Assembly (NCBI GenBank): GCA_025350565.1
Contig: JANXXO010000060.1
Span: 1-64,000 of the forward strand
From: Acidimicrobiaceae bacterium
GTDB lineage: Bacteria; Actinomycetota; Acidimicrobiia; Acidimicrobiales; RAAP-2
Length of the DNA stretch: 64,000 nt
Reading direction: 5' to 3'
Under the pieces are notes generated by a model. It was not told the DNA's origin. It was given only the letters and a program-made list of their open reading frames with translations, and did no database searches. This document shows, one piece after another, positions 1 through 64,000 of the stretch; position 1 is the stretch's first letter; each line of letters starts with the position of its first letter. The position numbers were made by a program, and so were the translations under genes.

Positions 1-151
1 ACGCAAGGTGGCGTGGCCATCCTCTTCGAGGCACGATTCCACCAATCGGAGATGTAGCCGTTGTGCGTACATCTGTCTGCCCAGGTGCAATCCCTACTGT
101 CAAAGGATTCTCAGTGCCTGTTCCCTCTGCTCTATCCGACCAAATGCGACT

Positions 152-1771
152 ATGAATATTTCAAATATCCGCGTTTTTCGGATTATGTCTCGACTTGCCT
201 TGTCAGTAGCAATCGTCGCGGTTGCTCTTGTTGCAATGAATCCTGCTTCTGCGCACGCGTTTCCAATTGTCCATGACGTCACGTTCATGGAGAACGCCCA
301 AATTGCGGACGCTACGAGTACTTATCAGACGGGCAGCGGCGCTACACCGCTCACCCCGTTCACTCAGTTGAGCCCTTCGTTCGTCAACGCCGGCCATTCA
401 TTCTCGGGGTGGAATACCCAGCCGGATGGTCTCGGCACGCCCTACGCAGATGGACAGACGTTTCCCTTTAATGCAGAGTTGACGCTGTACGCACAGTGGG
501 CGGCAATCACATCTGTTCACACTGTCTCGTTTTACGAAAACGCATCCGCGTCCGATCCAGTGGGCACGTACTTGGTGGCATCGTCACCAACGCCGTTCAC
601 TCTGTTCACTCAGTTGAGCCCTTCGTTCGTCAACGCCGGCCATTCATTCTCGGGGTGGAATACCCAGCCGGATGGTCTCGGTACGCCCTACGCAGATGGA
701 CAGACGTTTCCCTTTAATGCAGAGTTGACGCTGTACGCACAGTGGGCGGTCACGCCACCGGGGCTATCAACTCTGATTCTCAATGAAGGAGCCGGAGGGG
801 TTGTTTCGATGAATGGCGCGGCGGGTTCGAACATGCTTCTCCCTTCTCTGAATACAAACGTCAACGTAGGTCACACCTTCGAGAATTGGAATACAAAGTC
901 AGACGGGAGCGGCACTGAATTTGCCGGAGGATCTACGTTTACGTTTGGCATTAACGGAATTTTGTACGCAATGTGGGCGGCCGACATCTATCAAATCTCG
1001 TTTTCCACAGGATCTGGGTCTGACTCCTTACCTACAATGAGCTTTCAAGTAGGCAGCGGTTCCGTAATATTGCCCACTGCGACGAATCCTGGGAGTTCCT
1101 TCGCGGGATGGTTTGGGGCCGCTAACGGTGGTTCGTTTGTCGCATTCGGCGGAGGCGCGTATACGCCCACGCAATCTCTCACCTTGTTTGCACACTGGAC
1201 CGTGACGCCAACAGTGGCGATCAATTTCAACGCAAATGGTGGCAGCGGAAGTGTTGCCGACCTAGTTGGGATAGTTGGTCAATCGGTAGTCATACCAGGA
1301 CAATCTGGTTTGCTGCGAACTGGATTCCAATTGACGCGGTGGAACACAATTGCAAATGGTTCGGGAATTTCATATTCGATTGGCCAGTCAATAGTCATTA
1401 CCCAATCGTTGAGTCTCTACGCCCAGTGGAGTGGCCACAAACCAGCAATATTATTTGGCGCAATTGGCATATTCCGCAAGAACTCCGCCATATTGACAGC
1501 GGCCCTCAAGGGTCAGATAATTCGCCTTGCGCTCACGGTGAGGTCTAGGAAATATCAGACGGTCACCTTGTACGGATACACAGCAACCACAGGATTGACG
1601 TCGTTGAACGTATCCCTGAGTCGCGATCGCGCGCGCAACGTCGCAAGCTTTCTTCGCCAAAGACTTACGGTTTTAAAGGTGAATCACGTTACGATCAAGT
1701 GCGCCGGTGAAGGAGCAATTTCGGGGGAGTCTTCTCCTGCATATTCGCGGGTAGAGGTATTTGGTGTCTAA
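152..1771 (+). CDS. Secreted InlB B-repeat/Flg_new (Listeria-Bacteroides repeat) protein with OmpA-like C-terminal region
   Basis: Repeated 'GHSFSGWNTQPDGLGTPYADGQTFPFNAELTLYAQWA' type units; signal peptide MSRLALSVAIVAVALVAMNPASAHA; C-terminus 'VTLYGYTATTG..LNVSLSRDRARNVASFLRQRL..SRVEVF' resembles OmpA-like domains. Start 152 or 185 is likelier than the ORF start at 8. Confidence 0.75.
   Translation: MNISNIRVFRIMSRLALSVAIVAVALVAMNPASAHAFPIVHDVTFMENAQIADATSTYQTGSGATPLTPFTQLSPSFVNAGHSFSGWNTQPDGLGTPYADGQTFPFNAELTLYAQWAAITSVHTVSFYENASASDPVGTYLVASSPTPFTLFTQLSPSFVNAGHSFSGWNTQPDGLGTPYADGQTFPFNAELTLYAQWAVTPPGLSTLILNEGAGGVVSMNGAAGSNMLLPSLNTNVNVGHTFENWNTKSDGSGTEFAGGSTFTFGINGILYAMWAADIYQISFSTGSGSDSLPTMSFQVGSGSVILPTATNPGSSFAGWFGAANGGSFVAFGGGAYTPTQSLTLFAHWTVTPTVAINFNANGGSGSVADLVGIVGQSVVIPGQSGLLRTGFQLTRWNTIANGSGISYSIGQSIVITQSLSLYAQWSGHKPAILFGAIGIFRKNSAILTAALKGQIIRLALTVRSRKYQTVTLYGYTATTGLTSLNVSLSRDRARNVASFLRQRLTVLKVNHVTIKCAGEGAISGESSPAYSRVEVFGV
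358..503 (+). repeat. Internal direct repeat copy 1 (146 bp)
   Basis: Matches 604-749 with one mismatch (ctcggCacg vs ctcggTacg). Confidence 0.95.
604..749 (+). repeat. Internal direct repeat copy 2 (146 bp)
   Basis: Matches 358-503; offset 246 bp, exactly 82 codons. Confidence 0.95.
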
Positions 1772-1859
1772 GTTCGTTGCCCTCCAACTCTCCTTAAGTA
1801 GTTGAGTGCACGCGGGTCTGCGACGGTGAGGCGAACTCAATCTCATATCAGTCGTCGCG

Positions 1860-1940
1860 TCACCGAATTGGCATGGGCGATCGCCGCTGCGCGACTCTCA
1901 CGACATCGTCGCGGAACTCCTTGGGGTAAATCTTGGCCAT
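1860..1940 (-). pseudogene. Remnant of IS3-family transposase orfA N-terminus
   Basis: Minus-strand translation MAKIYPKEFRDDVVRVAQRRSPMPIR*; the first ~20 residues resemble IS3 OrfA (HTH_Tnp_1) N-termini and then stop. Confidence 0.6.
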
Positions 1941-2044
1941 GATGTCCAACTTTCTTCCGAGACCAATCCTCGGACGCTAGTTGTCATCAAAACCTTCAGC
2001 AGCCCCATATGTCACGCATCAACCGCGATAGAACACCCACGGAG

Positions 2045-2118
2045 AGCCGGTGGAGGGATTCGAACCCCCGACCTGACGATTACAAATCGCCTGCGCTGCC
2101 AGACTGCGCCACACCGGC
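2045..2118 (-). tRNA. tRNA-Thr (TGT)
   Basis: Reverse complement GCCGGTG...GGCGATTTGTAATCGTC...GGGGGTTCGAATCCCTC CACCGGC T; 7-bp acceptor stem, anticodon loop TTTGTAA. Confidence 0.95.
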
Positions 2119-2174
2119 TTGGAAGTCCAAGGTTAGTTAAAATTGACTGCGCTTCATATGTAGGCTGAGACCCA

Positions 2175-2684
2175 ATGAGTGACACGTCCCAAGCACACCA
2201 CGGGTCCACCACGCCGGGCTCGCACTATCAACCTGCGCTCAGTGTCGTCTTGATTATCGTCGTACTCTTCGTTGCTGCGGCGTTTCTCATGCTTCGTTTC
2301 GTGAGCCCCGCTGCGGCACCTGGAGTCACAACGACACTGCCGACCTCAGGTACGACGACGACCATCCACCACGCCACGGTGGCGAAATCTTCGGTGCGCG
2401 TCCAAGTTGCGAATGGCACGACGACGCCCAACCTTGCGCGCTCGTACACGCAGGATCTGCTGACACAAGGTTGGAACACCCAACCTCAGGTGAACGGTCC
2501 GAGAGAAGCCAAGACAGTCGTCTACTTCAATCCCGGATTCAAGTGGGCGGCGATTCAGATCTGCGCGCGAATCAACGTCAATGTCCGCGCCGTGCAGTCT
2601 CTCAACGGACTACGTCCGGTCGCGGGCGCTTCGAGTGACGACGTGATTGTGATTCTCGGGAGCGACGCCCACTTGGGCGGATGA
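2175..2684 (+). CDS. LytR C-terminal domain (LytR_C) membrane-anchored protein
   Basis: N-terminal TM, Thr-rich linker, then 'VRVQVANGTTTPNLARSYTQDLLTQGWNTQ' LytR_C pattern. Confidence 0.8.
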   Translation: MSDTSQAHHGSTTPGSHYQPALSVVLIIVVLFVAAAFLMLRFVSPAAAPGVTTTLPTSGTTTTIHHATVAKSSVRVQVANGTTTPNLARSYTQDLLTQGWNTQPQVNGPREAKTVVYFNPGFKWAAIQICARINVNVRAVQSLNGLRPVAGASSDDVIVILGSDAHLGG

Positions 2685-3461
2685 TTATTCCTGCGGCGGA
2701 AGTTTCACTGCGTAACGTTTGAGCGCTGCGCGAAGTACTTCCATTGACATTGGTCGCAGTTCTTCCAAAGGGCGGTTGCGATGTCGTCGTACGCCGAGAT
2801 CGACTTGCGCGAGGCTGTGCACACCGAATTCGCGGGCTATGTCAATCAGTAAGGCAATCTCGACGCCGTAGGCCTTCTCGAGGGTGATTGCGTCGAAGGC
2901 GCTACGACGTCCCGCAGTCTCGCCAGCGAGTGGTTGGCGAATCTCGCCGAGACCGGGATAGAGCAACGAGAGGATTGGTCGCGCCGCCAACTCGTTGACG
3001 CGCCCGCCCCCCGTGGGCATGTTGTGCAGCGGTCGTTCGTAGTAGCCCTTCACCAGTTGGATCGCCGGACGTTCGAGCAGTGGCTGAACGAGTCGGGCGA
3101 CGAACTCGGAGGTCGTGTTCATCACGTCGGCGTCGAGGAAGACAACGATGTCGGCCGTGGTCGCCTCGAGTCCGGCGCGCATCGCCTCACCCTTGCCGCT
3201 TTGACCTTCGAGCCTGATCACCCGGGCGCCGTGATGACCAGCGACCGTCGACGTGTCATCAACCGAGTTGTCGTTGACGACGACAAGCTCGTTGATCAGG
3301 TATTTGTTAGCGAGTACGGCGTCGAGAACGGCTCCGACGGTGGCCGATTCGTTTCGCGCCGGTACCACGACCGCGATGGTGGTGTCGCCTTTGAGGCCCG
3401 CGACGCGGTCTAAATCGAACTCTTCACGGTTCAGGGTCCAGGGGACTTCGGCGTTACTCAC
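2685..3461 (-). CDS. gpgS: Glucosyl-3-phosphoglycerate synthase (GT2/GT81-like)
   Basis: AVVVPARNESATVGAVLDAV, FLDADV, KGYYERPL..TGGGRVNELAARPILSLLYP..QPLAGETAGRR; GTG start at 3461 preferred over 3542. Confidence 0.85.
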   Translation of the reverse strand: MSNAEVPWTLNREEFDLDRVAGLKGDTTIAVVVPARNESATVGAVLDAVLANKYLINELVVVNDNSVDDTSTVAGHHGARVIRLEGQSGKGEAMRAGLEATTADIVVFLDADVMNTTSEFVARLVQPLLERPAIQLVKGYYERPLHNMPTGGGRVNELAARPILSLLYPGLGEIRQPLAGETAGRRSAFDAITLEKAYGVEIALLIDIAREFGVHSLAQVDLGVRRHRNRPLEELRPMSMEVLRAALKRYAVKLPPQE

Positions 3462-3647
3462 CCTGATGAGGTTAGGCCTTCGCTTCTTCGGGTTGCACTT
3501 GACAAGGACCCACGCGAGGAACGACAATTGTTGTGTCATCAAGAGCGACTGAGGGACGGCCCCGTTGAAGTCGCGACAACCAGTGTGGTACTAGAGCATC
3601 CCGCTCACCACACCAGGTGCCAAAGGCCGAACGATGAAAAGGGAGTT

Positions 3648-4895
3648 ATGAGTTTCGCAACAGGTTTAATATGTCGAGAGTGCGGCAGTGCTTACCCCAC
3701 TGAGGCGCGCTACTCGTGTGAGTTCTGTTTTGGGCCACTTGAAGTCGAGTACGACCTGGCGTCGGCGCAAGGCGTCGTGACGCGCGAGTCAATAGCGAGC
3801 GGACCCAATTCAATTTGGCGTTATGCGGCGCTCCTGCCTGATCCCGGCAGCGAACCGGTCGACCTCGGGGCCGGATGGACGCCGCTTCGCCGGTCCACTC
3901 GTCTCGCCGAAGTGCTCGGCGTACGCGAACTGTGGCTGAAGGACGACACGCGCAATCCCACCGGTTCCTTCAAAGACCGCGTCGTGTCGGTCGCGATGTC
4001 GAGCGCCCGTCGACTTGGATTCACGACGGCTGCCTGCGCGTCGACCGGCAATCTGGCGACGTCAGTGGCCGCGCACGCCGCCTTCATTGGATGGCCGAGC
4101 GTCACCATCATCCCCGCGGACCTGGAGAAGTCGAAGATCGCCATGACGTCGATTTTCGGAGGGACGGTCCTGGGCGTCGAAGGGAACTACGACGACGTCA
4201 ATCGACTCTGCGTGGAGTTGGTCGCCGAGCACGCTGATTGGGCCTTCATGAACGTGAACCTGCGTCCTTATTACGCCGAAGGTTCGAAAACCCTGTCATT
4301 CGAGATCTGCGAACAATTGGGCTGGCGTACACCGGACCAGGTGGTGGTCCCCTTGGCGTCGGGCAGTCAGTTCACCAAAGTCGCGAAGGGATTCAAACAG
4401 TTCGTGGAACTCGGATTGGTCGACGGTCCGGTGCCGGTGCTCTTCGGCGCGCAAGCGACCGGTTGCTCGCCCATCGCCAGCGCCTTCGCGAGCGGGGCGG
4501 AGGTGGTGACGCCACAACGTCCCAACACGATTGCGCGATCACTGGCCATAGGCAATCCGGCCGACGGTCCCTACGTGCTCGACGAACTGCGCGCAAACGG
4601 GGGAGACTGCGGTTCGGTGCTCGACGACGAAATCCTCGAATGCATTGGTCTGCTCGCCGAAACGGAAGGTATCTTCGCCGAAACGGCCGGCGGCGTGACC
4701 ATCGCGTCGTTGCGCCAGATGATTCAACGCGGCACCATCGACCCCGACAAATCAATCGTGGCCATTATCTCGGGTCACGGCTTGAAGACCCTCGACGCGA
4801 TCGTGGATACAGCGACCGTGAGTTCGACCATCACGCCTTCGCTCGAAGCGGCCGAAGAGGCGCTGCGCTTCCACCGGTTGGTTGCGACCTCATGA
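3648..4895 (+). CDS. thrC: Threonine synthase
   Basis: N-terminal zinc-ribbon-like CRECGSAYPTEARYSCEFC; PLP motif KDDTRNPTGSFKDR; STGNLATSVAAHA. Confidence 0.93.
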   Translation: MSFATGLICRECGSAYPTEARYSCEFCFGPLEVEYDLASAQGVVTRESIASGPNSIWRYAALLPDPGSEPVDLGAGWTPLRRSTRLAEVLGVRELWLKDDTRNPTGSFKDRVVSVAMSSARRLGFTTAACASTGNLATSVAAHAAFIGWPSVTIIPADLEKSKIAMTSIFGGTVLGVEGNYDDVNRLCVELVAEHADWAFMNVNLRPYYAEGSKTLSFEICEQLGWRTPDQVVVPLASGSQFTKVAKGFKQFVELGLVDGPVPVLFGAQATGCSPIASAFASGAEVVTPQRPNTIARSLAIGNPADGPYVLDELRANGGDCGSVLDDEILECIGLLAETEGIFAETAGGVTIASLRQMIQRGTIDPDKSIVAIISGHGLKTLDAIVDTATVSSTITPSLEAAEEALRFHRLVATS

Positions 4896-5167
4896 GCGTC
4901 ACGGTGAGGCTGCCCAGTCAGTTGCGGGCCCTCGTGGGCGGCGTGGGTGAAGTACCAGTGGAAGCCGGCACGGTTCGTGAGGCCATCGTGGCCGTGGACG
5001 CGGCCTTCCCCGGCATCGCCTTTCGAGTGCTGGATGACCGAGGCGCCCTTCGTCGATTCGTCAACGTCTTCGTCGCTGACGAGGACGTACGGTTCCTCGA
5101 CGGTTTGGACACCGTGGTCGTGTCGGGCCAGACGGTCTCGCTGGTTCCGGCCGTCGCCGGCGGCTGA
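4892..5167 (+). CDS. MoaD/ThiS-family sulfur-carrier-like protein
   Basis: 91 aa, 'VTVRLPSQLRALVGG..VPVEAGTVREAI', C-terminal Gly-Gly (PAVAGG*); ATGA overlap with thrC. Confidence 0.85.
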   Translation: MSVTVRLPSQLRALVGGVGEVPVEAGTVREAIVAVDAAFPGIAFRVLDDRGALRRFVNVFVADEDVRFLDGLDTVVVSGQTVSLVPAVAGG

Positions 5168-5173
5168 TCTTCG

Positions 5174-5200
5174 TTAGCACTCACCCCTCTAGACTGCTAA
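5174..5200 (+). promoter_or_regulatory. CIRCE element (HrcA operator)
   Basis: TTAGCACTC-N9-GACTGCTAA, one mismatch to TTAGCACTC-N9-GAGTGCTAA, immediately upstream of groEL. Confidence 0.92.
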
Positions 5201-6868
<1,668 letters not shown>

Positions 6869-6893
6869 ATCGTTCTTCTCGTCGTTACGAGTC

Positions 6894-6926
6894 AAAACCG
6901 TGGGGCCTTCGGGCCCCACGGTTTTT
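6894..6926 (+). terminator. Rho-independent terminator of groEL
   Basis: Perfect 14-bp stem AAAACCGTGGGGCC-TTCG-GGCCCCACGGTTTT with UUCG tetraloop and T-run. Confidence 0.93.
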
Positions 6927-6973
6927 GCTTTACCCGGAGAATCACCAGGCGACCGAGGTCGTAACATTGGAAC

Positions 6974-7660
6974 ATGTCGCCCACCGAACCCCTCGTTCCC
7001 TCGCGCGGTCTCAACGTCATTCATCTTTTTTGCCATCCGGAACGCGACGTCGATGCCGGCGCCGTACGCAAGGCGGTCGATGACGCCGTGGCCTCGGGTC
7101 TCCAGGTCGTCACGGCCGCCATCATGGGCGCTAAGGCTGACACCTGCTTTATGGTCCTGGGCGACGATCTATGGGATCTGCGCAAGTTCCAGTCCAAGAT
7201 CCAGTCGGCCGGCTTTACCGTGGCCGAGAGCTACGTGTCGGTGACCGAAGTGAGCGAATACGCCGCGGGAATGCCCGAGAAGATGATTAACGACCGCCTC
7301 TATCCGACGTTGCCGCCGGAGGGGAAGCGGGCCTTCTGCTTCTATCCAATGTCGAAGCGACGTGGCGAGACCAACAATTGGTACGCCCTCGCCTACGAAG
7401 AACGTGAGCGTCTCATGCGCGAACACGGTGCGCACGGACGCGAATTCAAGGGTCGAATCCTCCAGGTCATCACGGGTTCGACGGGTCTCGACGACTGGGA
7501 GTGGGGCGTGACGCTCTTTGGGGTGCACATTGACGATTTAAAGGAGTGCGTCTACACGATGCGCTACGACGAAGCCTCCACGCTCTACGCCGAGTTCGGC
7601 GCGTTCTATACCGGCCTCGTGGGGACCGTGGACGAAGTGCTCGACGCCACCTTGGCCTAG
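6974..7660 (+). CDS. hemQ: Chlorite dismutase-family coproheme decarboxylase HemQ
   Basis: FYPMSKRRGETNNWYALAYEERERLMREHG, ITGSTGLDDWEWGVTLF, YTMRYDEASTLYAEFG motifs. Confidence 0.9.
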   Translation: MSPTEPLVPSRGLNVIHLFCHPERDVDAGAVRKAVDDAVASGLQVVTAAIMGAKADTCFMVLGDDLWDLRKFQSKIQSAGFTVAESYVSVTEVSEYAAGMPEKMINDRLYPTLPPEGKRAFCFYPMSKRRGETNNWYALAYEERERLMREHGAHGREFKGRILQVITGSTGLDDWEWGVTLFGVHIDDLKECVYTMRYDEASTLYAEFGAFYTGLVGTVDEVLDATLA

Positions 7661-7674
7661 ACCACGTTGCTAGC

Positions 7675-8370
7675 GTGCTGACGGTGGAGAGCGTTCCCGA
7701 AAAAACTCTGTTGCGCTGGGCCGAGTCGCTCGCCGGCGTTGCGCGAACGGGCCTGGGCTTCACCCAGAGTCAGTACGAACGAGAACGTTTTGAAGAGATC
7801 CTCAACATCGCCGGTGACATCAAGGTCGCGGCCCACGAGGGGATGAGCGAGGTCCTCGACAGCGGGGGCTACGTCGTCGAATGGATGAAGGACGTCGGCC
7901 AAGGTGTCGCCGGATATCAGACACCCAAAGTTGCCGTCGGCGCCGCGGTGACGAACGATCGAGGCGAGTTGCTGCTCATTCAACGAGCCGACTCCGGCTT
8001 CTGGCTCTATCCGACGGGCTGGTGTGACGTGGGCTACTCAGCCCCTGAAGTGGTGGTGAAAGAAGTGCGTGAAGAGACGGGCTACCACGTGGAGGTGCAA
8101 CGTTTGATTGGCGTTCTCGACGGCATGCGACTCGGCTCGTCGCGGATTCCCCTCTATTCCCTCCTCTTCTTTTGTCGGGTCGTCGGCGGCGACATGGATC
8201 TCCATCCGCTGGAATGCACGGACGCGGGATGGTTCGCTCGCGACAATCTTCCCTCGCCAATGATTGGCGCCGAACGCTGGACGGGGCCGATATTCGACGC
8301 CATCGACGGCTCGGGCGGTGCCGTCTTTTACGACGACCTTCGAGTGCCCGTGTGGAGGGGCGAGTCATGA
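7675..8370 (+). CDS. NUDIX hydrolase with N-terminal NUDIX-associated helical domain
   Basis: Nudix box GWCDVGYSAPEVVVKEVREETGYHVEV; GTG start. Confidence 0.87.
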   Translation: MLTVESVPEKTLLRWAESLAGVARTGLGFTQSQYERERFEEILNIAGDIKVAAHEGMSEVLDSGGYVVEWMKDVGQGVAGYQTPKVAVGAAVTNDRGELLLIQRADSGFWLYPTGWCDVGYSAPEVVVKEVREETGYHVEVQRLIGVLDGMRLGSSRIPLYSLLFFCRVVGGDMDLHPLECTDAGWFARDNLPSPMIGAERWTGPIFDAIDGSGGAVFYDDLRVPVWRGES

Positions 8371-8804
8371 GCGTGCGAGTCAGCGTCGTCCAGGAGTCGG
8401 GTGACGACCTCGTCGAAGGATTAAATCGCCTTCTTCCCCAGTTGTCGACGACGGCCTCACCTTTGACGTCGGCGCAAGTCGATGAGCTCATCCGCTCGGA
8501 GGCATCGACTATTTTCGTTGCCCGCGACGGGGAGAACATCGTGGGATCGCTCACCCTGGTCGTTTTCCCGCTGCCCACCGGACTGCGGGCGTGGATTGAA
8601 GACGTGGTCGTCGACGAATCGGCGCGGGGCTTCGGGGTCGGTGAAGCGCTGACGTTGGCCGCCATCGACGAGGCCCGGCGGCGCGAGGTGCGCTCGATTG
8701 ACCTCACGACTCGTCCATCGCGAGAAGCGGCCAACCGACTCTACGCTCGACTCGGATTCGTGCGACGCGAGACCAACGTCTATCGTTTTTTCCTAGAAAA
8801 CTGA
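8367..8804 (+). CDS. GNAT-family N-acetyltransferase
   Basis: IEDVVVDESARGFGVGEALTLAAIDEARRREVRSIDLTTRPSREAANRLYARLGFVRRETNVYRF; ATGA overlap with previous gene. Confidence 0.9.
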   Translation: MSVRVSVVQESGDDLVEGLNRLLPQLSTTASPLTSAQVDELIRSEASTIFVARDGENIVGSLTLVVFPLPTGLRAWIEDVVVDESARGFGVGEALTLAAIDEARRREVRSIDLTTRPSREAANRLYARLGFVRRETNVYRFFLEN

Positions 8805-8853
8805 TTGCGAGAGTTTGTGGTGCCGCCGTCTTCGCGCGACTGTGGAGTGATGA

Positions 8854-8994
8854 GATGATTCGACTTGTTGCACTACCAGATCAAAACCTCGAAGAGTGGC
8901 TCGCGTTGATGTGGGCGGACTACCGCAGCCAACTACTTGGCGCCGGGGCCGTCGAGTTGGACGAGGCTGGTCCGTTCGCGCAGCACTTCGGGTA
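8854..8994 (+). pseudogene. GNAT-like N-terminal fragment
   Basis: MIRLVALPDQNLEEWLALMWADYRSQLLGAG... 46-aa ORF resembling a GNAT N-terminus with no acetyl-CoA motif downstream. Confidence 0.4.
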
Positions 8995-9079
8995 GAGGAC
9001 GTCGGAACAGGAGTGTCAGGGCGTACGTGAGCAGGTTCATTCGCACGTCGTTGTACGCCCAACCCTCTCCCGGAGGAGG
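8972..9079 (-). pseudogene. Internal fragment of class C beta-lactamase-like serine hydrolase
   Basis: PPPGEGWAYNDVRMNLLTYALTLLFRRPLPEVLRER resembles the 'PGxxWxYNDVRxNLLxxALLxxxRRPLPxVLRE' segment. Confidence 0.5.
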
Positions 9080-9597
9080 CGTTGCGAATACGCAAGTGCG
9101 TGACCAGCGAGCGGCCCGCTTCGGAAGTCGTTGAAAGGCGCCTCCGAGGGAGCGGCCGGATGGAGCACCCGCAAGAACTCGCCGAGCGCGACGGCGCATG
9201 CGCCGTCCTCGTCAAAGGGGACGAGGTTGCCCGGGGTCCCGTCAATCCAACGCGCAATCGACCAAGGCCACGGATAGTCCTCGTCGGCGTGGCCGATTCG
9301 AAGGGGCGTCGGTGTTGGTAACGGAAGTCGAGGCGAAAGTTCGGGCAACCACCGGATTTCGTTGGCGAGCAACTGAGCGGCCACGGCTCGGCGGGGCAGT
9401 CGGACGATGAGACTCGTTCCGAGGCGCCAAATGGAGTTGTCGAAGCCTGAGGCAACTTCGCGTAGGGGCGAACCGGCCAGGTCGGGGTGCTGTGCGTGCA
9501 CCAGGCGGCGCACGAGGGCGGCATCGATCGAAATCTCCGCCTCGGGCCAGGTCACAAGTATCGACTCTACGGCTCGACCTGCCGTCCTTCGGCCCAC
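9037..9597 (-). pseudogene. C-terminally truncated aminoglycoside phosphotransferase (APH)-family kinase
   Basis: GFDNSIWRLGTSLIVRLPRRAVAAQLLANEIRWLPELSPRLPLPTPTPLRIG..WPWSIARWIDGTPG; lacks the catalytic HGDxxxxN and D(F/W)G region. Confidence 0.7.
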
Positions 9598-9625
9598 CGC
9601 CGAACGTCGTCGATAACCTCGGGGG

Positions 9626-10369
9626 GTGACCTACGACATCGACGTCTACGCCTCGGCCATCGAAGCGCACGCCGCGCAGTGCGCCGCGGATGCGCTCGGG
9701 CACCTGGATCGCAACATCGAACATTGTCCGGGATGGACGGTGGCGGACCTGCTCCAACATCTCATCGAAGTGCACTGGTTTTGGACCACCATCGTTGAGC
9801 AACGGCTGCAAGCACCCCCGGAAACGGGGCGACCGACCGCCGTCGATCGCGACGACCTGGTTGACGCCTTTTCGTCGGGAGCGACAAGGCTGGTGCGGGT
9901 CTTGCGCTCCGCCGATCAGAAGGACGAGGTCTACACCTGGGCGCCCACGCAGCACAACGTCGCGTTCGTGACACGCCACCAAGTGCAAGAGATGGTGGTC
10001 CATCACTGGGACGTCGGACACGCCGTTGGTCGGGTGGTGTCCGTCGGTCCGAAGATTGCCTCCGACTCGATTGACGAATTTCTGACGTTCTCGGTTTCCA
10101 ATGTCGCCGACCAGGCCGACCCTCCTCGCCCACCATTGGGGGGCCCGCTCGTTCTCATGTGCAGTGACAGCGACGCCAGTTGGACCATCGAGGAAGACGT
10201 GGTGCTGGGGACTGTCCGTTTCACTCCGCACGCGGTCACGGGAGCCCCCGTACTTCGCGCCGCGGCGTCAGACCTCTTGCTGTGGCTCTATTCGCGAAAG
10301 GAACTTTCCGCTGACGCGCTGGCGCAGGAGCGTGGGCAGCGGCTGCGAGCTCTCTGCTTCACGGATTGA
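9626..10369 (+). CDS. Maleylpyruvate isomerase-like / TIGR03083-family protein (mycothiol-dependent DinB fold)
   Basis: HCPGWTVADLLQHLIEVHWFWTTIV...HHWDVGHAVG. Confidence 0.8.
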   Translation: MTYDIDVYASAIEAHAAQCAADALGHLDRNIEHCPGWTVADLLQHLIEVHWFWTTIVEQRLQAPPETGRPTAVDRDDLVDAFSSGATRLVRVLRSADQKDEVYTWAPTQHNVAFVTRHQVQEMVVHHWDVGHAVGRVVSVGPKIASDSIDEFLTFSVSNVADQADPPRPPLGGPLVLMCSDSDASWTIEEDVVLGTVRFTPHAVTGAPVLRAAASDLLLWLYSRKELSADALAQERGQRLRALCFTD

Positions 10370-10392
10370 GGGACTGAGCGTCGGAACGCCGG

Positions 10393-11253
10393 TTAGCTGG
10401 CGGAGTCCTTCGTGACGTGGACGTCCGTCTCGTACAACGCTGTGCGGCGAAGGTCCAAGACGGCAATCTGTTGGCGCCGACGGCGCACCTCGTCGAGGTC
10501 AATCGTCGCCATCACGACTTCGGGTCCCTGGGTGGCGGCCCGTGCGAGGACGACGCCCCAAGGATCGACGATCATGGAGTGGCCGTGGGTGGCGATGCCC
10601 TCACTCGTTGTCCCCACCTGGGCCGCCGCAACCACGAAGGCGTGGTTCTCGATGGCGCGAGCTCGTAGCAACGTGTCCCAGTGCGCCGCTCCGGTCACCG
10701 CGTTGAACGCCGAGGGCACGGCGAACAGCTCGGCCCCGGCGCTGGCCAAGGCTCGGTACTGTTCTGGGAATCGGAGGTCGAAACATATCGTCATCCCGAG
10801 CGAGAAATCGGGCAGCGTGGCGACCACGAGTTCGTCCCCGGCGGTGATGACACTCGATTCACTTTGTACGTTGGCGCCCGGTACGTCCACGTCGAAGAGA
10901 TGAATCTTTCGGTACGTGACGGCGAGCCCACCGTCGCTGCGAAGCAACACGCTGGTGTTGAAGTACTTACCGGCGACCGGCGAGGATTCGATGAGGCTGC
11001 CGAGGTGCAGTGTCACGCCAAGTTCTTGGGCCACCTGCGCCATTTGCGAGGTGGTCGGCCCCGGCACGGCCTCGGCCGCTTGGTCAAATCCTTCGTGCGG
11101 CCCTAGGTACGTGACGTATTCGGGAGTCTGGATGTACGTCGCCCCCTGGGCGGCCGCGCGGCGAATGAGTTCAGTGGCGCGCGCAAGGTTGTCGTCGGGG
11201 TCGGCCCCCGAAGAGAGTTGCACGGCGGCAACGGTCACGTGTCGCAAATACAC
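10393..11253 (-). CDS. Carbon-nitrogen hydrolase (nitrilase superfamily)
   Basis: TPEYV (Glu), YRKIHLFDVDVPG (Lys), GMTICFDLRFPEQYRALASAGAE (Cys) catalytic triad segments. Confidence 0.92.
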   Translation of the reverse strand: MYLRHVTVAAVQLSSGADPDDNLARATELIRRAAAQGATYIQTPEYVTYLGPHEGFDQAAEAVPGPTTSQMAQVAQELGVTLHLGSLIESSPVAGKYFNTSVLLRSDGGLAVTYRKIHLFDVDVPGANVQSESSVITAGDELVVATLPDFSLGMTICFDLRFPEQYRALASAGAELFAVPSAFNAVTGAAHWDTLLRARAIENHAFVVAAAQVGTTSEGIATHGHSMIVDPWGVVLARAATQGPEVVMATIDLDEVRRRRQQIAVLDLRRTALYETDVHVTKDSAS

Positions 11254-11408
11254 TCCATCATCCTTCGCAACTTACAGGCAACGTCGGGTGTCACCGGGCG
11301 CACCGGCCCAGTCGTAGCGAACTAGGGCGGTAAGTAGCGCGCAATTGGTCGTTTCGTCGGTCCGGCGAACGTCGCGTCGTGGCCATTGGGCGCCGGACGC
11401 GAGACGGC

Positions 11409-11735
11409 CTAAGGAGTTGGCGCGGTCCACTCGTGGCGACGAATGACCTGCGCAACGTCGATGTCGTAGTCCACGTAAAAGCGCGATTGGCCCAGCGCTT
11501 GGGCCTCGCGGTGTCCGGGAACCTCGCGCCACGCGTTGAGGTCTTCCAAGCTTTGAAAGTAGGACACGGTGATGGCCGACCGGGTCGAGGTATCGACGAC
11601 GGTGGTGTGGCTGATGTAGCCCGGGATGGTGGCGACGAGTCGGTCCATGCGCTCTGACCACTCGTGGTAGTCCACACTCGAATGGTCAGTGCGGGTCGAG
11701 CGAAAAATGCAGACCACCGGCCGATCAGCGTCCAT
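11409..11735 (-). CDS. Antibiotic biosynthesis monooxygenase (ABM)-like domain protein
   Basis: VVCIFRSTRT..YHEWSERMDRLVATIPGYISHTTV...ITVSYFQSLEDLNAWREVPGHREAQALGQSRFYVDYDIDVAQVIR. Confidence 0.8.
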   Translation of the reverse strand: MDADRPVVCIFRSTRTDHSSVDYHEWSERMDRLVATIPGYISHTTVVDTSTRSAITVSYFQSLEDLNAWREVPGHREAQALGQSRFYVDYDIDVAQVIRRHEWTAPTP

Positions 11736-11786
11736 GGTCGCAGCGTACATCGCCGATTTTGCCGCCATCGTGGGGCTGGGTAGCGT

Positions 11787-12611
11787 TTGCACGTGTCCAA
11801 CACTCCTGATCGCTATTCGCACGGCCATCACGAGTCGGTCTTGCGAAGTCACGTGTGGCGTACGGCGCAGAACTCGGCATCGTTTCTCTTGCCGCATCTT
11901 CGTGCCGGCGACACCTTGCTCGACGTGGGCTGCGGTCCCGGCACTATCACCGTCGACCTCGCGAGCATCGTGGAGCCGGGCCACGTCACCGGAATCGATC
12001 GATCGGCTGAGGTGATTGAGAAGGCCCGCGCTGACGTGGGGTCGAATGGCCCGGGCAATGTGACCTTCGCCGTGGGTGACGTCTACGCCCTGGGGTTCGA
12101 GGATGACTGTTTCGACGTGGTCTACGCCCACCAGGTGCTGCAACATCTGACGGATCCCGTGGCGGCACTGCGTGAAATGCGACGCGTGCTTCGTCCCGGC
12201 GGTTTGCTCGCCGTTCGCGACGCCGACTACAGCGCCTTCACCTGGTTCCCGTTGGACTCCCGGCTCGACCGATGGATGGAGCTGTATCACCAGATCACCT
12301 CGCGCAACGGCGCTGACGCCGATGCGGGTCGCCACCTGGCGGCCTGGGTCGCGTCGGCCGGCTTTTCGTTGGTCGAAACCTCCGCCGCGACCTGGACGTT
12401 CGAGGAGCCGGACGAACGTTCGTGGTGGGGTGGACTATGGGCAGATCGCATACTGCACAGTGAGTTTGGGCGCCAGGGTATCGAATACGGGTTCACCACG
12501 ACCCAGGAACTCAGCTCGCTGAGTGACGCCTTCCGACAGTGGTCAGAGGTTAACGGCGCCACCTTCCACGTGGAACACGCCGAAGTCCTGGCCCGGACGA
12601 ACGAACGCTAA
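11787..12611 (+). CDS. Class I SAM-dependent methyltransferase
   Basis: LLDVGCGPGTITVDLA, VYAHQVLQHLTDPVAALREMRRVLRPGGLLAVRD. Confidence 0.9.
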   Translation: MHVSNTPDRYSHGHHESVLRSHVWRTAQNSASFLLPHLRAGDTLLDVGCGPGTITVDLASIVEPGHVTGIDRSAEVIEKARADVGSNGPGNVTFAVGDVYALGFEDDCFDVVYAHQVLQHLTDPVAALREMRRVLRPGGLLAVRDADYSAFTWFPLDSRLDRWMELYHQITSRNGADADAGRHLAAWVASAGFSLVETSAATWTFEEPDERSWWGGLWADRILHSEFGRQGIEYGFTTTQELSSLSDAFRQWSEVNGATFHVEHAEVLARTNER

Positions 12612-12970
12612 TGAATCGCGCTGAAATGCGGATTGCAAATGAGACCCACCAACTGGCCTAGAGGATTCACGAAGGTCGCCGTGACGATGCCGTCACCGAC
12701 GTCCTCGGGCCCCACCTCGACGGTGCCCCCGGCGGTCTGCGCTTCGCTCAAGGCGCTCGCCACGTCGTCGACGCCCCAGTACGTTGTGGCACCACCGTCC
12801 ACTTCGGAGGGAAGGAGTCCTAGCTCATAGCCGCCCACATTGAACCCGACGTAGTACGGTTCGTCGAAGTAGGGGCCAAATCCGAGGAAGGTTGACCACC
12901 ACGCCTTCGCGGCCACGAGGTCGGAGGTTGGATAAATGAGGGTTCGAAGTCCTTTGAGGTGAGCTGACAT
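12608..12970 (-). CDS. VOC/glyoxalase-family protein
   Basis: LRTLIYPTSDLVAAKAWWSTFLGFGPYFDEPYYVGFNVGGYELGL..GGATTYWGVDDVASAL. Confidence 0.87.
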   Translation of the reverse strand: MSAHLKGLRTLIYPTSDLVAAKAWWSTFLGFGPYFDEPYYVGFNVGGYELGLLPSEVDGGATTYWGVDDVASALSEAQTAGGTVEVGPEDVGDGIVTATFVNPLGQLVGLICNPHFSAIH

Positions 12971-13052
12971 GTCGTCAAGGTAGCAAAGACGTGTTACTGA
13001 TGCACCGAGTGCGCGTCGCTCGTCCCCAACCGCTCCTATTGCTCGGAGATCG

Positions 13053-14534
13053 TTACCCGCGTTGGGGGCGCAAAAATTGTGGTTCGAGGGCGCCTCGCGC
13101 CACCAGCCCGAGCGCATCCTCGAATCCAGCGGCCACGGCCAACATCGTGGGTTCGCTGCCGGGCCGACCAACCATTGCCAGGCCGACCGGGAGTCCCTCG
13201 ATGAGTCCCATGGGCACGGTGGCAATTGGCCACCCGGCGATTGCCGCCCCTTGGGTAATCTGCGACCACCGAGCGCTGCCACTGCCCCCGAGCACCAAGT
13301 CATTTTTCCACGCGGGGCCGTAACTTGGGGCAATGAAACAGTCGGCGTCGCTCAGCGCGGGAACGAGACACACGTCCAGCGCCCAGGCCAGGTTGCGGGC
13401 GCGTGCGTCGCGATACGCCTCACTGGCTCGGCCGCCCGACGCCAGTGCCATGTCAAAGTATTCGTGACCGAAATGCGCCAACTCGACCGCGGCGTGTTCA
13501 TTTTCGTAGGCAATGACCTCCGCCAGCGACGTCGGTCCCGATCCGCCTCGGCGAATGAGGAACGCCGTGAGGTCGTCGGACATTTCACTGAGCAAGACGG
13601 TGAGTTCGTCGGCCCCGACGGATTCGTTGACTTCGGCCACCTCGATCTCCGTGAACGACATGCCGGCCCGCGTGGCCACACGAACGGCGTCAGTGAAGAG
13701 GGCGTCGGTCGGCGGATGACCCGTAACGAGGTTCTTCGCGACGGCGACGCGCGCACCACCCGGCCCTTGTCGGACTCGGTCGAGCACGCCGCTGGTCGCG
13801 GCCAAGATTTCGTAGAGGGCCGCGACGTCGTGGGTCGTGCGGGCCATCGGTCCGGCGCTGTCCTGGCTGGCCGATATGGGAATGACGCCTTCACCGGGAA
13901 CCGTGCCCACGGCCGGTTTGATGCCCACGACGCCATTGAGCGAAGCCGGACAGGTGATCGATCCATCGGTCTCGGTGCCGACGGCGAGCGGGGCGAGTCG
14001 CGCGGCCAAGGCCGCACCCGAACCGGCCGACGAACCTCCGGCGCAACGATCGAGTCGGTAGGGATTGAGGGTGAGCCCACCGGCCGCCGACCACCCGCTG
14101 GTGGAGAGGGGCGATCGCATGTTGGCCCACTGGGAGAGGTTGGTCGCCCCGAGAAGTACGAGCCCTGCGTCGCGGAGTCGGGTGACGAGTGGTGCATCCT
14201 TGGGAACCGGTCGATCGCGCAAGGATGTCGAACCCGCCGTGCCGGGTAAGCCGACCGCTTCGATGTTGTCCTTCACGAGAATGGGCACGCCGTGCAGTTG
14301 ACTGCGCACTCGGCCCGCGGCTCGTTCACCGTCGAGCCGCTGCGCTTCGGCCAGTGCGTCAGATGCGACGGCGATGATGCTGCGCAGTTCGATCTCGCTG
14401 CCCGGCGCGTCCACTTCGCGAATTCGCTCGAGGAGCGCCTCTACGACCTGCACCGAGGTCACCGTGCCGGACTGCATGAGATCGGCCAGTTCGAGTGCCG
14501 ACGCTTCGCACAGCGCCGAAGTGCTAAGTGTCAC
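13053..14534 (-). CDS. Amidase signature family amidase
   Basis: LHGVPILVKDNIEAVGLPGTAGS; GGSSAGSGAALAARLAPLAVGTETDGSITCPASLNGVVGIKPAVG. Confidence 0.93.
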   Translation of the reverse strand: MTLSTSALCEASALELADLMQSGTVTSVQVVEALLERIREVDAPGSEIELRSIIAVASDALAEAQRLDGERAAGRVRSQLHGVPILVKDNIEAVGLPGTAGSTSLRDRPVPKDAPLVTRLRDAGLVLLGATNLSQWANMRSPLSTSGWSAAGGLTLNPYRLDRCAGGSSAGSGAALAARLAPLAVGTETDGSITCPASLNGVVGIKPAVGTVPGEGVIPISASQDSAGPMARTTHDVAALYEILAATSGVLDRVRQGPGGARVAVAKNLVTGHPPTDALFTDAVRVATRAGMSFTEIEVAEVNESVGADELTVLLSEMSDDLTAFLIRRGGSGPTSLAEVIAYENEHAAVELAHFGHEYFDMALASGGRASEAYRDARARNLAWALDVCLVPALSDADCFIAPSYGPAWKNDLVLGGSGSARWSQITQGAAIAGWPIATVPMGLIEGLPVGLAMVGRPGSEPTMLAVAAGFEDALGLVARGALEPQFLRPQRG

Positions 14535-14636
14535 CGTTCCCCTTTAACGGTGCCGACGCTAACACTCGCGCGACGCGGTCTCGCCCGACGAGGTGCTCAC
14601 TCCTGGTCGCGTCCAGTGCCGATGTAGCCTCGATTA

Positions 14637-15087
14637 ATGGTCAAACTGCAGGAAAAAAGCCAGGACGAACTGACGGCGTGGCTTCCCGGAATGTTCGAGC
14701 ACTACGTCGCCGAACGAGTGAAGGCCGGCGAAGAGCGCGCGTCGGCGGAGAAATTGTCGGATCGTCAACGTGCGGAACTTTTTCCCGACGGTGCGCCGGT
14801 TCCTGACCAATTCATCATGAACATCATTGGCGACGACGCGACCGTCGGCACCTTGTGGCGGGGACGGCCTCTCGGGGGCACGCGCGACACCTGGTTCGTT
14901 TTCAACATCGAGATTCACCGAGAATGTCGCGGCGAGGGCCTTGGTCGGGCCGCCATGGAAGCCGCCGAATCCTGGACGCGCGAACGTCATGGAAAGCGAC
15001 TCGGATTGGCCTAATCTCGTCGCTTGCTCACCGCACGATTCGTTGGGCTACGAAGTGATGGCGACCTCGATGTTCAAAGACCTGTGA
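14637..15087 (+). pseudogene. Frameshifted GNAT N-acetyltransferase
   Basis: Frame 14637-15014 encodes 'EIHRECRGEGLGRAAMEAAESWTRERHGKRLGLA*'; the expected C-terminus 'HDSLGYEVMATSMFKDL*' is in a different frame ending at 15087. Confidence 0.75.
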
Positions 15088-15258
15088 GAGACTCGACGGC
15101 GTCGAGTGGCGTGCGGTGCCACGAGGTCGTGAGGTTCTCGCGTGCGAACCGGCAGTTCGATTTCGAGTGACGAGCCCGTCCGACGCCACATTTCTTCAAT
15201 AGTGTGGTCGGCGAGGCCGCCCATCTCGCCTCATCACCAGGGCACTAAGGACTGCGTC

Positions 15259-15843
15259 ATGCAACTCATGCTTCCTCTACGTAGTGAGCGACTCATCATT
15301 CGCGCCCTCAACCAGGACGACCTGGAGCGACACTTCGCACTGTTTTCCAATCCCGAGGTGGTGCGTTTCCTCTACGAAGAGCCGCTCAACCGCCAGCGCG
15401 CTCAGGAACACCTAAAGCGACGTTGCGTCCTGGACCTGCCGAGCGAAGGAGCGTGGATCAACTTCGGGGTGGAACTCGCGAAGGAAAGAGTGCTGATTGG
15501 CGAACTGGGTTTGGCCAACCTCGCCGTCACCCACCGCCACTACGAAATTGGCTACGTCTTTGACCCTGCGTACGTCGGGCAGGGCTACGCCACCGAGGCG
15601 GCGGCGATGATGGTGGAGTTGGCCATTTCTGGACTCGGCGCCCACCGGGTTTCTGCTCGCGTCGACGCGCGCAATCTCCGTTCCGCCGCCGTGCTCGAGC
15701 GTCTCGGCATGCGACGAGAGGGACACTTCGTCGAGAACGAGTTCGTGAAGGGCGAGTGGACCGACGAGGCGACCTACGCCGTCCTCGAGGACGAGTGGCG
15801 CGCCCGGGGCGGCCCCGAAAGGTCCTTCAACTTCCGCCCGTAG
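15259..15843 (+). CDS. GNAT N-acetyltransferase, RimJ/RimL type
   Basis: LRSERLIIRALNQDDLERHFALFSNPEVVRFL...EIGYVFDPAYVGQGYATEAAAMMVELAISGLGAHRVSARVDARNLRSAAVLERLGMRREGHF. Confidence 0.92.
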   Translation: MQLMLPLRSERLIIRALNQDDLERHFALFSNPEVVRFLYEEPLNRQRAQEHLKRRCVLDLPSEGAWINFGVELAKERVLIGELGLANLAVTHRHYEIGYVFDPAYVGQGYATEAAAMMVELAISGLGAHRVSARVDARNLRSAAVLERLGMRREGHFVENEFVKGEWTDEATYAVLEDEWRARGGPERSFNFRP

Positions 15844-15853
15844 TCGCCGCGCC

Positions 15854-16459
15854 CTAGGCAATGAGCGGTCGACTGGGCCGGAACCATTTGTACTCAATGT
15901 TCTTAGCGATGTGTTGGGCGAGGAGGTCATTGAGTTCACGCGCGACCAGCCACAGCGCCAGGTCGATGCCGCTCGTGACACCGCCGCTCGTCACCAGATC
16001 ACCGTCGTCCACGACCCGCTCCGGAACCACAATCACCCCAAGTTCCGACAGCTCCTCGTGCGCGGCGTGATGGGTATTGGCCCGACGACCGGCAATGATC
16101 CCCGCGTGCGCCCACAGCATCGTCCCGGTGCACACACCGGCCATCACCGCGCAGGTGGCCGAGGACGCGGCGAGCAGATGTAAAAGGTCACCCTTTTGGC
16201 ACTCGGCCCACGCGCCCACTTTGGAGCGCGCACTCCATCCCCCGCCCGCGACGATCACGATGTTGGCCTCACCCGGCGTAAAGACGCCGTCGGTCGCGAA
16301 GGTCAGTCCGCCGGCGCCGCGCACCGAGCGCTGGTCGCCGGGGCCAACGACGCGAACCGAGAAATCGTCGTCAAGTTCTTGCGCCCGGCGAAGCACCTCA
16401 AGCGGTCCGAGCGCGTCCATTTCGACCACTCCGTCAAAGACCACTATGTCGGCCAGCAT
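15854..16459 (-). CDS. DJ-1/PfpI family (type 1 glutamine amidotransferase-like) protein
   Basis: VFDGVVEMDALGPLEVLRRA...CAVMAGVCTGTMLWAHAGIIAGRRANTHHAA nucleophile elbow. Confidence 0.9.
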   Translation of the reverse strand: MLADIVVFDGVVEMDALGPLEVLRRAQELDDDFSVRVVGPGDQRSVRGAGGLTFATDGVFTPGEANIVIVAGGGWSARSKVGAWAECQKGDLLHLLAASSATCAVMAGVCTGTMLWAHAGIIAGRRANTHHAAHEELSELGVIVVPERVVDDGDLVTSGGVTSGIDLALWLVARELNDLLAQHIAKNIEYKWFRPSRPLIA

Positions 16460-16593
16460 CCCGCAATCCTACGGTGCGTTTCGTTCGCTGCGCGGGGCCC
16501 GCGGGGTCTCCTTCATTCGTGGGGCGCGGGGAACGAGGAAGCACACGGGTACGGTGGATGTGAGGGTACAACGCCTTCGTAGAGGAGGCTCCC

Positions 16594-17520
16594 ATGCGGA
16601 TTGCCGACGACATTACACGCTTGGTCGGGGGCACCCCCTTGGTACGACTGCACACCATTGCGCCCGAAGGCGCCACCGTGCTCGCAAAACTCGAGTTCTT
16701 CAATCCCGGGGGCAGCGTGAAGGATCGAATCGCCGTCGCCATGATCGACGACGCCGAGCAGCGAGGCCGGCTATCGCGCGGCGACACCATTGTCGAGCCG
16801 ACGAGCGGTAACACCGGTATCGCTCTGGCGATGGTCTGTGCCGCGCGCGGGTACCGAGCCATCTTCACGATGCCCGAGACCATGAGCGTGGAGCGACGAA
16901 TGTTGCTACGCGGCTTCGGGGCGGAGTTGGTGTTGACGCCCGGACCCGACGGGATGGGCGGGGCCATCGCCAAGGCCCAAGAGATTGCCGACGCGGGCGG
17001 CTTCTTCATGCCGCAGCAGTTCGACAATCCGGCCAATCCGGCCATCCATCGCACCACGACCGCCATAGAGATTTGGGACGATACCGAAGGAACGGTGGAC
17101 GTCATCGTGGCCGGCGTCGGTACGGGCGGCACCATCTCGGGGGTGGGGGCGCTCTTGAAGGAACGCAAGCCCAGCGTGCGCGTGGTGGCGGTCGAGCCGG
17201 CCGCGTCGCCCGTTCTCGCGGGTGGCGTCAAGGGTCCGCACCCGATCCAAGGCATCGGGGCCGGTTTCCTTCCGACGAACATGGACATGTCGGTCGTTGA
17301 CGAAGTCATCGGCGTGGAGAACGCTGACGCATTCGCCACAGCTCGGTCCCTCGCCACGCGCGAAGGCCTCCTCGTAGGCATCTCATCGGGAGCGGCGACC
17401 TGGGCCGCGCTCCAGATAGCGCAACGGCGCGAACATGCCGGTCAAACCATCGTGGTCATCATCCCCAGCTTTGGCGAGCGCTACCTCTCGACCCCCCTGT
17501 TCGAGGGCTTGGGCGACTGA
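16594..17520 (+). CDS. cysK: Cysteine synthase A (O-acetylserine sulfhydrylase)
   Basis: [64 protein letters not shown]. Confidence 0.97.
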
Positions 17521-17522
17521 CG

Positions 17523-18131
17523 ATGGTCCATTCGTATCGCCGTGACGTTGACGTGATCCTCGAGCGCGACCCGGCGGCGCACAGTCGCGCAGAAGTGATG
17601 CTCACCTATCCGGGACTACACGCGGTGTGGGGCTACCACCTCGCGCACGCCTTGTGGAAGAGCAATCACCAGCTCCTCGCGCGATCTCTTTCGTCAGTCG
17701 TGCGCATGCTGACGGGTGTCGACATACATCCGGGCGCTTCCATCGGAGAAGGTCTCTTCGTTGATCACGCAATGGGCGTGGTGATCGGCGAAACGGCCAT
17801 TGTCGGTGACGACGTGACGATGTATCACGGGGCCACCCTCGGAGGACGAAGCGTCGCGAGTGGCAAACGTCACCCCACGATCGGTGATCGCGTGATGATT
17901 GGCGCCGGCGCGAAGATCCTCGGACCGGTGCTCGTCGGCCACGACAGTCGCATCGGGGCCAACGCCGTCGTGGTTCGTGACGTCGCCGAGGGCAGCGTCA
18001 TTGTCGGGGTACCGGGTCGACTGCTCGCGTCGCACGGCCACGTCGCCGGTCCGGTGGAAGTGGACAGCTTGCTCCAACGCGTCCACGAACTCGAACGGCT
18101 CCGCGCTGAGCAAGCGGACTTCAGCATTTAA
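17523..18131 (+). CDS. cysE: Serine O-acetyltransferase
   Basis: [40 protein letters not shown] hexapeptide repeats; 2 bp after cysK. Confidence 0.95.
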
Positions 18132-18215
18132 CGTTCAGGCGATGCCCTTGCGCGTGGGCGACTAATCTTCGCCACGGCACATCGCCACACAGCACGACCA
18201 CAAAGTGAGCTCTCA

Positions 18216-19670
18216 TTGACTGAACTGCACGTACCGGCTCGGGTAGTACTTCTCGGATGCGGATCGGTAGCGCAGTGTCTCTTACCGCTCTTGCTCGACC
18301 ACTTTTCTCTGGATCCCACGACCGTGACGGTGATTGAGAGCCGAGACAACGCGGACCGAATCACCTCGTCAATGGAGCGAGGCGTGCGGTACGAACGATT
18401 CGAGATTACGCCGACCAACCTGGCCGCCACGCTGTCGGATCATTTGGGCCCAGGCGACCTCCTCATTGATTTGGCGTGGAACATTGACCTGACCGAACTA
18501 CTCGACTGGTGCCGCGACCATAACGTTCGCTATCTGAACACCTCGGTGGAAGTCTGGGACCCCTACCTCGATCCTGCGACCACCTCGCCGCTCGAACGCA
18601 CGCTCTACGTCCGCCACATGGCCCTACGACGCCAGCTGGCGCGATGGGGCGATAACCGGGGGCCGTCGGCCGTCGTCGAACACGGCGCCAACCCCGGTCT
18701 GGTGAGTCATTTCACCAAGCAGGCGCTGGTGGAGATCGCCGACGCCGTCGTGCGCGATGGACTGCTCGCCGCGCGTCATGACCAGATTGGTGAGGCCGTA
18801 GCCGCCGGCCGGTACAACGTGCTCGCCCAGTTGCTCGACGTGAAGGTCATCCATATTGCCGAACGCGACACCCAGATCGCCAACCAGCCTCGCCGGGTGG
18901 GGGAGTTCGTCAACACGTGGAGTGTGGACGGCTTTTACGAAGAGGGCGTCGCGCCGGCCGAAATGGGTTGGGGTACGCACGAAAAGACCTTGCCCTCCTT
19001 GGCCTACGTCCACGACAGGGACGGTCCGCGCAATCAGATCTGTCTCGCTCAGATGGCCCACAAGACGCTGGTGCGCAGTCGCGTCCCCGACGGCTTCATT
19101 GTCGGCATGGTGATCCGTCACGGCGAGGCCTTCACGATTTGTGATCATCTCACGGTCTGGGACGGTGACCGCGCGCTCTACCGGCCGACCGTGCACTACG
19201 CCTACTGCCCGAGTGACGCGGCGTGGGCCAGCTTCGTCGAACTCGAAGGCGATCAGTATCGCTACCCGCAGCATCAGCGCATCATGAACGACGAAATCGT
19301 CGCCGGTCGCGACGAACTCGGGGTCCTGCTCATGGGCCATCCCTATAAATCGTGGTGGACCGGGATGTTGACGTCGATCGACGAAGCGCGATCGGTGGCT
19401 CCGCACCAGAACGCCACGACCGTCCAAGTCGCGGCGTCGATACTCGGAGCCGTTGACTGGATGCTGCGCGCGCCCCGAGAAGGCGTCCGCGTGCCCGACG
19501 AACTTCCCTGGCGTGACGTGGTGGCGGTGGCGACGCCGTATCTCGGCACCATGTGGTCGGGACCGATTGACTGGGACCCGGTCTCGTCGCGAGCTGACTG
19601 GTTTGACCAGTGGTCGGGTCGAACCCTCGACCGCGATGATCCCTGGCAGTTCACCAACTTTCAAGCCTGA
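18216..19670 (+). CDS. hss: Homospermidine synthase (saccharopine dehydrogenase-like)
   Basis: VVLLGCGSVAQCLLPLLLDHF..TVIESRDNAD...DLLIDLAWNIDLTELLDWCRDHNVRYLNTSVEVWDPY; HGANPGLVSHFTKQAL. Confidence 0.85.
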   Translation: MTELHVPARVVLLGCGSVAQCLLPLLLDHFSLDPTTVTVIESRDNADRITSSMERGVRYERFEITPTNLAATLSDHLGPGDLLIDLAWNIDLTELLDWCRDHNVRYLNTSVEVWDPYLDPATTSPLERTLYVRHMALRRQLARWGDNRGPSAVVEHGANPGLVSHFTKQALVEIADAVVRDGLLAARHDQIGEAVAAGRYNVLAQLLDVKVIHIAERDTQIANQPRRVGEFVNTWSVDGFYEEGVAPAEMGWGTHEKTLPSLAYVHDRDGPRNQICLAQMAHKTLVRSRVPDGFIVGMVIRHGEAFTICDHLTVWDGDRALYRPTVHYAYCPSDAAWASFVELEGDQYRYPQHQRIMNDEIVAGRDELGVLLMGHPYKSWWTGMLTSIDEARSVAPHQNATTVQVAASILGAVDWMLRAPREGVRVPDELPWRDVVAVATPYLGTMWSGPIDWDPVSSRADWFDQWSGRTLDRDDPWQFTNFQA

Positions 19671-19793
19671 CCACCACCTCGCTCGATCGTTGTAACGCGG
19701 AGAGAGACTGAAAACACTGTTGGTGATGAGCCACGGACCCAAGACGACACTTAAGGTTCGAGCCATGGGTTTCGGGCCGATTCGTCAACCACG

Positions 19794-21515
19794 TTGGTCC
19801 AAGGACGTTCGCTCGTGTCGCTAGTACTCATTGCCCTCATCGCGGGTCTCATCGCGGGGATCTCGCCGTGCATCCTTCCGGTGCTGCCCATCATCTTCGC
19901 CGCCGGCGTCGCGACGCCCGACGTCAACCAGCTCACGCCCAACTCCTGGCGACGTTCGACGGCCATCGTGCTCGGCATTGTGGTCAGTTTCAGCGTCCTG
20001 GTGCTCGTCGGGACGGAGATTCTCAACGTCTTGCATCTTCCCTATTGGTTCCTGCGCTGGCTCGGGGTGACCGTGCTCGTCGCGGTGGGCGCCAGTTACT
20101 TGGTGCCGCAACTGGCCGTGTGGCTTGAACGCCCCTTCGCCCGTCTGGCCCGCTTTCAGCCGCGACGTTCGAGTGGCGGCTTCGTGGTGGGCCTCGGGCT
20201 CGGCCTCGTCTTCACGCCGTGCGCCGGACCGATTTTGGCCTCCATCACCGTGCTCGGATCGACCGAACACGTCAGTCTGGAGTTGGTCTTCATTACCGTC
20301 GCCTTCGCCGCCGGCGCCGGCCTGCCCCTCTTCGTCATTGCCTTTGCCGGTGACCAAATGGTGCACCGCGTTCGTTATCTTCGCGAGCGGGCCCCCACGC
20401 TTCGACACGCGGGCGGCGTGGTCTTGATCGTCATGGCGGTCGTGATTGGAGCCAATTGGCTCAGCTTCTTGCAACGCGACCTTCCCGGGTACACCACGGC
20501 GTTGCAAAATCAGTTCGAAGGTTCGAAAAGCACGCGCACCGGACTGGAGAACCTCAGGCCGGGGAAAAGCGTCGCGCTGGCCAAGTGCCCCGTCTCGTCG
20601 GCCGGACTGGTCAACTGCAGTCCCGCGCCGAGCTTCACGGACATTGCCGCGTGGCTGAACACCCCGAACGACCTGCCGCTGACGATCCAAGGACTGCACG
20701 GCAAAGTGGTGCTCGTCGACTTTTGGACGTACTCGTGCATCAACTGTCAGCGAACGTTGCCCCACGTCGAAGCGTGGTACGGGCGCTACGCGCGTTACGG
20801 CCTCGTGGTGGTCGGCGTCCAGTCACCGGAGTTCGCCTTCGAGCACATCATCAGCAACGTGAAGGTCCAGGCGAAAGCACTCGGCGTCAAGTACCCGATC
20901 GCCGTCGACAACAATCTCGGCACGTGGAACGCTTACGGCAACGAGTACTGGCCGGCCGAGTACCTCGTCGACTCGCAGGGCACGGTTCGCCACGTTGATT
21001 TCGGGGAAGGCTCCTACGCGCAGTCCGAAAGTCTGATCCGCGCCTTGCTGGTGAAGGCCCATCCCGGGTTAAAGCTTCCTCCACCGACCTCGGTGCCGAA
21101 CCTCACGCCCACCCAACAGACCAACCCCGAGTCGTACGTGGGTCTGGAGCGCCTGCAGTACCTCGACGCGAGTGTCCAGCCCCAGGCGGGCGTCCCTACG
21201 AAGCTCCGGTTCCCATCGTCCCTGCAGCCATACACCTTCGGTCTCTCGGGAACGTGGACGTTCGCCCAACAAGAGGCCACTTCGGGAGCGAAGGCAAAAC
21301 TGGAACTCAATTACCTGGCCCGACACGTGTACTTGGTCATGGGTGGCCAAGGCACCGTGACGGTCTCGGCCGGTGACGGTACGGCGCCGAGGACCATTGA
21401 GGTCCGTGGCGTCCCACGGCTCTACACGCTCTTGAACGCCTCGCAATCCTCGGCGGGGACCATGGTGTTGAAACTCTCGCCCGGCGTGCAGGCGTACGAC
21501 TTCACCTTCGGTTAA
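19794..21515 (+). CDS. dipZ: DipZ-like fusion: CcdA membrane domain + thioredoxin-like domain + C-terminal domain
   Basis: CcdA-like 'LIAGISPCILPVLPIIFAAG', 'FTPCAGPILASI'; TlpA-like 'VVLVDFWTYSCINCQRTLPHVEAWYGRY'; ~160-aa C-terminal domain. Confidence 0.93.
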   Translation: MVQGRSLVSLVLIALIAGLIAGISPCILPVLPIIFAAGVATPDVNQLTPNSWRRSTAIVLGIVVSFSVLVLVGTEILNVLHLPYWFLRWLGVTVLVAVGASYLVPQLAVWLERPFARLARFQPRRSSGGFVVGLGLGLVFTPCAGPILASITVLGSTEHVSLELVFITVAFAAGAGLPLFVIAFAGDQMVHRVRYLRERAPTLRHAGGVVLIVMAVVIGANWLSFLQRDLPGYTTALQNQFEGSKSTRTGLENLRPGKSVALAKCPVSSAGLVNCSPAPSFTDIAAWLNTPNDLPLTIQGLHGKVVLVDFWTYSCINCQRTLPHVEAWYGRYARYGLVVVGVQSPEFAFEHIISNVKVQAKALGVKYPIAVDNNLGTWNAYGNEYWPAEYLVDSQGTVRHVDFGEGSYAQSESLIRALLVKAHPGLKLPPPTSVPNLTPTQQTNPESYVGLERLQYLDASVQPQAGVPTKLRFPSSLQPYTFGLSGTWTFAQQEATSGAKAKLELNYLARHVYLVMGGQGTVTVSAGDGTAPRTIEVRGVPRLYTLLNASQSSAGTMVLKLSPGVQAYDFTFG

Positions 21516-21642
21516 TGGCGCGCCACTCGCCGCCGCGACGTCGTCACCGCTCGAAGGCGCGCCGAGGTAGTCGGGTACACTCCGCTTAACAGGTGAATCA
21601 GCGGCGAAATGGACCGTTGGGAACCTTCTTGAAGGGACTGAC

Positions 21643-22569
21643 ATGGTTGGAATTGTCATAGCCGTCATCGCGGCCATCATCGTGATCTTGGTGCTGGCCA
21701 TGATTCTAAAAGCCGTGCGCATTGTCCAGCAGGGCTTCGTCGGCGTGATCACGCGCTTCGGCGAGTTCAAGGACATCAAGAATCCCGGGCTTACCTTCAT
21801 CATCCCTTTCATCGAAGTGATGAAGATCGTTGACGTTCGCGAGACGCCGAGGACGGGTGACCGTCAACAGGTCATCACGCGCGACAACGTCGCGGTCATC
21901 GTGAATGCCACCATCTTCAGTCAGGTCGTCGACGTTCGCCTCGCGCTGTTCACCAACTCCGACTACCTGGTGAGCGTGGACAATTTGGCCCGTACCTCGG
22001 TGCGCGCCGTCTTTGGCAGCATCACACTGGACGAAGCGTTCTCACAGCGCGAGCGCATTGGCACCATGCTCCAAACGCAGATGGAGGAGGCGACCGACAA
22101 GTGGGGCGTTCGCATCAATCGCGTCGAAGTCTTAGAGATCACGCCACCCGAGCAGATTCTCCAGGCCATGGCCCTGCAGAAACAGGCCGACCAAGAAAAG
22201 CGCGCCCGCATCCTCGAATCAGAAGGTCAACAACAGTCGGCCGTAAACGTCGCGGACGGCCAACGCCAAGCCGCGATCAAAGAGGCCGAAGGCGCCCAGC
22301 AGTCCGACATTCTGCGCGCCCAAGGCCGGCGCCAAGCCCTTATCTTGGAAGCGGAAGGCCGCGCACAGGCCATTGCCTCGGTCTACGCCGCCATCAAAGC
22401 GCAACAGCCCGACCCGACCTTGGTGGCCATTCTCCAGCTCGACACCTTGGCGAAGTTCGCCGAAAGTCCCAACACCAAGCTCATCATTCCGGCCGAGAGC
22501 GCTGCGTTGCTCGGCGCCGCCCAAGCGATCAAGAGCGTCATGGCCGATGTGCCCGGGGTGTCGGCGTAA
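21643..22569 (+). CDS. SPFH/Band 7 (stomatin/prohibitin-like) membrane protein
   Basis: KAVRIVQQGFVGVITRFGEFKDIKNPGLTFIIPFIEVMKIVDVRE; coiled-coil Gln/Ala-rich C-terminal region. Confidence 0.95.
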   Translation: MVGIVIAVIAAIIVILVLAMILKAVRIVQQGFVGVITRFGEFKDIKNPGLTFIIPFIEVMKIVDVRETPRTGDRQQVITRDNVAVIVNATIFSQVVDVRLALFTNSDYLVSVDNLARTSVRAVFGSITLDEAFSQRERIGTMLQTQMEEATDKWGVRINRVEVLEITPPEQILQAMALQKQADQEKRARILESEGQQQSAVNVADGQRQAAIKEAEGAQQSDILRAQGRRQALILEAEGRAQAIASVYAAIKAQQPDPTLVAILQLDTLAKFAESPNTKLIIPAESAALLGAAQAIKSVMADVPGVSA

Positions 22570-22606
22570 CCGGCCACGCTTGGAGTTACTACGTAGTGCC
22601 AACGCC

Positions 22607-23107
22607 CTAGAGCGGATCGACCCACAACGTCGTGCCGTAGGCCTTCTTCACTACGACCGGGGTCCCATCGGGCAACGACACCGGCCAGTCAGTGACGGCC
22701 TTCCACGACTCGCCCTGAATCTTTACGCGCCCGGGGTGCGTGGCGTCGCCGACCGGAAGTTCCACCGTTCCCTGCAGGTCAGTCATGGCCGTGTTGGTGG
22801 GCCGAGACATGTTGATCTCTACGGCGTGGTGATGGAACCGTCGAATCGCGAACGGCCGCAGGGTAAGCAAGGTGACGGCGGACACGGCGAGCCACGCCGC
22901 CGCTTGGAAGGTAAAGGGCAGTCCCGCGAGAGCGAGGACGAATGAGATGGCTGCGCCAAAGCCAATGAAAACCGCAATGAATGCGTTCGAGTGCAGTTCC
23001 AGCACGAACATCGAGCCCACGATGATCATCCAAAACAGTATTGCCACCATGTTTTGCAGTATATGGCCGCCCCCCATTTCTGCGTAGGGCACGAAATACA
23101 CTTGCAA
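22607..23107 (-). CDS. NfeD-family protein
   Basis: FWMIIVGSMFVLELHSNAFIAVFIGFGAAISFVLAL...GTVELPVGDATHPGRVKIQGESWKAVTD OB-fold-like C-terminus. Confidence 0.85.
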   Translation of the reverse strand: MQVYFVPYAEMGGGHILQNMVAILFWMIIVGSMFVLELHSNAFIAVFIGFGAAISFVLALAGLPFTFQAAAWLAVSAVTLLTLRPFAIRRFHHHAVEINMSRPTNTAMTDLQGTVELPVGDATHPGRVKIQGESWKAVTDWPVSLPDGTPVVVKKAYGTTLWVDPL

Positions 23108-23149
23108 CGCCTGCAGTGTCGCGCCGGTGTTCCCCTCTGCCTCGGCCGT

Positions 23150-23597
23150 GGCGCGTCGCTACGATTTCCTCATTTTGTCGGGACTCCCTTGCTGAGTCCA
23201 AAGCTCGTCACGACACAGCCCTCGTCGTCATTCAACTGGACCTTCACGGGGAGTACCTGGTTCGCCCTCGAGCGCGACTTCGAGTACGTGCTCATCGCGG
23301 TGGGTGGCGAGGTGCGCTGACGGCCACGTCGGCGTACCTGGACAGTTGGCGTACGTAGGCTCGTGGCGCGACGAGTACGTGCTCGAGGTCAAGGATGGCG
23401 CGCGAGCGATGCTGATGGGCGGCGAGCCCTTGGACGAAAAGCCGTTCATGTGGTGCAATGTTGTCGCTCGGAGGCCCGACGAAATATCTCTGGCGTGGCG
23501 CGCGTGGTCGACGCATGACGACCGATTCGGCTCCGTCGCGTCGCCGTTCGCGCGAATAGAAGTGGGACCGCCTCCGTGGATGACGACGTCGCACTAA
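23150..23597 (+). pseudogene. Pirin-family protein C-terminal half with two frameshifts
   Basis: Frame 1 'LAESKARHDTALVVIQLDLHGEYLV', frame 2 'LERDFEYVLIAVGGEVR*', frame 3 'DGHVGVPGQLAYVGSWRDEYVLEVKDGARAMLMGGEPLDEKPFMWCNVVARRPDEISLAWRAW..DRFG'; deleting one C near 23263-23268 and T23318 restores one frame. Confidence 0.75.
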
Positions 23598-23611
23598 CCA
23601 CCAACCGTGAA

Positions 23612-23637
23612 CGCGAGCGTCGATGCTCGCGCTGTTA
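23612..23637 (+). terminator. Weak hairpin/terminator candidate after pirin remnant
   Basis: CGCGAGC-gtcgat-GCTCGCG followed by ctgtta. Confidence 0.35.
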
Positions 23638-24069
23638 TTACAACGCACTGTGCTGGGGTCGTTTCAGGTCGAGGGAGCTGCGCAGGTCTCTCGTAAGTGG
23701 ACGACAATCTGGAGTGATGTGACTCGTTCGTAGTCGTGCGCCATCCTTTGGCCCGGATCTCAGGCTTGCCACGGTGTTTCGTTCATCCAGTCATGACGAT
23801 GCACGTCAATCCGAGAAGAACGGTTCGCAGCGTCTGACCTTTTCCAAGCTTGCCTACTGAGTAGCCGCGGTAGCGACAGCGGACCAATGTACGTCCTTTC
23901 GTTCGATCGACGATGCGCGAGGCGGTTCGTGATGGTGGCTCACCACAGTACGATTGCCACAGTTGGCCCATCGGAGAGAGTTATCGTGCGTAAGCGCAGT
24001 CGCGAGAGCGAACGACAGCGGGTTCCAGCGCCCCTGCTCAGGCGGCGAATCGCGTCGGGACGCGGTGCC

Positions 24070-25389
24070 ATGGAACAACCGAACGTCACCGATGAGGGCG
24101 AAGCGCGACTTACGCCACTCTTCTGGCTGGCCGTCGTGGTCACCGGCGTCGCCGCCGGACTCTTCGGTGACCTACTCATGTGGATCCTCGCTCAGTTCGA
24201 GCGCCTGGCGTACGACTTTCGTGGCGGCAATCTGGCCCACGCCGTTTCCGCCGCGTCGTCACGCCGGCGATTCGATTGGCTCATGGTCGCCAGTGTGCTC
24301 GGTGCCCTGTCCTGGTATCTCATCCGCCGATTCTTGAAAAAGGAAAACTCCGACGTCGAAGAGGCGGTGTGGAACGGGGACGGCCATCTTTCGTTTCGAC
24401 GCAGCGCGGCGACGTCAGTCGTCTCCGAGATGGTGATCGGCCTTGGTGCCTCGATCGGTCGAGAGGCCGCTCCGAAGCTGATGGGCAGTGCCTCGGCCAG
24501 CGTGGCGTCGCACTGGCTGCATCTCTCTGGTGCGCAACGGCGACTCCTCGTCGCCTGCGGCGGCGGGGCGGGTCTGGCCGCGGTGTACAACGTGCCGCTC
24601 GGTGGGGCGATTTTCACCGCGGAAGTTCTCTACGGAAGTTTCGCCCTTCCTATTGTCTTGCCCGCGCTCGCTACCTCCATGGTCGCCACGATCGTCGCTT
24701 GGCTCTACCTACCAAACACCGCGTTCTACACCAATATTCCCGCGTACCGGGTCAGTGGATCCCTGATGGTGTGGTCCGTGATCGCAGGGGTATTGATCGG
24801 GCTGTTGGCCGTCGTCTACGTGCGTCTGACTGGTTGGGCCTCGCACTTTCGCGCTCGCGGCGTGCACATCTTTTGGGCTATGCCGGTGGCGTTCGCGGCC
24901 CTGGGGCTACTCGGGAACTGGCATCCGCAACTCTTTGGCAATGGTGCAGGAGCTGCGCGCCAAGCCTTCGTTGGCGTTGGCGGGCTTGGTTTATTCTTCG
25001 TCCTCTTCGCACTGAAACCGCTGGTGACTTCGCTGATGCTCGCCAGTGGTGCCTCGGGCGGGGTCTTCACGCCGTTCCTCGCGACCGGCGCCCTCTTCGG
25101 CGCGTTCCTTGGTTCGGTCTGGTCGCACCTGTGGCCGGGGACGCCCGTTGGAGCGTTTGCCCTCGTCGGCGCGGCCGCAATGATCGGCGCCTGCATGCAG
25201 GCGCCGCTGGCGGGTCTCGTGTTAGTGGTGGAGTTGACGAGTAATGGCTTCGCGTTGGCCATTCCCATGCTCGCGGCGACGGTGATCGCGACGTACTTTG
25301 TGCGCCAGATCGACGGGTACTCCATTTACTCCGCTCGCTTGGTGAAGCGTCCGCCTGATCGTGATGCTCGTGGTCTCGAAGGAACGTAA
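24070..25389 (+). CDS. ClC-family chloride channel/antiporter
   Basis: GLGASIGREAAPKLMGSASASVA (GREAAP), GGGAGLAAVYNVPLGGAIFTAEVL, ASGASGGVFTPFLATGALFGAFLG. Confidence 0.95.
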   Translation: MEQPNVTDEGEARLTPLFWLAVVVTGVAAGLFGDLLMWILAQFERLAYDFRGGNLAHAVSAASSRRRFDWLMVASVLGALSWYLIRRFLKKENSDVEEAVWNGDGHLSFRRSAATSVVSEMVIGLGASIGREAAPKLMGSASASVASHWLHLSGAQRRLLVACGGGAGLAAVYNVPLGGAIFTAEVLYGSFALPIVLPALATSMVATIVAWLYLPNTAFYTNIPAYRVSGSLMVWSVIAGVLIGLLAVVYVRLTGWASHFRARGVHIFWAMPVAFAALGLLGNWHPQLFGNGAGAARQAFVGVGGLGLFFVLFALKPLVTSLMLASGASGGVFTPFLATGALFGAFLGSVWSHLWPGTPVGAFALVGAAAMIGACMQAPLAGLVLVVELTSNGFALAIPMLAATVIATYFVRQIDGYSIYSARLVKRPPDRDARGLEGT

Positions 25390-25637
25390 AAGCAGCGAGC
25401 GAGTTGGATGCCGATGCGTTGACCGCCTAGAAGCCGTAGCGCCCTTGGGAACCGCGATGGTGCGGTTAAGAACCACGAAGAGCCGCTATCAGTGTCCAGA
25501 AAAGGCGGTGCGTTCGAGAGCAGCGCGACCACTTCGTTGTCGTGCCCGGTGGGTCAGGATGGTTCGAACGTTGCATGAGTCTCGGCGGCCCGTAGTCGGT
25601 AGCGGTCGCGTCCGACGCGCTGTGAAAGAGTGGTGAC

Positions 25638-26252
25638 GTGTACGTTCCGGCGAAGCATTCCGTCGACGAAGAAGCGGCCTGGGCAATTGTTCGAGAGTCC
25701 GGGGCCGGAATGCTGGTGATCGCGACGCCCGATGGACTACAAAGCGTGTTCGTACCCGTGATCGTGAGCGACGACCGACGCACGATACTGAGCCACGTCG
25801 CCAGGGCCAACTCCTGGTGGCGTTCGCTCAGCGAGAAGTCGGAGGTGCTCGCACTCTTTCTCTCGGCGAGTGCCTACGTCTCGCCCACCAACTACCCGAG
25901 CCGATTGGAGGATCCCGGCACTGTTCCGACGTGGAACTACGTCGCGGCGGAAGTGCGCGGGCGCATCATTGTCCACGACGAGCCCGAATGGTTATTGCGC
26001 CAAGTGCGGTTGGTCACCGAACAGTTCGAGGCGACTCGCTCGCCCCAGTGGACACTGGACGACGCACCGAGTGAGTACGTGGCCCAACAAGTGCGAGCCA
26101 TCGTGGGTATCGAGATTGAGGTGCGGGCCATTGAAGGTAAGGCCAAACTCTCGCAGAACCGTCGCGCGATTGATCACGACGCGGTGCGCGACAATTTGGC
26201 GAAGGGATCATGGGCCGAGCGCATTGTCGCCCAACACATGACCAATGAGTGA
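25638..26252 (+). CDS. PaiB-like FMN-binding negative transcriptional regulator
   Basis: MYVPAKHSV...ILSHVARANSWWRSL...YVSPTNYPSRLEDPGTVPTWNYVAAEVRG...KLSQNR. Confidence 0.92.
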   Translation: MYVPAKHSVDEEAAWAIVRESGAGMLVIATPDGLQSVFVPVIVSDDRRTILSHVARANSWWRSLSEKSEVLALFLSASAYVSPTNYPSRLEDPGTVPTWNYVAAEVRGRIIVHDEPEWLLRQVRLVTEQFEATRSPQWTLDDAPSEYVAQQVRAIVGIEIEVRAIEGKAKLSQNRRAIDHDAVRDNLAKGSWAERIVAQHMTNE

Positions 26253-26739
26253 CACGACGCTGACCATCCGTCGCTGCGCCTTGGGCGACTGGCGCGAACT
26301 GCGCGCGATTCGACTCGAGGCGCTCGCCGATACGCCCGAGGCGTATGGATCGACCTTCTGGGAATGTAGTCAGTGGAGCGACGAGCAATGGATGTACGCG
26401 GCGACCAATCGATTGTTCTACCTCGCTGAGCGCGACGGGGCAGTGGTGGGTATGGTCTCGGGCGGCCAGAACGATAGTCGCCCGGGGACTCGCTGGCTCT
26501 ACGGGATGTACGTCACGCCTCGCGCACGCGGGACCGAGACGGCGTCGAATCTGGTCGAGACGGTCTGCCACTGGGCGCGCGACGAGGGAGTCGACGAGTT
26601 GTACCTCCACGTGACCTTGGTCGTGGCGCGAGCTCGCGCCTTCTACGAAAGGGTCGGCTTCCGACCGACCGGTGAGACGTTCACCATGGACCGCGACCCC
26701 TCGCTCACGTTGGCGACCTTGGTGCGCTCGCTTGACTGA
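26245..26739 (+). CDS. GNAT N-acetyltransferase
   Basis: LTIRRCALGDWRELRAIRLEALADTPEAYGSTF...LYGMYVTPRARGTETASNLVETVCHWARDEGVDELYLHV..RARAFYERVGF. Confidence 0.92.
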   Translation: MSDTTLTIRRCALGDWRELRAIRLEALADTPEAYGSTFWECSQWSDEQWMYAATNRLFYLAERDGAVVGMVSGGQNDSRPGTRWLYGMYVTPRARGTETASNLVETVCHWARDEGVDELYLHVTLVVARARAFYERVGFRPTGETFTMDRDPSLTLATLVRSLD

Positions 26740-27202
26740 GCGCCTGCGCATTGAGCGTGTCGGGGCACGCCAATTGGACGGGCTTCGCCAACGAGTGTTG
26801 CGCAACGACGATCCGACGTTGTATCACCCCGATGTTCGTGATGACGAGCCCACGTCACTGCACTACGGAGGATTCCTCGGCGAGCGACTGGTGGTGAGCG
26901 CCTCCTTCTTCCCCTCGGCTCCGCCGATGAATCCTTCCCTCGCCACGTACCAACTTCGTTACATGGCGACGGACCTGGACGTCCAAGGTCGCGGTTACGG
27001 CGCACTGGTCCTTCAGTTCGCCGAAAATGATCTGCGGGACCGGGGCATCGAGCAGGTGTGGGCGAACGGCCGCGACACCGCGCTCGGTTTTTATCAAAAC
27101 GTGGGATGGCGTTGCGTCGAAGCTTCCGAACACGTGAGTCCGGAGACCAATCTTCCCCACACCGTGATTTACAAGCGATTGACGAGCGAGGACGAATCGT
27201 AG
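26732..27202 (+). CDS. GNAT N-acetyltransferase
   Basis: YQLRYMATDLDVQGRGYGALVLQFAENDLRDRGIEQVWANGRDTALGFYQNVGWR; TTG start overlapping previous stop. Confidence 0.9.
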   Translation: MTERLRIERVGARQLDGLRQRVLRNDDPTLYHPDVRDDEPTSLHYGGFLGERLVVSASFFPSAPPMNPSLATYQLRYMATDLDVQGRGYGALVLQFAENDLRDRGIEQVWANGRDTALGFYQNVGWRCVEASEHVSPETNLPHTVIYKRLTSEDES

Positions 27203-27227
27203 AGGTCGTTTTCTTCACTAGGTTTGA

Positions 27228-28253
27228 GTGATGCGAAAGTTCCTTGTTGGCGTTGTCGTGCTGCTCTTGGTGGCGATTGCGGTCCTCGTAGTCGTCCACT
27301 TCCACAAGTCCCCGAACGCCGCCACGACGACGTTGGCCAACACGACCACCACCACCACGGCGCCGACGTTGCCCACCGCTCCCCTGACGGGACTGGCGGA
27401 CCCCACCGCCCAATCGCGAAAGCGACCGGCCCTGACCGTCAAGATCGAGAACACGCCCGATGCGTTGCCGCAGTGGGGCATCGATCAGGCGGACGTGGTG
27501 TACGAGGAGATCGTGAACGGCGGGATCACGCGACTGGCGGCGGTCTTTAACTCCCACGCGCCCTTAAAAGTCGGTCCGGTCCGGTCAGTTCGCCCCACCG
27601 ACACCCAGGTGGTGTGGCCACTCGGCGGAATTTTCGCCTACTCGGGCGGCGCTGCCTACGCCGTGGCCAGCATCTCCACCGACCGAGCCCTGAATTTGAG
27701 AGACGAGTCGACCGCGGGCGCGGCGATGTTCCGTGATCCCACCCGCTTCGCGCCGCACAACCTCTTCGCCATTGCCCCCAAGTTGTTTGCCTTCGGTGGC
27801 GCGCCGGTACCCCCGCCCGAACTCTTCACGTATCTCACGAAACCCCAAAGGTTTTCCGGTCGCCCCATGGCCCGGTTCCTCGTGCCCTTCCCGAGCATGT
27901 ACGGCGTGACCTGGACCTGGGACGCCACGAGTGCGTCGTGGGACCGCACGCTCTTTGGTAGCGCCGACATCACCGGCACCGGTGTGCGCGAATCGCCCAA
28001 AAACGTCGTGGTGATGTACTGCGATTACGTCAACGGCATCGGAACCGAGGCCTCCTACGCCAACTTGCAGGGCTCGGGGACGGCCGCCTTCTTCGTCGAC
28101 GGCAAAGAGACGGTCGGCACGTGGTCGAGGGGACCGTCCAAGGGCGACGTCGTGGTCTACAAGACAGCGAAGGGGGCGCCGGTCGCCCTCATGCCGGGAC
28201 AGACCTGGGTGGAGCTCTTGAACACCGGGGCAGTGCTTTCGCTTACGCCGTAA
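27228..28253 (+). CDS. DUF3048 (YerB-like) secreted/lipo-anchored protein
   Basis: RPALTVKIENTPDALPQWGIDQADVVYEEIVNGGITRLAAVFNSHAPLKVGPVRSVRPTD; TM + Thr-rich linker. Confidence 0.88.
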   Translation: MMRKFLVGVVVLLLVAIAVLVVVHFHKSPNAATTTLANTTTTTTAPTLPTAPLTGLADPTAQSRKRPALTVKIENTPDALPQWGIDQADVVYEEIVNGGITRLAAVFNSHAPLKVGPVRSVRPTDTQVVWPLGGIFAYSGGAAYAVASISTDRALNLRDESTAGAAMFRDPTRFAPHNLFAIAPKLFAFGGAPVPPPELFTYLTKPQRFSGRPMARFLVPFPSMYGVTWTWDATSASWDRTLFGSADITGTGVRESPKNVVVMYCDYVNGIGTEASYANLQGSGTAAFFVDGKETVGTWSRGPSKGDVVVYKTAKGAPVALMPGQTWVELLNTGAVLSLTP

Positions 28254-28674
28254 CCGAGGCGTCCAGTCGCTGCAACGTTGCCTCCATACCCAGACGATTG
28301 CGCTGCGGGAATCCGGCGGAGGTGATGAGAAAGGCCCACGGCTTGTCGTAGTTAAACGACTCCGTGACCTTGGTACCGCCGTCGACCTCGTCCAAGTCGT
28401 AGCGCCAGACGAACTGCGCGAAGTGGTGCCACGCGATGCTCTTGTTCTCTTCGAAGACGACCACGCGATTGGTGGTGTGATAACCCAGTCCGATTTTCAT
28501 GTCCATGGAGAACTTTGAACCAAGCGCCAAACGCTCTGGTCCCCGGCGCACGCCCGTCACCGAGTTCGTGCCGTCGAGCAGCACGTGTTGGGCGGGAGAA
28601 GCGAGCAGATTAAAGATGGTTGACGGCGGAGCCGCGATGACTCGGCTGACCGATATACAGCGTGTGCTTGACAT
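28243..28674 (-). CDS. SRPBCC-family (polyketide cyclase/dehydrase-like) protein
   Basis: VSRVIAAPPSTIFNLLASPAQHVLLDGTNSVTG...ENKSIAWHHFAQFVWRYDLDEVDGGTKVTESFNYDKPWAF. Confidence 0.88.
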   Translation of the reverse strand: MSSTRCISVSRVIAAPPSTIFNLLASPAQHVLLDGTNSVTGVRRGPERLALGSKFSMDMKIGLGYHTTNRVVVFEENKSIAWHHFAQFVWRYDLDEVDGGTKVTESFNYDKPWAFLITSAGFPQRNRLGMEATLQRLDASVTA

Positions 28675-28717
28675 GCTTCCAGCGTAGGGTAAGTGCGGAG
28701 AAAGTGATCGGAGCGCT

Positions 28718-29608
28718 ATGAAGTACGAAGAGCTGGTGGTAACCGCGACGGACGGTAGAAAACTCCAGGTGGCGACGCTCGGCGAGCCCGAGGGTCGAAC
28801 GGTCTTCTTTCACCACGGTACGCCCGGTTCGGCCTCGCTTGTTCGCACGCTGGCCCCACTGGCGCAGAATGGCGACCTCTTCCTCATTACGATGTCGCGC
28901 GCCGGTTATGGCACCTCGTCGCGCCAGATAGGACGTAACGTCGCCGCCGCGGCGATTGATACGACCACGGTGCTCGATGCCCTGGGACGATTGGACTACG
29001 TCGTCGTGGGGTGGTCGGGAGGCGGTCCCCACGCCTTGGCCTGTGCCGCACTGGACGCCCCACGCTGCACGGCGGCGTGGTCAATCGCGGGAGTCGTGCC
29101 AATAAGCGCCGACATTGATTGGACCGAGGGGATGGGTCCGGAGAACCTCGAGGAGTTCGCAATCGCTATGGCCGGTGGACCGGAGTACGAGCCCTACGTC
29201 GCCGCCCAAGCAGCGTCGCTGGCCCAAGCGACGTCGGACAACGTCATTGAACTCTTCGGCGGATTGCTTTCCGACCCCGACAAGGCGACTTTGGCCGACG
29301 ACGCAGCCCGGGAACTCTTCGCCGATTCACTTCGACAAGGATTCTCGGATGGCTACTTCGGTTTCTTCGATGACGACCGCGCCATGATGGGCGAGTGGGG
29401 ATTCGACCCGGCCTCCATCACGGTGCCCGTGGCCGTCTGGTACGGCGATGAGGACCTCATGGTTCCCGCCAAACACGCTGAGTGGTTAGTTCGAACATTG
29501 CCGAACGTGACCGAGCATCATCACCCGAGCGAGGGCCATCTCTCCATCATCACCAATCACTTCGACGAACTGACCGCGGACATCAACAACGCGGCCAAGT
29601 CCTCGTGA
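28718..29608 (+). CDS. Alpha/beta hydrolase
   Basis: VFFHHGTPGSASLVR, VVGWSGGGPHALACAA nucleophile elbow, GHLSI His. Confidence 0.93.
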   Translation: MKYEELVVTATDGRKLQVATLGEPEGRTVFFHHGTPGSASLVRTLAPLAQNGDLFLITMSRAGYGTSSRQIGRNVAAAAIDTTTVLDALGRLDYVVVGWSGGGPHALACAALDAPRCTAAWSIAGVVPISADIDWTEGMGPENLEEFAIAMAGGPEYEPYVAAQAASLAQATSDNVIELFGGLLSDPDKATLADDAARELFADSLRQGFSDGYFGFFDDDRAMMGEWGFDPASITVPVAVWYGDEDLMVPAKHAEWLVRTLPNVTEHHHPSEGHLSIITNHFDELTADINNAAKSS

Positions 29609-29636
29609 GGGCCACTCGCGTGGCGGCTGGTACGTC

Positions 29637-30647
29637 GTGCGCCTAGGCAATCTCTATGGTCCCGACGCCACCTTTCTGGGCGTGCCGGGCGCCGATCCCG
29701 ACCTCGTGCAGGAGTGGTCGACGGCGGGTGCGGCCATCATCGGCGCGCCCTTCGACGGCGGAACGTCGCACCGCTCGGGCTGTCGTTTCGGACCCCAAGC
29801 GATCCGCACGACCGATTATTTACCCCACGACGGGAAGCGTCCGAGTCTCGCGCTCGGCGTCGACCCTCTGATCGATCTCGCCGTGGTGGACCTCGGCGAC
29901 GTCGAAATGCCGTCGGGTGAGACCGAAACCGCCCTTCGACGCTTGGAGGAGCGGGTGACGACGGTGGCTGGCGCCGGGGTCATTCCGATCATTCTCGGCG
30001 GCGATCACACGATTGCCCTGCCCGACGTCACGGGCGTCGCTCGCCACGTGGGATGGGGACGGGTCTCGGTCATCCATTTCGACGCGCACGCCGACACGGG
30101 GGATAGTCAGATGGGTTCGCTCTACGGACACGGCACGCCCATGCGCCGACTGATCGAGTCGGGCGCCTGTCGCGGCGACCGCTTCCTTCAGATCGGACTT
30201 CGCGGCTACTGGCCCGAACCAGCGACGTTGGACTGGATGGCGGCCCAAGGCATGCGCTCCTTCGAGATGACCGAGATCGTGCGTCGTGGTCTCGACGACG
30301 TGCTCGACGAAGCCATCCGTATCGCGACCGACGACTGCGACTCGGTCTTTCTTTCCGTGGACGTGGACGTCGTTGATCCCGGTTCGGCCCCCGGCACGGG
30401 TACCCCCGAACCCGGCGGTCTCACGAGCCGTCAACTGCTCGACGCGGTCCGTCGGATCGCCATGGAGACGCCACTGGGTGGCGTCGACGTCGTGGAAGTC
30501 TCGCCCCCCTACGACCACGCCGAGATCACCGCGTACCTGGGTAACCGCATTGTGCTCGAAGCCCTGGGCGGGATTGCCTGGCGTCGCGCCGCCCAGCGCG
30601 GCGAGGCACCTCGCCACCCGAGCGATCCGTTACTGCAGGGCCACTAG
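29637..30647 (+). CDS. Ureohydrolase (agmatinase/arginase family)
   Basis: GGDHTIALP, VIHFDAHADTGD, YGHGTPMRRLIE, FLSVDVDVVDPGSAPGTGTPEPGG metal-binding motifs. Confidence 0.93.
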   Translation: MRLGNLYGPDATFLGVPGADPDLVQEWSTAGAAIIGAPFDGGTSHRSGCRFGPQAIRTTDYLPHDGKRPSLALGVDPLIDLAVVDLGDVEMPSGETETALRRLEERVTTVAGAGVIPIILGGDHTIALPDVTGVARHVGWGRVSVIHFDAHADTGDSQMGSLYGHGTPMRRLIESGACRGDRFLQIGLRGYWPEPATLDWMAAQGMRSFEMTEIVRRGLDDVLDEAIRIATDDCDSVFLSVDVDVVDPGSAPGTGTPEPGGLTSRQLLDAVRRIAMETPLGGVDVVEVSPPYDHAEITAYLGNRIVLEALGGIAWRRAAQRGEAPRHPSDPLLQGH

Positions 30648-32014
30648 TCGCGCATGGTCGCGAGGATCTGGTCAACCAGTTCGTCGGTCGTGTCGGGATG
30701 CAAGAAGGCGAAGCGGGCCACCGTCTCACCCTCCCATTTGGTAGGAGTGACGAAGGCGATCTGATCGCGTAACAGTTGATGACTCCACTCGACGTACCGC
30801 TCGGTCGACCAACCGAGACGGCGGAACAGGACAATCGACAGGCTTACTGGACGCACCATCTCGACGTGATCGAGGTCGTGAATCTTGCACTCGGTACGGT
30901 GCGCGAGGTCAACCGCGCTCTGGACGGCGCTCTCATACGCGTCGGTGCCGTTGGTCACCAGGGAGAACCAAAATGGCAGTCCGCGCGCCCGACGCGAGAG
31001 GTGGATGGCGAAATCCGAAGGGTTCCATTCGTAGTGCTCGTCGTCGCTCGTGTGCAAAATGTCGAGGTAACCGGCCTGTTGCGCAAGCACCTTTCGCGCC
31101 ACCGTGGGATTGCGGTACACCAGAGCGCAGCAGTCGAGTGGTCCGAAGAGCCACTTGTGCGGATCGACGATGAAGCTGTCGGCGTGGCGTAGTCCCGCGA
31201 GCAAGTGGCGTTCGGACGGCGAAAAGAGAGCGGCGCCACCGTAGGCGCCGTCCACGTGGAACCACAGATCGTGCTCGCGCGCGTAACTGCCGAGTCCCTC
31301 GAGGTCGTCAACGATCCCGGCGTTGGTCGTGCCGGAGGTGGCCACGATGCCCACCACGCTGCTCGGGTTTTGGTCGTTGGCCAGTGCCGCTTCCAGACTT
31401 TCGCGCGTGAAACGGTGGTCGTCGGTGTTCACGATGAGTGGCTCGATGCCCAGGACGTGCAGCGCCTTACCAATGCTTGAGTGGGCGTCCGAGGAGATAG
31501 CGAAGCGCACTTCGTGAGCGGCGAGCTCGGGGTGCTTGACCCGTCCGACGTCGCGACCGACCGTCAGGCTCGAGAGATTGCCGAGCGAACCCCCCGACAC
31601 GAAGGCGCCCCCGGAACCGTCCGGCATCCCGGCCAGCTGGGCGATGAAGGCCAGCGCGAGATTCTCGGCCATGACCACGCCACTCGACTCGAGCCAACTG
31701 GTACCGTTCAACCCCGAACAGGCGACCACCATGTCGAAGAGCAGGGAGTTCTTGGTGGGCGCGTTGGGAATGAAGGCGAGAAAACCTGGTGAGTCGATGG
31801 ACACCACCGCCGGAGCCAACTCGTCGCGGAAGAAATTGAGTATCTCGTCGGCGTTGCGGCCCCCGGAGGTGATGAAACCCTTCATGTCGCCCGGCGCCAT
31901 GGCGTGCAGACTTCCGAAGTCGAGTGGCACGGGGTCCATGGAAAGACGTTCGCGGCAGTAGGCGAAGACCTCGTTGGTCAATTCGGCGTTGTAGTTGAAC
32001 ATTGGGTGCCCCAT
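30644..32014 (-). CDS. Group II PLP-dependent decarboxylase (aromatic-L-amino-acid decarboxylase-like)
   Basis: FHVDGAYGGAALFSPSERHLLAGLRHADSFIVDPHKWLFGPLDCCALVYR (DPHKW PLP lysine). Confidence 0.92.
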   Translation of the reverse strand: MGHPMFNYNAELTNEVFAYCRERLSMDPVPLDFGSLHAMAPGDMKGFITSGGRNADEILNFFRDELAPAVVSIDSPGFLAFIPNAPTKNSLLFDMVVACSGLNGTSWLESSGVVMAENLALAFIAQLAGMPDGSGGAFVSGGSLGNLSSLTVGRDVGRVKHPELAAHEVRFAISSDAHSSIGKALHVLGIEPLIVNTDDHRFTRESLEAALANDQNPSSVVGIVATSGTTNAGIVDDLEGLGSYAREHDLWFHVDGAYGGAALFSPSERHLLAGLRHADSFIVDPHKWLFGPLDCCALVYRNPTVARKVLAQQAGYLDILHTSDDEHYEWNPSDFAIHLSRRARGLPFWFSLVTNGTDAYESAVQSAVDLAHRTECKIHDLDHVEMVRPVSLSIVLFRRLGWSTERYVEWSHQLLRDQIAFVTPTKWEGETVARFAFLHPDTTDELVDQILATMRD

Positions 32015-32118
32015 TGCACGGCCTTTCGATTTTGATCCCTGTCTATCGTATGCACTCAAACGACCTTTCCCAATTCGTGTCACCGGGCCCCGCGTGACGG
32101 CGAAAGTAGAATCCCTTA

Positions 32119-33030
32119 ATGGCTCAACTACGCGTCGGCTATCTAGGCCCGGAAGGCTCCTACTCGCACGAGGCCGTCTCGACGATGGACGACGTGGTCA
32201 CCGTTGCCTGCGATTCGATCGCTGATCTCCTGGCCGCCGTCGCTGACGCCACCTTGGACCAGGGCGTGCTTCCCTTGGAGAACGCCATCGAGGGGACCGT
32301 GTCGGCGACGATCGACGGATTGGTCTTTGACCACGAGTTGTTCATCGAACGCGAGATCGTCCTACCCATCAGGCTGCACCTCCTGGCGCGACCAGGCGTG
32401 GCCCTGGAGGATCTCACCAGCGTGCGCAGTTACGTACACGCCCTGGCCCAATGCCGGAACTTTCTGCGTACCTTGTCCGTCTCGGTCGATCAGACCACCT
32501 CGACCTCGCAGGCCGCTCGAGAGGTGGCCGCCTCCCACGAGCCCTGGGGTGCCGTTGCCTCGACCTTGGCGGGCACCCTCTTTGGCCTTCGCACGTTGGC
32601 GAGCGATATAGAGGACCACGCTGACAACGCCACGCGATTCGTGGTGGTCGGACGAGACGACGTCGCCTCACCCACCGGTCACGACCGCACCACCATTGTC
32701 TGTTTCCAAGACGCCGACCGGCCGGGATCGCTCTACGGCATACTCGGTCGATTCGCCGCGCGCGATATCAACCTCACCAAGCTCGAAAGTCGCCCGACCA
32801 AACGGGGCCTCGGTGAGTACTGCTTCGTTATTGAGTTCGAAGGTCACGTCGCCGACGACGTCGTCGCCGACTGTCTGGCCGACTTGCAGGCCCATCTCAC
32901 GCGGGTGAAGTTCCTCGGCTCGTATCCGGTGACGGGTGACGAGGCGAATGATCGGCGCGAAGAGGTGGTCGAGGCACGCAAGGTCGCCGCGGACTGGATC
33001 AAGGGAATTCGCAACCGCATCCGGTCCTAG
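32119..33030 (+). CDS. pheA: Prephenate dehydratase
   Basis: VGYLGPEGSYSHEAV..VLPLENAIEGTVSATID..; TRFVVVGRD; ACT domain 'GSLYGILGRFAARDINLTKLESRPTKRGLGEYCFVIEFEGH'. Confidence 0.95.
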   Translation: MAQLRVGYLGPEGSYSHEAVSTMDDVVTVACDSIADLLAAVADATLDQGVLPLENAIEGTVSATIDGLVFDHELFIEREIVLPIRLHLLARPGVALEDLTSVRSYVHALAQCRNFLRTLSVSVDQTTSTSQAAREVAASHEPWGAVASTLAGTLFGLRTLASDIEDHADNATRFVVVGRDDVASPTGHDRTTIVCFQDADRPGSLYGILGRFAARDINLTKLESRPTKRGLGEYCFVIEFEGHVADDVVADCLADLQAHLTRVKFLGSYPVTGDEANDRREEVVEARKVAADWIKGIRNRIRS

Positions 33031-33045
33031 GAGTGCCCCGAATGC

Positions 33046-34995
33046 CTAGTGCTTCAGCGAGGCCCGTTCGATGGTGCTGCGCATCTGAGCGTCCACCGTC
33101 TGGGCGCCCAAGTGCTGATCAATGACGTCGAGGAGTTCTTGGAGGTCGAGCGGCTTCGAGAGATAGTCGTAGACGCCGGCGTTGCGGAATCGCCGCCGCT
33201 GCCACGCGGTCGCGTCGGCCGAGAGTACGACGACGGGGATGTCAATGGTGCGCGAGTCTTCACGCAGATGCTGGAGCACGTCAAAGCCATGGACGTCGGC
33301 CAAGTGCACGTCGAGCAAAATGAGTTCGGGCTGGTGCTGTTGCGCCAGTTCAATGCCCAGACCACCTTGTAACGAGGTGAGGAGGCGGATGTGGGGTCGC
33401 TGCAGCAAGAGCCGCTCGACGAGTTGCACGTTGGCGAGATCGTCTTCGATGTAGAGCACCGTCGCCACGGCCTCTTCGAGTTCCGCACAGCGCCGGTCGG
33501 GTGCGTCACCCAAGGGCAGCAACTTCGTGAATTCGGCGATGGGCAGTTCAACCCAGAAGGTTGAGCCAATGCCCACGGTGCTGTCGACGCCGAGGGTACC
33601 GCCAATCGCCTCGACCAAGCCTTTGGAGAGGGCGAGGCCTAGGCCAGTCCCCTCCACCCCGGTTGATTCAGCGTCGAGCCGGTCGAACGGCGTGAACAGC
33701 CGCGAACGAAGGGCCGGCGTGATGCCCGGACCGGTGTCGGCCACGGAGAAGCGAACCCGACCGTTGCGTCGCGCGCTGGAGACGGTCACCGCTCCCTTTG
33801 GCGCGTTGTACTTGATGGCGTTGGACAACAGGTTGAGGAGCACCTGCTTCAGCCGTTGCTGGTCGGCCAGCACGTGGTAGTCCACGCTCGTTTGCAAGAC
33901 GATGGAGATCTCGTGCTCGTCGGCCAAAGGCTTGACGATTTCGATGCACTCGCTCTGCAGTTCCTTCAGATTCACTGGTTCGATCATCACCGTGATGTGG
34001 CCAGCTTCGATCCTGGCGATGTCGAGGACCTCGTTGATCAGATCGAGGAGGTACTGGCCGGAGTGGTGGATGTAGCCCACCATCTGGAGCTCGTCGGGTG
34101 ACTTGAGTTCCATCTCCAGGATCTGGGCGAAGCCGAGGACTGAATTAAGCGGCGTGCGCAGTTCGTGACTCATCCGGGACATGAATTCGCTCTTGGCGAA
34201 GTTGGCTCGTTCGGCCGCCTCCTTGGCCTCCTGGAGCACCATTTCGTTGGCCACCGTTTCGGTCACGTCGCGTGAGACGAGCACCGCGCGTGGCGCCAAA
34301 CCCCGTTCGTCACGAATGAGGCGCCCTCGAGTTTCGATGTTGAGCATGACGCCGTCGGCTCGCCGAGCGCGGAAGCGGTAGTTCGTGATGGCCCCACTGT
34401 GGCCGGTGAAGAGCTCGTGCAGCGCCAGGGTGACGTGCTCGCGGTCGTCGGGGTGGACGATGTCGAGCGACGGGCGACCACGGCGGTCGGTCATCGATGC
34501 GCCGTAGATGCGGTCGGTGCCGGGACTGACGTTCAGCACCGTGAAGTGTTCGTCCACGGTGATGATCGAGTCGGCGACGGCGTCGAGAATGGCCCGGGTC
34601 GTTTCTAGGCTCTCGGCCAGTTGCGTCTGACCTTCCACTTGATCGGTGATGTCGCGGCCGGCGGAGAAGACGGCCCCGTTTCGCCCTTGACTACTCCACT
34701 CAATCCATCGGTACTCTCCATCGCGTCGCCGTTGACGGTTGCGAAATCCCACGATCGACGCTTCGGGCGCACTCATTAAGTAACTGAATTTCTGCATGGT
34801 TGGTTCGATGTCGTCGGGGTGAATAAGTTCCGTGAAGGGTTTACCCTGCAGATCGGCGAGCGTCCAGCCCATGGAGTTCGGCCACGCGGAGTTCACGACC
34901 CGCCAGTTACCAACCTCGTCCAGGATTGACATCAGATCGGTGGAGTTCCAAAAGAACTCACCCATATCGGACGTGTCAAAGATTTCGCGAGACAT
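33046..34995 (-). CDS. Hybrid PAS-PAS sensor histidine kinase with C-terminal receiver domain
   Basis: Two PAS domains, H-box MSHELRTPLNSVLGFAQI, G-box VADTGPGI, REC 'LILLDVHLADVHGFDVLQHLREDSRTIDIPVVVLSADA'. Confidence 0.94.
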   Translation of the reverse strand: MSREIFDTSDMGEFFWNSTDLMSILDEVGNWRVVNSAWPNSMGWTLADLQGKPFTELIHPDDIEPTMQKFSYLMSAPEASIVGFRNRQRRRDGEYRWIEWSSQGRNGAVFSAGRDITDQVEGQTQLAESLETTRAILDAVADSIITVDEHFTVLNVSPGTDRIYGASMTDRRGRPSLDIVHPDDREHVTLALHELFTGHSGAITNYRFRARRADGVMLNIETRGRLIRDERGLAPRAVLVSRDVTETVANEMVLQEAKEAAERANFAKSEFMSRMSHELRTPLNSVLGFAQILEMELKSPDELQMVGYIHHSGQYLLDLINEVLDIARIEAGHITVMIEPVNLKELQSECIEIVKPLADEHEISIVLQTSVDYHVLADQQRLKQVLLNLLSNAIKYNAPKGAVTVSSARRNGRVRFSVADTGPGITPALRSRLFTPFDRLDAESTGVEGTGLGLALSKGLVEAIGGTLGVDSTVGIGSTFWVELPIAEFTKLLPLGDAPDRRCAELEEAVATVLYIEDDLANVQLVERLLLQRPHIRLLTSLQGGLGIELAQQHQPELILLDVHLADVHGFDVLQHLREDSRTIDIPVVVLSADATAWQRRRFRNAGVYDYLSKPLDLQELLDVIDQHLGAQTVDAQMRSTIERASLKH

Positions 34996-35252
34996 GACGA
35001 CACCTTTCACCAATGCATTGAGTTGAAAGACGTTTGCCGACAACCACCGCGCAACCGATGTGCGCCGGTCGTACCTCCAACTTTACTAGTCACCCGCGCA
35101 GATAATCCTTGAGTATCTACTGTGAATGCGATGACGTAGGTCACGTATCGGAACAGTTGGTCAGAAAAATGAGCGACGATTGTCGCACATTTGCGAATGC
35201 GCGCTCGTGGCCGGTCGGCGCGGCGGTGCGGAAAACTTGATTGATTGTCGAG

Positions 35253-36464
35253 TTACGCGCGTACTCGTTCGCTCAGCGCGTCGAGATAGTAACGAATCTG
35301 CAGGGCCACGGCCGCGCCTTCGCCCACGGCCGAGGCGATCTGTTTCGTCGAGCCGGAACGGACATCGCCGGCGGCGAAGATGCCGTCGACGCTGGTGCGA
35401 AACATGGGGTCGGTCACGATGAAGCCGCGCCCGTCAACCTCAATGTCGTGGTCGAGAAAACTCGTGTTGGGGTCGAGACCAATGAAGACGAATGCGCCGG
35501 CCGTTTCGTGGATCTCTTCCACGCCGTTGACCGACAAGGTGATCGACGCTAGTTTCCCGGTCTCGTTGGCGTTGAAGGAAGTCACCGACGTGTCCAACTT
35601 CACCGACATCTTCTGGTGGTTGACCACCTTGTCTTGGAGCAATTTCGAGGCGGAAAGAGTGGCCATTGCCTGCACCACCGTCACGTGCTCGGCGAACTGG
35701 GTGAGAAAGAGTCCCTCCTCGAGACCGCTGTTACCACCACCGATCACCGTCAGGTCCTTCGCGCCCTTGTAGAACGGTCCGTCGCACGTTGCGCAGAAGT
35801 GAACGCCCGCTCCAATGAGATCGGCCTCGCCTTCGGCGTCGGTGCGGCGATACGTCGAACCCGAGGCCACCAGCACGACGCGAGCCCGCACGGCGTCACC
35901 GGTCGAGAGATCGACGCGCAGCAGAGCGCCCTCGCGCGTGATGGCCGTCGCCCCCACCGCCTCGAGGATCTCGACGCCGTAGCGCTGCGCCTGGCGGGTC
36001 ATTCGTTCGGCCAGTTCGGCCCCGCCGACGCCGTCGGGGAATCCGGGGTAGTTGTCGAATCGTTCGGTGACGCCGGCCTGACCCCCCGACGCGCTCTTCT
36101 CCACGATCAAGACGCTCGCGTTTTCACGCGCGCCGTAAATCGCCGTGGTGAGGCCCGTAGGACCGCCGCCCACGATCACGATGTCGTACTCGCGACTGGC
36201 GGCCACCCGGGACAGACCGATTCGGTCGGCCAATTCGTCGTTGGACGGTTCGGCGAGGAAAGTTCCGTCGGGAAAGATGATGGTCGGAATAATTCGTTTG
36301 CCGCCGTGGAGCGCTTCGACGTCGGCGGTCTTCTCGGGGAACTCTTCGAGGTCAACCCACTCGTAGGGGATGCGGTGCGACGCGAGGAACTGCTTCGCGC
36401 GCCGACAGTCGGGACACCAACTGGCGCCGTAGACGGTCAGTGGAGCACTGGGGGGTGACGTCAT
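35253..36464 (-). CDS. Glutaredoxin/mycoredoxin-like domain fused to thioredoxin reductase-like FAD oxidoreductase
   Basis: N-terminus VYGASWCPDCRRAKQFLASHRIPYEWVDLEE; then IVGGGPTGLTTAIYGARENASVLIVEK and redox-active CATCDGPFYKGAKDLTVIGGGNSGLEEGLFL. Confidence 0.92.
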   Translation of the reverse strand: MTSPPSAPLTVYGASWCPDCRRAKQFLASHRIPYEWVDLEEFPEKTADVEALHGGKRIIPTIIFPDGTFLAEPSNDELADRIGLSRVAASREYDIVIVGGGPTGLTTAIYGARENASVLIVEKSASGGQAGVTERFDNYPGFPDGVGGAELAERMTRQAQRYGVEILEAVGATAITREGALLRVDLSTGDAVRARVVLVASGSTYRRTDAEGEADLIGAGVHFCATCDGPFYKGAKDLTVIGGGNSGLEEGLFLTQFAEHVTVVQAMATLSASKLLQDKVVNHQKMSVKLDTSVTSFNANETGKLASITLSVNGVEEIHETAGAFVFIGLDPNTSFLDHDIEVDGRGFIVTDPMFRTSVDGIFAAGDVRSGSTKQIASAVGEGAAVALQIRYYLDALSERVRA

Positions 36465-36476
36465 GGCGACGACCTT

Positions 36477-36731
36477 TCAACTATCAGAGTGGAAGCGACG
36501 AAAGAGTTGCACCAGACCTTCGACCGTCTCGGGCGCAAGGTCGTCGGGCGACACGGTGCCACCGGCGGCGATGATCGCGCGCATCTGGTCGAGGTAGGCG
36601 TGGCAGGCGTCGCAGCGCGCGAGGTGCTTTTCCAGGCGTCGCCGGTCGCCTCGCGACAGCGTGTGGTCGAGATAGTCGTTGACCAGTTCGACGGCGTCGC
36701 GGCACACCAGTGCTGAAGGCATCAGCTTCAT
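36477..36731 (-). CDS. Zinc-finger (ZAS/zf-HC2) anti-sigma factor
   Basis: 84 aa; HLARCDACHAYL = H-x3-C-x2-C. Confidence 0.87.
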   Translation of the reverse strand: MKLMPSALVCRDAVELVNDYLDHTLSRGDRRRLEKHLARCDACHAYLDQMRAIIAAGGTVSPDDLAPETVEGLVQLFRRFHSDS

Positions 36732-37327
36732 GGTTTCGTTCCCTTCGCCGCCTCTTCGACGATGCTCCTGACTCGAGCGCGTCCTCGGTGCAAAATCACC
36801 CGCACGTTGGCCTCACTGAGCGTCAGCAGTTCGGCGACCTCCTGCGTTGTTAGTCCCTCGACGTCACGAAGCGTTACGACCGCGCGTTGGGGTTCACCGA
36901 GCGACCGGATGGCGCCGTGCACCTCGGCCACGAGGTGACTGCGATCGATCCGTGCGTCGACGGCGTCGGTGAAGGGTACGGGTGGTTCGCTCCAGAGGCC
37001 CCCCTGATCGAACCGGTGCGCCGAAACGCTCGGTCCGGACTCGTTGGTGTCCACGGGGATCGAGCGGTGTTCCTTGACGCCGAGGGTTCGCGCGCGGTTC
37101 ACGCAGATTCGAAGCAGCCACGTTTTGAACGAACTTCGACCTTCGAAGTGCTCCACGCCACGCATGACGGCGATCCAGGTCTCTTGGGCGACGTCCTGGG
37201 CACTGGCGCTCGAACCGACGTAGTAGCGAGCAATTTTCACCAGGGTCGAGTGGTAACGCTCCACCAGTTCGGTGAACGCCTGTTCGTCGCCACCGAGCAG
37301 TCTCGCCAAGAGCTCGGTGTCGTCCAC
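36728..37327 (-). CDS. ECF-family RNA polymerase sigma factor
   Basis: AFTELVERYHSTLVKIARYYVGSSASAQDVAQETWIAVMRGVEHFEGRSSFKTWLLRICVNRA; region 4 'PQRAVVTLRDVEGLTTQEVAELLTLSEANVRVILHRGRARVR'. Confidence 0.95.
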   Translation of the reverse strand: MDDTELLARLLGGDEQAFTELVERYHSTLVKIARYYVGSSASAQDVAQETWIAVMRGVEHFEGRSSFKTWLLRICVNRARTLGVKEHRSIPVDTNESGPSVSAHRFDQGGLWSEPPVPFTDAVDARIDRSHLVAEVHGAIRSLGEPQRAVVTLRDVEGLTTQEVAELLTLSEANVRVILHRGRARVRSIVEEAAKGTKP

Positions 37328-37438
37328 GAGGTGAACAGTACCGTTCGCGCGAGGATCTTCGCGCAGATCGCGCTGCGCGACGTCGACGAACGCACGGTCG
37401 TCGACGCCATGGCACAGTGGTTTCGTGGTCGGTCTCCG

Positions 37439-37523
37439 CGGAGGGAGTGGGATTTGAACCCACGGTGGGCAAGCCCACGCCGGTTTTCAAGACCGGTACA
37501 TTCGGCCGCTCTGTCATCCCTCC
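37439..37523 (-). tRNA. tRNA-Ser (TGA)
   Basis: Reverse complement GGAGGGATGACAGAGCGGCCGAATGTACCGGTCTTGAAAACCGG...GTGGGTTCAAATCCCACTCCCTCC with long variable arm; anticodon loop CTTGAAA. Confidence 0.95.
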
Positions 37524-37548
37524 GTCAACGATTCTAGTTGACGGCGTT

Positions 37549-39372
37549 TTACTTTTTCTTGTGGAGACGGTGACGGGCCGCGACGTCGAGGACGGCTTTT
37601 CGTAGCCGAACCGACTTCGGGGTGACTTCGACGGCTTCGTCGTCGGCGATGAACTCCAGCGCCTGTTCGAGCGAGAAGATCGTGGGGGGCGCGATGCGTT
37701 CGGTGTTGTCGGAGCCGGACGCGCGCATGTTGGTCAGTTTCTTTTCCTTGGTGGGATTGACGTTCATCTCGTCCGAGCGCGCATTTTCGCCCACGATCAT
37801 GCCTTCGTACACCTCAACCCCCGGACCCACGAAGAGCACGCCGCGCTGTTCGAGATCGAGCAACGCGTTGCCCGTCGTATCGCCGCGTCGGTCGGCGACG
37901 AGCACACCGTTCTGGCGCAGTCGAATGTCGCCGAACCACGCCGCGTAACCGTCGAAGTTGGAGTGCATGATGCCCGCACCCCTGGTCTCGGTCATGAACT
38001 CCGTTCGAATGCCCACCAGGCCCCGCGCCGGCATACGCCACTCGAGACGTACCCATCCGGTGCCGTGATTCACCATGTCGGTCATCGAACCTTTGCGCGT
38101 CGCGAGCAACGTGGTCACGTTGCCCACGAACTCTTCGGGTACGTCAATGGTGACGTGCTCGACGGGCTCGTGGACTTTGCCGTCCACGACACGAGTAACG
38201 ACCTGGGGCTTGCCCACGGTCAGTTCGAATCCCTCACGTCGCATGGTCTCGATCAGGACGGCGAGTTGGAGTTCGCCACGACCCTGCACTTCCCAGGCGT
38301 CGGGACGCTCGGTATTGAGCACGCGCAGCGCGACGTTACCCACGAGTTCGCGGTCGAGGCGGTCCTTCACCATGCGAGCGGTGAGCAGTTTTCCTTCCGT
38401 GCCGGCCAGAGGGGACGTGTTGATCCCGATAGTCATCGAAAGACTCGGCTCGTCGACGTGCAGTGGCTCCAGGGCAATGGGGTTGTCGGGGTCGGCCAAG
38501 GTCTCGCCAATGGTGATGTCTTCGAACCCGGCCACCGCGACGATGTCGCCCGGTCCGGCCGATTGGGCCGGCATTCGCTCGAGGGCTTCGGTGATGAATA
38601 GTTCGGTGATTTTGGCGTGTTCGATCGTGCCGTCGATGCGACACCACGCCACGCGTTGTCCGCGCTCGAGGTTGCCGTTGATGACGCGACAGAGCGCCAG
38701 TCGACCGAGGTAGGGCGACGCGTCCAGGTTGCAGACGAGCGCTTGGAGACCGTGACCCTCTTCGTACTCGGGCGCTGGGACGTAGTCGGCAATGGTCTGG
38801 AAGAGTGGCGTCAAGTCACCCGAGGTGTCGTTGACGTCGAGCGACGCCCAACCCTGACGGGCGCTCGCGTAGAGAATGGGAAAGGAGATCTGGTGCTCGT
38901 CGGCGTCGAGGTCGAGGAAGAGATTTTCGACCTCTTCGACGACCTCTTTGATGCGCGCGTCGGGCCGGTCGACCTTATTGATGACCAGCACCACGGGAAG
39001 GCGCTTCTCGAGGGTCTTTCGCAGCACGAAACGAGTCTGGGGCAAGGGCCCTTCGGCGGCGTCCACCAGCAAGATGACGGCGTCGACCATGGCCAGGCCG
39101 CGCTCCACTTCGCCACCGAAGTCGGCGTGACCGGGGGTGTCAATGATGTTGATGGTGAGGTCGTGCCACTTGACCGCGGTGTTCTTCGCGAGGATGGTGA
39201 TGCCCTTTTCGCGCTCGAGGTCGCCCGAGTCCATGACCCGGTCGGTCAACTCCTCGTGGGCCGTGAACGAGCCGGTTTGGCGCAGCATTTTGTCGACCAA
39301 GGTCGTTTTACCGTGGTCGACGTGGGCGATAATGGCGATGTTTCGAAGCGAAGTACGGATAGGCATGGCCAC
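37549..39372 (-). CDS. typA: GTPase TypA/BipA
   Basis: RNIAIIAHVDHGKTTLVDKMLRQTG..REKGITILAKNTAVKW..DTPGHADFGGEVER; TypA C-terminal 'RGAGIMHSNFDGYAAW'. Confidence 0.97.
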   Translation of the reverse strand: MAMPIRTSLRNIAIIAHVDHGKTTLVDKMLRQTGSFTAHEELTDRVMDSGDLEREKGITILAKNTAVKWHDLTINIIDTPGHADFGGEVERGLAMVDAVILLVDAAEGPLPQTRFVLRKTLEKRLPVVLVINKVDRPDARIKEVVEEVENLFLDLDADEHQISFPILYASARQGWASLDVNDTSGDLTPLFQTIADYVPAPEYEEGHGLQALVCNLDASPYLGRLALCRVINGNLERGQRVAWCRIDGTIEHAKITELFITEALERMPAQSAGPGDIVAVAGFEDITIGETLADPDNPIALEPLHVDEPSLSMTIGINTSPLAGTEGKLLTARMVKDRLDRELVGNVALRVLNTERPDAWEVQGRGELQLAVLIETMRREGFELTVGKPQVVTRVVDGKVHEPVEHVTIDVPEEFVGNVTTLLATRKGSMTDMVNHGTGWVRLEWRMPARGLVGIRTEFMTETRGAGIMHSNFDGYAAWFGDIRLRQNGVLVADRRGDTTGNALLDLEQRGVLFVGPGVEVYEGMIVGENARSDEMNVNPTKEKKLTNMRASGSDNTERIAPPTIFSLEQALEFIADDEAVEVTPKSVRLRKAVLDVAARHRLHKKK

Positions 39373-39405
39373 ACCACGCTACTAGGAACGACCAACTACC
39401 CCGGC

Positions 39406-40224
39406 CTAGGCCGCCAGCAACGTGCGCTGACGCTGTTGGGCGACGGCCGTTCGCACTAAAGCACGAGCTCCGGACCGCAGGTCATCCATGGTGCCGTCAA
39501 CGCTGAGACAGACTCCCGCTTCGGGCCAGAGGCCAATGAACCGGGCCGGCGCGATGCCGTCGTGGTGAGCCAGCGTCTCGATGGTGAGGTCAGCGCGCAG
39601 TCCCGGTCCGGCACTCTTGCCGGGCGTCCCGGCGCGCACCCGCACGACGATCCGCTCGTCGCCCTGAGTGAGCAGGAGGTCTCGACGGGCGCGAAGGGTC
39701 GTCCGGGCCGTCGCGACGTCGTAGTAGGCGTCCGCGGTGGCGACGGTGCAGGGCAGGGGCAGGGCTTGAGCGATCTCGTGAAGTTGCGTCGCCCAGGTGA
39801 CGGCCTCGGCGGTGACGAGTCCCAGTACCGGATGGGGTGACGAGGCCAGCCAGTAGGCCAGTGATCCCCCTCGGGCGTAGCCGGAGGCGGCGCGCAGCAA
39901 CTGGTCCGCTAGCTCATCGCGCACGGCGTCAATGATCGAGAGCGAACGCTGGCCTTTCATTCGTCGCAGGGCGCCGTTACCGAGCACCCGGCGCGACGTC
40001 GCGGGCGACCAACGAAACGTCGACGCCCCTCGCCCCGCCTGCTCCACGGACCAGGCGTCCAGCCGACGATGTCCCGGTGAGGCGACACCGCGAAACCGCG
40101 AGGTAAGGGATTTGCGGTGATCATCGGTGAGCTGGACGGGGCCGCCGGGGGCACTGTGCACGAGGTCGTGCAACTGTTCACTGGTGAGGCGACGGTGGTG
40201 CAGCGTGGTCACGTTGGTGGCCAC
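39406..40224 (-). CDS. Hypothetical protein (no family recognised)
   Basis: 272-aa ORF with consistent coding frame; overlaps upstream 40209-41006 ORF by 16 bp. Confidence 0.7.
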   Translation of the reverse strand: MATNVTTLHHRRLTSEQLHDLVHSAPGGPVQLTDDHRKSLTSRFRGVASPGHRRLDAWSVEQAGRGASTFRWSPATSRRVLGNGALRRMKGQRSLSIIDAVRDELADQLLRAASGYARGGSLAYWLASSPHPVLGLVTAEAVTWATQLHEIAQALPLPCTVATADAYYDVATARTTLRARRDLLLTQGDERIVVRVRAGTPGKSAGPGLRADLTIETLAHHDGIAPARFIGLWPEAGVCLSVDGTMDDLRSGARALVRTAVAQQRQRTLLAA

Positions 40225-41006
40225 AGTGAGGCCACGGCCTCGAGCACGTCGTCGACACTTCGCGAGAGCAGTTCGTAGTCAACGTCACGCATCCACAGTT
40301 CACCCGTCGCCGTCGAGAACGTGCACGTGCGCAGCGGCATGGTGGAAGTCCGCAGAGTCTGCACGAGCGCGTGGAACCGCATGGTGCGTTCCGCCGCCTC
40401 GCCGAGGGGTGAGGTCGTGACGTCGAAGAGGGCGACCGAGGCGGTGTCACTGGTGGTCGATCCGATCATGAGGTCGACCACGTCACGCAGTACCACGCTG
40501 CCCCCCGCTAATCGTTGGCTCGCTCGCACGCCACTTCGAGGGAGCCAACCGGCCGGGATCGTCCCGAGCGCTCGCGCGAGCGCCACGCGGTGGGCGCCGA
40601 GGTCCGTGGCCAAACGCGCCCGCTCGTCGTCGTCCAGTCGGTCGAGCTGTTCCAGCAGTTCCGAGGTGTCGACTTCGCTGCGCCACGCCAGCACCGCATC
40701 GTCGAAGGCGTGATCGATGACGACGCCGACGCTCATGAGTCGAAGAATTTGACTGATGAGGACACCGCGCAACCGACCGTGACTCGACGTCGAAAACTCT
40801 GAGGTCTTCGGGCGAAGGTGCAGCGACGAGGGACGTACCACCACGGGCGTCGTCAGTTGCGTCGCACCAATGAGGTCGTAAAGGCCATCGTCCAAGGTGG
40901 CGCGCAGTCCGGCGCTCACCGTCGTGTCGTTGCGCGGTCGTCGGGTTCGGTCACCGCGCAGTGCGTCGACCACGCTACGCGGAGAGGAGTCGAGCAGTGT
41001 TGTCAT
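40209..41006 (-). CDS. Hypothetical protein (no family recognised)
   Basis: MTTLLDSSPRSVVDALRGDRTRRPRND...; C-terminus 'ALFDVTTSPLGEAAERTMRFHALVQTLRTSTMPLRTCTF'. Confidence 0.72.
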   Translation of the reverse strand: MTTLLDSSPRSVVDALRGDRTRRPRNDTTVSAGLRATLDDGLYDLIGATQLTTPVVVRPSSLHLRPKTSEFSTSSHGRLRGVLISQILRLMSVGVVIDHAFDDAVLAWRSEVDTSELLEQLDRLDDDERARLATDLGAHRVALARALGTIPAGWLPRSGVRASQRLAGGSVVLRDVVDLMIGSTTSDTASVALFDVTTSPLGEAAERTMRFHALVQTLRTSTMPLRTCTFSTATGELWMRDVDYELLSRSVDDVLEAVASLWPPT

Positions 41007-41178
41007 GGAGCAACTCTTGCGCACCCTTGTGACAGGTCCTAGCCTGCGAGGTGTGTTCACTGCCGTCTTTTCGGTCTTCGTCCTCGCCCTCGTGGTGCTC
41101 GTGGTGCTGACGATTCGTTGGGCCGTGCGCCGCGACCGCGCCGGGCGCGCGGCCTGGTTGGAGCGTAAGAAGCCCTAA
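41005..41178 (+). CDS. Small single-TM membrane protein
   Basis: 57 aa, VFTAVFSVFVLALVVLVVLTIRWAVRRDRAGRAAWLERKKP; divergent from 40209-41006. A GTG start near 41053 is an alternative. Confidence 0.5.
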   Translation: MEQLLRTLVTGPSLRGVFTAVFSVFVLALVVLVVLTIRWAVRRDRAGRAAWLERKKP

Positions 41179-41474
41179 TCGATCTTCGGCTGCTGCAAGT
41201 CGCGCAGGGCGCGGTCCATGTCGGCGAGGGCGCGCTCGATAACCGCCAGACGGGCCGTGAGCGCCTCGTTCACCAACCGCTCGACACGGTCGTCGATCTT
41301 CTCGTCGACCCGGCGGTCCACCTGATCGCGTAGTCGCGAGTCGAGCGAGTCCACGAGGGGCTGGGTGAGGTTCTTCAGTCGACCTCGCAGATCCTGGATT
41401 TTTTCGCCGAAGGGATCAGAGGGGTTCGACGTGGTGTGGGCTTCAGAGTCAGTGGATTCGGTGTCGTCGGGCAT
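41175..41474 (-). CDS. Small coiled-coil hypothetical protein
   Basis: 99 aa, charged heptad-like 'LRDQVDRRVDEKIDDRVERLVNEALTARLAVIERALADMDRALRDL'. Confidence 0.65.
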   Translation of the reverse strand: MPDDTESTDSEAHTTSNPSDPFGEKIQDLRGRLKNLTQPLVDSLDSRLRDQVDRRVDEKIDDRVERLVNEALTARLAVIERALADMDRALRDLQQPKID

Positions 41475-41483
41475 AACGAGAGA

Positions 41484-43742
<2,259 letters not shown>

Positions 43743-43851
43743 TCGTGTCCTTCATTGGGATAAACCCAATTCGTCGTGCACCTCCACCATGGAGAAGTCT
43801 AGGGGTGACGTTGCGGGCCGCTGGGTCAGCGAAGAAACGTTTGGAGCGCCT

Positions 43852-46233
43852 TTACTTTCGAGTGACCACGGCCCGTGGCGTCGACGCCGCTCCCGCGCCA
43901 TTCACGTTAAGGGCGCGCGCACTCACGCGATAGGTCTTCCCTCTCACCAGGCCACTCACTCGGATGGTCGTCGATCGACCCGGCAGTGCAAACCACTTCG
44001 CGCCACCAGTGACCGAGTACTGATAGGAGGTAATCGCGCTGCCCCCGTTACTCGACGGCGCCTTCACGCTCAACGTGAAGCCACTGACGATGCCCGTCAA
44101 CTTGGCGATCGCGGCCCTGCCCGGCACCGTTGAAGTCGTCTTCGAACTGGTCGTGAAGGAAATGGTCGACTTGAAGATCGATTGCGATTCATACGTGACC
44201 ACCACCGTGACCGGCGTCGCTTCGGTGGTGGAGAGAGTAAAGGTGGCCTGGCCGTTCACATCGCTCGACACGGTGTAGGCGGCGCCACCGTTGGTCGTCA
44301 CGCTCGAGCGGTCGTTATTGATCTCGACGCGTCCAAACGATCCGGTGCCGGTGCTGGTCGCCGCGACATTGACGAGGGCGTTGGGAATCGGGTTGCCATT
44401 GGTGTCGTGCAAGGTCGCCGTCACTGTGACCGGCGCGCCGTCCACGGGGGCGCTGGTCGACGAGACCGCGAAGGAACTCTTCGCCAGATCGAACTTCGGT
44501 GGACAGAGTCCAGCGATGAACGCCGCGCCGTTCGGACTGCCGAGACCCGAGGCTTTGTCATAGCCAACGCCGGCGCTGTAACCGCCGACGTTGTAGAGAT
44601 CATTGGAGCCCGTGGTGACGTCGACGAAGCCAGTACTGGCCATGGCGTAGAGCGAGGGATTAATGAATCCGAGTCGACTTGTGCCACAGGCCTGCGCCGA
44701 GACGGCGACCAACGCACTCATGAGGGGCGAACCAATGGACGTCCCGCCAATGGCATTCCAACCCTGCGGACACCCGCTGCGACAGGCCCCGGCGCTCGTG
44801 CCCGTGAAGTACTGGATGAACCCCGTTCCGGGGTCGGCGATCACCGAGAGGTCCGGAACCTGGCGCATCGACTCGCTGGTGGCGATGCCCGGCGCGTTCT
44901 GCCAGGTCGGACGCGACCACAGGCTCGAGGTGCCACCACCGCCGGCGCCACCAGAACCCGTACTCGTAGGGGTGAGCCAGACCGATTGGTTCAGGGGGTT
45001 GATGTTGTTGACCGTGAGGCCACCGACGCCAGTGACGTAGGGCTGGGAGGCGGGGTCGTCCACGGCGAGGGTATTGCTGTTGGTGACGCCGTTGCAGTCG
45101 GACGAACCGGCGTCGCCCGCGGCGGAGAGCACGGTCTGACCCTGAGCGGCCATTTGCTCAAAGATGGGCTGTTCGGCCGCCGGGTCGCCGCTGGGGTCGC
45201 TTTCGCACGTGCCCCACGACGTCGACACAATCGTGGCCTTGTTGTCGTCGGCGATTTGGGCGTAAACGTCAGTCGGCCCCGTGCTGTTGTTCGGTCCCTG
45301 ATAGACGTCGATCACGGCGCCCGGCGCCAGGGCCGTCGCCTGTTCGATGTCGAGGGTCGGTTCGTCGTCGAACGATCCGCTCGGTCCACCGTCGACCGAG
45401 ATGGGCGCGATGGTCGGACTGAGCGAGTAGCAGTCGAGATAGGTGGCGAGGTCCGACGGATCGTACGCGCTCAGTTCGTAGATCGCGATGGTCTGACCGA
45501 TGCCCGTGTTGCCGTGTGCCCAGGCAGTGTTGATGCCGTAGAGCTGCGCCTCTTGGGGAGCGGTGTAGCCGCCCAGCGAGTTGGGGACGTTCGACGTCTC
45601 ACCACCGTCACTCGCACAGGTCGACGGAACGGCCGCGTGAGCGGTCACTTTCGCTCGAGCGAGGTAGGTCGACGGCTGGACGACGGTCGAGAGCCCCGCG
45701 ATCCCCATGACGTTGCGAGCCAGGGACTGCGGCAACGTACCGCTGGCCACGAACTGCGCCGCGAACTGTCCGTTGGCCCGGCGCACGGTGGCGACCTTCG
45801 TCGCGAAGGCGTTCGCGATGTTCGTGGTAAGTCCTTTCACGTGCAGCAGCACGCGGCCCTTGCTCAACGAACCGACCGCGAGGCCGAACTGCGAAAAGTA
45901 GGAACGAACGGCCGCAACGGACGCCGTCGAGGCGCCGAAGCGCGCGGCGAACTGCTTCGTGGTGAGGAAATGATGAAAGTTCGGCGAGGCCGTATTGGAG
46001 AGGCTCGTGATGTACGCCGCCTCACCAGCGGCGTCGCGCGAATGGAGGGCCACGTTGAAGGTGGTGGTGATGGGGGCCGCGACGATGGTGTCGCCCGCCG
46101 GGATGGGCGCCGCACTCGCGACGACGACGCGCGGTTGGGTCGCCACGGCGGCGGAGGTCGGTAGGACGACTGCCAACATCGCCACGCAGAGCGTCAGCAC
46201 GGGCCAACGCACGCGGAGGGGGGAGCGTCGCAT
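43852..46233 (-). CDS. S53-family serine-carboxyl peptidase (sedolisin/kumamolisin-like) with Ig-like/Big_1 and Fn3 C-terminal domains
   Basis: Pro-domain HFLTTKQFAARFGAS; DDEPTLDIEQATALAPGAVIDVYQGP; SxxWGTCE; GGTSIGSPLMSALVAV; C-terminal Fn3-like 'AITSYQYSVTGGAKWFALPG'. Confidence 0.93.
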   Translation of the reverse strand: MRRSPLRVRWPVLTLCVAMLAVVLPTSAAVATQPRVVVASAAPIPAGDTIVAAPITTTFNVALHSRDAAGEAAYITSLSNTASPNFHHFLTTKQFAARFGASTASVAAVRSYFSQFGLAVGSLSKGRVLLHVKGLTTNIANAFATKVATVRRANGQFAAQFVASGTLPQSLARNVMGIAGLSTVVQPSTYLARAKVTAHAAVPSTCASDGGETSNVPNSLGGYTAPQEAQLYGINTAWAHGNTGIGQTIAIYELSAYDPSDLATYLDCYSLSPTIAPISVDGGPSGSFDDEPTLDIEQATALAPGAVIDVYQGPNNSTGPTDVYAQIADDNKATIVSTSWGTCESDPSGDPAAEQPIFEQMAAQGQTVLSAAGDAGSSDCNGVTNSNTLAVDDPASQPYVTGVGGLTVNNINPLNQSVWLTPTSTGSGGAGGGGTSSLWSRPTWQNAPGIATSESMRQVPDLSVIADPGTGFIQYFTGTSAGACRSGCPQGWNAIGGTSIGSPLMSALVAVSAQACGTSRLGFINPSLYAMASTGFVDVTTGSNDLYNVGGYSAGVGYDKASGLGSPNGAAFIAGLCPPKFDLAKSSFAVSSTSAPVDGAPVTVTATLHDTNGNPIPNALVNVAATSTGTGSFGRVEINNDRSSVTTNGGAAYTVSSDVNGQATFTLSTTEATPVTVVVTYESQSIFKSTISFTTSSKTTSTVPGRAAIAKLTGIVSGFTLSVKAPSSNGGSAITSYQYSVTGGAKWFALPGRSTTIRVSGLVRGKTYRVSARALNVNGAGAASTPRAVVTRK

Positions 46234-46306
46234 TGCTTCAGCCTACGAAGGTCGGAGTGCTTATTTCGGGGCAGGTCACAATGTTGTCGTCAACGTTAGA
46301 GAATTC

Positions 46307-46810
46307 TTAACTGCTCGGAGTACCCGAAGCCCGCGACCGAAGGGATAGATCTCCACATTCGCGACAAATGGCTTCGGGGATGACCCCGCGGCGGATCAGC
46401 CACCCGAAGATCGTGCACCCGAGGCAGTAGCCGAGGAATCCTTCGAGGAACGCGGCCGGTACGAGGAGCAAGAGGATCCATCGGGCGTCCGTCCAACCGG
46501 CGCTGAGCCAAACAATGGTGCTCACCGAGGTGAGGAATGCGCCGATGGCTTGGGCGAAACGCTTCGGGGGCCCGGGGACCAGACGGTGCCACGACCGCAG
46601 GCGTGGCGCGGCCACGCGGACGGCAAATTGGCCCAGGGGCGAGAACGTGGGTCCGGCGGCGACGCGAGCGAGGAACCCGTAGGTGAGGAGAATTAAGAGC
46701 CACGACCAGCCTGTCGCCAAGGCCACCACCGCCATCGTGAAGACCCCGAGGGCGACGGTGCGCGCGGCCGCGTCGTTCACGGGATTAGGGAAAGAGAGGA
46801 GTCTCTTCAT
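46307..46810 (-). CDS. DUF4395-family membrane protein
   Basis: FPNPVNDAAARTVALGVF...GPTFSPLGQFAVRVAAPRL..GPPKRFAQAIG...LGYCLGCTIFGWLIRRGVIPEAICREC. Confidence 0.9.
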   Translation of the reverse strand: MKRLLSFPNPVNDAAARTVALGVFTMAVVALATGWSWLLILLTYGFLARVAAGPTFSPLGQFAVRVAAPRLRSWHRLVPGPPKRFAQAIGAFLTSVSTIVWLSAGWTDARWILLLLVPAAFLEGFLGYCLGCTIFGWLIRRGVIPEAICRECGDLSLRSRASGTPSS

Positions 46811-46845
46811 GCGACAAATCTTAGCGAAAAAGTCAAGAATTCGCA

Positions 46846-47610
46846 CTAGGCCGAATAGGCCAACCGCACCGTCGTCGCGAGGCCAATGGCGATGATGAGC
46901 GCTCGAACGACGTTGGGTGAAAGACGCACAATGAGAAGGGTCCCCAACCATCCGCCCACCAGCGTGCCGAGGAGGAACATGTAGACCGCGTCCACGATGA
47001 GGTGGCCACGCACGACGTAGATGAGCGCCGCGAGCAGATTGATGATGAGCGAAAGAACACTGCGCAGTAGATGGAGCTCTGGTAGGTCAAAGGGCAACGT
47101 GATCGCCATCACCGCGAGCAGCAAGATGCCGAGTCCGGCGCCGAAGTAACCGCCGTAGACGGAAATGACGAAGACGCCGCCGTACAGTCCGGCGCGACGA
47201 CCGGGGTGCGAGTGATCAACGTGCGCGAGACGTTTCGCGATCAAGGGTGCGAAGGCGAAGAGCAAGGTGCCCGCGCCAATGAGCCACGGCACGATCAATT
47301 GAAAGAGATGCGGGGAACCCAGTAAGAGGAGCGCGCAGCCGAGTGCGGTACCGACGACGCACGCCGGCATCAATGATTGCAGCAGTCGGCGATGGGTGCG
47401 CAGTTGGAAGCCCCGTAGTCCACCGAGGTAGCTGGGCACCACGCCGACGGTGGTCGTCACGTTCGCCGCCAACGCCGAGGCGCCGGTGGCGAGCAACGTG
47501 GGAAAGGTGACGAAGGTCCCTCCTCCGGCGATCCCGTTGGCGACGCCCGCGCCCACACCAGCGAGCAGATAAATGGTGAGCCGCCACGCAAAGGGGATGG
47601 CACTCAACAT
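46846..47610 (-). CDS. TauE/SafE-family sulfite exporter-like permease
   Basis: LLAGVGAGVANGIAGGGTFVTFPTLLATG..ANVTTTVGVVPSYLGG...GGYFGAGLGILLLAVM. Confidence 0.93.
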   Translation of the reverse strand: MLSAIPFAWRLTIYLLAGVGAGVANGIAGGGTFVTFPTLLATGASALAANVTTTVGVVPSYLGGLRGFQLRTHRRLLQSLMPACVVGTALGCALLLLGSPHLFQLIVPWLIGAGTLLFAFAPLIAKRLAHVDHSHPGRRAGLYGGVFVISVYGGYFGAGLGILLLAVMAITLPFDLPELHLLRSVLSLIINLLAALIYVVRGHLIVDAVYMFLLGTLVGGWLGTLLIVRLSPNVVRALIIAIGLATTVRLAYSA

Positions 47611-47696
47611 TGTCGTAGCCTATTGAAAGTGAATTCTTGGAAAACTGAACGCTCGAATACCGGACGCGGGCGGTCACGTCATCTACCGTTAGCGAC

Positions 47697-48161
47697 GTGT
47701 ACCTCGTGAGTGGCGAACTGATTGTTCCCCAAGATGCACCTCACGATCTCATCCGAGCCGCCGGAGGCATCGTGTACCGATTCGTGCCCGGGGGGCGCGT
47801 CGAGATTGCCTGTATCTACCGAGAGTCGAGAGGCGATTGGACGTTTCCCAAGGGCAAGATCGAACAAGGCGAGACCTTCGAAGAGGGGGCCCTGCGTGAA
47901 GTCTTCGAAGAGACGGGCATGGTCTGCGAAGTCGTCCGTTTTGCCGGTACGACCAACTACACGCACCGCAAGGGCCGCCCCAAGATCGTCGCCTACTACC
48001 TCATGTCGGTGAAAGAGGGTGAGTTCGCGCCCAACGACGAAGTCGACGAACTCGTCTGGACCCCGCTCGAACAGGTGCGCGCAAATCTCACGTGGGACCG
48101 CGACCAAGACCTGTTTGACGAAGTCACGAAGTTCGCCGAACTTCGCGCTCAAGCCTCCTAG
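47697..48161 (+). CDS. NUDIX hydrolase
   Basis: WTFPKGKIEQGETFEEGALREVFEETGMVCEVV Nudix box. Confidence 0.92.
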   Translation: MYLVSGELIVPQDAPHDLIRAAGGIVYRFVPGGRVEIACIYRESRGDWTFPKGKIEQGETFEEGALREVFEETGMVCEVVRFAGTTNYTHRKGRPKIVAYYLMSVKEGEFAPNDEVDELVWTPLEQVRANLTWDRDQDLFDEVTKFAELRAQAS

Positions 48162-48892
48162 CGGACCCGCTCGAGAAAGAGCCGCGTGGAATCGTGCTGG
48201 GGGTTCGTGAAGAGTTGGTCGGGCGCACCTTGCTCCACGAGCACGCCGCCGTCGAGGTAGGCGACTTGGTGCGCGACGTCGCGCGCGAAATTCATCTCGT
48301 GGGTGGCGATCAACATCGTCGTGCCCGAAGTGGCCAAGTCGCGCAGCAGATCGAGCACCTCGCCCACCAGCGAGGGGTCGAGCGCGCTCGTCACTTCGTC
48401 CAGTAGGAGGAGCGCCGGTTTCATCGCCAGCGAACGCGCGATGGCGACGCGTTGTTGTTGGCCTCCCGAGAGTCGTTCGGGGAACTCCTTCGCGCGGTCG
48501 CTCAGCCCAATGCGCTCGAGCAGGTGCATCGCTTCGTCCACCACGTCACTTCGTTTGCGCTTAAGCGCGCGTACCGGCCCCACGAGCACGTTCTCCAGGA
48601 CGCTGAGGTGGGGGAAAAGATTGAACGATTGAAAGACCATGCCGGTGTGGCGACGAACCTGGTCGGGATCGATTCGCGGATCGTTGAGTGATTGACCGAA
48701 CAGTGTGATGGTGCCCTGATCAATGGTCTCAAGAAGGTTGACGCAGCGCAACAAAGTGGACTTGCCCGATCCCGAGGCGCCGATGAGACAGACCACTTCA
48801 TGTCGGTGGAGTTGCAGGGAGATGCCCTTTAACACCTCGTTGTCATCGAACTTCTTCACGACGGCGTCCAACTCGAGGATGACCTCGCTCAC
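48158..48892 (-). CDS. Polar amino acid ABC transporter ATP-binding protein (GlnQ-like)
   Basis: GASGSGKSTLLRCVNLLE Walker A, RLSGGQQQRVAIARSLAMKPALLLLDEVTSALDP; GTG start overlapping permease stop. Confidence 0.94.
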   Translation of the reverse strand: MSEVILELDAVVKKFDDNEVLKGISLQLHRHEVVCLIGASGSGKSTLLRCVNLLETIDQGTITLFGQSLNDPRIDPDQVRRHTGMVFQSFNLFPHLSVLENVLVGPVRALKRKRSDVVDEAMHLLERIGLSDRAKEFPERLSGGQQQRVAIARSLAMKPALLLLDEVTSALDPSLVGEVLDLLRDLATSGTTMLIATHEMNFARDVAHQVAYLDGGVLVEQGAPDQLFTNPQHDSTRLFLERVR

Positions 48893-49779
48893 GACGAGGC
48901 CAAGCGCCGTTTGCGGTCCCTCGCGATGAGTCCGTCCGTGAAGCGGGTCAGCGGAACGGTCATCGCGAGGAACAAGAGCGAGGCAACGACGAGTCCGCTG
49001 GAATTGAATTTCGTGTCTTGATAGATGGTGCCGGCGTTCACGGCTTCGATGACGCCGAGCAACGAGAGGAGGGCAGTGTCCTTTTGCAAGGAGATGAAGT
49101 CGTTGAGCAAGGGCGGGATCACCGTGCGCACCGCCTGGGGCAGAATGACGCGGCGCATGGTGGTGGCGTTGGTCAGACCGAGGGAGCGCGCGGCGAGGAG
49201 CTGACCGTGGGGGACGGAGTAGATGCCCGCGCGAAAGACTTCGGCCACGTAGGCGCTGTAGGTAAGGGTCAGCGCCACGCACCCGTAGACGGCGACTGAC
49301 TGATACGAGACGACGGCGATGCCCAACGGCGGTAGTCCGAAGCCCACCAAGAAAAAGACCAGGAGTACGGGAATGCCGCGAAAGATGTCCGAGTAGATGG
49401 TGGCGAGAATCCGAAACGGCAAGAGTACGGGCGACTTGCTCATGCGAGTCCAGGCAATGGTCAAACCGAAGATGAGGATGAAGACTTCCGAGACGAGAAA
49501 GACCCAGATGTTGGTAAAGATGCCAATCCCCACCGAACTGAGACCGGCGTTGTGGTTGCCCACGAAGGCTTCCCACATGTCGTGGCGATCGAAGTAAAAC
49601 CGGCGCACGGCCGCTCCGCCGGGAGCGAGATAGAACACCGCCACGAGCCCACCGAGGAAGATGACGACCGACAAGGTGCTAGCCACGATGCCTCTTCGCC
49701 CGACCAGGAGTTGCTTTCGTCGCGGGACGAAGAACGATGGTCTCTCCTCCGACACACTCTCGTCGGTGATGTTCGACAC
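48889..49779 (-). CDS. Polar amino acid ABC transporter permease (HisM/GlnP-like)
   Basis: IFRGIPVLLVFFLVGFGLPPLG...AYVAEVFRAGIYSVPHGQLLAARSLGLTNATTMRRVILPQAVRTVIPPLLNDFISLQKDTALLSLLG. Confidence 0.94.
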   Translation of the reverse strand: MSNITDESVSEERPSFFVPRRKQLLVGRRGIVASTLSVVIFLGGLVAVFYLAPGGAAVRRFYFDRHDMWEAFVGNHNAGLSSVGIGIFTNIWVFLVSEVFILIFGLTIAWTRMSKSPVLLPFRILATIYSDIFRGIPVLLVFFLVGFGLPPLGIAVVSYQSVAVYGCVALTLTYSAYVAEVFRAGIYSVPHGQLLAARSLGLTNATTMRRVILPQAVRTVIPPLLNDFISLQKDTALLSLLGVIEAVNAGTIYQDTKFNSSGLVVASLLFLAMTVPLTRFTDGLIARDRKRRLASS

Positions 49780-49784
49780 CGCGA

Positions 49785-50672
49785 TTAGGGCTTAATGACC
49801 GGCACGCTGTTGTAGATGCTCAGCCACTTGGTCTGCAGGGCGGTCATCGTTCCGTTGGAGCGAATGGCGGCAATGGCGGCGCTCACGCACGCGGCGAGCC
49901 GGTTGCCCTTTTGGAAGAGGAGACCATAGTGTTCGCCCACGCTAGGGAACTGGCCCACTTGCACGCCCACGTTCTTCTTTTGGGCGTTGATGATCTCGCC
50001 CGAACCCGACGACGCCATGTACTGCCCGTCGGGGGTGTCCACCACGATGGCGTCAATCTGACCGGCGTTGAGCGCCGAGACCGCGTTGTTGAGCGACGGA
50101 TAGACGCGCACGGACTTGGTCGGCTTGAGGTGCTGGTTGATGTAGGCCAGACCCGTCGATCCGACCTGGTCGCCGTACTGGTAGGTCTTGAGATCGGCCG
50201 GGGTGTGATGCTTCACGATTCGCGCGGACTTCAAGGCGACGATGGACTGCTGCACGTCGTAATAACTGGAAGAGAACGTCACCACCTGCGCGCGCGCCGG
50301 GGTGTACGAGACTTCGTTGATATCGAAGTCGAACTTTTTGTTGCCCGGGGCGAAACTCGCGTCGAACGGTTCGTGAATCCACACCACGTTGGATTTCTTC
50401 ACGCCGAGTTCTTTGGCAATGGCGTAGGCCATCGCGGACTCGTAGCCCTTGCCGTTGGTCGGTGTGTTATTGACGAACCACGGCGTGTAGGCCGGATTGT
50501 CGGTGGCGACTGTGAGCTTGCCCTTAGAGAACTCCTGGGAGCCAATTGTTGTCTTGCACGAAGCCAGCGAGGGTAGGGACGAAGCCGTGGCGCTGGCGCC
50601 GACGGAGAGCGAGACCGCGCCAATAGTGGAGAGCGTGACCAAACCGGCGAGCGTGAGTCGAACGTTGCGCAT
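49785..50672 (-). CDS. Amino acid ABC transporter substrate-binding protein
   Basis: Signal peptide; LTVATDNPAYTPWFVNNTP..KGYESAMAYAIAKELGV..FDFDINEVSYTPARAQVVTFSSSYYDVQQSIV. Confidence 0.93.
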   Translation of the reverse strand: MRNVRLTLAGLVTLSTIGAVSLSVGASATASSLPSLASCKTTIGSQEFSKGKLTVATDNPAYTPWFVNNTPTNGKGYESAMAYAIAKELGVKKSNVVWIHEPFDASFAPGNKKFDFDINEVSYTPARAQVVTFSSSYYDVQQSIVALKSARIVKHHTPADLKTYQYGDQVGSTGLAYINQHLKPTKSVRVYPSLNNAVSALNAGQIDAIVVDTPDGQYMASSGSGEIINAQKKNVGVQVGQFPSVGEHYGLLFQKGNRLAACVSAAIAAIRSNGTMTALQTKWLSIYNSVPVIKP

Positions 50673-50841
50673 GGGATTCCTTTTCTCGGTGCGGCGACCT
50701 TGTGGTGGTTGCCAGTGTAACGCTGACCTTCGAGCATTTTCTTGGTGGCCGCGCGCACCTACGACGTCACCCGAAGCGAGGGACGGGTCGGCCTCGGGTT
50801 ATTTTCACTTCGGACCTCCAATCTGTAGGATGGTTCGGCTG

Positions 50842-50935
50842 GGAGAGGTGGGTGAGTTCGGTTTAAACCACATTCCTGCTAAGAATGCGGCCTGCGAAAG
50901 TGGGCCCGAGGGTTCAAATCCCTCCCTCTCCGCCA
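50842..50935 (+). tRNA. tRNA-Ser (GCT), CCA encoded
   Basis: GGAGAGGTGGGTGAGTTCGG...CATTCCTGCTAAGAATG...GAGGGTTCAAATCCCTCCCTCTCCGCCA; anticodon loop CTGCTAA. Confidence 0.95.
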
Positions 50936-50991
50936 TTACCACCGAGCGCAGTTCGCTCGGTGTCGCCGTCGAGGTCAACTGAGGAGAGTTC

Positions 50992-52296
50992 GTGAGGTAC
51001 TGGATCGAGACGCTCGGGTGCCCCAAGAACCACGTCGACTCCGACAAGTTGGCGGGTCTTCTCGAATCCCAGGGTTACGCAGTTGCGTCGTCGCCCGAAA
51101 AGGCCGACCTGGTCGTCGCCAACACCTGCGCCTTCATTGAAGCGGCGCGCGAAGAGTCCATTGAAACCGTCCTCGCCTTGGCCGACGCGAAGCGTTCGGG
51201 CGCTCGTTTGGTGGTGACCGGCTGTATGGCCGAGCGCTACGGCGCCGAACTCGCCGCGGCGCTGCCCGAAGTTGACCTCGTGGCGGGCTTCGGCGAAAGT
51301 TTGACCGCCCCCACGCCGGCGACATCCGTGGCTCTACGAAGTCGACCGGCCAACTCCTTCGACCTGCTGAACCTTCCGCGTCCCAAGTCGACCACCCCGT
51401 GGGCGTACGTGAAGATCGCCGAAGGTTGTGACCGGCGTTGCGGGTTCTGCGCCATCCCGTCGTTTCGCGGAGACCAACGCTCGCGATCGACGCAAGAGAT
51501 CCTCGCCGAAGGTCGTGCCTTGGCCGAGGGCGGCGTTCGCGAATTGGTGCTTATCGCCCAAGACCTGGCGAGCTGGGGACACGACCGACGCCGGGCCGGC
51601 CGTGGTGAACCGGTCGAAGTACTCGACGAAGGTGGCACGCAGCCCCTCATTGAACTCACGAGGACCCTTAGCCGGGAGGTTGACCGCGTGCGACTGCTGT
51701 ACCTGTACCCATCGGGTCTGACCGGTGGGCTCATCGAAGCGATTCTCGACAGCGGCGTACCGTACTTCGACTTGTCATTGCAACACGCGTCGCGTCCGCT
51801 CCTTCGCGGCATGCGTCGCTGGGGCGACGGCGAACGGTTCCTCGAACGCATCGCGGCCATTCGAAAGGCTGAACCTGACGCGACCTTTCGTTCGTCGTTC
51901 ATTCTCGGTTACCCCGGCGAAACGGAAGACGACCAGCGCGTGCTGCTCGACTTCCTCGACGAGGCGCAGCTCGACTGGGCCGGTTTCTTCACCTTCTCGT
52001 CGGAAGAGGGGACGCACGCCAACAGTCTGGCCAAGCAAGTTCCCCACGAACTCGCGCTGGAGCGACTGCGCGAGGTGAGCGAACGTCAAGACGACATCAC
52101 CGCGCAACGACGTGATGCCTTGGTCGGCACGCAGCAGCGACTCCTGATCGACTCGCCGGGCGTCGCGCGCAGTGTCCGCGAATGTCCCGAGATTGATGGC
52201 ATTGTGATGGTGGACTCGGCGTTGGCCGTGGGTTCAATGGTTGACTGTCAAATTGTGGCGAGTCACGGAACGGATCTGGAGGGAGTGGCACTATGA
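50992..52296 (+). CDS. rimO: Ribosomal protein S12 methylthiotransferase RimO
   Basis: YWIETLGCPKNHVDSDKLAGLL; radical-SAM KIAEGCDRRCGFCAIPSFRGDQRSR. Confidence 0.95.
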   Translation: MRYWIETLGCPKNHVDSDKLAGLLESQGYAVASSPEKADLVVANTCAFIEAAREESIETVLALADAKRSGARLVVTGCMAERYGAELAAALPEVDLVAGFGESLTAPTPATSVALRSRPANSFDLLNLPRPKSTTPWAYVKIAEGCDRRCGFCAIPSFRGDQRSRSTQEILAEGRALAEGGVRELVLIAQDLASWGHDRRRAGRGEPVEVLDEGGTQPLIELTRTLSREVDRVRLLYLYPSGLTGGLIEAILDSGVPYFDLSLQHASRPLLRGMRRWGDGERFLERIAAIRKAEPDATFRSSFILGYPGETEDDQRVLLDFLDEAQLDWAGFFTFSSEEGTHANSLAKQVPHELALERLREVSERQDDITAQRRDALVGTQQRLLIDSPGVARSVRECPEIDGIVMVDSALAVGSMVDCQIVASHGTDLEGVAL

Positions 52297-52865
52297 CGGG
52301 CGAGCCCACCTACGGTGAATCCGCTCTCTTGACGCCCGCCAACATGTTGACGGCGTCGCGTCTCTTAGTCGCCCCGGTATTGATTTACCTCATCGTCTTT
52401 GACCGTATTTCGTGGTGGACCGCACTGGTTGGTTTCCTCGCCGCCATGTCCGACTATTTCGATGGCATCGTCGCGCGTCGTCACGGCACCACCACTTCGG
52501 GGGCCTTTCTCGACCCGCTGGCCGACAAGGTCATCGTGCTGGGCTCGCTCTACGCGTTGATCCTCGCTCGACCGCATGGCCTGAAGGACTTCATCATCCC
52601 CGCCATCATCATCACGTTGCGAGAGATGTGGATGAGCGTGTTTCGCGCCAAGGCGTCCAAGCGCGGCATCTCCATTCCCGCCAGCAAACTCGCGAAATGG
52701 AAAACCTTCACGCAGGACTGGGCCATCGCTCTGTGCGTCCTGCCGGTGACGGCGCATCACGTCTGGGTTGGCGTGGTGGTCATCTGGATTGCCGTCGTGC
52801 TCACCTTGTACACGGGTTGGCAGTACTACGTCGAAGGCAAGAAGGTGGGACTGCGTGCGCGTTGA
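52293..52865 (+). CDS. pgsA: CDP-diacylglycerol-glycerol-3-phosphate 3-phosphatidyltransferase
   Basis: ANMLTASRLLVAP; CDP-alcohol phosphotransferase motif DYFDGIVARRHGTTTSGAFLDPLADK. Confidence 0.93.
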   Translation: MTGEPTYGESALLTPANMLTASRLLVAPVLIYLIVFDRISWWTALVGFLAAMSDYFDGIVARRHGTTTSGAFLDPLADKVIVLGSLYALILARPHGLKDFIIPAIIITLREMWMSVFRAKASKRGISIPASKLAKWKTFTQDWAIALCVLPVTAHHVWVGVVVIWIAVVLTLYTGWQYYVEGKKVGLRAR

Positions 52866-54114
52866 GATTGTCGCCGTCGGCACCGAACTGTTGCTCGGCC
52901 AAATTCCCGACACCAACTCGCAGTGGCTGGGTGAACACCTCGCCGCCAACGGCATCGCCTCCCAGTTCCACCAGCACGTGGGGGACAATCACCAACGCAT
53001 CGTCCTCGCCTTTCGCACCGCCTTGGCGCGCAGCGACGCGCTCATCGTTTGTGGCGGACTCGGTCCGACCCAAGACGACATCACGCGCGCGGCGTTGGCC
53101 GAAGTGATGAACGTGCCGCTCGACCGTGACGAAACCATCGTCGAGGCGATTCGAGCGATGTTCGGCGCGCGCGGACGGACCATGCCCGAGAACAATCTCT
53201 TGCAGGCCGACGTGCCTCGGGGGGCGTCGGTGATTCCCCAGACTCGAGGGACGGCGCCCGGACTCATCTGCTCGTTGGGCCGCAAGGTCATCTACGCCGT
53301 CCCGGGTGTGCCCTACGAGATGACCGACATGTTTGAACGAGCCATCTTGCCCGATTTAGTTGCGCGCCAACGAGCCGACGGCACGACCTCAGTCATCACC
53401 AGTCGGGTACTTCGCACCTGGGGCGCGAGTGAATCGGGACTGGCCGAAGCCGTGGGCGAACGATTCGAGGCGTTGGCGAACGACGATCGCGTGACCATAG
53501 CGTTCCTAGCGTCGGGCATCGAGGGAATCAAAGTTCGCCTCACCGCTCGAGGGGACGACCACGCTCACGCCGCGGCGCTCTTGGCGGACGAAGAGCGACG
53601 TATCCGCACGCTCATCGTGGAAAAGTTTGGCGACATCATCTTTGGCGTCGACGGCGAGTCCATGGAAGACGCCATCGCCACACGACTGAAGGGGCGAGGT
53701 CTCACCCTCGGCCTAGCGGAGTCGCTCACGGGAGGATTGATCGCCAGCCGATTGGTGGGAGTTCCCGGTGCGTCGGCGTGGTTTCGCGGCGGCGTCGTGA
53801 GTTACGCCTCGGAAGTGAAGTTCGACCTCTTGCACGTGCCGCGGGGCCCCGTCGTGAGCGCCGAGGCGGCCGAGGCCATGGCGACCGGCGCTCGCTCGGT
53901 GCTGGGTGCCGACATTGGGCTGAGCGTCACCGGCGTGGCTGGACCGGACGAACAAGACGGTCAAGCGCCGGGCACGGTGTTCGTCGGACTCTCCCTGGGT
54001 GACCGGTTGGAGCACACGGCTCTTCGCCTGCCCGGCGACCGGCCGAGAATTCGCGCGTACAGCGCCATCAGCGCACTCGACGTCCTTCGTCGAGCGCTCG
54101 ACCGGGACGCGTAA
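52855..54114 (+). CDS. cinA: CinA family protein (nicotinamide-nucleotide amidohydrolase / competence-damage protein)
   Basis: RVEIVAVGTELLLGQIPDTNSQWLGEHLA..GGLGPTQDDITRAALA; C-terminal LAESLTGGLIASRLVGVPGASAWFRGGVVSYASEVK. Confidence 0.95.
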   Translation: MRVEIVAVGTELLLGQIPDTNSQWLGEHLAANGIASQFHQHVGDNHQRIVLAFRTALARSDALIVCGGLGPTQDDITRAALAEVMNVPLDRDETIVEAIRAMFGARGRTMPENNLLQADVPRGASVIPQTRGTAPGLICSLGRKVIYAVPGVPYEMTDMFERAILPDLVARQRADGTTSVITSRVLRTWGASESGLAEAVGERFEALANDDRVTIAFLASGIEGIKVRLTARGDDHAHAAALLADEERRIRTLIVEKFGDIIFGVDGESMEDAIATRLKGRGLTLGLAESLTGGLIASRLVGVPGASAWFRGGVVSYASEVKFDLLHVPRGPVVSAEAAEAMATGARSVLGADIGLSVTGVAGPDEQDGQAPGTVFVGLSLGDRLEHTALRLPGDRPRIRAYSAISALDVLRRALDRDA

Positions 54115-54159
54115 GGAGTTGACGTTGTTTCATCTCATTCACCTACACCGGAGGTAACT

Positions 54160-55389
54160 ATGTCGTCGCTGGACATTCGAGTCGATCCGTCGACGATGGG
54201 ATTCGATCCGGCGCGCTTGGCGCGCATTACGCCCCACTTCGACCGCTACGTCGACGATCGACGCTTGGCCGGGTGGCTGGCGACGGTCTCGCGCGGTGGT
54301 GAGTTGGTCTGGACCGACAAGGGTGGCTTCCGCGACCGCGAGAAGGACCTTGAGGTCACCGACGACACGATATGGCGTATCTATTCCATGACCAAACCCC
54401 TTACGTCCGTCGCCGTCATGATGCTCTACGAAGAGGGCTTGTTCGACCTCAACGACGACGTCGGTCAATGGATCGACGCCTTGAAGGAACCGCGCGTGTG
54501 GGCCGGCGGCACGGCGGCCAAACCGCAGACGGTACCGGCGACCGAACCGGTGCGCGTACATCACCTGCTGAGTCAGATGAGTGGGTTGACGTACGGATTC
54601 CACTACACCCATCCGACCGACGAGATCTATCGGAAAAAGGGCTACGACTTCGGGTTCGCACCCGGCGCGGACCTCGCCCAAGCCGTTCACGACTGGTGTT
54701 CGAGCCCCCTCGTCTTCCAGCCGGGGAGCGGCTGGAACTACTCCGTGTCCGTCGACGTGCTCGGACGACTCATTGAGCTGTGGAGTGGCCAGACCTTCGC
54801 GGACTTTCTCCAGTCACGAGTGCTCGGTCCGCTCGCCATGCACGACACCGATTGGCACTGCCCCGAGGAGAAGTGGGACCGACTGGCCATGCTCTACGTG
54901 CCCCACGACGGTGACTCGTATCCGTATGAGGAACTCGCCAAAGGAGCCATGCGGGCGCCGCGAGTCCACGGCGGCGGCGGTGGACTCGTTTCGACCGCCC
55001 ACGATTACAACCGCTTCATGAAGATGTTGCTCGCGGGAGGCGAACTGGACGGGGTGCGACTGCTCTCACGTCGCACTCTCGATTTGATGACCCGCAATCA
55101 CCTGCCCAACGACGTTGACCTAGAGGAGTTCGCGACCGATTCGTTCTCTGAGGTCGACTACGCCGGCATTGGATTTGGCCTCGGGTTCTCGGTGATGCTC
55201 GACGCGGCGAAGAATAAGAGCCTCGCCTCCGAAGGGACCTACTCCTGGGGTGGGGCGGCCTCGACGGTCTTCTGGGTCGATCCGGCCGAGGATCTGACGG
55301 TCAGTTTCTTCACCCAATTGCTGCCCAGTGGCACGTACCCTATTCGCCGGGAACTCCAGCAATTGGTCTACCAATCGTTGATCGATTGA
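54160..55389 (+). CDS. Serine hydrolase / beta-lactamase (class C, EstB-like)
   Basis: YSMTKPLTSVAVMMLYEEG (SxxK), YSVS, HLLSQMSGLTYGF. Confidence 0.92.
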   Translation: MSSLDIRVDPSTMGFDPARLARITPHFDRYVDDRRLAGWLATVSRGGELVWTDKGGFRDREKDLEVTDDTIWRIYSMTKPLTSVAVMMLYEEGLFDLNDDVGQWIDALKEPRVWAGGTAAKPQTVPATEPVRVHHLLSQMSGLTYGFHYTHPTDEIYRKKGYDFGFAPGADLAQAVHDWCSSPLVFQPGSGWNYSVSVDVLGRLIELWSGQTFADFLQSRVLGPLAMHDTDWHCPEEKWDRLAMLYVPHDGDSYPYEELAKGAMRAPRVHGGGGGLVSTAHDYNRFMKMLLAGGELDGVRLLSRRTLDLMTRNHLPNDVDLEEFATDSFSEVDYAGIGFGLGFSVMLDAAKNKSLASEGTYSWGGAASTVFWVDPAEDLTVSFFTQLLPSGTYPIRRELQQLVYQSLID

Positions 55390-55467
55390 GTAGAATTTCC
55401 TTGGAAACGTTGAGGTTTTGCGCAGTACGCAGTCGTCGCGGTGATGTCGTCCCCGGAATCCAATATA

Positions 55468-55481
55468 CGAACACTTGTTCG
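55468..55481 (+). promoter_or_regulatory. LexA-binding SOS box of recA
   Basis: CGAACACTTGTTCG = perfect CGAAC-N4-GTTCG, 86 bp upstream of the recA ATG. Confidence 0.93.
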
Positions 55482-55566
55482 TAGTACCGTGAATACAGGT
55501 GGAGACCGACCGATGTCACAAGAGGCTCATAGCGTTTCTCGCATGACCAAGAACAAGGAGACAGTA

Positions 55567-57705
55567 ATGGCAACCGACGACCGCGCGAAGGCCCTGGACG
55601 CCGCTCTCGGCCAGATTGAGAAGCAGTTCGGTAAGGGTTCGATCATGCGCATGGGCGAGAACCTGCACATGAACATCGAGTCGATTCCGACCGGCGCCCT
55701 CGCTCTCGATATGGCCCTCGGTATCGGTGGGTTGCCCCGCGGACGCATCGTCGAGCTCTACGGTCCCGAGTCGTCGGGTAAATCCACCCTCGCCATGCAC
55801 GTCGTCGCCGAAGCCCAACGCAACGGTGGGGTCTGCGCCTACATCGACGCCGAGCACGCCATGGACCCGGTCTACGCGCGCGCTATTGGGGTGAACGTCG
55901 ACGACCTCTTGATCTCCCAACCAGACACCGGTGAGCAGGCGCTTGAAATTACCGACATGCTGATTCGCTCCGGTGCGCTCGACGTGATCATCATCGACTC
56001 GGTCGCCGCCCTCACGCCGCGAGCCGAGATCGAGGGTGACATGGGCGACACCCACGTTGGTTTGCAGGCCCGTCTCATGAGCCAGGCGCTTCGCAAGTTG
56101 ACCGGTGGACTTTCCAAGTCCAACACCGTCGCCGTCTTCATCAACCAGCTCCGCGAAAAAATCGGCGTGATTTACGGATGTTTTTCATATGACTCTCGAG
56201 TGATGTTGGCTGACGGAACGACCGAGAAAATTGGCAAGATCGTCAATCAGCGGATGCCAGTCGAGGTCCTTTCGTATGACGCCACCCTCGGCGCCGTGGT
56301 CCCCAAGCGCGTCGTTAACTGGTTCGACAACGGTGTCACCGACGAGTTCTTGCAGTTCACCGTCGCCAAACCCGTGAAGAACGGCCGCGCGCAGTTCGGC
56401 TGCACGCCCAATCACCTCATCCGCACGCCTAGCGGATGGGTGGAAGCCGGAAAACTGAAGACCGGCGATCAGGTACTGCAAGCACTCCCGCACTATCTTT
56501 CGGACTTTCAATGGACCGCCCTTAAAGGCACGCTCATGGGGGACGGGGCCGTGTCACCGACCAGAAGTGGACGCGGTGCTCGCTACCGCTATACCCACGG
56601 CGAAAAGCAGGCCGACTACGCCGAATGGAAGGCGTCGCTGTTCGCCAATATTGATTCCCGTCGGCACGTCCGTGAGGACGGCGTCGTGACCTACGACTTC
56701 ACGCCCATGCCGGAACTGGCCGACCTGCGCAGAGAGGTCTATCAAGGCGCCAAGAAGTCATTCAATGAGGACTTCTTGAAAGCCTTGACTCCCTTGTCTC
56801 TGGCGCTCTGGTACATGGATGACGCAGACTTTACGATTCGCTCCAAGGCCGAGCAGCGCACCCAAGTTCTGACCGGACGCTCAGTGATCTGTGTGGAAGC
56901 AATGGAGGTTGCTACCCAGAAGAGGCTCGTGGACTATCTGAAGGACACGTGGGGAATTGCCTCAACGTTGAAATCGAGCGGAACATCGAAGAAGGCAACG
57001 CTGGTCTTCGACAACGCGAACACCGCGAAACTGCACGCGCTGATCGCGCCGTACGTGCACCCGAGCATGGAGTACAAACTCTTGCCCGCTTTTCGGGGCC
57101 GATTCAACGTCGAACCGATCACCACGCCCATGCGATACGAACTGGTGGCGATGCCGGTCACTGACATTCACGCGAAGCCCCAGACGCGCTCCATGCACCG
57201 TTTCGATATTGAAGTGGAAGATAGCCACAACTACTTCGTTGACGGCGTCGTCGTCCACAACTCGCCGGAGGTGACCCCCGGGGGCCGTGCGCTCAAGTTC
57301 TACGCCTCGGTTCGTCTCGATATCCGACGCATTGAAACCATCAAGGACGGCACCGACGTGGTGGGCAACCGTACGCGAGTGAAGGTCGTGAAGAATAAGT
57401 GCGCCGCGCCCTTTAAGCAGGCGGAGTTCGACATCATGTACGGTCAGGGCATTAGCCGAGAAGGTTCCGTCCTCGACGTCGCCGTCGAACTGGGATTCGT
57501 GAAAAAAGCTGGCGCCTGGTTCACGTACGAAGGTGAGCAGATGGGCCAGGGGCGCGAGAACGTGAAGGCGTTCCTGCGTGAGAATCCTCAGACGATGGCC
57601 GAAATCGATGGTCGGGTGCGTGAGCACATGGCGAACGCGCTGCTGCCCGACGTGCTCGGTACCGAAGTCGCCATCGACATCGATACGCCGATCTCTCTCG
57701 ACTAA
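55567..57705 (+). CDS. recA: Recombinase RecA precursor containing an intein
   Basis: [38 protein letters not shown]; exteins join as ...[36 protein letters not shown]...; RBS aaggag before ATG 55567. Confidence 0.97.
56179..57261 (+). other. RecA intein (361 aa) with LAGLIDADG homing endonuclease domain
   Basis: Block [23 protein letters not shown], block [23 protein letters not shown] blocks [11 protein letters not shown] and [11 protein letters not shown], blocks [25 protein letters not shown] followed by Ser+1. Confidence 0.96.
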
Positions 57706-57825
57706 CGGTCACACGGGCCTTGGGGTCGCCAGCCTGGGGATAGTTGCGGCGCTGGTGCCGAGCCCTGCTGCGTACTCTCACTTTGAGCGGGCGTTGAGTT
57801 ATTGCGAGCGAGGCGCCGCTGTAGC

Positions 57826-58476
57826 GTGACGCTGGTGAATAACCGAATTCGCTTCCGACAGTTTCTTGGCGCCCGAGTTCGCGCGGTTCGTCGGTACGTC
57901 AATGAAGTGGCGACGGTGGGCCCGTCAGATCCCTACGCCCGCACGTTTCAGTACTTTGGCAAAGGCGCGGCACTCTTGGCCCCTCAGGGCGTCATTTACA
58001 ACGAGCGGTACCTCTCGATTGGCGATGAGGCACTGATAGGTCCCAACGTCTGTTTGACCGCGGGGATCAGTGGGGACCAAACAATGTTGAGTTCGCCCGT
58101 CGTTTCCATTGGCCGAAAGTGCATCATCGGTCGCGGTTCCCACATCATTGGCCATTGGTCCATCGTGCTGGGTGACGAAATCCAAACCGGACCGTACGTG
58201 TACATCACCGATCAAAACCATTCGTACGACGACCCGACGTCGCCGGTGGGATGGCAGCTGCCGTCGGAGGCGGCCGTTCGCATTGGGGCCGGCAGTTGGC
58301 TCGGGGCCAACGTCGTCATTCTTCCCGGTACGGAATTAGGCCGCAACACGGTGGTCGCCGCCGGCGCCGTGGTGCGCGGCACGTTTCCCGATCACGTGGT
58401 TTTGGGCGGCGTGCCCGCCAAGGTGTTGCGCCACTACACCCCGGATGACGGATGGCAACCGGGTCCACCGCAATGA
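57826..58476 (+). CDS. Left-handed beta-helix (hexapeptide) acyltransferase
   Basis: VSIGRKCIIGRGSHIIGHWSIVLGDEIQTGPYVYITDQNHSYDDP...GAGSWLGANVVILPGTELGRNTVVAAGAVVRGTFPDHVVLGGVPAKVLR. Confidence 0.9.
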   Translation: MTLVNNRIRFRQFLGARVRAVRRYVNEVATVGPSDPYARTFQYFGKGAALLAPQGVIYNERYLSIGDEALIGPNVCLTAGISGDQTMLSSPVVSIGRKCIIGRGSHIIGHWSIVLGDEIQTGPYVYITDQNHSYDDPTSPVGWQLPSEAAVRIGAGSWLGANVVILPGTELGRNTVVAAGAVVRGTFPDHVVLGGVPAKVLRHYTPDDGWQPGPPQ

Positions 58477-59753
58477 CGCATCGCAAACTGGGTGTCGATC
58501 TCACGCCGCTACGCGTGTCGAAGCAGTACCGTCGCCTCTACGTCGCCGGGTTCATCACCGCGCTGGGTACACAAGCGACGTATGTGGCCGTGCCCTTTCA
58601 ACTACGACTTCTTACCCACTCGACGCTCGACGTGGGTGCATTGGGTCTCGCCGAAGTGCTGCCGCTGTTGGTCTTCGGTCTCTATGGTGGCATCCTCGCC
58701 GACCGTTTGAATCGGCGGCGACTGATCATCACCATGGAAATCGTGCTCATGCTGTCAACGTTCGTGCTCTTCGCCAACGCGTTGCTCCACCATCCATTGG
58801 CGTGGATCCTCTACCTCAATGCGTTCATGGCCACGGCCGCGGGGAGCCTTCAGCGTCCCAGTATCGAGGCGCTGAATCAGATGTTCGTGCGCCATGACCT
58901 GCAGCGATCCGCGTCCACGTTGGCGAACATTCGAAGCACCACCGCCTCCATCATTGGTCCGGCCTTGGGTGGACTCGCGGCCGTGGCGTTCGGAGCAGGC
59001 AGCGTCTACCTGGCCAATCTGGTGACGTTTTCCGTCTCACTTCTGTTGCTCTATTCCCTGCACGCGACCGCGGCCAGTACCAAACACGAAGGGGGCGACG
59101 TGGCCGCCCTCCGCTCAGGCATCCGTTACGTCAAGTCGCGCCCCGACATCGTCGGTACGTACATCATTGACCTCCTCGCGATGTTGCTCGCCTTCCCCGT
59201 AGCGATGCTGCCGTTCGTGGCCGCCCGATTTCATGACTCGTACGCGTTGTCGCTTCTCTACTGCGGACTGCCCGCCGGTGCGTTGCTGGCCACGCTGACC
59301 TCGTCGTGGTCGCGACGAGTTCATCGTTACGGGCGCGCGATCGTCGTCGCGGCCGCGATCTGGGGCCTCGGTATTGCCCTCTTTGGTTTTTCGACGTCGC
59401 TTTGGTTGGTGTTCCTGGGGCTCGCCATCGGCGGAGGCGCGGACGCGGTGAGTGGCATCTTTCGCCAAACCATGTGGAACGAGTCGATTCCTCCGCAGAT
59501 GCGAGGTCGCATGGCCGGCATGGAAATGATCTCCTACTCGTTGGGACCAACGGCCGGGCAGTTTCGCGCCGGCGTGATGGCGGTGTGGACGACCTTGCGC
59601 TTCTCCTTGACGTTCGGCGGTCTGGCCTGTACCGGTTCGGTCGCTACCGTGGCCGTCGCACTTCCCAAGCTCTGGAGCTTCGACGCACGGACCAACGAAC
59701 ACGTCGCGCAAGTCCGAGCCCTTCGTGCCGGTGAGGATCATTCTGCGTCGTAG
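58473..59753 (+). CDS. MFS transporter (enterobactin exporter/MFS_3-like)
   Basis: LYVAGFITALGTQATYVAVPFQ..LGLAEVLPLLVFGLYGGILADRLNRRRLI; ATGA overlap. Confidence 0.9.
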   Translation: MTHRKLGVDLTPLRVSKQYRRLYVAGFITALGTQATYVAVPFQLRLLTHSTLDVGALGLAEVLPLLVFGLYGGILADRLNRRRLIITMEIVLMLSTFVLFANALLHHPLAWILYLNAFMATAAGSLQRPSIEALNQMFVRHDLQRSASTLANIRSTTASIIGPALGGLAAVAFGAGSVYLANLVTFSVSLLLLYSLHATAASTKHEGGDVAALRSGIRYVKSRPDIVGTYIIDLLAMLLAFPVAMLPFVAARFHDSYALSLLYCGLPAGALLATLTSSWSRRVHRYGRAIVVAAAIWGLGIALFGFSTSLWLVFLGLAIGGGADAVSGIFRQTMWNESIPPQMRGRMAGMEMISYSLGPTAGQFRAGVMAVWTTLRFSLTFGGLACTGSVATVAVALPKLWSFDARTNEHVAQVRALRAGEDHSAS

Positions 59754-59782
59754 CGCGAAGTACGAACATCTACGATGCAGGC

Positions 59783-60964
59783 ATGCCCACGTCAAATTTT
59801 CTCGTTACGGTGAGTGGCCCCGACCGCATCGGGGTCGGGGCGGAACTCTTTGGCGCGTTGACGTCCCTGAGCGAGATCGGCGTGCACATCACCGACGTGG
59901 CCCAGATCACCATTCGAGGGGCGCTCGTGCTCTGCGCCGAAGTCAGTACCGAGAAGTCGATCTCCGTTGGTCGCGTACAAGAGGCCCTGGAAGAACGTGA
60001 CATCGCCAGCGGTGGTATTTCCGCCACCGTCGAAATGGTCACGCCGAGCGACGTTAGCGACGGCCGACGCTTGCTGGTCACCTTTTTGGCGAACCGCATT
60101 GGTGCACCCCAGTTGGCCGCGGTCTTTGGGGCCATTACGAACAGTGCGGCGACCTGCGAACGCATCGTGCACCTCGCGAGCTACCCCGTGGACTGTTACG
60201 AACTCGTCGTTCGAGGCAACGACCACGCAGCGCTGCGCGAAGCCCTCGCCGCCGTGGCGACGGCCAGTGGTCTGGACCTCGCGGTGCAGCGCGCCGGACT
60301 TCATCGAAGGTCGAAGCATCTGGTGGTGATGGACGCCGATTCAACGCTGCTCCAGGACGAAGTCATTGATCTGTTGGCCGATGAGTGCGGATGTGCCGCC
60401 GAGGTCTCGGCCATCACCGAGCTGGCGATGTCGGGTGAAATCGATTTCGCCGAATCGCTTCGACGACGGGTTCGACTCCTCGAAGGACTGCCCGTCTCGG
60501 TACTCGACACCGTGCGTTCCAAACTGCGCCTGACGCCCGGTGCCCATACGCTGCTGCGGACGCTACGACGTCTCGGCTACGTCCCGGCCGTCGTCTCGGG
60601 TGGCTTCGTCGAAGTGCTCGCCCCGTTGATGGCCGAACTACGAGTCGATTATCTCGCGGCGAATCGACTGCAAATCAAAGACGGGAAACTGACCGGTCGA
60701 CTCCTCGGCGAGGTCCTGGACCGACCGGGCAAGGCACGCGCGCTCCAAGGTTTCGCCGCCGAAGTAGGAGTGCCCCTCGAACAGACCGTGGCCGTGGGCG
60801 ACGGCGCCAACGACATCGACATGTTGTCGGTGGCGGGCCTGGGCATTGCCTTTAACGCCAGGCCGCTCGTCCAAGAGCACGCCGATACCGCCCTGACGGT
60901 GCCGTACCTTGATGCCGTGCTCTATTTCTTGGGAATTAGTCGCGAAGAGATCGAAGCAGAGTGA
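59783..60964 (+). CDS. serB: Phosphoserine phosphatase (ACT-domain containing)
   Basis: ACT region; HAD motifs VVMDADSTLLQDEVIDLLADECG, VSGGFVEVLAPL, AVGDGANDIDMLSVAGLGIAFNARP. Confidence 0.94.
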   Translation: MPTSNFLVTVSGPDRIGVGAELFGALTSLSEIGVHITDVAQITIRGALVLCAEVSTEKSISVGRVQEALEERDIASGGISATVEMVTPSDVSDGRRLLVTFLANRIGAPQLAAVFGAITNSAATCERIVHLASYPVDCYELVVRGNDHAALREALAAVATASGLDLAVQRAGLHRRSKHLVVMDADSTLLQDEVIDLLADECGCAAEVSAITELAMSGEIDFAESLRRRVRLLEGLPVSVLDTVRSKLRLTPGAHTLLRTLRRLGYVPAVVSGGFVEVLAPLMAELRVDYLAANRLQIKDGKLTGRLLGEVLDRPGKARALQGFAAEVGVPLEQTVAVGDGANDIDMLSVAGLGIAFNARPLVQEHADTALTVPYLDAVLYFLGISREEIEAE

Positions 60965-61011
60965 ACCCTCCGAGCCGTCGTTCGCCCTTCGCAACCCAAC
61001 GTTACGTAGTT

Positions 61012-61022
61012 GACAAGTTGTC
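61012..61022 (+). promoter_or_regulatory. Inverted repeat GACAA-G-TTGTC upstream of ferredoxin/P450 operon
   Basis: Perfect 5-1-5 palindrome inside ttGACAAGTTGTCtaa. Confidence 0.45.
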
Positions 61023-61033
61023 TAATCGCGTCG

Positions 61034-61047
61034 TTACTCGGTAGTAA
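61034..61047 (+). promoter_or_regulatory. Inverted repeat TTACT-cggt-AGTAA upstream of ferredoxin/P450 operon
   Basis: Perfect 5-4-5 palindrome 12 bp after the first. Confidence 0.45.
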
Positions 61048-61077
61048 GGTCTTTTCTCATTAGGACAAGGGGGACCT

Positions 61078-61272
61078 GTGAAAGTACGAATCGACCCTGA
61101 TATTTGTCAAGGACAGGGGCGCTGTTTCTCCATCGCGCCCGGGCTCTTCGGCTTCGACGAACTGGGCAACGGTGTCGTCATCGGTGACGGTACCTTGCAG
61201 GCCGACACGTTGGCGCTGGCGCAGTTGGCCCAAGCGAACTGCCCCGAACACGCGATCTTCATCGAGGAGTAG
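61078..61272 (+). CDS. Small ferredoxin (3Fe-4S type, P450-associated)
   Basis: 64 aa; VRIDPDICQGQGRCFSIAPGLFGFDELGNGVV...QANCPEHAIFIEE. Confidence 0.92.
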   Translation: MKVRIDPDICQGQGRCFSIAPGLFGFDELGNGVVIGDGTLQADTLALAQLAQANCPEHAIFIEE

Positions 61273-61274
61273 CA

Positions 61275-62480
61275 GTGACCGACAATCCCGTTAAAGATTT
61301 CGCCACCGATTGGGACCACTCCGATTCCCAGTGGGTCGCAGATCCCTATCCCATCTGGGAAGACCTGCGCGAACGTTGCCCCGTGGCGCACACCGAACGA
61401 TACGGCGGCGGTTGGTTTCCGGCCACGCACGCTGGCGTATCGAAGATTGCGAAGGACACCGATAACTTCACCAGTCGTACGGTCGTCATTGGCAACGGAC
61501 GCCCGACCGAACTCGACTTGCCGGCGCCGATCGGATTGGCGCCACCCATTACCTCGGATCCACCATTTCACGCCATTGCGCGGCGTTTGATTCTGCCGGC
61601 CTTCGCGCCGGGGCCCATCAACGCACTGGAGCCCATGATTCGCGAGTTGTGCATCAAGTTGCTCGACGGACTGGACGGACAGGACGTCGTGAACGCGGGT
61701 TCGAGTTACGCCCGGTACATTCCGCCGAGCGTGATTCGCGGCATGTTGGGATTTCCCGAAGAGGACATCGAACAGTTCCTCGAGTTCGTCCACATCATCC
61801 TTGAAGGGATCGATCACCCGGTCGAAGAGCGCCTCGAAGAGTTCGCCCCGGTCGAGGCGTACTTCACCAAGCAAATTGAAGAACACATGGATAATCCTCG
61901 CGACGACCTCACGAGCTATCTCTTGAACGCCGAACTCGATGGTCAGAACCTCGCGTTGGAGCACGTCTTTGGCACCATGGTCTTGATACTGGTGGCGGGA
62001 ATCGACACCACCTGGTCGGCGATCGGCTCGTCCATTTGGCATTTAGCAAACAACCCCGCGGACCTCGCTCGTTTGGTGAACGAGCCCGAGTTGATGCCGG
62101 TGGCCGTTGAAGAGTTCCTACGCTTTTACGCGCCGGTGACGATGGCGCGCCTGGTGAAGGAAGACATGGAGTACCTGGGCTGTCCAATGAAACAGGACGA
62201 CTGGATCCTCCTCGGCTTCCCGGCCGCCAATCGCGACCCCGACGTCTTCGCGGACGCCGACCGGTTCATCATCGACCGGGCCGAGAACCGCCACGTGGCC
62301 TTCGGCCTGGGCATCCACCGCTGCGCCGGATCGAACCTCGCTCGCTTGGAGTTGCGAATAGCCATCGAGGAGTTCATCAAACGCTTCCCGACGTTCGAAC
62401 TGGCCGACGCCGAGTCGGTGACCTGGGCGCCGGGACAGATCCGCGGCCCGCGCAATCTTCCGATCCGTATTCTGTCGTAA
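61275..62480 (+). CDS. Cytochrome P450
   Basis: AGIDTTWSAIG I-helix, EEFLRF ExxR, FGLGIHRCAGSNLARLELR heme-binding loop. Confidence 0.96.
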   Translation: MTDNPVKDFATDWDHSDSQWVADPYPIWEDLRERCPVAHTERYGGGWFPATHAGVSKIAKDTDNFTSRTVVIGNGRPTELDLPAPIGLAPPITSDPPFHAIARRLILPAFAPGPINALEPMIRELCIKLLDGLDGQDVVNAGSSYARYIPPSVIRGMLGFPEEDIEQFLEFVHIILEGIDHPVEERLEEFAPVEAYFTKQIEEHMDNPRDDLTSYLLNAELDGQNLALEHVFGTMVLILVAGIDTTWSAIGSSIWHLANNPADLARLVNEPELMPVAVEEFLRFYAPVTMARLVKEDMEYLGCPMKQDDWILLGFPAANRDPDVFADADRFIIDRAENRHVAFGLGIHRCAGSNLARLELRIAIEEFIKRFPTFELADAESVTWAPGQIRGPRNLPIRILS

Positions 62481-62523
62481 GAACCACATCAAGCAACTGG
62501 GATCGCGGCGGAGGAATGGGACG

Positions 62524-63732
62524 ATGACGATCAAGGAACCGGTCGAGGACTTCGCCACCGACTGGGATCACACCGACCCTCGATGGGTACGCGATCCTTA
62601 CCCGATCTGGGCGACCCTGCGCGAGACGTGCCCGGTCGCCCACACGGACCGCTACGGCGGTGGCTGGTTCCCGACGACGCACGAGATGGTGTCCTCGATT
62701 GCCAATGACACCGAGCATTTCACCAGTCGAATGGTCGTCGTGACGAACAATAAGTTCCCACCGAACTTCATCCCGGCTCCGATGGGGGGTGCTCCGCCCA
62801 TCACGTCGGACCCGCCGTTTCACGCCATCGCCCGTCGCCTCATCCTTCCGGCGTTCGCGCCCGGTCCGGTCAACGCGCTCGAACCGCAAATTCGCAGCCT
62901 GTGCCGCAAGCACCTCGACGCCATGGCGGGCCACGAGTTCGTCGATGCCGGCACGGGCTACGCGCAGTTCATCCCCCCGGGCGTCATCGCGCAAATGCTG
63001 GGCTTTCCCGCCGAGGACGAGGACATCTTTCGCGAGATCGTGCACTTCATCTTGGACCTGGTCGACCTCGCGCCCGAAGAACGAGGCGAGATGTCCGAGC
63101 CCACTCTGAACTACTTCTCGAACCAAATCGACGATCACCTGGCCAACCCCCGCGACGACCTCACCAGTTATCTGCTGAACGTTGAAGTCGGTGGCAAGAA
63201 GTTGGCTCGCGAACACGTCACCGGCACCATCGTGCTGATCCTGGTCGCCGGCATCGACACCACGTGGTCGGCCATCGGCGCCGCACTCTGGCATTTGGCG
63301 CAACACCCGAGTGACCTGGCGCGACTGGTCAGTGAGCCCGAACTGATGCCGCTCGCCGTGGAAGAGTTTCTGCGCTTCTACGCACCGGTCACCATGGCGC
63401 GACTGGTGAACGACGACTACGAGTTCTTCGGCTGCCCGATGAAGAAGGACGACTGGGTGTTGCTCGGCTTTCCCGCCGCCAACCGCGATCCGGAAGTCTT
63501 CGAAAGGGCCGACACCTTCATCATCGACCGCGAAGTCAATCGTCACGCTGCGTTCGGTCTGGGCATACATCGCTGCGTGGGATCGAACTTGGCGCGATTG
63601 GAACTGCGCGTCGCCCTCGAAGAGTTCATTGTGCGCTTTCCCACCTTCACCTTGGCGAACGACGCCGACGTCACCTGGGCTCCGGGTCAGGTCCGAGGAC
63701 CACGACAGATCCCCATTCGCGTCCTGTCCTAG
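62524..63732 (+). CDS. Cytochrome P450 (tandem paralog)
   Basis: AGIDTTWSAIG, EEFLRF, FGLGIHRCVGSNLARLELR; close paralog of upstream P450. Confidence 0.96.
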   Translation: MTIKEPVEDFATDWDHTDPRWVRDPYPIWATLRETCPVAHTDRYGGGWFPTTHEMVSSIANDTEHFTSRMVVVTNNKFPPNFIPAPMGGAPPITSDPPFHAIARRLILPAFAPGPVNALEPQIRSLCRKHLDAMAGHEFVDAGTGYAQFIPPGVIAQMLGFPAEDEDIFREIVHFILDLVDLAPEERGEMSEPTLNYFSNQIDDHLANPRDDLTSYLLNVEVGGKKLAREHVTGTIVLILVAGIDTTWSAIGAALWHLAQHPSDLARLVSEPELMPLAVEEFLRFYAPVTMARLVNDDYEFFGCPMKKDDWVLLGFPAANRDPEVFERADTFIIDREVNRHAAFGLGIHRCVGSNLARLELRVALEEFIVRFPTFTLANDADVTWAPGQVRGPRQIPIRVLS

Positions 63733-63738
63733 GGCGAA

Positions 63739-64000
63739 CTACAACCCGAGATTGACGGGCTCTCTGCTCCACAACTCAGCCATCCACGCCTCGATCTCGT
63801 CGGCCTTGCGCGGCAGCGCGGCGGAGAGATTTCGTGCGCCCGTGGCCGTCACCACCACGTCGTCTTCGATACGCACCCCGATACCTCGGTACTCTTCGGG
63901 CACCGTCAGGTCGTTGGCTTGGAAGTAGCAGCCCGGTTCCACCGTCAAGACGTAGCCCTCGAAGAGTTCGCCTTCCGGATAGAGCTCGTTGCGGGCGTTG
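63739..64000 (-). CDS. M24-family Xaa-Pro aminopeptidase, C-terminal part (runs off window edge)
   Basis: ..[59 protein letters not shown]. Confidence 0.88.

Follow-up and report, generated by a model that had tools for sequence, protein, structure and literature searches.

A predicted redox-responsive ECF sigma/zinc anti-sigma circuit with a promoter-like element inside the sigma gene and a glutaredoxin-thioredoxin-reductase-like fusion in an uncultured Acidimicrobiaceae bacterium

Introduction

In the genome of an Acidimicrobiaceae bacterium, an ECF sigma factor gene is followed by genes for a zinc anti-sigma factor and for a protein that joins a glutaredoxin-like domain to a thioredoxin-reductase-like core. 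The locus raises the question of whether the three genes form one redox circuit and which further genes the sigma factor controls. A sequence-only reading had taken them for an autoregulated thiol-stress module of the SigR/RsrA kind. In the present study, we compared the locus with related genomes. The account that we consider probable is that a redox-responsive sigma factor drives thiol- and methionine-repair genes together with its own off-switch, in which we infer both the regulation and the redox sensing.

Gene organization of the locus

The window analysed here is the whole stretch of 64,000 nucleotides from contig JANXXO010000060.1. It belongs to a 2.05-Mb metagenome-assembled genome (MAG) that is 93.8% complete and contains 11 Sigma70_r2 matches; the nearest relatives of this source genome in the fusion search were Acidimicrobiales and Acidimicrobiaceae. 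The features of the window are as follows.

36728..37327, minus strand: ECF sigma factor, 199 aa, GTG start, with Sigma70_r2 and r4_2 (Pfam)
36477..36731, minus strand: soluble zinc anti-sigma factor (zf-HC2), 84 aa, C10-H36-C40-C43
35253..36464, minus strand: glutaredoxin/mycoredoxin-like (CPDC)-thioredoxin-reductase-like (CATC) fusion, 403 aa
37335..37340, minus strand: TACTGT, a TANNNT-type -10, 7 nt before the sigma GTG; predicted leaderless housekeeping-type start
36851..36877, minus strand: predicted intragenic ECF-type promoter in the sigma gene, GTAACG-CTTCGTGACGTCGAGGG-ACTA; matrix match and codon conservation
19691..19719, plus strand: predicted sigma-dependent promoter TGTAACG-N18-ACTG upstream of dipZ; best matrix match in the window
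19794..21515, plus strand: DipZ/DsbD-type membrane thiol reductase with DsbD_TM, redoxin and Thioredoxin_10 domains; predicted to belong to the regulon, with an uncertain exact start

Coordinates and Pfam matches bore out exactly the arrangement first read from the sequence: an ECF sigma gene overlaps by ATGA with the gene of an 84-aa HxxxCxxC anti-sigma factor, and a gap of 12 nt separates the latter from the CPDC-CATC fusion. The same order was found in three other species (L002, L003 and L004) at sigma identities of 67-81% and is thus not due to chance. Among the loci compared, the same-strand cassette was confined to the window and these three; beside the fusion of L028, L038 and L066 lay a relative of sigma and/or anti-sigma, in other orientations. 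Sigma orthologues were found in L002-L007, L011, L112 and L113. The sigma gene of L005 (3953-4639) was apparently truncated or frameshifted, by assembly error or decay, with an in-frame alignment over residues 1-156 only. Elsewhere in the window, an adjacent gene pair (39406-40224 and 40209-41060) had no Pfam match, and similar genes lay upstream of bipA in L001-L004.

A shared promoter motif and a predicted regulon

The sigma gene was divergent from a secreted Lactonase-type beta-propeller gene in L003, L005, L006, L007, L011 and L112 and, with more distant sigmas, in L120, L127, L128 and L130; the source MAG, 93.8% complete, gave no match to the propeller gene. All 11 propeller genes were preceded by TGTAAC and, after 18 or 19 nt, by ACTG, ACTA or ACAG, which gave the consensus TGTAACG-N17/18-ACTR. 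At L002, where the propeller is absent, a decayed copy of its promoter (TTGTCACGCGAATG, opposite strand) was seen upstream of the sigma gene (~5060-5126), suggesting gene loss between tRNA-Ser and sigma.

A matrix was built from the 11 propeller sites, none of which came from the source genome, and was run over the window. The top match, 22.1 bits against null maxima of 10.9-15.1, lay ~100 nt before dipZ, and the second-best lay inside the sigma gene. Counts over related genomes, several of them MAGs, which are not independent and include a small sigma-negative set, placed the dipZ motif in seven of nine sigma-positive genomes (G000, G466, G467, G110, G471, G472 and G168, not G469 and G470) vs none of five sigma-negative ones (Fisher p = 0.021), and an msrB paralogue (NEFWD...GCGWPSF) in 9/10 sigma-positive genomes vs 0/7 without the orthologous pair, two of which (G142 and G437) have a distant anti-sigma relative. 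All nine copies of this paralogue carried TGTAACG 63-187 nt before the conserved start, and a TGTAACG-type match upstream of msrB was found in the genome of L007. The paralogue is the sole MsrB of the source genome, where the -10 of its site was weak (8.6 bits). Sigma-positive G468 (L230) is without it, and TGTAACG there precedes the gene of the other, zinc-type MsrB. Other exact TGTAACG matches in the source genome (C81 and C98) were not convincing as regulon members; at G000:C98:793 (L217), TGTAACG-N18-ACT stands 66 nt before a gene for a possible membrane protein of 100 aa.

A promoter-like element inside the sigma gene

The coding strand at 36851-36877 reads GTAACGCTTCGTGACGTCGAGGGACTA. 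This intragenic site scored 13.5 bits, within the null range, so that the case for a promoter rests on conservation. Considering only amino-acid-invariant codons of 4/6-fold degeneracy in nine species, 6 of 8 within codons 150-159 were conserved in at least eight species vs 2 of 45 outside (Fisher p = 3e-5). The rare site codons GTA, GGA and CTA were fixed in all nine species and CTT in eight, at sigma identities of 56-100%. GTA accounts for ~2-5% of Val codons and CTA for ~1-3% of Leu codons, and elsewhere in the sigma gene 60-74% of synonymous codons differed from the window. Of the two conserved codons outside this segment, one is a GGA close to where the anti-sigma gene starts and plausibly serves as the anti-sigma ribosome site. 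The intragenic site was absent from sigma relatives at <=52% identity. As judged from codon conservation, this pattern shows selection for a regulatory element inside the sigma gene. The simplest reading is that the element would be a sigma-dependent promoter for the anti-sigma gene and, in the cassette genomes, for the fusion, into which the predicted promoter reads in all four.

Supply of the sigma factor

A TANNNT element was found 6-8 nt upstream of the start codon in all 13 sigma orthologues examined, with a chance expectation of ~3% each. TANNNT close to the start is typical of leaderless housekeeping transcription in Actinobacteria. The sigma factor is probably made constitutively from such a housekeeping-type leaderless promoter, and self-induction in the manner of SigR p2 was not evident. 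Directly upstream of sigma in the source genome, no sigma-type promoter was found; ACTGTT fits a -10, with no -35. A possible -35 was kept in L002 and L003 only, and in L003 it overlaps the -35 box in the promoter of the divergent propeller gene. Of the autoregulation claimed in the sequence-only reading, the feedback architecture stands, with a predicted sigma-type promoter within sigma feeding the anti-sigma and fusion genes, but autoregulation of sigma in the SigR p2 sense does not.

The anti-sigma factor and its signal

The anti-sigma protein matched zf-HC2 (1.9e-12; 47.5 bits vs the Pfam cut-off of 22.2) and its gene adjoins that of an ECF sigma factor, which places it among class I zf-HC2 anti-sigma factors. 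It is soluble, without a membrane segment, and has an additional N-terminal Cys, C10, giving C10-H36-C40-C43; the four ligands were conserved in every homologue with those positions aligned. This C-H-C-C spacing is that of RsrA (C11/H37/C41/C44, PMC4960319), the ligand pattern of an RsrA-type redox ZAS. Redox release of RsrA requires the N-terminal Cys, and relatives with HHCC ligands are unresponsive to disulfide stress (PMC4960319). To judge by its ligands, the anti-sigma factor most probably responds to oxidation at the zinc thiolates; redox sensing is likely rather than certain because the zinc motif can be structural in other anti-sigmas, e.g., RsiW (PMC7406223). The role in thiol or oxidative stress that had been proposed gained support from the CHCC anti-sigma and from the regulon, predicted to comprise dipZ, msrB and the fusion. 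An MshC-like gene was present in the source genome (431 bits vs a cut-off of 485), which makes mycothiol synthesis plausible.

The regulon could be right and the signal something other than cytoplasmic disulfide stress, with a structural zinc site, as in RsiW, and another trigger, for instance oxidation in the envelope or hypochlorite whose effect a further factor passes on. DipZ and the propeller, the conserved partners, belong to the membrane or are secreted. MsrAB is under the control of sigmaE-MseR in Neisseria and of RpoE2-HrsE in Haemophilus, there under HOCl (PMC3240639, PMC7907618). However, an anti-sigma that is soluble, lacks a membrane segment and carries CHCC rather than HHCC fits such a signal poorly, and we hold this explanation to be somewhat unlikely.

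The glutaredoxin-thioredoxin-reductase-like fusion

The fusion has a Pfam Glutaredoxin domain (PF00462, residues 10-64, 5.7e-11) and a Pyr_redox_2 domain (residues 93-383, 1.4e-43), with the CxxC motifs CPDC and CATC. A scan of GTDB contigs yielded 80 fusion loci with identities of 49-84%, spread over Actinobacteria, Chloroflexota, Dormibacterota and a small number of further groups, so the idea that the fusion is a rare novelty was rejected; within the order, ~13 of 198 sampled genomes had a clear CxxC/CxxC copy. Both motifs were retained in nearly all fusions. At L095-L099, L101 and L105, TrxR-like proteins of the same order matched over the fusion length, retained neither CxxC motif (e.g., SPDT, AATE) and had longer open frames.

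The HRRxxxR motif, taken as a mark of NAD(P)H-dependent TrxRs (PMC10880999), was absent from every CPDC/CATC fusion examined, the window protein having QAMATLS there, and was present in stand-alone TrxRs of the same order where the sequence was readable at the motif. At the end of the corresponding strand, many fusions carry Glu and the window protein carries Gln. Glu at this position favours NADH, and AhpF is also without HRRxxxR. The fusion would probably use NAD(P)H without being NADPH-specific, and the earlier assumption of NADPH as the electron source is not upheld by the missing motif.

An AlphaFold model of the fusion (alignment A1, 66 homologues) reached a pLDDT of 93.9 and a pTM of 0.89, and Foldseek ranks 1 and 2 were AhpF (E. 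coli AhpF), matched over the whole chain (407 columns). The fusion has the AhpF architecture of an N-terminal thioredoxin-fold CxxC domain and a TrxR core. It scored below the cut-offs for AhpF (TIGR03140, 236 vs 502.9 bits), low-Mr thioredoxin reductase (TIGR01292, 276 vs 343, CATC present) and mycoredoxin (TIGR02200, 67.6 vs 89.5) and passed the Pfam Glutaredoxin cut-off. Because the model is confident and AhpF is the best whole-chain fold match, the fusion is predicted to work like AhpF in outline despite failing these equivalog cut-offs. Unlike AhpF, with its longer N-terminal domain, it has one glutaredoxin domain of ~80 residues, and no ahpC neighbour was seen. Glutaredoxin is likewise fused N-terminal to thioredoxin reductase in the TGR of flatworms and mammals; TGR is a high-molecular-weight, often selenocysteine-containing TrxR, whereas the fusion is of the bacterial low-molecular-weight type. 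No gene neighbour was generally conserved across the fusion loci. MsrB adjoins in a few, and at L013, L020 and L021 an MsrB-like gene lay immediately upstream, suggesting that the fusion may be a reductant of MsrB. A second glutaredoxin-like domain adjoined the fusion downstream in L079 (7238-7468) and upstream in L094 (2095-2322).

The fusion might be an operon hitchhiker, expressed constitutively from the leaderless promoter of sigma, outside the control of the sigma factor and functionally unrelated to the pair. Most of about 90 fusion loci altogether had no sigma pair, which does not support the earlier notion of a general tie to this regulator; the cassette order was confined to one clade, and the nearest fusions outside the four cassette genomes mostly had their own TANNNT start (L005-L008, L011 and L082). 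We nevertheless regard hitchhiking as unlikely, since the predicted intragenic promoter runs into the fusion in 4/4 cassette genomes and the pair lies close to the fusion in further arrangements (L005, L006, L007, L011, L028, L038 and L066). In addition, fusion genes at 6 of 92 loci, vs 0.35 expected, carried their own TGTAACG-type motif, among them L038 and L028, which have a sigma and/or anti-sigma relative as a neighbour.

Sigma factor assignment and comparison with known systems

The GTAAC-type -35 box is common among ECF sigmas, and the source genome has 11 Sigma70_r2 matches. The TGTAACG promoters could thus belong to a different ECF sigma and coincide with these genes, and G397, which lacks the pair, has a similar TGTAACG site before a zinc-type msrB paralogue; this is quite improbable, since the motif occurs in the gap that separates sigma from the divergent propeller gene and within sigma itself, and the dipZ and msrB sites follow the presence of the pair. 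Orthology with Streptomyces SigR-RsrA (mycobacterial SigH-RshA), the fusion standing in place of trxBA, is very improbable and largely refuted: the CHCC spacing is identical, thioredoxin, mycoredoxin and methionine sulfoxide reductases also belong to the SigR regulon, and rsrA likewise has a promoter inside sigR (PMC5472188), but the curated models fail (sigma 44.1 bits vs 251.55 for SigH_actino/SigR, TIGR02947; anti-sigma 31.8 vs 62.5 for the RsrA equivalog, TIGR03988), the promoter is TGTAACG-N17/18-ACTR, and the best solved relatives of sigma are RpoE-type, not SigH. No gene in the source genome exceeded the TIGR02947 cut-off, which one control genome passed. GGGAAT-N18-GTT, anticipated upstream of 37327, was absent there; its two matches in the window, vs 1.0 expected, lay elsewhere. 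The SigR/RsrA likeness thus holds for the CHCC spacing and fails for kinship.

As a system, the pair resembles SigR-RsrA (actinobacterial SigH-RshA) in an ECF sigma with an adjacent soluble CHCC zinc anti-sigma of identical spacing (PMC4960319), in targets, here predicted, that include thiol reductases and Msr, and in an anti-sigma promoter, here predicted, inside the sigma gene (PMC5472188). Unlike SigR-RsrA, it fails both family models, has a different promoter consensus and no recognisable sigma self-promoter upstream, and its intragenic promoter matches its own regulon; its predicted targets are dipZ, the propeller and the fused Grx-TrxR. Neisseria sigmaE-MseR and Haemophilus RpoE2-HrsE share an ECF sigma with an adjacent anti-sigma controlling methionine sulfoxide reductase, here predicted (PMC3240639, PMC7907618); they differ in being proteobacterial and in the positive feedback reported for the sigmaE operon, and the available parts of these reports name no Grx-TrxR or DipZ target. 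Mycobacterial SigK-RskA also combines an ECF sigma with a dipZ target, here predicted, and secreted proteins encoded alongside (PMC9861118). In contrast, RskA is independent of the zinc motif (PMC7406223), and SigK is only a weak sequence match to the sigma factor. At L117, L118 and L119, a gene for a dihydrolipoamide-dehydrogenase-like flavoprotein (GGECSYWGCMPSKAL) lay immediately upstream of the sigma relatives. No description of this sigma group or of a low-Mr Grx-TrxR fusion was found in the open-licence papers searched.

Proposed mechanism and significance

The gene order, domains, CHCC ligands, missing HRRxxxR, conserved promoter motifs and synonymous constraint were read from the sequences. 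From these we infer recognition of the motifs by sigma, the redox trigger, the electron flow and re-reduction of the anti-sigma. In the proposed mechanism, a housekeeping-type leaderless promoter would supply the sigma factor, which the soluble CHCC zinc anti-sigma would hold until its zinc thiolates are oxidised. Released sigma would transcribe a small protein-repair regulon from TGTAACG-N17/18-ACTR promoters, comprising msrB (methionine sulfoxide reductase), dipZ (membrane thiol conduit) and, in relatives, the secreted beta-propeller. From the promoter within its own coding sequence, it would also transcribe the anti-sigma and the downstream Grx-TrxR fusion. The fusion may act as a one-piece AhpF, passing electrons from NAD(P)H through FAD, CATC and CPDC to oxidised substrates. 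The system would be switched off by the induced anti-sigma, whose re-reduction would fall to the fusion or the general thiol pool. Only tentatively do we suggest the fuller picture of an ECF system new to description in uncultured Acidimicrobiia, in which the embedded sigma-dependent promoter makes the anti-sigma and a self-contained, non-NADPH, AhpF-like Grx-TrxR that re-reduces that same anti-sigma, a closed self-damping redox circuit on one transcript.

For an unassigned ECF/zinc anti-sigma pair from a large uncultured group of Actinobacteria, these results offer a concrete, testable promoter motif and a predicted regulon. They define a widespread Grx-TrxR family, whose NADPH dependence should not be presumed. 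A separate anti-sigma promoter recurs in redox sigma systems, in Streptomyces rsrA within sigR (PMC5472188) and, as predicted, here; unlike in the rsrA case, the promoter here would be driven by the system's own sigma and would, in one clade, serve the reductase as well.
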